From: Sulfurospirillaceae bacterium
GTDB lineage: Bacteria > Campylobacterota > Campylobacteria > Campylobacterales > Sulfurospirillaceae
Direction of reading: 5' to 3'
DNA: 32,455 bases
Assembly (NCBI GenBank): GCA_028693565.1
Contig: JAQUVE010000016.1
Location: forward strand, 1-32,455
Below, piece by piece: positions 1 through 32,455 of this stretch (position 1 is its first letter; the number at the start of each line of letters is the position of its first letter). The position numbers and the translations under genes are program-made. The notes below the pieces were generated by a model that was not told the origin of the DNA, made no database searches, and worked only from the letters and a program-made list of their open reading frames with translations.

Positions 1-2304
1 ATCGCCCAGTGTAAGCTTGAGCATTGTTATGAAACGTTGATTTCATTTGGGCTCAATGAAGATAAGAAATTAAGTGATATTTTTACCCTTTTAGCTTTTT
101 TATATAAGAAAAAAGGTGAGTTTGATGTAGGGCTTTTGCCAGAGAGTCCTTTTGCACCCTTAAAACCTATTTGGGATATTTTAGAGGCGATAAAAGTCCA
201 ATTTACTCTTTTGGGGTTGGGAAGTCGTGGGCTTAAGAGCTTGGAAGCCGACAGCCTTGAAACGCTACTTGGTAAAGGCTTTTTGGCACACGATGATTTT
301 GGGTATTGGGATTATAAAAAGTATGCCAACGAAAGCGTAAACGCACTTTTAGGAGAGCTTAAAGTTGCGATTTGCAAACATTGTGAAGCCAAAGAGGCTT
401 ATTTTTTAGGAGAGCTTGGTAAGTTATTTGGTGTTTTTGATAGAACCTTAAAAAGCATTGCTAAGGAATATGGTGAGCTAGGGTTCGATGATGTAACCAA
501 TATGCTTTACACTTTACTTAGGCATGAAGTTTCTAAAGATTTTCTCTATTTTAGGCTAGACGGAGAGATTGAACATCTTTTAATTGATGAGTTTCAAGAT
601 ACAAGCGTGGTGCAATATAAAATTCTTGAACCTATTATCCAAGAGATACGCTCAGGCATTGGGGTTAAACGTTTTAAAACACTTTTTTTCGTGGGTGATG
701 TGAAGCAGTCAATTTACCGCTTTCGTGGCGGGGCAAAAGAGCTTTTTGGTTATGCAAAAGAGTCTTTACAACTGGATGTAGATTCACTGGATACCAATTA
801 TCGTAGCTGTGGTCGTATCGTTACGTTTGTTAATCAGACATTTGAAGGGAAAATTCGTCATTATGAGCCTCAAAAAGTAGCTAAAAATAATGAAGAAGGC
901 TATGTGTGTGTTTGTAGGGATGATGATATTGAACGAAGTGTCTTAATGGCTATTGAAAAATTCTTGCTAGCAGGCGTTCAGGCAAAAGATATTGCGCTAT
1001 TAGTACGGACCAATAAAGATGCAAATACGATGAAACAGAGGGTTCAAGAGCATTTTGAAGGTTTACATGTAAGGCTTGAAGCAACGCTTTTATTAGTAGA
1101 ACTCAAGCGTATTAAAGCAATTATTGCATGTGTTAAATATCTTTATTTTAAAGATACTTTATATCGTGCTGAGTTTTTAACATTGATAGGCGAATCATGG
1201 AGTGAACCAATGAGTTTTTTAGGCTTTAGCCTTGATGTAAAACCATTGGTCTTAGTTGAGCATATTATGAGGGCATTTGCATTATTTGATAATAGTGTGG
1301 ATATGTTAGCTTTTTTAGAAGTAGTTTCACGTTATGAAGATGTCGAATCGTTTTTATTTGCACTTGAAGATATGAAAGATGAGGCCAAAAGTGAAGAGAG
1401 TGAAGGTCTTCGTATCCTTACGGTACATAAGTCCAAAGGATTAGAATTTGAGCATGTAATCTTATGCGATGGACTTTCCCGTGAGCTCAATCGAAGTGAG
1501 ACGATTTTGTATGAGTACGATGAGATTGCTATCAAAGGGGTTTATCTTACGATGGGCGGAAGAGAATACGTTGATCGTTTGTATGCCAATGCTAAAGATA
1601 AAGAGTTAGTTTTACGAACAGAAGATAAACTGAACGCACTTTATGTAGCTTTCACAAGGGCTAAACGTTCATTATTTGTTTGTGCAAAAGAGTCAAATAG
1701 TACTTTTGATATACTTGAATTAGATGCTCTTGAAATCGGTACTATTAGTATACCATCGAGCGAGAAGGATTTGGTATATGATGATTATCGTATTTATGCT
1801 TCTCAGAAATATGGGGCACAAGTTAAAAGTGAATACGAAGAGCAAGAGGAAACAACTGATATCGAAGCAATACATTTTGGGGTAGCGATGCACTATATGT
1901 TAGAGATGTTAGATCGTTTTGAAATGCAAAGCTTTGAGCTTGCAAAAATAGCGCTATACAATCGTTTTAGCACCATTTTGTCTCGTATGGCTCTTGAAGA
2001 AATTGTAACTCGGGTGAAGAGACTACTCTCTTGTGAAGCATTTTTAACCTTATGTGAGGGTGCCAAGCTTTATAAAGAGCAAGCTATTGCTTATCAGAAA
2101 GAGCGTAAACAGATGGACCTACTTTTAGTAAAGAGCGATAAAGTTATTGTGGTAGATTATAAAAGCTCGTTACATTGGAGTGAAAAACATGATGCGCAGG
2201 TACGTTTGTATAAGGAGGCATTAGGAAGTATTTATGCCCTTCCGATAGAAGGATATATTTGTTATCTTACGTCTGAGGGAGTAAGACTTATTTCATGTCA
2301 GTAA
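1..2304 (+). CDS. addA: AddA/RecB-like helicase-nuclease, 3' part (5' end outside window)
   Basis: The frame is open from base 1, so this is the last 767 residues of a longer protein. It is the UvrD/Rep-type helicase and nuclease subunit of the AddAB double-strand-break repair enzyme. Visible motifs are motif II DEFQDT (bases 586-603), motif III VGDVKQSIYRFRGG, motif IV NYRS, motif V TVHKSKGLEF (about 1420), motif VI YVAFTRAKR (about 1640), and a C-terminal PD-(D/E)XK nuclease motif VDYKSS (about 2150). The Walker A motif must lie upstream of the window. An internal TTG at 37 could be mistaken for a start, but homologous sequence continues before it. RplM follows in the same direction after 90 bases. 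In Campylobacter the same gene precedes rplM-rpsI, which supports addA over a generic UvrD helicase. Confidence 0.9.
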   Translation: MAQCKLEHCYETLISFGLNEDKKLSDIFTLLAFLYKKKGEFDVGLLPESPFAPLKPIWDILEAIKVQFTLLGLGSRGLKSLEADSLETLLGKGFLAHDDFGYWDYKKYANESVNALLGELKVAICKHCEAKEAYFLGELGKLFGVFDRTLKSIAKEYGELGFDDVTNMLYTLLRHEVSKDFLYFRLDGEIEHLLIDEFQDTSVVQYKILEPIIQEIRSGIGVKRFKTLFFVGDVKQSIYRFRGGAKELFGYAKESLQLDVDSLDTNYRSCGRIVTFVNQTFEGKIRHYEPQKVAKNNEEGYVCVCRDDDIERSVLMAIEKFLLAGVQAKDIALLVRTNKDANTMKQRVQEHFEGLHVRLEATLLLVELKRIKAIIACVKYLYFKDTLYRAEFLTLIGESWSEPMSFLGFSLDVKPLVLVEHIMRAFALFDNSVDMLAFLEVVSRYEDVESFLFALEDMKDEAKSEESEGLRILTVHKSKGLEFEHVILCDGLSRELNRSETILYEYDEIAIKGVYLTMGGREYVDRLYANAKDKELVLRTEDKLNALYVAFTRAKRSLFVCAKESNSTFDILELDALEIGTISIPSSEKDLVYDDYRIYASQKYGAQVKSEYEEQEETTDIEAIHFGVAMHYMLEMLDRFEMQSFELAKIALYNRFSTILSRMALEEIVTRVKRLLSCEAFLTLCEGAKLYKEQAIAYQKERKQMDLLLVKSDKVIVVDYKSSLHWSEKHDAQVRLYKEALGSIYALPIEGYICYLTSEGVRLISCQ

Positions 2305-2308
2305 AACT

Positions 2309-2314
2309 TATAAT
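2309..2314 (+). promoter_or_regulatory. Candidate -10 element for rplM-rpsI
   Basis: A perfect TATAAT lies 5 bases after the addA stop and about 80 bases before rplM. No good -35 is visible, which is common in this group. A weaker AT-rich alternative lies around 2330. This is inferred from sequence only. Confidence 0.5.
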
Positions 2315-2394
2315 ATACTTAATTTAAGCTATATAAAAGGTTAAATTCAATACACTTTCACTTCGTTAAATAAATAAGTCAAAGGTTATGACAG

Positions 2395-2826
2395 ATGAAA
2401 GCTACACTAGCGATTAAGCCAAGCGAAGTAAAACGCGACTGGATCGTAGTGGATGCTGCTGGTAAGAGATTTGGAAAAGTGCTTACAGAAGTAGCTACAC
2501 TGCTTAGAGGAAAACATAAACCTTACTTTACACCCAATGTTGATTGTGGTGATTTCGTTATTATTATTAATGCGGAAAAAGTAGAGTTTAGTGGAACAAA
2601 ATTACAAACTAAATTGTATCACAGACATACTGGATACTTTGGCGGTGTCAAAACTGACAAATTGGTTGATCTTTTGAACAATAATCCAGCAAAATTGTAT
2701 AGACTTGCCGTAAGAGGCATGTTGCCAAAAACAACACTTGCTAAAGATATGATCAAAAAACTGAAAGTTTACGCAGGTAGTGAGCATCCTCATACTGCAC
2801 AAGTTAGCAAGGCAGAGGTAAAGTAA
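2395..2826 (+). CDS. rplM: 50S ribosomal protein L13
   Basis: The 143-residue length is typical of bacterial L13. The protein begins [20 protein letters not shown] and has the family features [19 protein letters not shown], the [10 protein letters not shown] segment and the AVRGMLPK motif. L13 is an early-assembling 23S rRNA-binding protein of the large subunit. An AAAGG Shine-Dalgarno sequence (2381-2385) precedes the ATG. An ATG at 2388 is in another frame and is ignored. The next gene, rpsI, starts 1 base after the stop, the universal L13-S9 pair, so the two are co-transcribed and probably translationally coupled. Confidence 0.98.
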
Positions 2827-2827
2827 C

Positions 2828-3220
2828 ATGGCAAAAGTATACGCAACAGGTAAAAGAAAAACTGCTATTGCTAAGGTTTGGGTTACAGCTCCTGGCACTG
2901 GTAAAATAGAAGTAAATGGTATTGATTTTGAAGCGTGGTTAGGTGGTCATGAGACGATTAAAATGCGTGTTCGCCAGCCCCTAGTACTTACAAAACAATT
3001 AACAAGTTTTGATATTAAAGCAAACACATTGGGTGGCGGTTATTCTGCACAAGCAGATGCATTACGCCATGGTATTTCTAAAGCACTCTCTTCTATGGAT
3101 GCTGATTTTAGAGCTATCTTAAAACCATTTGGGTTACTAACACGTGATTCACGTGTTGTTGAGCGTAAAAAATACGGTCGTAAAAAAGCAAGAAGAAGTC
3201 CTCAGTTCTCAAAACGTTAA
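2828..3220 (+). CDS. rpsI: 30S ribosomal protein S9
   Basis: The 130-residue protein has the S9 signature: an N-terminal [14 protein letters not shown] segment, a central [19 protein letters not shown] motif, and the invariant basic tail ending SPQFSKR. That tail reaches the ribosomal P site and contacts tRNA. The gene is complete and begins one base after the rplM stop. It is followed by a cluster of hairpins ending in a strong intrinsic terminator, so it is the last gene of the addA/rplM/rpsI run. Confidence 0.98.
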
Positions 3221-3277
3221 TGATTGCTTCACGGGAATTATTAAAAGTTTCCTTAAAAACGTTAATCGTTTTTTTGC

Positions 3278-3297
3278 AAAAGTCTTTCGGGACTTTT
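3278..3297 (+). other. UUCG-loop hairpin downstream of rpsI
   Basis: AAAAGTC (3278-3284) pairs with GACTTTT (3291-3297). A T-G pair inside the stem leaves a TTCG tetraloop. A weaker AAAAACG/CGTTTTT hairpin sits just upstream (3255-3273). These hairpins precede the main terminator and may protect the mRNA 3' end or act as auxiliary terminators. Confidence 0.55.
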
Positions 3298-3302
3298 ATT
3301 CT

Positions 3303-3338
3303 TTATGCAAGGGTTTTCCCTTGCATAAGTCTTTTTTT
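3303..3338 (+). terminator. Rho-independent terminator of rplM-rpsI
   Basis: A perfect 11-bp stem (3303-3313 with 3318-3328) with a TTTT loop is followed by a T-run (3332-3338). It is among the best intrinsic terminators in the window. The next gene starts 27 bases later on the same strand. Confidence 0.92.
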
Positions 3339-3364
3339 CTCACAAGAAATTTTAGGAGAATATC

Positions 3365-3796
3365 ATGACTGGTATTCGTCTCGCAACTATTAATGACACC
3401 AAAAGTATTCAAACGTTATTAGCTCAACTTGATTATCTTAATACGCAATCATTTATCGTTCAAAAATTTCACACTCTTTTAAACCACCCAGATGCCATCA
3501 CCTTGATTTATGAGATAAATGACACGGTTGTGGCTTTTCTTTCTTTGCATTTTATTCCACAAATTGCGCTTGAAGGTGATTTCATGCGTATTAGTTATTT
3601 TGTTGTCGAGGAAAGTGCTCGGGGTAAGCTCATCGGGCAAGAACTGGAAGCCTATTGCGAAGGTGAAGCAAAAAAACGACACTGTAATCGAATCGAAGTG
3701 CATTGCCATACAAGACGAAAAGATGCCCATCGTTTTTACGAAAGGCAAGGCTATAGTGAATCACCCAAATATTTTATCAAATTGCTTAATAAGTAG
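3365..3796 (+). CDS. GNAT-family N-acetyltransferase
   Basis: The 143-residue protein has the GNAT fold. The acetyl-CoA-binding motif A is at about residues 79-95 (a beta strand ending VVEE, then ARGKLIGQEL), and the late motif HRFYERQGY is at about residues 122-130, as in many small-molecule or protein acetyltransferases. The substrate cannot be deduced. AGGAGA (3354-3359) is a good ribosome-binding site. Its 3' end overlaps the convergent small membrane-protein gene by 11 bases. No promoter stands out between the upstream terminator and this start, so expression may depend on read-through or a promoter hidden in the hairpin region. Confidence 0.85.
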   Translation: MTGIRLATINDTKSIQTLLAQLDYLNTQSFIVQKFHTLLNHPDAITLIYEINDTVVAFLSLHFIPQIALEGDFMRISYFVVEESARGKLIGQELEAYCEGEAKKRHCNRIEVHCHTRRKDAHRFYERQGYSESPKYFIKLLNK

Positions 3797-4070
3797 CTAA
3801 TTTCTGTATTAATGCTTTAACTTCATTTTCATCAAAAAATAGATTGAACTCTAACTCTTTAGCAAAATCTTTTAAGAGTGCAATTTTTTTTGCTTGTCTC
3901 TCTTGGTCATTTTCAACATCTGCAAGTTCAGTAAGAAGTCTTTTTTGATAACTTTGGCGTATCTCTTCTTGTTTTTGTTCTTTAGACTTAGGTTTTTTTT
4001 TAGGTTTAAGCAACAAAAATGAAAAGCCAAGTAGGATGAGTATTGCTATAGTATTATAAAATGTTTCCAC
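3786..4070 (-). CDS. Small membrane-anchored charged protein, unknown function
   Basis: The 94-residue protein has one N-terminal transmembrane helix (residues about 6-21), then a very basic segment rich in Lys (KPKKKPKSKEQK) and a long charged helix, probably a coiled coil facing the cytoplasm. I do not recognise the family. The start is GTG at 4068-4070, with AAAGG about 7 bases upstream on the minus strand. It is convergent with the GNAT gene and overlaps its last 11 bases. A membrane anchor plus a charged coiled coil would suit a scaffold or small accessory protein, but nothing in the sequence fixes a role. Confidence 0.7.
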   Translation of the reverse strand: METFYNTIAILILLGFSFLLLKPKKKPKSKEQKQEEIRQSYQKRLLTELADVENDQERQAKKIALLKDFAKELEFNLFFDENEVKALIQKLATY

Positions 4071-4157
4071 AAAAAACCTTTACACATAAGAGAATTTAAG
4101 TATTTCATATGTAAATGATTCTACACTAGTTTGACTTAGAGTAGGGGTATTAAAAGA

Positions 4158-4190
4158 TAAGAGCGCATTCTTTATTAAAATGCGCTCTTA
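4158..4190 (-). terminator. Intrinsic terminator after the Cys-repeat gene
   Basis: A perfect 12-bp stem (4158-4169 with 4179-4190, core AAGAGCGCAT) has a 9-base loop. Read on the minus strand it is followed by TTTT. It lies 10 bases beyond the stop of the gene at 4200-5567 and would close the lipoprotein/Cys-repeat unit. Confidence 0.85.
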
Positions 4191-4199
4191 ATATGTGGG

Positions 4200-5567
4200 C
4201 TATTGTTTCACAGCTTGACAACGCTGAGAATTTAAAATGGTTTTAATATCAGAATACATTTTTTCAAGTTGTTGTGTGTCAGGGGAAAATGTTGGACCAT
4301 GCATATCAATGATACCAATTAATTTACTAAGTTCTCCTTCGAAGGCTCCAATATCAGCAATGCCCGCATCAAGTAGTTGAAGATTGAGGTTGATGTCAAG
4401 ATTTGGCAAGCTTGTATTGACAGCTAGATTAAGTTTGTTGATGATTGGTTTGACTAAAGTATTTGCTTGGTTTTCTAAATCATGAATGAGTGAGCCCAAT
4501 CCAATTTTTTTAAGAGCCGAATAGATTGTTGAACTGAGTATGGATTCAATTTTCTTTTCTATAGCATCTGTTCCTTTGAGTCCATCTGCAACTGACATTC
4601 CAATATCAACGCTACATGTTTGTACCCCACATGGGTAAGGTACTTTTTCGGTACATGTTTTTACCCCACATGGATAGTGGCATGTGGTAATACCGCAATT
4701 TTTCTTACACATTTTTGTTCCACAAGGGTAAGATTGATCATGGTAGCATATCTTAGCGCCACATGGATATTCCGCTTTTACACTAATACGTTTATCAAGG
4801 ATATGCTCTAATTCTTTGAGGGTACTGTATAGCGGGTCCAATTTTCCTAACAACCGCATCAATGGATCTTCGAGTTGGCGAATTTTTTCAATTTCGCTCA
4901 TAATGGCTTGCATCGACTTTTGTGGTACTTGTTTGACGGAATCGTAGGTATTGTTAATGCGTGTCATTTTACTATCTATATCGAGGTAAACACTGCGAGA
5001 GTTATTTAAAATACTGATAATCATATCATCATGATCACATTGTGAAACCTTGCCCACAGCATCAATATAGCTGATACCACTACGCCTAAAAGCATCTTCA
5101 GCGTCAACGAGCGTTGATGCTACTTTTTCCGCTTTTTGTGTTGCATTTAACAGAGGTACGATTTTAGCATCAATGTTACCCATCGTTTGTGCGGCTTTTG
5201 TAACCGGTTGATGAATCGACTCAAGATTGGATTTTAGTTTTTGTGCATCAACTCTCGTTTGTGGTACTTGTTCTGCCGCAGTTAACCCTTTTTCGACAAC
5301 TGTTAGCGCATTATCAAGCGTTTTTAATGCTTGTGACGTTCGATGTACAATCATTAAGGCTTGTCCAAAATCTATCAAAGCTTTATCCACCTGATGGGTA
5401 TTATCCATGAGGAGTTTTGACTCTTGAGAAAATACACTTCCTTCATTAAAGAAAGCTTTAGAAGCACTCATAAATGCTTCATCATTATCGGCATACACGA
5501 ATGTATTGCATAGTAATAGTGTGCACAATCCCATAAACAATTGTAGAAAATATGGCTTAGTTGACAT
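4200..5567 (-). CDS. Exported protein with five CG-x3-C motifs, unknown function
   Basis: The 455-residue protein has a signal peptide (residues 1-26, cleavage after VYA). Residues 30-260 are mostly helical and likely form coiled coil. A compact Cys-rich block spans 267-318 with five motifs of the form (YP or KN)-C-G-x3-C, starting at Cys269, 282, 291, 300 and 313. The spacing is symmetric (13, 9, 9, 13). A helical C-terminal region follows to 455. Only two other mature-chain cysteines exist (177, 450). No CxxCH heme motif is present. Ten clustered periplasmic cysteines suggest a disulfide-knotted or metal-binding module; this is inference. The start has a strong AGGAGGAT Shine-Dalgarno sequence. 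A lipoprotein gene lies 76 bases upstream on the same strand. I do not recognise the family. Confidence 0.8.
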   Translation of the reverse strand: MSTKPYFLQLFMGLCTLLLCNTFVYADNDEAFMSASKAFFNEGSVFSQESKLLMDNTHQVDKALIDFGQALMIVHRTSQALKTLDNALTVVEKGLTAAEQVPQTRVDAQKLKSNLESIHQPVTKAAQTMGNIDAKIVPLLNATQKAEKVASTLVDAEDAFRRSGISYIDAVGKVSQCDHDDMIISILNNSRSVYLDIDSKMTRINNTYDSVKQVPQKSMQAIMSEIEKIRQLEDPLMRLLGKLDPLYSTLKELEHILDKRISVKAEYPCGAKICYHDQSYPCGTKMCKKNCGITTCHYPCGVKTCTEKVPYPCGVQTCSVDIGMSVADGLKGTDAIEKKIESILSSTIYSALKKIGLGSLIHDLENQANTLVKPIINKLNLAVNTSLPNLDINLNLQLLDAGIADIGAFEGELSKLIGIIDMHGPTFSPDTQQLEKMYSDIKTILNSQRCQAVKQ

Positions 5568-5643
5568 TCTATCCTCCTATTATACTGAGACAATCATTGC
5601 ATCAATGAAACCTAAAACCTCTGTTAATTAACGATGTTATCTT

Positions 5644-6240
5644 CTATTTGGTGTTAAAATTATCAAAGCTGTTGTATTTATCTTTACTATAGGAGTTATC
5701 CGAATCACTTGTATCGTAGACAGAGTTCTGCTGATTTATTTGTGGACTTGGCGAAACACCTTGAGAGGCAGCACCATCGGATTTTGTCAATGGCGCGATG
5801 GCGATAAGCTTATCTAAGAAGAGTTTATAAAGAGTGATCGTTTCTTCTTTGCTAAGATTGTGATTTAAGGAGAGTTCACATACACGGTACATAAATTCTC
5901 GCGTAATTAAAACCAATGGGTCTCTTCCACCAAGGGATAGTGCAGCATTGCTTGAAGTGGTACCAATACTCTCTTTTGATATTCCTGTACCAAACCCAAA
6001 AGAGATACCCTCCTGAGGCGCACTAATAGCATCACTTTCCCGTGCTGCACAAAATCGAGTTAGATCATTAGGTGTCTTGATAAGATTGGTTTCTGTATCT
6101 TCAGCAACAGTGTGTGTTGTTAATCCAGCTACTGTATAAGTTTGTGCAGGCGACACGGTAGTATTACTACATGCGCTCAAGAAAAAAAGAGGTAGAAATC
6201 CATACGTGAAAGTGATAAAAAGCAGTTCAAAGTAGCGCAT
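5644..6240 (-). CDS. Lipoprotein, unknown function
   Basis: The 198-residue protein starts with a lipoprotein signal peptide with lipobox LSAC, lipidated at Cys24. The mature part has RFCAARESDAIS, a Gly/Ser-rich stretch, then REFMYRVCELSLNH, and a low-complexity Asn/Ser/Asp tail. The pattern R-F-C-A ... R-x-x-M-Y-R-x-C-E resembles that of some lipoproteins in other proteobacteria, but I cannot name the family. The two mature cysteines in those motifs may form a disulfide. The ribosome-binding site is AGAAGGA before the ATG. The Cys-repeat gene follows 76 bases downstream on the same strand and ends at a shared terminator, so the two are probably one unit at the cell envelope. Confidence 0.75.
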   Translation of the reverse strand: MRYFELLFITFTYGFLPLFFLSACSNTTVSPAQTYTVAGLTTHTVAEDTETNLIKTPNDLTRFCAARESDAISAPQEGISFGFGTGISKESIGTTSSNAALSLGGRDPLVLITREFMYRVCELSLNHNLSKEETITLYKLFLDKLIAIAPLTKSDGAASQGVSPSPQINQQNSVYDTSDSDNSYSKDKYNSFDNFNTK

Positions 6241-6412
6241 ATTAGATCCTTCTTAATGAAAATCAGATTAAAAAAGAAAAGCCAAAAACACTACAATAAA
6301 TTAAAAAAATCTTTATAAAAAAGTTATTTATAATTTTTAATAATTGTAATACAATGTGAATGGAAAGTCAATCATTTTAGATACATCTATCTATTTTTAA
6401 ACCACTTTTGTG

Positions 6413-6418
6413 TAAAAT
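6413..6418 (+). promoter_or_regulatory. Candidate -10 element for purT
   Basis: TAAAAT with an immediately preceding TG lies 29 bases before the purT ATG. The 206-base divergent gap (6241-6446) is otherwise very AT-rich, and I see no operator or RNA in it. Confidence 0.45.
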
Positions 6419-6446
6419 TTTCTAAATCAAATCAGAAGAGGTTAAG

Positions 6447-7607
6447 ATGCAATTTACAACTCCTTTAAAAAGCAACAGTACCAAAATTATGTTAGTAGGA
6501 AGTGGTGAACTTGGTAAAGAGGTGGTTATCGAGGCAACACGTTTAGGCATTGAAACCGTTGCTGTTGATTCATATCCAAACGCACCAGCACATTTAGTGG
6601 CCAATAAAAGTTACGTTATCAATATGAAAAACAAAGAAGAGCTTTTAGAAGTCATTCGTCGTGAAAAACCAACCTATATCTTGCCTGAGGTCGAAGCGTT
6701 AAGCATAGAGGCATTAATTGAAGCAGAAAAAGAAGGTTTTTGTGTTATTCCTAATGCAGATGCCGTTAAAAAAACAATGAATCGTAAAAATATTCGTGAA
6801 TTTGCCGCTGAAAAATTAGGACTTAAAACCAGTGATTATGTTTTTGTAAAAACGTTTGAAGCACTAAAAGAAGCGACACAAAAGTTAGGCATTCCATGCG
6901 TTGTGAAACCTGTGATGAGCTCATCTGGTCATGGACAAAGTGTCATCCGAAATGAATCTGACATCCAAAAATCTTGGGAAATTGCTAAAGAAGCACGCGG
7001 TGATGCAAGTGAACTTATTGTTGAGGCATTTGTGCCATTTGACTATGAGATCACGCTTTTAACCGTTCGCAATGGTAAAGAGACCATTTTTTGCGAGCCT
7101 ATCGGGCATATCCAAGAAAACGGTGATTATGTGCTGAGTTGGCAACCAGTTCCTATGAAGCCTGAAGTGTTGGCTAAAGCGCAAGTCATGGCAAAAGCTG
7201 TTACTGATGGACTCGGTGGCCGTGGTTTATTTGGTGTGGAATTTTTTGTCAAAGATGATGAGGTTTACTTTAGTGAACTTAGTCCTCGCCCTCATGATAC
7301 AGGCATGGTCACGCTTATCACACAAAGCCAGAGCGAATTTGCGTTACATGTCAGAGCAGTACTTGGCTTACCGCTTGATTTTACATTTTATGGCTCTGGT
7401 GCGAGTGGCGCGTTTAAAAGCCTTGAAGAAGCACATATGCCAACACTGAGTATCCCTGAAAGCGCTTTCTCAAAAAACTCTTTTGTTCGTGTTTTTGGAA
7501 AACCTGTCAGCCATATGGGTCGCCGTATGGCTGTAGCTTTGGTGCTTGATGAAGTGGAAGCGGCTAAGAAAAAAGCCAAAGAAATTGTCTCAGCAATTAT
7601 CGGATAA
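6447..7607 (+). CDS. purT: Formate-dependent phosphoribosylglycinamide formyltransferase 2
   Basis: The 386-residue ATP-grasp enzyme makes formyl-GAR from GAR, ATP and formate in purine synthesis, a folate-independent alternative to PurN. The length matches E. coli PurT (about 392). Visible features are the N-terminal nucleotide loop GSGELGKE (residues 18-25), the ATP-grasp segment with [14 protein letters not shown], and the C-terminal metal/ATP block [11 protein letters not shown] followed by [14 protein letters not shown]. These separate it from the related PurK. The ribosome-binding site AAGAGG is at 6436-6441. Direct use of formate suits an anaerobe or microaerophile that uses formate. 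A DUF523 gene begins immediately after its stop codon (TAAATG). Confidence 0.95.
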
Positions 7608-8075
7608 ATGAAGCCAAAAATCTTAATTAGTGCTTGTTTGATCGGCGAAAATGTCAAATACGATGGTGGACACAACGCTTTAGATAATCGCATCATCAAT
7701 CAATGGAAAGAAGAAGGCCTTTTGGTTTCTCTCTGTCCTGAAGTATTAGGCGGTCTTAGTGTGCCAAGGCCTGCTTGTGAAGTGATTGAGGGGGCAAACA
7801 AAGTTGTTTGTAAAACGGGTGAAGATGTGACGCAAGAGTTTACCAAAGGGGCACGAAAGAGTTTGCGTATTGCCCAAGAAGAAGGTGTTTGTATGGCGAT
7901 TTTAAAGGCTAGAAGTCCTTCATGCGGCAAAGATATTATTTATGATGGTACTTTTACACACACGCATGTCAATGATTCTGGTATGACATGTAAGCTTCTC
8001 CAACAAAACGGTATTACCGTTTTTAGTGAAGAAGAGCTCTCTTTAGCCGAAGCATTTTGGAAGCAAAAAGGGTAA
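7608..8075 (+). CDS. DUF523 family protein
   Basis: The 155-residue protein matches the DUF523 pattern: ISACLIGENVKYDGG at the N-terminus, LCPEVLGGLSVPRPACEV in the middle, and ARSPSCGKDIIYDG near residue 105. The conserved cysteines (Cys10, the PRPAC and SPSCG cysteines) suggest metal or substrate binding, but the family function is not established to my knowledge. The ATG abuts the purT stop with no gap, so the two are probably coupled. The stop codon lies in the loop of a long palindrome shared with the convergent alcohol dehydrogenase gene. Confidence 0.9.
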   Translation: MKPKILISACLIGENVKYDGGHNALDNRIINQWKEEGLLVSLCPEVLGGLSVPRPACEVIEGANKVVCKTGEDVTQEFTKGARKSLRIAQEEGVCMAILKARSPSCGKDIIYDGTFTHTHVNDSGMTCKLLQQNGITVFSEEELSLAEAFWKQKG

Positions 8076-8093
8076 CTTCCTTTTTGCTTCCAA
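8057..8093. terminator. 15-bp palindrome between convergent genes
   Basis: A perfect 15-bp stem (8057-8071 with 8079-8093) has a 7-base loop that contains the DUF523 TAA stop. It ends 3 bases before the stop of the convergent dehydrogenase gene. T-tracts are inside the stem arms rather than after them, so termination strength is uncertain. It can form on both strands. Confidence 0.65.
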
Positions 8094-8096
8094 TGA

Positions 8097-9242
8097 TTAT
8101 GCGTTATGTAAAATCTCTTCGATAACGGCTTGTGTATAAACGTCACTCGCACCTTGTCGTTGTGCCGCTAAAAATACATTCGCCGCGATAGCAGGAATAG
8201 AATCGGTACTAATTCCAGCCTCTTTTAAACTCACAGGAGCACCGATTTTTGCAAACCAACTTTTAAGCGCAATGATGCCTTCTTCCGCACTCTTTTCCCC
8301 AAATATTTTCTGTGCAAAACGTTTAAATTGTGTAGGATTTTGCGTGTGAAACCAGCTCATCCATGCTGGAATGACGATTGCTAAACCTGCACCATGAGCA
8401 ATATTGAACAGTGCTGAGAGCGAGTGTTCAATCATGTGATTAGGGAAGATCGATAGGTTTGTACCAGCTGTTGTAGAGCCATTGAGTGCTTGCGTTGCTG
8501 CCCATGTAAATTCAGCTCGGGCATTATAATCTTCAGGATTTTGAAGCAAAATTTCGGTGGTTTCCATGACAGTTAGGATAATATTTTCGACCATACGTGA
8601 TTGAAAATGAGGCTGAATGGATGCGGTTAAATAGCCTTCGATGACGTGCGCAATAATATCAACGGCTGAATACGCAAGATAGTTTTTAGGAACACTCTTG
8701 GTCAATTCTGGGTTGAGAATAGAGAGTCTTGGGTAGACATGAATAGAGGCGATATTGTACTTTTGCTGTAACGTATCGTTCGTGACAACTGCAAAGCCGT
8801 TCATCTCACTGCCTGTAGCGGCAAGTGTCATGATGGCATAGACAGGGAGCGCCTTTTCAATGACAGATTTACCAATAAAAAAGTCCCAAACATCGTAGTG
8901 ATACAATGCGCCTGCAGCGATACTCTTGGCACTGTCTAGAACAGAACCTCCACCGATGGCAAGTATGGCTTCAACCTTTTCTGTTTTAGCGATTTTGATG
9001 CCTTCGTATACTTTGGAAAGAACAGGGTTGCTGATAATGCCAGAGAGCTCTACCCACGCAATGCCTTTTTCCTTCAAACGAGAAGTCACTTTTTCATAGA
9101 GTCCATTACTTTTAATGCGTTCGCTACCGTAACAAAGTAAGACTTTAGTGATGTTGTCTTCTGCGAGTGCAGAGCCGATGAATTTTTCTTTATTTTTCCC
9201 AAATTCGATTTTTGTGGGGTTATGATAGGTAAAATCAACCAT
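8097..9242 (-). CDS. Iron-containing alcohol dehydrogenase (BDH/YqhD type)
   Basis: The 381-residue group III alcohol dehydrogenase would reduce aldehydes or oxidise alcohols with NAD(P)H in the cytoplasm. It has the GGGS dinucleotide-binding loop (97-100, then VLDSAKSIAA) and likely metal ligands Asp195, His199, His269 and His283, with the 14-residue His-His spacing seen in FucO. The overall pattern (starting DFTYHNPTKIEFG) fits the NADPH-dependent butanol dehydrogenase/YqhD branch. Substrate is not determinable. AAAGGAAAA precedes the ATG. It follows yjbR by 65 bases on the same strand and may be co-transcribed with tag-yjbR. Confidence 0.9.
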   Translation of the reverse strand: MVDFTYHNPTKIEFGKNKEKFIGSALAEDNITKVLLCYGSERIKSNGLYEKVTSRLKEKGIAWVELSGIISNPVLSKVYEGIKIAKTEKVEAILAIGGGSVLDSAKSIAAGALYHYDVWDFFIGKSVIEKALPVYAIMTLAATGSEMNGFAVVTNDTLQQKYNIASIHVYPRLSILNPELTKSVPKNYLAYSAVDIIAHVIEGYLTASIQPHFQSRMVENIILTVMETTEILLQNPEDYNARAEFTWAATQALNGSTTAGTNLSIFPNHMIEHSLSALFNIAHGAGLAIVIPAWMSWFHTQNPTQFKRFAQKIFGEKSAEEGIIALKSWFAKIGAPVSLKEAGISTDSIPAIAANVFLAAQRQGASDVYTQAVIEEILHNA

Positions 9243-9307
9243 ACGTTTTCCTTTTATTTATTTTTTTCTTGTCTGCGGTATGTATTTAAATATGCTTCAA
9301 ATCTTCC

Positions 9308-9664
9308 TTAAGAATTGCGTATAAATGATTGCATTTTTTTAGTAAGTGAAGCAAAAACAAGTTCATACGAGTCATCAATCCATCCAAAGAGTAATGATTC
9401 ATCAACTCCTTCATGACAGATGATCGTGTTCCAATGCTTTTTATTCATATGATAACCTGCAATGACATTGTCGTACATCTCACGAAGTTCCTGTGCATAA
9501 TAAGGATCACACTTAAGATTAATACGAGGTGGATTACTGGTTTCATCTATTAGCGCAAATATTTTGTTGCCAACTTTATAAACTGCAGTCGTTTCATCAA
9601 AAGGATATTCTTTAATAGCCCCTAGATGATCAAGACAGTACTCTTTAAGTCTTCTAAATGTCAT
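9308..9664 (-). CDS. MmcQ/YjbR-family protein
   Basis: With the start at the ATG ending at 9664 the protein is 118 residues, the usual length. It has the family features EYPFDETTAVYKVGNKIFALI, NLKCDP, and the late KKHWNTI motif. YjbR proteins have a CyaY-like fold and are called DNA-binding by homology; the function is unproven. Upstream in-frame ATGs (ending at 9691 and 9697) would extend it 9-11 residues and increase overlap with tag from 11 to about 44 bases. No start has a strong Shine-Dalgarno sequence, so coupling to tag translation is likely. Confidence 0.8.
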   Translation of the reverse strand: MTFRRLKEYCLDHLGAIKEYPFDETTAVYKVGNKIFALIDETSNPPRINLKCDPYYAQELREMYDNVIAGYHMNKKHWNTIICHEGVDESLLFGWIDDSYELVFASLTKKMQSFIRNS

Positions 9665-10229
9665 ATGATTTGCACTTGCAATGGTTTTCATGGTCATTCA
9701 CCATACCACACGCTTGCATAAAAGCGTAGATGGTCGTTGATCCAACGAATTTGAATCCTCGTTTTTTAAGATCTTTAGTGAGTGCATCTGAAATGGTTGA
9801 GGTGCATGGAGCAGTTTTATAATTGGGAACATCATTGACAATCGTTTTTCCATTGACATAGCGCCATAAATAAGTGTCCAGTGAGCCAAATTCTTGAATA
9901 ATCGCTTGCGTCAGTTTGGCATTATGAATAATCGCTTCAATTTTAGGACGGCTTTTAATCACTTCACCCTCTTTTAAAATTTGTTCAATCTCTTTTTCCC
10001 CAAATAGGGCTACTTTGGTAAGTTCAAAGTTCACAAAAGCTTTGCGGTAACCGTCTCTTTTTTTCAATACAGTCAGCCAACTAAGCCCAGCCGATTGCGT
10101 TTCCAAACATAATAATTCAAACAGTGCTTGATCATCATGAAGTGCTTTTCCCCACTCTTCATCATGGTAAGCAACATAAACAGGGTCACTCAATTTGAGC
10201 CATCCACAGCGTGAAAAGTCTAATGCCAT
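9654..10229 (-). CDS. tag: DNA-3-methyladenine glycosylase I
   Basis: The 191-residue base-excision enzyme removes 3-methyladenine from DNA. Tag signatures are CGW (Cys8), DPVYVAYHDEEWG (His22), the ELLCLETQSAGLSWLTVLKKR helix-hairpin-helix region (two pieces of one motif), and a C-terminal MVNDH followed by HCKC, supplying the zinc site with Cys8 and His22 as in E. coli Tag. I chose the ATG ending at 10229 because AAGGAGAA lies just upstream and family members begin close to the CGW motif. The longer frame to 10271 would start upstream of a likely -10 (TACAAT, 10261-10266 minus). It overlaps yjbR downstream. Confidence 0.95.
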   Translation of the reverse strand: MALDFSRCGWLKLSDPVYVAYHDEEWGKALHDDQALFELLCLETQSAGLSWLTVLKKRDGYRKAFVNFELTKVALFGEKEIEQILKEGEVIKSRPKIEAIIHNAKLTQAIIQEFGSLDTYLWRYVNGKTIVNDVPNYKTAPCTSTISDALTKDLKKRGFKFVGSTTIYAFMQACGMVNDHENHCKCKSYDI

Positions 10230-10417
10230 TTTCTTCTCCTTAAAGAAGTATCGTGCTAAAATTGTAGCCAATTAGAGTTAACGAATAGAAAAGCAAAATG
10301 ATTAATATATAAAAAGATAAATTAACTCCTATTAACTTTTTGTTTACGAAAGATTAATTTAGCGTTTAAACTATCATTCTATACTTTCCTTACCAAAACA
10401 ATTACCTCCTTTTTGTG

Positions 10418-10423
10418 TATAAC
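10418..10423 (+). promoter_or_regulatory. Candidate -10 element for the solute-binding protein gene
   Basis: TATAAC preceded by TG lies just before the two-hairpin leader and would start a leader of roughly 70-80 bases. It is a weak match, chosen because of its position. Confidence 0.35.
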
Positions 10424-10443
10424 TTAACAACTTTAAAAGATGA

Positions 10444-10487
10444 GCTCTCAGATTGCCCGGTCTGAGAGCGACACCTTTACATGGTGA
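10444..10487 (+). promoter_or_regulatory. Two-hairpin leader, second hairpin hides the Shine-Dalgarno
   Basis: Hairpin I is a perfect 9-bp stem (10444-10452 with 10461-10469) with an 8-base loop TTGCCCGG. Two bases later CACC (10472-10475) pairs with GGTG (10483-10486). GGTGA (10483-10487) is the only plausible Shine-Dalgarno sequence for the ATG at 10497, so hairpin II would block it. I do not match this to a known riboswitch class. It is a candidate cis-regulatory element, not a proven one. Confidence 0.5.
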
Positions 10488-10496
10488 CTTCCAAAA

Positions 10497-12014
10497 ATGT
10501 ATAATCTTTTTATGAAAACATTTACTTTAATCATCTTTTTATCACTGTATCTATCCGCACAAACACTACATTTAGCGATATCTTCTAATCCTAGTCGTAT
10601 TAATCCTATTTTGTCAACCGATTCGGCAAGCAGTGAAATAACACGTTGGATTTTTAATGCGCTCATTACTTATGATAAAGATGCAAACATTATCCCTGAA
10701 TTGTGTGAATCATACGAATTTTTGGATGATGTGACACTTGTGTTTCACTTAAAACATAATATTTTATGGAGTGATGGTGTCCCTTTTAGTGCTAAAGATG
10801 TTTTATTTACGTATCAAACTATTATTTCTCCCACAATTTATACACCCTATGCTTCAGGATTTACACATATTGATTCTGTTGAAATGCTTGATTTATTTAC
10901 GCTTAAAGTTCATTACAAGTATCCTTATTTTAAAGCGTTAGAAATTTGGATGATGGAAATTTTACCAGAACATATTTTAGGTGCTGAGAAGGATTTAATG
11001 ACGAGTAAATTTAATCAAGCACCTATCGGTACGGGGCCTTATATTTTAACACAATTTGCGATTTCGCAAGATAGTGTATTGCAAGCAAATCCAAATTATT
11101 TTATCCATAAACCAAACCTTGATAAAATTATTGTTCATTATTTGCCAGATAAATCGGCAGAATTCTTAATGCTTAAGTCCAAGAAAATCGATGTAGGATC
11201 ACTGACTCCTTTACAACTTGAACGACAAATAGATCATGAGTTCCGAGAAAATTATGCTATTTACGAAGATATTGCGCATAATTATTCGTACATGGGATTT
11301 AATCTTAACAATGAAAAATTTAAAAACCCAAAAGTAAGACAAGCACTTTCGTTAGCAATCAATAGACAAGAGTTGGTTGATATTCTCTATTTTGGGCATG
11401 GTAAAGTATGTACAGGGCCTTTTTTACCAGGAACAGGTGCGTTTAACGCTTCTATTGTTGCTCCTAAACAAGATATAGCCAAAGCAAAAGCTTTATTGAA
11501 AGAAGCTGGCTACGATGAAGAGCATCCTTTTGAATTTGAACTAAGTACCAGTGCTAGTGGAAGCGGAAGTTATTCTGCACAAATTTTGCAATACCAATTT
11601 GCAAAAGCAGGAATTATCATGAAACTACGTGTCATGGAGTGGCAAGCATTTTTAAATACAGTGGTGATGCCACGCCACTTTGATGCGGTATTGATGGGAT
11701 GGTCTTTAGGGTTGAAACCGGATGCTTACAGCATATGGCATAGTGAATCATCACGAAAGGGTGGATTTAATTTTATTGGCTATCATAATGAAACAGTTGA
11801 TACTTTAATTAAAGAAGCTGAAAAAACTGTCGATCAGGAGGCATTTAACAGACTATACCAAAAGATTTTCACACTCATTACTGAAGATAATCCTTATCTT
11901 TTCTTAGTCATTCCCAATAGTATTACAGTAGTTAATAAAAATATTTCTCCCGTATCAAGTTCCATCATTGGGGTGATGCATAATACAATTGACTGGATGA
12001 AAACAGACTTCTAG
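10497..12014 (+). CDS. Peptide/nickel-type ABC transporter solute-binding protein (SBP_bac_5)
   Basis: The 505-residue protein is exported; an N-terminal signal peptide ends around LYLSAQ. The mature part follows the DppA/OppA family 5 pattern: SSNPSRINPILSTDSAS, the ILWSDGVPFSAKDVLFTYQ block, GTGPYIL, and NPKVRQALSLAINRQELV. Such proteins bind oligopeptides, dipeptides, nickel complexes or similar ligands in the periplasm. No permease or ATPase gene is next to it, so it is an orphan here. The start at 10497 uses GGTGA inside a hairpin; an in-frame ATG at 10512 would also leave a signal peptide but has no Shine-Dalgarno sequence. The cadF-like gene follows behind its own promoter. Confidence 0.88.
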   Translation: MYNLFMKTFTLIIFLSLYLSAQTLHLAISSNPSRINPILSTDSASSEITRWIFNALITYDKDANIIPELCESYEFLDDVTLVFHLKHNILWSDGVPFSAKDVLFTYQTIISPTIYTPYASGFTHIDSVEMLDLFTLKVHYKYPYFKALEIWMMEILPEHILGAEKDLMTSKFNQAPIGTGPYILTQFAISQDSVLQANPNYFIHKPNLDKIIVHYLPDKSAEFLMLKSKKIDVGSLTPLQLERQIDHEFRENYAIYEDIAHNYSYMGFNLNNEKFKNPKVRQALSLAINRQELVDILYFGHGKVCTGPFLPGTGAFNASIVAPKQDIAKAKALLKEAGYDEEHPFEFELSTSASGSGSYSAQILQYQFAKAGIIMKLRVMEWQAFLNTVVMPRHFDAVLMGWSLGLKPDAYSIWHSESSRKGGFNFIGYHNETVDTLIKEAEKTVDQEAFNRLYQKIFTLITEDNPYLFLVIPNSITVVNKNISPVSSSIIGVMHNTIDWMKTDF

Positions 12015-12035
12015 CAGATTTTATTAGAAATAATA

Positions 12036-12044
12036 TGATATAAT
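12036..12044 (+). promoter_or_regulatory. Extended -10 promoter for the cadF-like gene
   Basis: TGATATAAT is a perfect extended -10, 36 bases before the ATG, with T-rich sequence upstream in place of a -35. AAGGAAA (12069-12075) is the ribosome-binding site. Confidence 0.75.
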
Positions 12045-12080
12045 GCGCAGTTAAAATATGCGTTATTTAAGGAAAGAAAA

Positions 12081-13100
12081 ATGAAAAAGCTTTTATTGTC
12101 ATTGGCGGCGATATCGACTTTAATGTTTGCAAATACAACTGCTTACAATTATGAAGTAACACCAACTATTGGTGGTGTTTTACCAGAGGGAAACCTTGAT
12201 TTAAAAGATCAATTAACATATGGTTTGCGTTTTGGTGTTAATCTTGAAAATACCATTGTTGATCAATTTGAATTGGGTTATGATAGAACCAATAATACTA
12301 AATATGATGCTATTGGTGCTACTGAAAAAACAGCCTTTAACCGCTATTACGGTAACTTGGTTAAAGAGTACAAGATGACTCCAGAGACGGCGTTATATGC
12401 GTTAGTAGGTCTTGGTTACGAAGATGTTAAAAATGAGCAATATGAAAATAGAGACAGTATGTTCGCACAATATGGTGGTGGTGTAAAATACTGGGTAACG
12501 GATAGCTTCGCGCTTAAAGCTGAAGTGCGTCATGCGGTGAAATTCCATGGTGGCGATAACAACTTATTTTACAGCTTGGGTTTTGTGATTCCTTTTGACG
12601 CTAAAACAGCTCCCGTAGTTGCTAAAGCGGCACCTGCTCCAGTTGCTCCAGCGCCTGTGGCAAAAGCTGCTCCAAAAGACAGCGATGGCGATGGTGTTTA
12701 TGACGATAAAGATAAATGCCCTAATACACCAAAAGGTTCTGTTGTTGATGCTGATGGTTGTACAAAAATCATTCGTTTACATGTAAAATTTGATTTTGAT
12801 AAATCAACTGTAAAACCAGAATTTATGGCTGAAATTCAAAAAGTGGCAGATTTTATGAAACAAAATCCTGGATACAGTGTTGTTCTTGAAGGACATACAG
12901 ACTCTAAAGGTAGCGATGCTTACAACATGAAGCTTTCAGCTGAGCGAGCAAAATCTGTTGCTAAAGCACTTGGAACATTAGGTGTCTCAAGCGCTAAAGT
13001 AACAACAGAAGCGTATGGCGAGAGTAAGCCTATCGCAACCAATGATACTGATGCAGGTCGTGCAGAAAACAGAAGAGTTGACGCTAAATTTAATAAGTAA
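12081..13100 (+). CDS. cadF: CadF-like OmpA-family outer-membrane protein
   Basis: The 339-residue protein has a signal peptide (1-17), an N-terminal eight-strand beta-barrel (about 20-172), an Ala/Pro linker (175-198), a thrombospondin type 3 calcium motif DSDGDGVYDDKDKCP (200-214), and an OmpA peptidoglycan-binding domain (230-337, with LEGHTDSKGSDAYNMKLSAERA and GRAENRRVDAKF). The barrel aligns well with Campylobacter jejuni CadF (FEITPT...EGNLD there, YEVTPT...EGNLD here). The place of the C. jejuni fibronectin-binding FRLS motif reads YWVT (137-140), so adhesin function is doubtful. Its role here is probably to tether the outer membrane to peptidoglycan and form a small pore. MscS follows after 10 bases. 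Confidence 0.85.
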   Translation: MKKLLLSLAAISTLMFANTTAYNYEVTPTIGGVLPEGNLDLKDQLTYGLRFGVNLENTIVDQFELGYDRTNNTKYDAIGATEKTAFNRYYGNLVKEYKMTPETALYALVGLGYEDVKNEQYENRDSMFAQYGGGVKYWVTDSFALKAEVRHAVKFHGGDNNLFYSLGFVIPFDAKTAPVVAKAAPAPVAPAPVAKAAPKDSDGDGVYDDKDKCPNTPKGSVVDADGCTKIIRLHVKFDFDKSTVKPEFMAEIQKVADFMKQNPGYSVVLEGHTDSKGSDAYNMKLSAERAKSVAKALGTLGVSSAKVTTEAYGESKPIATNDTDAGRAENRRVDAKFNK

Positions 13101-13110
13101 TTGATCCAAA

Positions 13111-13905
13111 ATGGAATTTAACTGGGATAGCATTTCAGAATTTTCCGCATTGTATGGGATGAGAGCATTTGTCTCTCTTCTCATCTTTATTATCGGAAAA
13201 AAAGGTGCATTATTTTTAAGCTCTCTTATTATCAAAGGGATGCGCAAATCTCAAATTGATGAGACGATTATCAGTTTTTTCTCAAGTATTATCTACGGTG
13301 GTTTTTTAATCATCATTATCCTCGCATCTTTAAGTAATTTAGGGTTTGATACGACTTCATTTATTGCTGTTCTTGGCGCGGCTGGACTTGCTATTGGATT
13401 GGCACTTCAAGGAACACTCTCCAATGTCGGAGCAGGTGTTTTAATAGTCTTTTTTAGACCCTTTAAAATAGGCCATGCTGTGGTTTTAGCAGGAGAAAGT
13501 GGAACAGTAGAGACCATTAATCTCTTTAGCACAATGATTAAAACTCCCGATAATAAACAAATTATTATTCCAAATTCAGCAGTTATCGGTAAAAGTATTG
13601 TCAATATTTCGGCCAAAGAAACGCGACGCCTTGATATGATATTTACAATTAGCTATGAGTCAAATTTGAGTCATGCAAAAGAGATACTTCAAGCACTGAT
13701 TCAAGAAGATACAAGAATATTAACTGAGCCACCCTTTTTGATTGCAGTGAGTGAACTAGCAGAAACAGGTGTAAAAATCATTGTTCGTATATGGGTTAAA
13801 AGTGATGATTATTTTCCTGTAAACTATGATTTTTTAGAAAAAACAAAGCTTGCTTTTGATGCAGGAGGGATTGTTATTCCTCGCATTCAACCCCTCATGA
13901 AGTAA
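13111..13905 (+). CDS. Small-conductance mechanosensitive channel (MscS family)
   Basis: The 264-residue inner-membrane protein has three N-terminal transmembrane segments (about 16-40, 58-78, 84-114). The pore-lining TM3 is Gly/Ala-rich (LGAAGLAIGLALQGTLSNVGAG in two parts), followed by FFRPFKIGHAV and a beta domain containing NSAVIGKSIVN. These are the classic MscS features; such channels release solutes on hypo-osmotic shock. It starts 10 bases after the cadF-like gene with no clear Shine-Dalgarno sequence, so translation may rely on re-initiation. Its stop lies 2 bases from the stop of the convergent DUF4197 gene. Confidence 0.92.
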   Translation: MEFNWDSISEFSALYGMRAFVSLLIFIIGKKGALFLSSLIIKGMRKSQIDETIISFFSSIIYGGFLIIIILASLSNLGFDTTSFIAVLGAAGLAIGLALQGTLSNVGAGVLIVFFRPFKIGHAVVLAGESGTVETINLFSTMIKTPDNKQIIIPNSAVIGKSIVNISAKETRRLDMIFTISYESNLSHAKEILQALIQEDTRILTEPPFLIAVSELAETGVKIIVRIWVKSDDYFPVNYDFLEKTKLAFDAGGIVIPRIQPLMK

Positions 13906-13907
13906 TT

Positions 13908-14711
13908 TTATTTTCCAAAAATATCTTGAATCACTTTGCTACCACTGCTGAGTGGATTTGAGCGAAGTGCTTTCTCTTTTTCTCCTATCATATAAAAAAG
14001 TCCATCCAATGTTTTGCGCCCAATGTAGGTTTCAATATCTTCATCCTCGTTAGGAAGTGCATCGCCCATTCCGAAAGATTTTGCGGCACTTGAAGCTTGA
14101 CTCAGTAGATTGCTATTGGGAAGTGAGTTTTTATTACTTTGATAAAGTCCTGTGAGTGTTTGGTAAGAAGAGAGCACCTTACTCTCTTTGGCACTCTCTT
14201 TAATAATAGGCATAATGGCCGTTAAGAGTTGGGTGGCGCTTTTGTTTTTAAAATAATCTGTCGCGGCGGTATTGCCACCCGCTACAATGGCTTTGGCATC
14301 TTCTAAACTCATATTGGTAACGGTTTTTCCTAAAATCTCCGCTGTTTTGGGCACTGCTTTAGAGGCTGCTGTGTTCATTGTCTTAACAAGATCATCAACA
14401 TATTTTTTTCCACCCGCTTTTTCAGCGAGTGTTGCAATGGATTGCATGGAAGAGGGAAGAGGAATTTTGACGGCACTATTATTGAGAAAACCACCCTCTT
14501 TACCAAGGAGCGAAATAGCTTGATTGACACCTAATCCGAGTGCTTCTTTTAAACCTTTTGAGGTGTACTCTTGACTAAGCCCTGATGAAGAGGAGCTTGT
14601 TGAGGTTGTTTTTGGCGTTGCAGCTGTTGTCTCCACAACGGATTGGAGTGTATTTTGCCAACTGGCGCATAAGAGAAGCGGTAACCCTAGCAGCATTGTT
14701 TTTTTCAGCAT
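13908..14711 (-). CDS. DUF4197 exported protein
   Basis: The 267-residue protein has a signal peptide (about 1-17), a Ser/Thr-rich linker, and then the DUF4197 domain: SKGLKEALGLGVNQAISLLGK, NSAVKIPLP, the MNTAASKAVPKTAEILG segment, and DYFKNKSATQLL. The domain is all-helical and widely found as a periplasmic or lipoprotein in proteobacteria; the function is unknown to me. LLLCAS is a poor lipobox, so ordinary signal peptidase cleavage is more likely. It is convergent with mscS and divergent from the HAD phosphatase gene. Confidence 0.85.
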   Translation of the reverse strand: MLKKTMLLGLPLLLCASWQNTLQSVVETTAATPKTTSTSSSSSGLSQEYTSKGLKEALGLGVNQAISLLGKEGGFLNNSAVKIPLPSSMQSIATLAEKAGGKKYVDDLVKTMNTAASKAVPKTAEILGKTVTNMSLEDAKAIVAGGNTAATDYFKNKSATQLLTAIMPIIKESAKESKVLSSYQTLTGLYQSNKNSLPNSNLLSQASSAAKSFGMGDALPNEDEDIETYIGRKTLDGLFYMIGEKEKALRSNPLSSGSKVIQDIFGK

Positions 14712-14738
14712 GTGAGTCCTTTTTAATGAGCATTTGAT

Positions 14739-14744
14739 TATAAT
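14739..14744 (+). promoter_or_regulatory. Candidate -10 element for the HAD phosphatase gene
   Basis: A perfect TATAAT, preceded two bases earlier by TG, lies 45 bases before the ATG. Confidence 0.55.
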
Positions 14745-14789
14745 ACATTCTTACATGTAAAGAAATACTAAAACAATAGGGATAGGTTC

Positions 14790-15428
14790 ATGAAGACAAT
14801 GCTTTTTGATTTAGATGGTACTTTGATTGATTCTACAGAAGCCATTTTAGAGAGCTTTAGTGTGGCGTACGATACAATGGGTCATCTTGTGCCTGATAAT
14901 GAGACCATTAAAATATTAATAGGGCATCCTTTAGATAAGATGTTTTTAATGTTGGGCGTGCAAAGCAAAGAAGTCAATGATTATGTGTTGGCCTATAAAG
15001 AGCATTATCGGCATATTTCGAGAGCAAAAACAACACTTTTACCTTTGGCCATGGAAGCAATTAAAGAAGCATCGAGTATTGCAACACTAGGCATTGTAAC
15101 GACTAAAACAGCTCAATATTCAGAAGAATTGTTAGAACATTTAGGCGTTATGCATCATTTCGAAATTCTTATTGGTCGAGAATCAGTCGAAAATCCTAAG
15201 CCTCATCCTGAGCCAATTCTCAAAGCAATAGCTCATTTAAAGGCCGATATCAATCAAACATGGATGGTAGGTGATACACCGATGGATTTGATCTCAGCAA
15301 AAGAAGCGGGTATCGTTGGCATCGGGGTATTGTGTGGATATAGTCAGAAAAATGTGTTAGAAGAGCATACCCATCATATTGTCACAGATGCGCTAGAGGC
15401 GGTCAGATTGGTTTCAAAACTTACGTAA
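14790..15428 (+). CDS. HAD-superfamily phosphatase (phosphoglycolate phosphatase-like)
   Basis: The 212-residue protein has all HAD motifs: motif I FDLDGTLIDS with Asp7 and Asp9, motif II around GIVTTK, the Lys of NPKPHPEP, and motif IV VGDTPMDLISAKEAG. The alpha-helical cap between motifs I and II (subfamily IA) resembles Gph/PpaX enzymes. The substrate could be phosphoglycolate, pyrophosphate or another small phosphate ester. It lies between the cadF region and PFOR, the position of the hydrolase Cj1477c in Campylobacter jejuni (recalled), so it is part of a conserved backbone. Confidence 0.88.
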   Translation: MKTMLFDLDGTLIDSTEAILESFSVAYDTMGHLVPDNETIKILIGHPLDKMFLMLGVQSKEVNDYVLAYKEHYRHISRAKTTLLPLAMEAIKEASSIATLGIVTTKTAQYSEELLEHLGVMHHFEILIGRESVENPKPHPEPILKAIAHLKADINQTWMVGDTPMDLISAKEAGIVGIGVLCGYSQKNVLEEHTHHIVTDALEAVRLVSKLT

Positions 15429-15475
15429 AATTGTTATGTCATTATCATTTTTTTTCACTATCATTCTTAATATCG

Positions 15476-15497
15476 TTTGGTTAAACTTTGATTAAAC
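15476..15497 (+). promoter_or_regulatory. Tandem 11-bp direct repeat upstream of PFOR
   Basis: TTTGGTTAAAC (15476-15486) is followed at once by TTTGATTAAAC (15487-15497), two copies differing at one base and spaced one helical turn. It lies about 105-125 bases upstream of the PFOR start in the 172-base intergenic gap, a good place for a regulator or upstream promoter element. No consensus -35/-10 pair is clear in the gap. Confidence 0.4.
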
Positions 15498-15600
15498 ACT
15501 GCGTGCTAAACTTCTATTTATGAGTTATTAAGAGAATGGCAAGTAGAATAAAAAAGTTATCAGTAAGACTACAAAATGAAAATAAAACAAGGGGAATTTA

Positions 15601-18600
15601 ATGGCTAAAGTCATGAAAACTATGGATGGTAACGAAGCTGCAGCATATGCATCTTATGCTTTTACCGAAGTTGCTGGCATCTATCCAATCACGCCTTCTT
15701 CACCAATGGCTGATTTTACAGATATCTGGGCTTCTCAAGGAAAGAAAAATTTATTTGGTATGCCTGTTAAAGTGGTTGAAATGCAAAGTGAAGGTGGTGC
15801 TGCTGGTACTGTTCACGGTTCTTTACAAGCTGGTGCCCTAACGACAACCTATACCGCATCTCAAGGTCTATTACTTAAAATTCCAAACATGTACAAAATG
15901 GCAGGACAATTACTTCCAAGCGTTATTCACGTCAGTGCCCGTACCTTAGCGACTCACGCACTTTCTATTTTTGGTGATCATCAAGATGTTTATGCCGCAC
16001 GCCAGACAGGTTACGCGATGCTCTCTTCTGGTTCAGTTCAAGAAGTTATGGACTTAGCAGGTGTTGCTCACTTATGTGCTATTAAAGGGCGTGTTCCTTT
16101 TTTACATTTTTTTGATGGTTTTAGAACATCGCATGAAATTCAAAAAATTGAACTCATGGATTATGCTGTTTTTGATAGATTGTTAGACAAAGAAGCCGTC
16201 CAAAAATTTAGAGATGAGGCATTAAACCCAGAAAATCCAAAAACTCGCGGTACTGCACAAAATGATGATATCTATTTTCAAGGCAGAGAAGCTCAAAATA
16301 AATTTTATAATGCTTTACCGGATATTGTTGCAAATTATATGGCAGAAATTTCTAAAGAGACAGGACGTGACTATAAGCCATTTTCATTCTATGGAGCGCC
16401 TGATGCAGAGAGAATTGTTGTTGCAATGGGCTCTGTAACAGAATGTCTTAAAGAAACTATAGATTATTTGATGAGTAAAGGTGAAAAAGTAGGTTTAATT
16501 ATCCCACATCTTTATAGACCATTTAGTGTTAAATACCTTATGGATGTTATGCCAGAATCTGTTAAAAAGATTTCCGTTCTTGATAGAACCAAAGAATCAG
16601 GTTCAATTGGTGAACCATTGTATTTAGATATGAGAGCAGCATTTTATGGACAAGCAAATGCACCAATTATTGTAGGTGGACGTTATGGTCTTTCTTCAAA
16701 AGACGTTGATCCTGCACAAATGTTAGCTGTTTTTGAAAATCTTAAACTTGATGCTCCAAAAAATGACTTTACTGTGGGTATTGTTGATGATGTGACTTTT
16801 AAATCACTTGAAGTAAAAGAAAAAATGAGTTTAGGCGATGCTGCTACTAAAGAGTGCTTATTCTACGGATTAGGTGCTGATGGTACGGTTGGTGCTAACA
16901 AAAGTTCTATTAAAATCATCGGTGATGAGACAGATATGTATGCACAGGCTTATTTTGCATACGATTCTAAAAAGTCAGGTGGTTTTACACGTTCTCACTT
17001 ACGTTTTGGTAAAAAACCGATTCGCTCAACTTATCTTGTATCCAATCCTCACTTTGTAGCCTGTTCTGTTGCTGCGTACTTAGAACTTTATGATGTGATT
17101 GATGGTATCCGTGAAAATGGTACTTTTTTATTAAATTCAATTTGGGATGCAGATGAAACGATTCAAAGAATTCCAAATAAAGTAAAACGTATCTTGGCTA
17201 CAAAAAATGTTAATTTTTACATTATCAATGCGACTAAATTGGCACGCGATATTGGTCTAGGTAATAGAAGTAATACTATTATGCAATCCGCATTCTTCAA
17301 ACTTGCCGAAATTATTGATTTTGAAGAAGCGCAAGCCTTTATGAAAAAGCAAGCTTATAAATCATACCACAAAAAAGGTGACCAAATCGTTGAGCTTAAC
17401 TATAAAGCGATTGATGTAGGTGCTAATGGCTTGATTAAAGTTCCTGTTGATGCTGCATGGAAAACATTGGCAGATGATGTTAAAACGACAGAAGATAAAT
17501 ACCTTGGTACTGATTTTGTTGAAAAAATTGCAAAACCAATTAATGCTGCACGTGGAGATAGTTTACCCGTTTCAGTTTTCAATGGTTATGAAGATGGTAC
17601 CTTTGAGCATGGAACAACAGAATATGAAAAACGTGGTGTTGGTGTCATGGTTCCAAAATGGATTGAAGAGAATTGTATCCAATGTAATCAGTGTGCTTTC
17701 GTTTGCCCTCATGCCGTTATTCGTCCATTCCTTATTAATGATGCAGAATTTGCAGGTGCTCCTGAAGGTGTTAAAGCACATGCGATTGAAGCGAAAGGTA
17801 AAGAGCTTAAAGGCTTAAAATACAAAATCCAAGTTTCTGCACTTGATTGTACTGGATGTGACCTTTGTGTTGCCGCTTGTCCTACTAAAGAGAAGTCATT
17901 GGTTATGGTTCCACTAGGCGAGAGTATTGATGCTGGTGAGCAAGTCAATGCAGATTATTTATTTAAAAAAGTGACATACAAAGACGACATTCTTTCTAAA
18001 AATACGGTTAAAGGTTCTCAGTTTGCAAAACCTCTCTTTGAGTTCCACGCGGCATGTCCAGGTTGTGGTGAAACACCATATATCACACTTGCAACTCGTT
18101 TATTTGGTGAGAGTATGATGATTGCCAATGCTACAGGATGTTCATCAATCTATGGTGGTTCAGCTCCATCTACACCTTATCGCAAAAATGATGAAGGTCA
18201 TGGTCCAGCGTGGGCAAACTCATTGTTTGAAGATAATGCTGAATTTGGCTTAGGTATGCACGTAGCGGTTGAAACAATGAGACATAGAATTCACAGTGTC
18301 ATGGAAAGCGCACTTGAAACTGCCCCAAATGCAATCGCAGCACTTTATAAAGATTGGATCGAATTTAGAGATGATAGAGCTAAGAGTACAGAAATTAGAA
18401 ATCTTTTAGTCCCTCAATTAGAAGCAAATCCGACAGCTGCTGGTGCGGAAGTTATTTTAGGTCTAAAACAATATCTTTCTAAAAAATCACAATGGATTTT
18501 TGGTGGAGATGGTTGGGCATATGACATTGGTTACGGTGGACTTGACCATGTTATCGCAAGTGGCGAAGATGTCAATATCTTAGTTCTTGATACTGAGGTT

Positions 18601-19158
18601 TACTCAAATACGGGTGGACAAAGTTCAAAATCATCACGTACAGGTTCGATTGCGCAGTTTACAGCAGCTGGAAAGCCAGTACAAAAGAAAGATTTAGGTT
18701 ATATTGCGATGACATACGGTAATGTTTTTGTTGCGCAAATTAACTCAAATGCTTCTGCGGCGCAAGCGATTAAAGCATTTGAAGCAGCCGAAGCGTATCC
18801 TGGTGTATCACTCATCATTGCCTATTCTCCATGTATTGCTCACGGAATTAAAGGCGGTATGGGAAAATCAGGTAACCAAGGCGAATTAGCTACTAAATGT
18901 GGTTACTGGCCAATTTATACCTATGATCCTCGTTTAGAAGCGGAAGGTAAAAACCCTGTAAAAATTACAGGTAAAGAGCCTGATTGGTCATTGTATGATG
19001 ATTTCTTGATGAATGAAGTACGTTATGCGTCACTCAAAAAATCAAATCCAGAACATGCTCAAGCATTGTTTGAACACAATAAAAAAGATGCACAAAGAAG
19101 ATGGAGACAACTCAATCGTCTAGCGCAAGCTGATTTCTCAAATGAGTTAGGACAATAA
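15601..19158 (+). CDS. nifJ: Pyruvate:ferredoxin/flavodoxin oxidoreductase, single chain
   Basis: The 1185-residue protein is the fused homodimeric PFOR. It converts pyruvate and CoA to acetyl-CoA and CO2 and passes electrons to ferredoxin or flavodoxin. Domain order is: pyrimidine-binding domain (GNEAAAYASYAFTEVAGIYPITPSSP region), transketolase C-like domain (about 260-420), EKR domain, a 2x[4Fe-4S] ferredoxin domain (Cys692/695/698/702 and Cys750/753/756/760), and the TPP domain (ACPGCGETPY with Cys819/822, NATGCSS, GGDGWAYDIGYGGLDH, SNTGGQSSKSS). All clusters look intact. AAGGGGA precedes the ATG. A 21-codon frame (15536-15601) ends one base into the start (TAATG). A strong terminator follows. 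Confidence 0.97.
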   Translation: MAKVMKTMDGNEAAAYASYAFTEVAGIYPITPSSPMADFTDIWASQGKKNLFGMPVKVVEMQSEGGAAGTVHGSLQAGALTTTYTASQGLLLKIPNMYKMAGQLLPSVIHVSARTLATHALSIFGDHQDVYAARQTGYAMLSSGSVQEVMDLAGVAHLCAIKGRVPFLHFFDGFRTSHEIQKIELMDYAVFDRLLDKEAVQKFRDEALNPENPKTRGTAQNDDIYFQGREAQNKFYNALPDIVANYMAEISKETGRDYKPFSFYGAPDAERIVVAMGSVTECLKETIDYLMSKGEKVGLIIPHLYRPFSVKYLMDVMPESVKKISVLDRTKESGSIGEPLYLDMRAAFYGQANAPIIVGGRYGLSSKDVDPAQMLAVFENLKLDAPKNDFTVGIVDDVTFKSLEVKEKMSLGDAATKECLFYGLGADGTVGANKSSIKIIGDETDMYAQAYFAYDSKKSGGFTRSHLRFGKKPIRSTYLVSNPHFVACSVAAYLELYDVIDGIRENGTFLLNSIWDADETIQRIPNKVKRILATKNVNFYIINATKLARDIGLGNRSNTIMQSAFFKLAEIIDFEEAQAFMKKQAYKSYHKKGDQIVELNYKAIDVGANGLIKVPVDAAWKTLADDVKTTEDKYLGTDFVEKIAKPINAARGDSLPVSVFNGYEDGTFEHGTTEYEKRGVGVMVPKWIEENCIQCNQCAFVCPHAVIRPFLINDAEFAGAPEGVKAHAIEAKGKELKGLKYKIQVSALDCTGCDLCVAACPTKEKSLVMVPLGESIDAGEQVNADYLFKKVTYKDDILSKNTVKGSQFAKPLFEFHAACPGCGETPYITLATRLFGESMMIANATGCSSIYGGSAPSTPYRKNDEGHGPAWANSLFEDNAEFGLGMHVAVETMRHRIHSVMESALETAPNAIAALYKDWIEFRDDRAKSTEIRNLLVPQLEANPTAAGAEVILGLKQYLSKKSQWIFGGDGWAYDIGYGGLDHVIASGEDVNILVLDTEVYSNTGGQSSKSSRTGSIAQFTAAGKPVQKKDLGYIAMTYGNVFVAQINSNASAAQAIKAFEAAEAYPGVSLIIAYSPCIAHGIKGGMGKSGNQGELATKCGYWPIYTYDPRLEAEGKNPVKITGKEPDWSLYDDFLMNEVRYASLKKSNPEHAQALFEHNKKDAQRRWRQLNRLAQADFSNELGQ

Positions 19159-19177
19159 AATTGTCCTATAAACTTTA

Positions 19178-19213
19178 GGGATGTGAGATTTTTTTCTCAC
19201 ATCCCTTTTTTTT
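19178..19213 (+). terminator. Rho-independent terminator of PFOR gene
   Basis: A perfect 11-bp stem (19178-19188 with 19195-19205, GGGATGTGAGA) has a T6 loop and is followed by a run of eight Ts. The T-run reaches into the stop codon of the convergent zinc-ribbon gene. Confidence 0.95.
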
Positions 19214-19406
19214 AATTGTTAAATTCCGCTTCTACTTCAGCATTTGATTTAACGACATCGCCACTTCCATGGATGATATGAGGAATGCAGCTTGTACAAA
19301 CATGAATCTCTTCCCCATTTTTCATCGCTTTAATAAAAACAGCTCCAGCACTCTCTTCGCTTGAACGTAAACATACATTGCACACTTGAACGTTATTGAT
19401 TTGCAT
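19212..19406 (-). CDS. Small zinc-ribbon-like protein
   Basis: The 64-residue protein has two CxxC pairs (Cys9/Cys12 and Cys37/Cys40), which would hold one zinc. I do not recognise a named family. A frame open to 19598 exists, but the ATG ending at 19406 is the real start: AAAAGGAGT lies just upstream, a TATAAT is at 19431-19436 (minus), and the first Cys pair falls at residue 9. The extra N-terminal codons would run through the branched hairpin element. The acidic tail and lack of a signal peptide suggest a cytoplasmic protein, possibly nucleic-acid or protein binding. Confidence 0.8.
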   Translation of the reverse strand: MQINNVQVCNVCLRSSEESAGAVFIKAMKNGEEIHVCTSCIPHIIHGSGDVVKSNAEVEAEFNN

Positions 19407-19430
19407 TGTTACTCCTTTTAATTTTGGTGT

Positions 19431-19436
19431 ATTATA
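19431..19436 (-). promoter_or_regulatory. Candidate -10 element for the zinc-ribbon gene
   Basis: A perfect TATAAT on the minus strand, preceded by TTTTGAC, lies 24 bases upstream of the ATG. It supports the short form of the protein. Confidence 0.55.
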
Positions 19437-19504
19437 GTCAAAAGAAGTTCGAAAAAAAATGAGGTAAATCAAGAATTTTACAAAAATCCCAAGTAGAAAA
19501 TAAA

Positions 19505-19591
19505 ACGCAACGCTAAGCACCAAAGGTGCGTGGGCACTCTGCCGAAGAGAACTTAGCGTTAGCGTAGTTTTTAGAGCTTTGCTGTAAAAGC
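19505..19591. other. Branched inverted-repeat element (possible repeat or small RNA)
   Basis: AACGCTAAG (19509-19517) pairs with CTTAGCGTT (19552-19560). The stem extends four more pairs (19505-19508 with 19562-19565) past one bulged A. Inside are two small arms: CACC-AAA-GGTG (19518-19528) and CTCT-GCCGA-AGAG (19537-19549). A third hairpin, GCTTT/AAAGC (19576-19580 with 19587-19591), follows. It lies in the 201-base gap between the lipoprotein and zinc-ribbon genes. It resembles a mobile palindromic repeat or structured RNA; only one copy is in the window. Confidence 0.6.
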
Positions 19592-19607
19592 GTATCACAA
19601 TGTTATA

Positions 19608-20381
19608 TCATAAAAATAACACTAAACTTATCATAGCTTGAATACCAATGTCTACAGGCTCTTGACCAATAATACGAGCACTGTTTTTCACATGAAAAAT
19701 CATCTGAGAAAGTAAAACTTCAAAGTTGAAATTAGAAGCACCAAAGAGAGACTCGGTGTTATTTTGAAGTGAAGATAGATTTTCTATCATACTCCATGAA
19801 GGCCGAGTACCTTGTTTAATGCGTTTCTCTAGCTCAATTTGCCAGTTGTTTTGCCACGTCAAAAAGAGGTAATTACCGTTAGAATCTTTGGCAGTTCTAA
19901 TCTTCCAGCGGATGACTTCAAGATAGTAGTAGAGTCGGTTAAATGCTTCTTGATGGTAGGTTAAAGTGGTGATTTGATGCCCTTTATCTCGTTGATAGGT
20001 CTCCCACATCAGCTTATGCAGTCCGATAATTAAAAAATCATTTCTATCCTTGATATCTGGTGACTTATCAAAAGCAATACGCAAATAATCATCATAAGTA
20101 CGAAGATAGGCATTATTGTATTTGATACGAATACTATTGTTAGATTGTCGAAGGTCGTTATAGATATAGTTTTGCTGAGATTTACTGTAGTGTGTAGGAT
20201 TTCTAAGGTCAAGTTTTTCTTTGTATTGTTTCAGCAAAGCTATGAGCGATTGATAGTCTCGATTCATTTGGGTTGCCCCATGAGACTGTAATACCTCAGA
20301 AACCTTCTCTTGGTTGGCGGCGCATCCTATAAAAAAAATCAAAAAAAAGAAGAGTAAACCAGTACGTAAAAGTCTATTCAT
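19608..20381 (-). CDS. Lipoprotein in the Na/Pi-cotransporter operon, unknown function
   Basis: The 257-residue protein has a lipoprotein signal peptide with lipobox FIGC (Cys20). The mature part is rich in Tyr, Asn, Gln and charged residues, looks mainly helical, has no further cysteine, and ends in a hydrophobic stretch (about 245-257). I do not recognise the family. Its ATG overlaps the end of the upstream 78-residue gene by 8 bases, so it is translationally coupled as the third gene of the operon. The context suggests an envelope partner of the transporter; this is inference. Confidence 0.75.
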   Translation of the reverse strand: MNRLLRTGLLFFFLIFFIGCAANQEKVSEVLQSHGATQMNRDYQSLIALLKQYKEKLDLRNPTHYSKSQQNYIYNDLRQSNNSIRIKYNNAYLRTYDDYLRIAFDKSPDIKDRNDFLIIGLHKLMWETYQRDKGHQITTLTYHQEAFNRLYYYLEVIRWKIRTAKDSNGNYLFLTWQNNWQIELEKRIKQGTRPSWSMIENLSSLQNNTESLFGASNFNFEVLLSQMIFHVKNSARIIGQEPVDIGIQAMISLVLFL

Positions 20382-20610
20382 CTAAGATTTCTTCGGCTTT
20401 TTTAATCTGCTTTTTGATGATTTTAATACTGTCTTTGAGTGCTTCACGTTTAATGATATCGGTCTCATTTTTCATCTCTTGTTTAAGGGCAATTCGTCGG
20501 GCTTTGAGTTTGTGCATCAACTCTTTTATAGCATCTTTTTTGGATTCATCACTGTGCGGTGTGAGCCCAAAAAGTTCTTCAATTTTGGTAATAAATTTAG
20601 ACTTACTCAT
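20374..20610 (-). CDS. Small coiled-coil protein in the Na/Pi-cotransporter operon
   Basis: The 78-residue protein has no signal or membrane segment. Residues about 20-76 form a highly charged heptad-like helix (KDAIKELMHKLKARRIALKQ and on to the KKAEEILDE end). AAAAGGAGT inside the 3' end of the transporter gene precedes its ATG. The ATG overlaps the transporter stop (ATGA, 4 bases), and its own stop overlaps the next lipoprotein gene by 8 bases. Such tight coupling suggests stoichiometric partners. I do not recognise the family. Confidence 0.78.
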   Translation of the reverse strand: MSKSKFITKIEELFGLTPHSDESKKDAIKELMHKLKARRIALKQEMKNETDIIKREALKDSIKIIKKQIKKAEEILDE

Positions 20611-22430
20611 GCGTTACTCCTTTTCTCTGGATTATTAGCCATTTCATCAACTTCTTGCTCATTTAACAAGAGCGCCTCTCTTCCTTCTTTGAGGGTAGTG
20701 TCTTCATGAACAAAGAGCGTATGAGCCACTTCTGCAAGCTCGGTAGCGATAGTATAAGCGTAGGTGGTATCATTCATGAGTGACGTTGCCATTGCAAAGG
20801 TTATTTTATTGGTACGAATAAGATTGTCCAATGATTTATTGGCAGCAATATCATATTTCTGAATATCAAGTTTGAGCTTACTGAGCAAAAGTACCGCAAT
20901 ATCTTCTTCATTGGCACTAAAAATAAGTTGCATATTACGTAAGAGTTTGATAAGACTTCTACGAATATGGTTATATTCATCTTTGATTGACTCATTATCT
21001 GATTCGATGTAATGCATCATGTTTTTTTGCATATGTTTAGCAGCTTTAAAAGCCTCAATAATTTTAATATTGGCATTTTTGATAGGGATGAGTTTGAGGT
21101 TTGCATCTTCTGCAAATTTGCCTTGAGCCATAACGGCGAAATTAATAATTTTGCCATAAATCATTTTGATACGGTTTTCATAAAAAAGCTCCATATCAAT
21201 ATGTATGGCTTTATTTCGAAGTTTAATAATATCGTCTATCTCCATGCCTGAGATAATATCTTCTTTGGTGATGCTAAGCCCTTTAGCGATAATTTCAAAA
21301 ACATTGCTATACAGATGCTTGGTTTCTTTAAAAAGAACGGCTTGTGCGGTATCTGGAAAATCAAGGGATAAATCATTGATGTAGAGGACATCATCCATTA
21401 TACTCTCTTCAAGAATAGGTTTTTTCAGTATACTATCAAGCAGATGACTAAGAAGTGTAATGAGCGGAGAAAATAGTGCAACGCATAGCACATTGAAATA
21501 GGTATGGTAAAGTGCAATTTTGAGCGCTAAATCACTTGATTTAATGCCTAAAAAAGGTGCTGTAATATCGATCAGTTGTACACTTTGTGGTACAAGCCCA
21601 ATGAGTAAAAGTCCTGTTGTAAAATTGATAAAAAAATGTGCTCCAGCGAGTTTCTTACCTTCAATACTAGCTCCCAAGGCTCCAATGATAGCGGTAATGG
21701 TAGTACCCATGTTTGCCCCAATGGTGAGTGCAATGGCATTTTCATAGGTGATTTGTGAGGCTGATAATGCGGTTAAAATTAAAACTAAACTGGCGTGCGA
21801 GGATTGCATAATGATGGTTGCAATAATGCCAATCACCACGAAAATAAGTGTTCCACGAAAACCGCTCACAGCATATTTAGTGAGATCAATACTCTCTTTA
21901 AAGGCATCAAAACCCTCTTTCATATACGCAATACCTAAAAAAGCAAAGCCCAGTCCTGTTAGAACATAACCAAAACCCTTCAGTTTTTGATTGCTTTGGA
22001 AGATAAACATAGTGCCAAAAACTAACATCGGCATCGCATAGGTTGCAAGACTGATTTTGAGTCCATAGCCCGCGATAAGCCATGCGCCAGTTGTTGTCCC
22101 GATATTGGCTCCTAAAACGATACCAATTCCTTGAGTCAGCCCAATCAGTCCCGCACTGATAAAAGAGATGGCAATGACGGCGACAAGACCACTGGATTGC
22201 ATTAAGGTTGTTGTGATAGCTCCAAATATGATACTTTTATAAACCTTGTTGGTAAATGCTTTTAAAAATTTATCTAAAAGGCCTCCTGTAAAAAAACGAA
22301 AACCCTCTTCCAAAGAGAGCATCCCAAAGAGAAAAATAGCTACACCAGCACTAATGCTTAAGGTATTTTTGCTTTGAATAAAGGCATAACTCAGCGTAAT
22401 AATCATCAAAAGTAAAAAGAGACGTTTCAT
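20607..22430 (-). CDS. Na/Pi-cotransporter family protein with PhoU-like tail
   Basis: The 607-residue inner-membrane protein has two inverted Na/Pi-cotransporter repeats. The first has TTLMQSSGLVAVIAISF and GANIGTTTGAW (about 75-117). The second has IIMQSSHASLVLILTALS and GANMGTTITAI (about 207-252). The QSS motifs are the hallmark of the NptA/SLC34 fold. The part after about residue 345 is a soluble helical PhoU-like domain, as in E. coli YjbB. Phosphate transport is likely, probably export or low-affinity flux; direction cannot be told from sequence. It is the first gene of a three-gene coupled operon, divergent from luxS. Confidence 0.9.
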   Translation of the reverse strand: MKRLFLLLMIITLSYAFIQSKNTLSISAGVAIFLFGMLSLEEGFRFFTGGLLDKFLKAFTNKVYKSIIFGAITTTLMQSSGLVAVIAISFISAGLIGLTQGIGIVLGANIGTTTGAWLIAGYGLKISLATYAMPMLVFGTMFIFQSNQKLKGFGYVLTGLGFAFLGIAYMKEGFDAFKESIDLTKYAVSGFRGTLIFVVIGIIATIIMQSSHASLVLILTALSASQITYENAIALTIGANMGTTITAIIGALGASIEGKKLAGAHFFINFTTGLLLIGLVPQSVQLIDITAPFLGIKSSDLALKIALYHTYFNVLCVALFSPLITLLSHLLDSILKKPILEESIMDDVLYINDLSLDFPDTAQAVLFKETKHLYSNVFEIIAKGLSITKEDIISGMEIDDIIKLRNKAIHIDMELFYENRIKMIYGKIINFAVMAQGKFAEDANLKLIPIKNANIKIIEAFKAAKHMQKNMMHYIESDNESIKDEYNHIRRSLIKLLRNMQLIFSANEEDIAVLLLSKLKLDIQKYDIAANKSLDNLIRTNKITFAMATSLMNDTTYAYTIATELAEVAHTLFVHEDTTLKEGREALLLNEQEVDEMANNPEKRSNA

Positions 22431-22465
22431 CGGCTTTGCCTTGACAAAAGAGATGGTGAATAATT

Positions 22466-22474
22466 ATTGTATCA
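22466..22474 (-). promoter_or_regulatory. Extended -10 promoter for the Na/Pi-cotransporter operon
   Basis: On the minus strand this reads TGATACAAT, a near-perfect extended -10, 36 bases from the ATG. It lies back to back with the luxS extended -10 (22481-22489), separated by 6 bases. Confidence 0.6.
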
Positions 22475-22480
22475 CTTTTT

Positions 22481-22489
22481 TGATATAAT
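22481..22489 (+). promoter_or_regulatory. Extended -10 promoter for luxS
   Basis: TGATATAAT lies 20 bases before the luxS ATG, with AAAGGA as ribosome-binding site in between. A TTGACA at 22441-22446 is too far upstream (37 bases) to be its -35. Confidence 0.7.
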
Positions 22490-22509
22490 CAAAACAAAAA
22501 AGGATTGAT

Positions 22510-23010
22510 ATGCCACTCCTCGATAGTTTTTGTGTAGATCACGTCAAAATGCCTGCCCCTGCGGTCAGAGTCGCTAAAAAAATGAAAACTCCCAAAGGAG
22601 ACGAAATCAGTGTTTTTGATTTGCGTTTTTGCAAACCCAATCAAGACATCTTACCTGAACGAGGTATTCATACCTTAGAACACCTTTTTGCAGGTTTTAT
22701 GCGACAGCATCTTAATGGCAATGGTGTGGAGATTATTGATATTTCACCGATGGGGTGTCGCACAGGATTTTATATGAGTCTTGTGGGTGATCCTAATGAA
22801 GAGCGTGTTGTGAATGCGTGGGAAGCCTCGATGAAAGATGTTCTGAGTGTTAAGAGTGAAAAAGATATTCCTGAGCTTAATATTTATCAATGCGGTACAT
22901 GCCAAATGCACTCTTTGGATGAAGCCCAAACGATTGCTCAAAAGATTTTGACGCAAGGTATTGGTATCATGGATAACGAAGCGCTAAAACTGGATATTTC
23001 ACAACTTTAA
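22510..23010 (+). CDS. luxS: S-ribosylhomocysteine lyase (autoinducer-2 synthesis)
   Basis: The 166-residue enzyme splits S-ribosylhomocysteine to homocysteine and DPD, the AI-2 precursor, in the activated methyl cycle. The metal site is intact: HTLEH gives His54 and His58 with catalytic Glu57, Cys128 (QCGTCQMHS) is the third ligand, and Cys83 (MGCRTGFY) is the catalytic cysteine. The length and N-terminus ([18 protein letters not shown]) match the family. It is monocistronic, divergent from the Na/Pi operon, and its stop lies inside a palindrome shared with the convergent yhbP-like gene. Confidence 0.98.
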
Positions 23011-23034
23011 AGAGAGTTTTTGCTCTCTTTAAAG
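23005..23034. terminator. Palindromic hairpin containing both convergent stop codons
   Basis: A perfect 12-bp stem (23005-23016 with 23023-23034, CTTTAAAGAGAG) has a TTTTTG loop. The luxS TAA and the yhbP-like TAA both lie in its left arm. No long T-run follows on either side, though a T6 run occurs at 23043-23048, so efficiency is uncertain. Confidence 0.7.
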
Positions 23035-23432
23035 TATTCAAGTTTTTTACCAAACCCCAGTGTATTATCGGTAAATTTAATATACTCAATTGCAATACTC
23101 CATAGTGATGGGTTCATAGCAAGTGCGTAAGGAAAACGTTTAAAGTAAGCTTTTTCCTCTTGTTCATCTGCTTTTTGATAGTGCCCTGTAAACTGAAGAC
23201 CTTGAATTTTTCCTACCACAGATGTTTCTAAGGCGATGCTTCCTGCAACACGGCTATTCAGTAATGCTTCACTTCCATGTCGCGTTTGCTCACTTGTTGC
23301 GATAACAAACGAAGGAGTCTCTTTTATGAAAGCAAAAAAACAGCTTGCGCAATAGGGCTGATTTTCGTGACATGTCGCCAATGTTAAGAGATGGTGTTTG
23401 GCGATAAATTTTTGAATGGCAACATCAAGCAT
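23007..23432 (-). CDS. YhbP/UPF0306-like flavin-binding split-barrel protein
   Basis: The 141-residue protein resembles the pyridoxamine-phosphate-oxidase-like FMN-binding split barrel. The closest match I recall is E. coli YhbP: both have a TRHG/TRHA turn after a beta strand, an internal G-x-Q-F-x-G strand, a RFP segment, and the C-terminal signature [12 protein letters not shown]. The function is unknown. Its ATG begins 2 bases after the permease stop, so it is the last gene of the efflux operon, perhaps by chance of packing. It overlaps luxS by 4 bases at the 3' end. Confidence 0.85.
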
Positions 23433-23434
23433 TC

Positions 23435-24541
23435 TTACTCCAAATTCTTTTTAAATCGTTTGGCTGCAATGATAACAAAAAAACCACCCAAACCTATAAG
23501 CGCACAAAAATCTTCCCATAAATCCATAAAATCTGCCCCTCGAAGCACGATACCACGCATAATGTCAATATAATACGTCGCAGGGATAAGATAGCTAAAA
23601 GCATAAATTACCGTAGGCATTTCAGCTCTTGGGAACATAAAGCCTGAGAGAAGGATGGAAGGTAACATTGTTAGAAAGGCGTATTGGATTGCTTGCATTT
23701 GATTTTGTGCTTTGGTAGAGATAAGAAGCCCAAGCCCAAGCATACAAAAAATATAGGTTAAACTCATCAGTAAAAGAAGTACAATACTTCCCGTAATGGG
23801 TACGGCAAAGAGTGTGTTCATGATGCCAACCACCACAAGAACTTGAATAAAAGCGATGATATTAAAAGGAGCGAGTTTTCCAAGCATTAAGCCCATCGGC
23901 TCTACAGGAGTAACAAGGATTTGCTCTAATGTGCCTTTTTCTTTCTCTTTTACGATAGAGAGTGAAGTGAGTATAACGGTGGTAATCGTAAGGATAATAG
24001 CAATAAGCCCAGGAACCATAAAATTAGCTGTCTTAGATTCAGGATTGTAAAGCATTTGAGTACGTACATCCACTGCTTTGGGTGTTGTATCAAATGTTTT
24101 AAGATTGAGTCCATAATGAAGCCCTATAAGAGACGCGGCTTGTTGGGCTTGCGAAGCGATTGTTGAGTCACTGCCATCAATGAGTACTTGTACAGAGGCT
24201 TCGTGTGCATTTAAAAGATCGCGCGTATAATTTTCAGGGATGATAATACCCACTTTGGATTCGCCTTTGACTATACTTTTTAGAAGAGCTTCTTTGCTTT
24301 TGGCTTCTTGATGGATTTTAAAATAGCCGCTGTTGGTAAATTGCCACAATAGTTCGCTACTTTTTTGACTTCGATCGAGATTGAGTACAATGGAAGGTAT
24401 ATTGTGAACGGTTGTATTAATAGCATATCCAAACACAATGAGTTGAAAAATAGGGATTAAAAAGATAAAGAAAAGTGTGCCATGATCACGGCTAATTTGT
24501 TTACTCTCTTTGTAAAAGATGGCTTTAAATCCTCTGAGCAT
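23435..24541 (-). CDS. ABC-2 type transporter permease (YbhS/YbhR-like)
   Basis: The 368-residue inner-membrane protein has one N-terminal transmembrane helix (FFIFLIPIFQLIVFGYAI), a large periplasmic domain, and a cluster of five helices in the C-terminal half containing KEKEKGTLEQILVTP, the ABC-2 signature, followed by helices ending near the C-terminus. It is the membrane partner of the ATPase just upstream. I chose the ATG ending at 24541 (GGCGG upstream); in-frame ATGs at 24547 and 24577 would lengthen the overlap with the ATPase gene from 17 to 23 or 53 bases. Only one permease gene is present, so it probably forms a homodimer. Confidence 0.88.
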   Translation of the reverse strand: MLRGFKAIFYKESKQISRDHGTLFFIFLIPIFQLIVFGYAINTTVHNIPSIVLNLDRSQKSSELLWQFTNSGYFKIHQEAKSKEALLKSIVKGESKVGIIIPENYTRDLLNAHEASVQVLIDGSDSTIASQAQQAASLIGLHYGLNLKTFDTTPKAVDVRTQMLYNPESKTANFMVPGLIAIILTITTVILTSLSIVKEKEKGTLEQILVTPVEPMGLMLGKLAPFNIIAFIQVLVVVGIMNTLFAVPITGSIVLLLLMSLTYIFCMLGLGLLISTKAQNQMQAIQYAFLTMLPSILLSGFMFPRAEMPTVIYAFSYLIPATYYIDIMRGIVLRGADFMDLWEDFCALIGLGGFFVIIAAKRFKKNLE

Positions 24542-25475
24542 TTTCATCCGCCATGGTGGTAAAACTAACAAAAGCATCTTCTAATGAGGGCTCAAGAGGT
24601 ATGATTTTTTCACACGTAACTCCATCATTTTCCAACTGCTTTAGAATCATTTCAATAGAGTACTTTTCATGGTATAACAGATGCACTGAGCGTCCGAAAA
24701 TGGTTGCATCTTTGACAAAGTCATAGTTTTTTAAACACGCAAGCGCTTTAGCAATAGGGGTGGCAAAGACTTCTACACGACGGTACCCTTGAGGATTTAT
24801 GGAAGGATGATGACGTATCTCTTCAAGGGAGCCATTAATAACAAGCTTTGAGAGATAGATATATCCTAAGCTGCCACAGCGTTCTGCTTCATCCATGTAG
24901 TGTGTGGTGACAAAAAAGGTAACACCAAGGGCGGCATATTCAAAAAAAATATCCCACAACTGCCGACGTGCCACTGGGTCAATACCCGCTGTTGGCTCAT
25001 CTAAAAAAAGTACTTTGGGTTCATGGATAATGGCGCAAGCAAAAGCTAAACGTTGTTTCCAACCACCGCTAAGTTTCCCTGCCAATCGCTCTTGGTAGGG
25101 AAGAAGTTCGAGTTTTGCCAGTAAAAAAGCAATGCGTTCATTTAGTTTAGTCGCATTCAAGCCATAGATCGAGCCATAAAAGCGCATATTTTCAGCCACG
25201 CTCAAATCTTCATAAAGGCTAAATTTTTGAGACATATAACCCACGTTTTGGCGTATCATTTCACCTTCATCTTGAGCGTCAAAGCCCAGAACAGAAGCTT
25301 TACCTGCACTTGGCGCTAAAAGACCGCACAGCATCTTAATTACCGTAGTTTTACCTGAGCCGTTGGGACCTAGAAAACCGTAAATTTCACCCTGTTTGAC
25401 CTCGATGTTTAAATCGCTTACAGCTGTAAAAGAGCCAAAGCGTTTGGTGAGGCCTTCTGTTGAAATGGCATTCAC
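24525..25475 (-). CDS. ABC transporter ATP-binding protein (YbhF-like, single domain)
   Basis: The 316-residue ATPase has a complete nucleotide-binding domain: Walker A GPNGSGKTT (36-44), Q-loop Gln83, signature LSGGW (135-139, with Trp where Gln is usual), Walker B VLFLDE (155-160) and the switch His192. A 90-residue C-terminal extension is typical of ABC-2 drug or export ATPases. It is about half the length of E. coli YbhF, which has two domains. Its start overlaps the HlyD gene stop by 4 bases (ATGA) and its end overlaps the permease, so the three are coupled. Confidence 0.92.
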   Translation of the reverse strand: MNAISTEGLTKRFGSFTAVSDLNIEVKQGEIYGFLGPNGSGKTTVIKMLCGLLAPSAGKASVLGFDAQDEGEMIRQNVGYMSQKFSLYEDLSVAENMRFYGSIYGLNATKLNERIAFLLAKLELLPYQERLAGKLSGGWKQRLAFACAIIHEPKVLFLDEPTAGIDPVARRQLWDIFFEYAALGVTFFVTTHYMDEAERCGSLGYIYLSKLVINGSLEEIRHHPSINPQGYRRVEVFATPIAKALACLKNYDFVKDATIFGRSVHLLYHEKYSIEMILKQLENDGVTCEKIIPLEPSLEDAFVSFTTMADENAQRI

Positions 25476-26428
25476 GGAGCTATGACCTCGATAAACATTC
25501 CGCTTTTTAGTGCAGGATCAGAAATTTTTGCTTTAACTGCAAAAAGTAGATTAGCTCTATCATTTTGGGTAGAGATGTTTTTAGGCGTGAACTCGGCACT
25601 GTTAGCGATGTAAAAGATTTCTGCATTAAAAAGTTTGTCAGAGCCATCAATGTGCAATGTGACTTTTTGCCCAAGATGGATAGTATGCAAAAGTGTCTCA
25701 GGAACATAAAATTTTGCATACATATTTTGGGGTGTACTAAATTGAACAGCGATTTGATTTTTACCGATTAGATCACCCTTTTGGACTGAGATTTTTTCAA
25801 TTCTTCCATTTTCTGGTGCGACAATAGTAGCCTCATCTAATGTAATGAGCCAGAGTTTAAGTTCTGCTTGACTCTCTTTGAGAAGTGCTTTTTGAATCGC
25901 AATATCTTCTACTCGAAAACCATTTTGATACAGAGCAAGTTTTGCAACACTATTAGCATAATTGGCCTCTGCTTCATGTAATGTATTGCGTGCTGTATCG
26001 AATTCTTGTTGCGTTGTAGCATTAGCATAAAAGAGTTTAGATTGTCTTTGATACTGTGTTTGCGCATTGATACGGATGGCATTTTTGGCATCCATTGCTG
26101 CTTTTGCCATGAGTATTTCTTCTTTTTGATAGCCATAAGTAAGTTTGTTGAGTGTTTGCTGTTGCGATTCTATTTTTGCGCGTAAAGCTTCAATATTTGC
26201 GTTTGTTTCATGGGTGTCAAAACAAAGAATCGCATCACCTTTTTGAACACTTTCGCCTTCTTGTTTGAAAATGCGCTCAACCCTTCCACCCACCTTGGAT
26301 CCAAGATAAGCATCGTGTGTCTCGATTTGCCCGCTAAAGGTAATAGCAGAAGGTGTGAAGAGTGAAAAGCCCGATAAAAAACTTACTATCATGAGCAGAA
26401 AAGCACCTGAAAAGAGTTGTTTTACCAT
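25472..26428 (-). CDS. HlyD-family membrane fusion protein (YbhG-like)
   Basis: The 318-residue periplasmic adaptor has an N-terminal membrane anchor or signal (MVKQLFSGAFLLMIVSFLSG), a split biotinyl-lipoyl domain (GSKVGGRVERIFKQEGESV and APENGRIEKISVQKGDLI), a coiled-coil hairpin between them, and the beta-barrel block with AEFTPKNIS typical of the YbhG branch. It would link the ABC pump to an outer-membrane TolC-type channel, not encoded here. The ATG ending at 26428 is preferred: AAGGAC precedes it, and a longer frame to 26485 would start inside the promoter. It is the first gene of the efflux operon. Confidence 0.9.
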   Translation of the reverse strand: MVKQLFSGAFLLMIVSFLSGFSLFTPSAITFSGQIETHDAYLGSKVGGRVERIFKQEGESVQKGDAILCFDTHETNANIEALRAKIESQQQTLNKLTYGYQKEEILMAKAAMDAKNAIRINAQTQYQRQSKLFYANATTQQEFDTARNTLHEAEANYANSVAKLALYQNGFRVEDIAIQKALLKESQAELKLWLITLDEATIVAPENGRIEKISVQKGDLIGKNQIAVQFSTPQNMYAKFYVPETLLHTIHLGQKVTLHIDGSDKLFNAEIFYIANSAEFTPKNISTQNDRANLLFAVKAKISDPALKSGMFIEVIAP

Positions 26429-26456
26429 GATTTGGTCCTTTTTTAGCCTATATGGC

Positions 26457-26485
26457 ATTATAAAACAATTACCCAAAGAGGTCAA
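26457..26485 (-). promoter_or_regulatory. Sigma70-type promoter of the efflux operon
   Basis: On the minus strand -35 TTGACC (26480-26485) and -10 TATAAT (26457-26462) are separated by exactly 17 bases, 28 bases upstream of the ATG. This is the best complete promoter in the window. I see no convincing palindromic operator over it. Confidence 0.8.
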
Positions 26486-26593
26486 TCAATTCGTTGCATA
26501 TAAGCTAAATAATTTATACTAAAATTGTTTTTGTGATAACTTTAATCAATACAGCTCTACAATAGACAGTATCGTATATGGAAAGGATTTACA

Positions 26594-27289
26594 ATGTTGA
26601 AGATGGCTTTATGGACACTTGCATTTACATATTTATTGGCAGAGTATAATCCTATGGTTTTGCAATTGACAGGGGTAAAAACAACCCATTCTTATGAAGA
26701 TGGCAGTACAAAAGATGTTGATATTCAGCGTGATATTCCCAAAGAGTGCCTTGATGTTGGTATTGAAGCGACACTTTTATTTAGTGGTAACTTTGCCAGT
26801 GATACCGTACCGCTTTCTTGTACCAAACGTTTTGTCACTACTGTTGGCAAGGCACAACCAATGTTAGCAGCTCCAGGGGTACGAAGTGTTGGAGAGGTGG
26901 AAGTTCTTGATTTTATAAAAAATAAGCTAGGTGCTTTACCAAAGGAATATATTCTTGTAGATGCCCGAACGCAAGAATGGTTTGAGCAGATGAGTATCCC
27001 AAGTAGCGTCAATATACCTTACACTCATATGGAGTACGATGAGGTAATGCCTGAAGATTTTTTTCGTACAATGAAACTTTTGTCATTTGAAAAAAAAGGT
27101 AATCGTTATGATTTTAGCCATGCTAAAACAGCTTTACTATTTTGCAATGGGCCGTGGTGTTCACAATCACGTTTAGGGATTCAAAAGTTGTTAAAAATTG
27201 GCTACCCAAAAGAGAAATTATTGTGGTATCGAGGAGGAATGCAAGATTGGCTTATTTTTGGTTTTACGACGGTTAGACATTCTCACTAA
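26594..27289 (+). CDS. Exported rhodanese-domain protein
   Basis: The 231-residue protein begins with a short hydrophobic signal (residues 1-16). The rhodanese domain is C-terminal (about 105-225), with ILVDAR (120-125), an active-site loop CNGPWCSQSR with Cys184 as likely nucleophile, a second Cys189 in the loop and Arg193, and GGMQDW (214-219). Upstream lies a domain with Cys51 and Cys76 that may pair. Periplasmic sulfurtransfer (thiosulfate, polysulfide or cyanide as partners) would fit a sulfur-respiring relative of Sulfurospirillum, but the substrate is not deducible. GGAAAGGA is the ribosome-binding site. It is convergent with the hemerythrin gene. Confidence 0.85.
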   Translation: MLKMALWTLAFTYLLAEYNPMVLQLTGVKTTHSYEDGSTKDVDIQRDIPKECLDVGIEATLLFSGNFASDTVPLSCTKRFVTTVGKAQPMLAAPGVRSVGEVEVLDFIKNKLGALPKEYILVDARTQEWFEQMSIPSSVNIPYTHMEYDEVMPEDFFRTMKLLSFEKKGNRYDFSHAKTALLFCNGPWCSQSRLGIQKLLKIGYPKEKLLWYRGGMQDWLIFGFTTVRHSH

Positions 27290-27298
27290 ATGATGGTG

Positions 27299-27724
27299 TT
27301 AGGAAAGTGGGTTGGTATCAGTGACAGGCACAAAGGTATCTTTTCGCCATTGTTCGATTTTAAGATCATTTTCTAAGATATGCTCCACCAACCATTTGTG
27401 TGTAATCGCTTTCATTGCTTCTTGAATAGCAAAAATAGTCTTTTTTTCTTTAAGAATGGCAGTAAAATTTTTAATAAAATCTTCATGGAGTTTTTTGTGG
27501 TGGGCAAAGTAAGGGTACTCGATACTTTGCATATAAGCTTCTTCTTCAGCAAAATGTTCTTTCATATAGTTAAAAAACTCTTTGAATAGGTTGGCTAGTT
27601 CTTCTTTTGTTGTGCTTTTTTCATCTAATTGTCTCGCACAATTTGTCAGTCTAAAAAGTTCTTTATGTTGGGCATCTATTTTTTCATTCTTGAGGCTAAA
27701 GCGTTCTTGCCATTCGATACTCAT
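27299..27724 (-). CDS. Bacteriohemerythrin
   Basis: The 141-residue single-domain protein keeps all seven diiron ligands: His20, His57 and Glu61 (HFAEE), His76 and His80 (HHKKLH), His115 and Asp120 (HILEND). It would bind O2 reversibly for storage, delivery or sensing; such proteins are common in microaerophilic Campylobacterota. AAGGAG precedes the ATG. It is a single gene, convergent with the rhodanese gene, and a TATACT about 27 bases upstream is a possible -10. Confidence 0.95.
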   Translation of the reverse strand: MSIEWQERFSLKNEKIDAQHKELFRLTNCARQLDEKSTTKEELANLFKEFFNYMKEHFAEEEAYMQSIEYPYFAHHKKLHEDFIKNFTAILKEKKTIFAIQEAMKAITHKWLVEHILENDLKIEQWRKDTFVPVTDTNPLS

Positions 27725-28048
27725 ATAAGACTCCTTGTGATGTCGTGTAAAGTATAACGCACCAAAACAGAAAGAAACCTAAAATAAGTGTTTAAGTCAT
27801 AAAGTAAAAGTCTTAATTAAAGGCAAATTTGAAACGCATAAAATCCTATATGAATTATCGGTAAAAACGACATTTTAAAAGGTTTTAATTGACACAATAG
27901 AAACTTTATGGTGATAAGCGTTGATAATTTTTCTATGTGTTTGAAAATGGAATTATCGTTGCTTATTTAAGGTACAGTAACATAGCACTTTTTTTGTTAC
28001 CAAGCTGATATAATTTTTTTATACAATCACTGCGTGAAAGGAAGTCAG
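27725..28048. other. Gene-free divergent region between hemerythrin and phoH
   Basis: This 324-base AT-rich gap holds the divergent promoters. A 9-base direct repeat GAATTATCG occurs at 27852-27860 and 27950-27958. GTAAC (27977-27981) and GTTAC (27996-28000) form a short inverted repeat just upstream of the phoH promoter. I find no tRNA, convincing small gene or strong hairpin. Confidence 0.5.
28006..28014 (+). promoter_or_regulatory. Extended -10 promoter for the phoH operon
   Basis: TGATATAAT lies 35 bases before the phoH ATG, with a T8 run before it in place of a clear -35. It is identical to the extended -10 of luxS and the cadF-like gene. Confidence 0.75.
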
Positions 28049-29443
28049 ATGTCAGTCAGTAAAGTTTATGTACTCGATACAAATATAATTCTTCACAACA
28101 CCAATTTTATCAAAGAGTTGTGTGATGGTGGAAATAACATAATCGTGATCCCCGAAACCGTTCTTATCGAACTGGAAGATTTTAAGAAAAACTTCACCGA
28201 ACTTGGCTATCAAGCTAGAAGTTTTGCACGGATGTTGGCATCGTGTACGGTGCTTGAAGTAGAGATACAAGAAAATGTGCGCATTGTGAAAATGCAGCAT
28301 GGCGAAGATGTTTTTATCCATCTTTTTTCAAAGAATATGTACGAATCAGATTTAGATGCACAATATATTAATGAATCAAACGACAAGCGCATCATCGAAG
28401 TGGCCGCTTCAGCGCAAGAGTATTATAAAGATAAAAAGGTTATTTTTCTCTCCATCGATGTGTATGCCCGTATGTTTGGGCTTTTTTCCAATGTCACGGT
28501 GGAGTCCCTAAGAGAAGATCGAAGTGATGTGCCTGACTTTGAGTTTGTCAAGCAACTCAAACTTGATTCGGCACTGTTTAACACGCTCGATAAGAAGCTT
28601 ATCACCGAGTATGACCCAGAGTATCGCAATGGAAATTACAGTTATGAATTCATCAGTGATGATGGGAATAGTACGTATGGGGTGATCTCTCCTGGAGGCG
28701 TGATTCACATCATCAATGAGGATTTGGATTTTCGAGGTTTAGAAGTCAAGCCTATCAATACAAAACAAAAGTTCTTCATGAAGGCACTTTTGAGCAATCT
28801 TTATGACATTCATGTTATTGATGCACGAGCGGGTAGTGGGAAAACGTTGATGGCTTTTGTAGCGGCGATGCGTTTGGTCATGAAGGGCAGTTACGAGAAG
28901 ATTGTTTATGTGCGCAACTCCATCGAAAGTGTTGATAAAGGTGCAGATATCGGCTTTCTCTCTGGCAATGAAGAAAAATTTCGTATTTACAATATGGCGC
29001 TGTACGACACACTCGAATTTATCGCTAAGAAAAAGATGAAAAAACGTGATGTCATGGAGCCTCAAGTGGCGATTGAAAAGAAAGTGGCGGAGCTGATTAC
29101 GAAGTTTAATATCGAGAAATTATGGCCAGGTGAAGCCAGAGGTCGAACGCTCTCCAATGCCATCGTTATTTTAGATGAGTGGCAAAATAGTTCTAACAAT
29201 ACGACTCAACTGATCCTTTCTCGTTTGGATAACAACTGTAAAGCCATCGTTATTGGCTCCAATCGACAAATTGACAATATGTACCTTAACCGTTTCAATA
29301 ACGGTTTAACCTCCTTGCTTAAACAGACTAAAAAAGAGCAAAGCCATATCTCGTTGTTTGCGATAGAGCTGGATAAATCGGTACGAGGTAAGTTTTCACA
29401 CTTTGCCGATGAAATTTTTGGAGACAGCGATAAACAAAGATGA
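28049..29443 (+). CDS. PIN-PhoH family ATPase/ribonuclease (YlaK-like)
   Basis: The 464-residue protein has an N-terminal PIN domain (VYVLDTNIILHN, Asp10) and a C-terminal PhoH ATPase domain (Walker A ARAGSGKT, 259-266; Walker B ILDEWQN with Asp376-Glu377). PIN-PhoH proteins act as RNA helicase/ribonucleases in characterised cases. DEWQN replaces the commoner DEAQN. The ATG at 28049 follows AAAGGAAG; an in-frame GTG at 28034 lies upstream of that site and is rejected. The stop overlaps the next ATG (ATGA), making it the first gene of a four-gene coupled operon. Confidence 0.92.
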   Translation: MSVSKVYVLDTNIILHNTNFIKELCDGGNNIIVIPETVLIELEDFKKNFTELGYQARSFARMLASCTVLEVEIQENVRIVKMQHGEDVFIHLFSKNMYESDLDAQYINESNDKRIIEVAASAQEYYKDKKVIFLSIDVYARMFGLFSNVTVESLREDRSDVPDFEFVKQLKLDSALFNTLDKKLITEYDPEYRNGNYSYEFISDDGNSTYGVISPGGVIHIINEDLDFRGLEVKPINTKQKFFMKALLSNLYDIHVIDARAGSGKTLMAFVAAMRLVMKGSYEKIVYVRNSIESVDKGADIGFLSGNEEKFRIYNMALYDTLEFIAKKKMKKRDVMEPQVAIEKKVAELITKFNIEKLWPGEARGRTLSNAIVILDEWQNSSNNTTQLILSRLDNNCKAIVIGSNRQIDNMYLNRFNNGLTSLLKQTKKEQSHISLFAIELDKSVRGKFSHFADEIFGDSDKQR

Positions 29444-30213
29444 CCAAACACTATTTTGCCCAGCACGATGAACCGTTACATTTTCGCTCTATCTTTATCT
29501 CAGATGTGCATTTAGGAACGAAGTTTTCACAAACCGATGAGTTGTTGGAATTTTTCAAATACACACGATGCGAAAATCTCTATTTGGTGGGCGATATTGT
29601 AGATGGCTGGGCGATTAAACGCAAGCTTAAATGGGCGCAATCACATTCGGATGTGATACAAAAGATTCTTCGTAAAGCACGTAAAGGGACAAATGTTTTT
29701 TATGTGACAGGCAATCATGATGATTTTTTGCGCTCTTTTTTGCCTCTAGGATTGGGTGAGAATTTTACCATTGCTGATGCGTTTGAGTATATTTCATTGC
29801 GCCGTGAACGCTTTTATGTCACCCATGGAGACTTTTTTGATAGTGTCACGATGACCAAACGGTGGCTTGCGGTACTTGGTGATATGGGTTATGATGTGTT
29901 GTTGAACGTCAACCAAATTTTGACATGGCTTCGTAAAAAGATGCGCTATAAAAGCCATTGGTCACTGTCAAAATATGTCAAAGATAATGTCAAAAGCTCT
30001 GTAAGCTTTATCACGGATTTTGAACAAATACTCAGCGAGCATGCCAAAAGACATCAGTACGATGGTGTTATTTGCGGGCATATCCATAAGGCTGAGATCC
30101 GCGATATTGATGGGATAAAATACCTTAATTGTGGCGATTGGGTAGAGTCTTGCAGTGCGGTTGTTGAAACAGATGAGGGTGAGTTTAAAGTCATCCATTG
30201 GCTGGAAGATTGA
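29440..30213 (+). CDS. LpxH-like metallophosphoesterase (UDP-2,3-diacylglucosamine diphosphatase family)
   Basis: The 257-residue calcineurin-like phosphoesterase has a complete two-metal site: SDVHLG (Asp22, His24), GDIVDGW (Asp52), GNHDD (Asn92, His93), THGD (His129) and GHIHKAE (His214, His216). The pattern fits the UDP-2,3-diacylglucosamine diphosphatase family that makes lipid X for lipid A, though some relatives have other roles, and the 257-residue length leaves this open. It overlaps phoH by 4 bases and the patatin gene by 4 bases if that gene starts at TTG 30210. Confidence 0.85.
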   Translation: MTKHYFAQHDEPLHFRSIFISDVHLGTKFSQTDELLEFFKYTRCENLYLVGDIVDGWAIKRKLKWAQSHSDVIQKILRKARKGTNVFYVTGNHDDFLRSFLPLGLGENFTIADAFEYISLRRERFYVTHGDFFDSVTMTKRWLAVLGDMGYDVLLNVNQILTWLRKKMRYKSHWSLSKYVKDNVKSSVSFITDFEQILSEHAKRHQYDGVICGHIHKAEIRDIDGIKYLNCGDWVESCSAVVETDEGEFKVIHWLED

Positions 30214-30980
30214 AAGTCTCTTTAGCGCTCTCGGGTGGTGCAGCACGAGGTGCTTTTCATTTAGGTGTATTGAGTGCACTTGAAGAAATTGGCATTGAAA
30301 TAGAAGCTATTTCAGGAACCAGTATAGGCTCCGTAATTGCAGTAGGGTATGGTTCGGGGCTAAGACCTTACGAGATGTTAGAGATATTTAAGTCTAAAGC
30401 CTTTAAAAAAGTGTTACAATTTAACTACTTTCAAAAAGGGGTGCTAAAGATTGACGAGAGTGCTTCCATCCTTCAAACCTTTGCTCCCATTAAAAAACTC
30501 GAAGCGATGGTGCGACCCACATTTATCACGTGTGTTGATGTTTTAAGTGGGAAAATCGTGCGTTTTAGTGAGGGTGATGCTATTACGCTTGCCATCGCAA
30601 GCTCTGCTTTAATGCCACTTTTTAGACCTATTGCGTATGAAAATTATTTATTAATTGATGGTGGTTTTATGGATAATCTTCCTATCGCACCGCTCAAAGC
30701 TTTTGATGTTCCTATCTTTGGTGTGGATTTACACCCGCTTCTTGAAAGCCAAAAACGTCATTTTTTTGGGGTCTATTTTCGCTCATTATTTTTAACATTT
30801 ATCGCTTCCTCTCAGTCTCAAATAGAGGCTTGTGATGTGTATATCACCGATTCTCGTTTAGAAGGTTCAACTCTTTTTGGATTTGGTGATTTAGATAAAT
30901 GTTTTTCTTTAGGCTACGAAAGTGGCCATCAGCAAATTTTGACATACCTGTCACAAACAATGTATAATAAATGTTTTTAG
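30210..30980 (+). CDS. Patatin-like phospholipase (RssA family)
   Basis: The 256-residue protein has the patatin fold: oxyanion hole SGGAARGAFHLGVL (residues 8-21), nucleophile elbow GTSIG (Ser38), and catalytic Asp150 in IDGGFMDNLP. It would hydrolyse acyl chains from lipids. No ATG fits. TTG at 30210 overlaps the upstream stop as TTGA, and TTG at 30198 is the alternative that adds four residues; neither has a good Shine-Dalgarno sequence, so coupled translation is likely. There is no signal peptide, so it is cytoplasmic or membrane-associated. Its position after the LpxH-like gene suggests lipid turnover. Confidence 0.88.
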   Translation: MKVSLALSGGAARGAFHLGVLSALEEIGIEIEAISGTSIGSVIAVGYGSGLRPYEMLEIFKSKAFKKVLQFNYFQKGVLKIDESASILQTFAPIKKLEAMVRPTFITCVDVLSGKIVRFSEGDAITLAIASSALMPLFRPIAYENYLLIDGGFMDNLPIAPLKAFDVPIFGVDLHPLLESQKRHFFGVYFRSLFLTFIASSQSQIEACDVYITDSRLEGSTLFGFGDLDKCFSLGYESGHQQILTYLSQTMYNKCF

Positions 30981-30994
30981 TATGAAGGAATGAG

Positions 30995-31687
30995 ATGACT
31001 AGTAAAGAGTATTTAACACAAATGTTCGCTCTCCAACAAAAACTTAATGATGAGACCAATGGGATTGGTTGGGAGAATGGTTACACAAAAAATAATCGCA
31101 TGATCAATTGGAAACGTTGTATTTATATGGAGAGTGCAGAGCTTATCGATAGCTTTACATGGAAACATTGGAAGAGTATTGATAAGCCAACGGATTGGGA
31201 TAATGCAACGATTGAGATTGTTGATATTTGGCATTTTGTGATGAGTTTATTATTGGAAGATTATAAGGTCAATAATCGTGGTGGTTTAGAACAATTAATT
31301 TTAGATGTTTTGGATGTACAGGGTTTTGAAGCGTTTACAAAAGAGCCACAATCTAATCAATCTGCGGATGTGATGGAATTAATTAATGATATTGAAAGTA
31401 TTATCCATGAAACAACAGGTTTTGAGTTAGATTTATTTGATGGGTTGCTACGTGACTATTTTACATTAGCCCGAAAATGTGGTGTAAATTTGAAAATTTT
31501 ATATAAATTTTATGTCGCTAAAAATGTTCTCAATCAGTTCCGCCAAGACCATGGGTATAAAGAAGGTAGTTACAAAAAAATATGGAACGGTAAAGAAGAT
31601 AATGAAGTGATGTTAAGCTTTTTAGATGGGGAAGAAGCACCTACTATTGAGGATTTATATAAACAACTTGAAAAAGCCTATAAGTAG
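30995..31687 (+). CDS. dut: Dimeric all-alpha dUTPase (Campylobacter type)
   Basis: The 230-residue protein belongs to the all-alpha NTP pyrophosphatase superfamily. It hydrolyses dUTP to dUMP and keeps uracil out of DNA. The Mg-binding helices carry ExxE (Glu46, Glu49 in YMESAELIDSFTWKHWK) and ExxD (Glu74, Asp77 in EIVDIW). Length and sequence closely fit the Campylobacter jejuni dimeric enzyme, unrelated to the trimeric E. coli Dut. AAGGAATGAG precedes the ATG, 14 bases after the patatin stop, so it is the last gene of the phoH operon. It is convergent with the QueD-family gene. Confidence 0.95.
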   Translation: MTSKEYLTQMFALQQKLNDETNGIGWENGYTKNNRMINWKRCIYMESAELIDSFTWKHWKSIDKPTDWDNATIEIVDIWHFVMSLLLEDYKVNNRGGLEQLILDVLDVQGFEAFTKEPQSNQSADVMELINDIESIIHETTGFELDLFDGLLRDYFTLARKCGVNLKILYKFYVAKNVLNQFRQDHGYKEGSYKKIWNGKEDNEVMLSFLDGEEAPTIEDLYKQLEKAYK

Positions 31688-31706
31688 TGATTGACCACTA
31701 CTTATA
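31679..31706. terminator. Palindrome containing the dut and queD stop codons
   Basis: A perfect 11-bp stem (31679-31689 with 31696-31706, TATAAGTAGTG) has a 6-base loop ATTGAC. The dut TAG lies in one arm and the queD-like TAG in the other. No T-run follows, so it may work as a weak bidirectional terminator or protect both mRNA ends. Confidence 0.65.
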
Positions 31707-32234
31707 GACAATACTTCGGCTTTTTGGAGTCTCCAAAAATTCTACATGTGAGACTTCAATGCCCAATTTTTCCATTTTAGCTTGAATGATATGCATAAGC
31801 CATGTTGAGATATTCTCACTCGTTGGTACGAAATCAACGATGATATAGCCCTCATACATCTCAAAAATATGACTTGGTTCATCTTTGATACGATTTAAAT
31901 CAGGTGTTTGGTAGCCACTTTCGTGTGTGATAAGTTGTTGTTTATCGTGATAATGGGGCAATAACGTTTCAAAAAGTGGATCATGAATATCAATAATAAA
32001 TTTATGATCTAGCGTACTGTCTAAAAAGAGTTTAAACCAATTGAGATGATTAAAGTCTGTCACCATGCCATTTTTTAGCTCACCACTTTGCAAATAAACA
32101 ATGATTTTGCCTTGATGTCCATGCAGATGCCGACATGCTAAACACCCACTTAGTGAAAATTCTGGGTGTAATTCTTGCGACCAAACACGATGCCCATAAC
32201 AAAAATCAAACTCTTTACTTATTTGCCAAATCAT
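31698..32234 (-). CDS. queD: 6-pyruvoyl-tetrahydropterin synthase/QueD family protein
   Basis: The 178-residue protein has the QueD zinc site His15 (YGHRV), His38 and His40 (HLHGH), with Cys34 three residues before as the likely catalytic Cys (C-x3-H-G-H). LDHKF (Asp76-His77) and PTSEN (Glu141) complete the active site. It would make 6-carboxytetrahydropterin for queuosine synthesis. It is about 55 residues longer than E. coli QueD, with an insertion around 86-125 and an extra CLAC motif (Cys31, Cys34). AGGAAATG is the start region. It is convergent with dut. Confidence 0.9.
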   Translation of the reverse strand: MIWQISKEFDFCYGHRVWSQELHPEFSLSGCLACRHLHGHQGKIIVYLQSGELKNGMVTDFNHLNWFKLFLDSTLDHKFIIDIHDPLFETLLPHYHDKQQLITHESGYQTPDLNRIKDEPSHIFEMYEGYIIVDFVPTSENISTWLMHIIQAKMEKLGIEVSHVEFLETPKSRSIVYK

Positions 32235-32331
32235 TTCCTATAACCTTTGTTTTAATACTTAAATGATACCTAAAAAGAGATATAAAAAAAATTCTTATTC
32301 ATTTTTTTAGTGAAACTATATTATGATAAAC

Positions 32332-32455
32332 TCAACTTTCGCACATAAAACCTAACTCTTTCTTCGTGTAAGCACCGATGGCTGTGATGATTTGGTGTAA
32401 TTCTTTATTGCTCTTGAAATTATCGCTGATATTAGCTATGTTGGTGAGGATTTGC
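32332..32455 (-). CDS. 3' end of an unidentified gene (truncated by window edge)
   Basis: An open minus-strand frame enters from the right edge and encodes the last 40 residues of a protein, containing NIANISDNFKSNKELHQ and ending GFMCES before TGA (32332-32334). The helical, charged tail is clearly protein-like, and the frame stays open while the others have stops. I do not recognise the family. The 97-base gap to queD (32235-32331) is very AT-rich and may hold the queD promoter. Confidence 0.6.
   Translation of the reverse strand, partial: QILTNIANISDNFKSNKELHQIITAIGAYTKKELGFMCES

What the first reader, a model, noticed from the sequence alone, without database searches (positions are those of the whole stretch)
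4200..6240. Envelope pair: a lipoprotein and an exported protein with five symmetric CG-x3-C motifs
The secreted 455-residue protein carries five CG-x3-C motifs at residues 269, 282, 291, 300 and 313. The spacings 13-9-9-13 form a mirror pattern inside a 52-residue block flanked by long helical regions. The upstream 198-residue lipoprotein ends in the same unit, closed by one terminator (4158-4190). Seen: motifs, lipobox, layout. Inferred: a disulfide- or metal-bound module displayed in the periplasm, with the lipoprotein as partner. I know of no named system of this form.
Basis: partly seen in the sequence, partly recalled or inferred. Interest (0 to 1): 0.55.

Follow-up and report, generated by a model that had tools for sequence, protein, structure and literature searches.

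The report
Cysteine-stapled stalk protein with lipoprotein partner
A rare two-gene cassette in Sulfurospirillum bacteria encodes an outer-membrane-type lipoprotein and an exported helical protein carrying a ribbon of mirror-spaced cysteines; it matches no named family and is probably an accessory cell-envelope structure of unknown use.

Summary
Window 4200-5567 (-) encodes an exported 455-aa protein with five CG-x3-C motifs at 269/282/291/300/313. The 198-aa lipoprotein gene 5644-6240 (-) lies 76 bp upstream, and one terminator closes the unit. No named family matches. In the genus 2 of 24 genomes, and in the family 3 of 44, carry both genes, always adjacent. A fourth copy, in a more distant genome, is broken by a stop and has no detectable lipoprotein. 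The exact 13-9-9-13 spacing is not conserved: relatives have four YPCG-x3-C motifs (the broken copy has two). The mirror symmetry is kept in all four. AlphaFold predicts three ~70-residue helices, a 2 x 32-residue beta-hairpin holding the cysteines, then more helices. I read this as a disulfide-stapled beta-ribbon on a helical stalk. The model is modest, and its register is two residues off the cysteine mirror. The pair sits in an insertion hot spot (m94-purT) and at other sites in its relatives, so it is an accessory cassette. The only outstanding fold match is a Tupanvirus ORFan. The function (surface stalk or contact tip) is inferred.

The parts
5644..6240 (-). Lipoprotein gene, 198 aa. Lipobox L-S-A-C24|S (codons about 6169-6180). 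Conserved core GGRDPLVLITREFxYRVCExSLNHNL with C64 and C121 invariant in 3 of 3.
4200..5567 (-). Exported 455-aa protein. Signal peptide about residues 1-26, twelve cysteines after it (C177, ten in the block, C450).
4797..5483 (-). Residues 29-257: three long predicted helices (29-98, 105-174, 181-257).
   Evidence: AlphaFold2 model, pLDDT mean 78, pTM 0.55
4593..4790 (-). Residues 260-325: predicted long antiparallel beta-hairpin (260-291 / 294-325) that carries the cysteine block.
4614..4763 (-). Cysteine block, residues 269-318. Mirror pairs 269/318, 274/313, 282/305, 287/300 and 291/296 all sum to 587.
4206..4592 (-). Residues 326-454: C-terminal helical region, with invariant C450.
4158..4190 (-). 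Terminator-like hairpin closing the two-gene unit.
6343..6371 (-). Promoter-like site TTGACT-17-TACAAT upstream of the lipoprotein gene. The scan as a whole is near chance (13 found, mean 10.2 in shuffles).
4091..6398 (.). Approximate extent of the insert between the m94 gene and the purT promoter region. Boundaries were read by eye from empty sites.

Best explanation
The pair is an accessory envelope module. Shown: a lipoprotein signal, an export signal, adjacency, mirror-spaced cysteines, and an insertion in an otherwise mostly empty slot. Predicted: the exported protein is an elongated helical stalk (helices of about 70 residues, roughly 10 nm by arithmetic) from which a 2 x 32-residue beta-ribbon projects. 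Inferred: in the oxidising envelope the mirror-placed cysteines pair across the ribbon as four or five disulfide rungs, making a rigid, protease-resistant tip. C177 and C450 may pair with each other or with the partner. The lipoprotein (Ser at +2, so probably sorted to the outer membrane) docks or anchors the stalk, which then acts as a contact or adhesion element at the cell surface or as a spacer in the periplasm. Repeats can be added or lost without breaking the pairing, because they change near the turn in register.
For: Mirror sums are constant in all four homologues: 587, 589, 573 and 546. The model shows a single long hairpin over exactly this block with pLDDT mostly above 80. The tight-turn sequences FGKK and LGAS lie at the mirror centre in UBA2217 and Kmv13 (read). 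Flanking pairs next to the outer rung alternate hydrophobic residues (I261:V326, V263:M324, A265:I322, Y267:V320). DsbB is present in the three pair-bearing genomes, and was not found in the one where the gene is broken and the lipoprotein missing. The genes co-occur and are adjacent in 3 of 3 intact cases. 17 of 20 other genus purT loci are empty at this site, and UBA2217 has an empty site here while carrying its pair elsewhere.
Against: Only one of five models was good (means 78, 69, 48, 44, 43), on an alignment of four sequences. The strand ends put the hairpin centre at 292.5, while the cysteine mirror centre is 293.5, so the model's register is two residues off in pair-sum terms and does not place the cysteines exactly opposite. 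A hydropathy correlation across the whole block, with cysteines masked, does not single out the mirror register (0.12, 0.10, 0.01). PDB searches give only generic helical bundles. Nothing tests function, location or physical partnership.
Confidence: 0.4

Rival explanations
1. Serial small loops: each CG-x3-C motif closes on itself (C-x4-C disulfide), giving a string of four or five beads rather than a stapled ribbon. The mirror pattern is then only a by-product of tandem 13-residue repeats.
For: Each motif is itself symmetric, so any regular tandem array is mirror-symmetric. The fifth motif is a whole CX4C unit. The whole-block hydropathy test does not favour the mirror register. In a regular ribbon, rungs five residues apart would alternate face and pair type, which is unusual for disulfides (general knowledge).
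Against: The model gives two continuous 32-residue strands, not loops. All three intact copies keep an even-length centre compatible with a two-residue turn.
Confidence: 0.3
2. Metal or haem site: the cysteines bind a metal, or CX4CH motifs carry covalent haem.
For: Some motifs are followed by His (window motif 3; UBA2217 and Kmv13 motifs 1 and 4; broken copy motif 2). CX4CH haem sites exist in some tetrahaem cytochromes (recalled).
Against: The His is not conserved at any one motif: the window has Y and S where the others have H. There is no CXXC or CXXCH in the block, and no cytochrome family match.
Confidence: 0.1
3. Antagonism cassette: the exported helical protein is a secreted or surface effector and the lipoprotein protects the producer.
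For: Patchy, mobile two-gene cassette, strong divergence (59% and 66% against 93% for purT), exported protein plus lipoprotein.
Against: No toxin, pore-former or defence family match. No effector domain or secretion-system gene recognised by eye among the window ORFs. No lipoprotein-only (immunity-only) genome was found in 44 family genomes.
Confidence: 0.15

Closest known systems
Cystine-ladder beta-hairpins (theta-defensins, protegrins and similar peptides)
   Same: Antiparallel hairpin closed by several cross-strand disulfides; same principle as proposed here.
   Different: The examples in the passages I read of PMC13001179 are free peptides of about 16-21 residues with one to three bonds (hepcidins four). 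Here four or five rungs are proposed on a 66-residue ribbon inside a 455-aa exported helical protein.
Putative ORFan A0A6N1NW27, Tupanvirus deep ocean (predicted structure)
   Same: Best Foldseek match by far: E 5.9e-11, probability 1.00, 434 columns, TM 0.44/0.53, 15% identity; next best 6.5e-4.
   Different: Amoebal giant-virus protein of unknown function. I could not obtain its sequence, so shared cysteines and homology are untested; long helices plus a long hairpin may match by shape alone.
TraN mating-pair stabilisation protein
   Same: Recalled as a cysteine-rich outer-membrane protein with an extended contact tip; an analogy only (paper seen in search listings).
   Different: No conjugation genes recognised by eye in the window ORFs and no Pfam match.
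RND efflux periplasmic adaptor (MexC, NF033138)
   Same: Weak match of one helical stretch (18.7 bits).
   Different: Cut-off is 625 bits; ordinary coiled-coil similarity.

Membership tests
Beta-hairpin antimicrobial peptides | Short cationic polypeptide that is a single disulfide-cyclised hairpin | tested here: not met
   455 aa, mostly helical; definition from passages of PMC13001179
Beta-hairpin antimicrobial peptides | Cross-strand disulfide rungs | tested here: inconclusive
   Mirror sums constant, hairpin predicted, register off by two, no coordinates
c-type cytochromes with CX4CH | Histidine after every motif | tested here: not met
   1 of 5 motifs in the window; 2 of 4 in each intact relative; 1 of 2 in the broken copy
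MexC-type RND periplasmic adaptor (NF033138) | Score over the curated cut-off | tested here: not met
   18.7 against 625 bits
Rz1-like LysC (PF23793), for the lipoprotein | Score over the gathering cut-off | tested here: not met
   13.9 against 27 bits, matched by 1 of 3 members
ClyA-type alpha pore-forming toxins | Helical bundle with a hydrophobic beta-tongue (recalled) | tested here: inconclusive
   Not among the rows listed, which excludes nothing; the hairpin is rich in K, T and E
Anti-phage defence systems (PADLOC) | Match to any model at E 0.1 | tested here: not met
   0 families for both proteins
Bacterial lipoproteins (as a signal class) | Signal peptide with lipobox and +1 Cys | tested here: met
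   LSAC, LTAC and FSGC in 3 of 3; lipidation itself not testable

The most novel reading that the evidence does not exclude
A new class of envelope nanostructure: a roughly 10-nm helical stalk topped by a roughly 10-nm beta-ribbon locked by four or five tandem disulfide rungs. It is built from interchangeable 13-residue YPCG-x3-C units so that the ribbon can lengthen or shorten in register, is docked by a dedicated outer-membrane lipoprotein, and has an architecture shared with a giant-virus ORFan.
Probability: 0.2. Interest if true: 0.65.

Novelty: new variant of a known kind. Interest (0 to 1): 0.42.

Why it matters
If right, it is a natural modular cystine ladder far longer than the known hairpin peptides, in bacteria living in low-oxygen habitats where multi-disulfide envelope proteins are unexpected. 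It would give a testable small system for disulfide-zipped beta-ribbons and a new accessory surface module. It also shows that the m94-purT gap is an insertion slot for accessory genes, including envelope genes. If the ladder is wrong, what remains is a narrowly spread, unnamed gene pair of modest interest.

Tried and rejected
Family libraries: Pfam, NCBIfam, PHROGs and PADLOC gave only sub-threshold matches, mostly to coiled-coil stretches. PDB sequence searches gave weak matches at E 0.077 or worse for the Cys protein and nothing for the lipoprotein. Plasmids and phages: no match for either protein. Viral contigs by protein pattern: none confirmed.

Two phylum hits of the Cys protein (E 6e-4 and 8e-4 in G289 and G165, one with an internal stop) and one weak lipoprotein hit (G159, E 0.0013) were dropped as chance: partial, 21-27% identity or a short stretch, and no partner was found with them.

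Repeat-pattern searches: the first pattern had an off-by-one error and failed its own control, so those empty answers mean nothing. The corrected pattern finds the known copies and nothing in viral contigs. A looser one matched only these three genomes of 298 in the order, and 25 viral stretches that on reading look like low-complexity or chance (L064 and L056 are P/G-rich repeats).

Whole-block hydropathy pairing did not favour the mirror register. Concerted evolution of the motifs was not supported: 0.78 identity within genes, 0.79 at orthologous positions, 0.76 otherwise, with the window's fifth (central) motif left out. Lipoprotein fold: pLDDT 41, not searched. ClyA-like folds and other pore-formers do not appear in the rows; that excludes nothing. 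Paper searches for the pair or its relatives and for ladders or Tupanvirus ORFans showed no description of it; of these I read only passages of PMC7565565, PMC13209400 and PMC13001179, the rest as search listings. Two further searches, on TraN and on Campylobacterota DsbB, were read as listings only.

Full report
What is there. On the minus strand of the window a 198-aa lipoprotein gene (5644-6240) is followed after 76 bp by a 455-aa exported-protein gene (4200-5567) and a 14-pair terminator-like hairpin at 4190-4158. The exported protein has a signal peptide ending near ...FVYA|DN (by eye) and twelve cysteines after it: C177, ten in the block 269-318, and C450. None of 100,000 shuffles of the protein had more than two such motifs.

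Relatives. The genus search held 24 genomes. The Cys protein matched in 2 and the lipoprotein in the same 2. The family search held 44 genomes: 3 for each, the same three. A phylum sample of 397 gave 5 rows for the Cys protein, of which I keep those three and drop two weak ones. It gave 4 rows for the lipoprotein profile, of which I keep the same three and drop one. In the three the genes are adjacent and in the same order. The genome-contig scan named two of them Sulfurospirillum sp. UBA2217 and Kmv13, and added MAG CG2_30_36_10; its patterns covered only the N-terminal part. In that MAG the gene is interrupted by a TAA just before the cysteine block, only two motifs remain, and no lipoprotein was found in its 2.0-Mb assembly, whose completeness is not known. 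Kmv13 comes from a terrestrial mud volcano (passages of PMC7565565). PMC13209400 places it among mostly marine Sulfurospirillum (passage).

An accessory slot. The purT gene was found in 21 of 24 genus genomes. In 17 of the 20 others the 94-aa membrane gene m94 lies next to purT with nothing between. In the window the pair sits in that gap, approximately 4091-6398. Two further genomes (L027, L023) have a predicted EamA-like transporter beside purT, and one (L029) a small HTH gene and a predicted outer-membrane barrel; the names are my reading of the ORFs. L030 shares even the acetyltransferase gene of the window but lacks the pair. UBA2217 has an empty site here and its pair on another contig. 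In Kmv13 the pair lies between glgB and pgi, and in CG2_30_36_10 the remnant lies between a cytochrome-like and a cation-transporter-like gene (names by eye). So the pair occurs at four different places in four genomes. Between the window genome and UBA2217, purT is 93% identical but the pair only 59% and 66%. This fits separate acquisition or fast divergence. G+C differs little from the surroundings.

The cysteine pattern. The exact 13-9-9-13 spacing is private to this genome; the fifth, central motif (NCGITTC) is an addition. The conserved unit is a pair of YPCG-x3-C motifs 13 apart, occurring twice, with a middle spacing of 18, 18 and 14; the broken copy keeps one unit. What is kept is the mirror symmetry: first with last, second with next-to-last and so on give constant sums of 587, 589, 573 and 546. 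Random placement gives this in 3 of 200,000 trials and random spacing of five CX4C motifs in 1,226 of 200,000. Equal tandem repeats alone also give it, so the symmetry is suggestive and not proof.

Structure. AlphaFold2 on four sequences gives helices 29-98, 105-174 and 181-257, a long hairpin 260-291/294-325, then helices to the end; mean pLDDT 78.3, pTM 0.55. Against it: four of the five models were worse (69, 48, 44, 43), and the strand ends imply a pair sum of 585 and not 587. The hydropathy test over the whole block, cysteines masked, did not single out the mirror register (0.12, 0.10, 0.01), though the pairs flanking the outer rung alternate well. The lipoprotein could not be modelled. 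In the PDB, 0 of 631 Foldseek matches reached E 0.001 and VIA-align gave designed repeats and generic bundles. In the viral library one match stands far out: a Tupanvirus deep ocean ORFan, E 5.9e-11, next 6.5e-4. I could not read that protein, so it stays a lead.

Disulfide or metal. The motifs are CX4C, not zinc-type CX2C. The histidine that would make some of them CX4CH is not conserved at any motif. DsbB (PF02600) is found in the three genomes with intact pairs and in G022, which lacks the pair, but not in CG2_30_36_10, where the gene is broken; 4 of 5 in all. That is consistent with disulfides but is one negative in a MAG.

Verdict. The finding is real and unnamed in every library I could search. 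I favour a stalk with a disulfide-stapled ribbon and a lipoprotein partner (0.4), ahead of serial CX4C loops (0.3), an antagonism cassette (0.15) and a metal or haem site (0.1). The function beyond architecture is inference.

Noticed in passing
window 4070-6447; L023, L027, L029: The m94-purT gap is an insertion slot in the genus: different accessory genes occupy it in four genomes (this pair, EamA-like transporters twice, an HTH gene plus a predicted outer-membrane barrel once).
   Followed up: partly
window 3365-3796 (+) and L030 665-1090: A GNAT-like acetyltransferase gene next to rpsI is shared only by the window and L030 among the purT loci examined (the loci reach only 1.5 kb beyond purT).
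   Followed up: no
window 13908-14711 (-): Exported DUF4197 protein (PF13852, E 4.5e-62).
   Followed up: no
L036 (G018) 1501-2579: purT appears split into two frames, possibly an assembly or sequencing error.
   Followed up: no
L011 4773-6029: Broken, repeat-contracted copy of the Cys protein in MAG CG2_30_36_10, 78% identical to the Kmv13 protein, in a genome with no DsbB match.
   Followed up: partly
BFVD A0A6N1NW27: A Tupanvirus ORFan's predicted structure is the only strong fold match of the Cys protein.
   Followed up: partly
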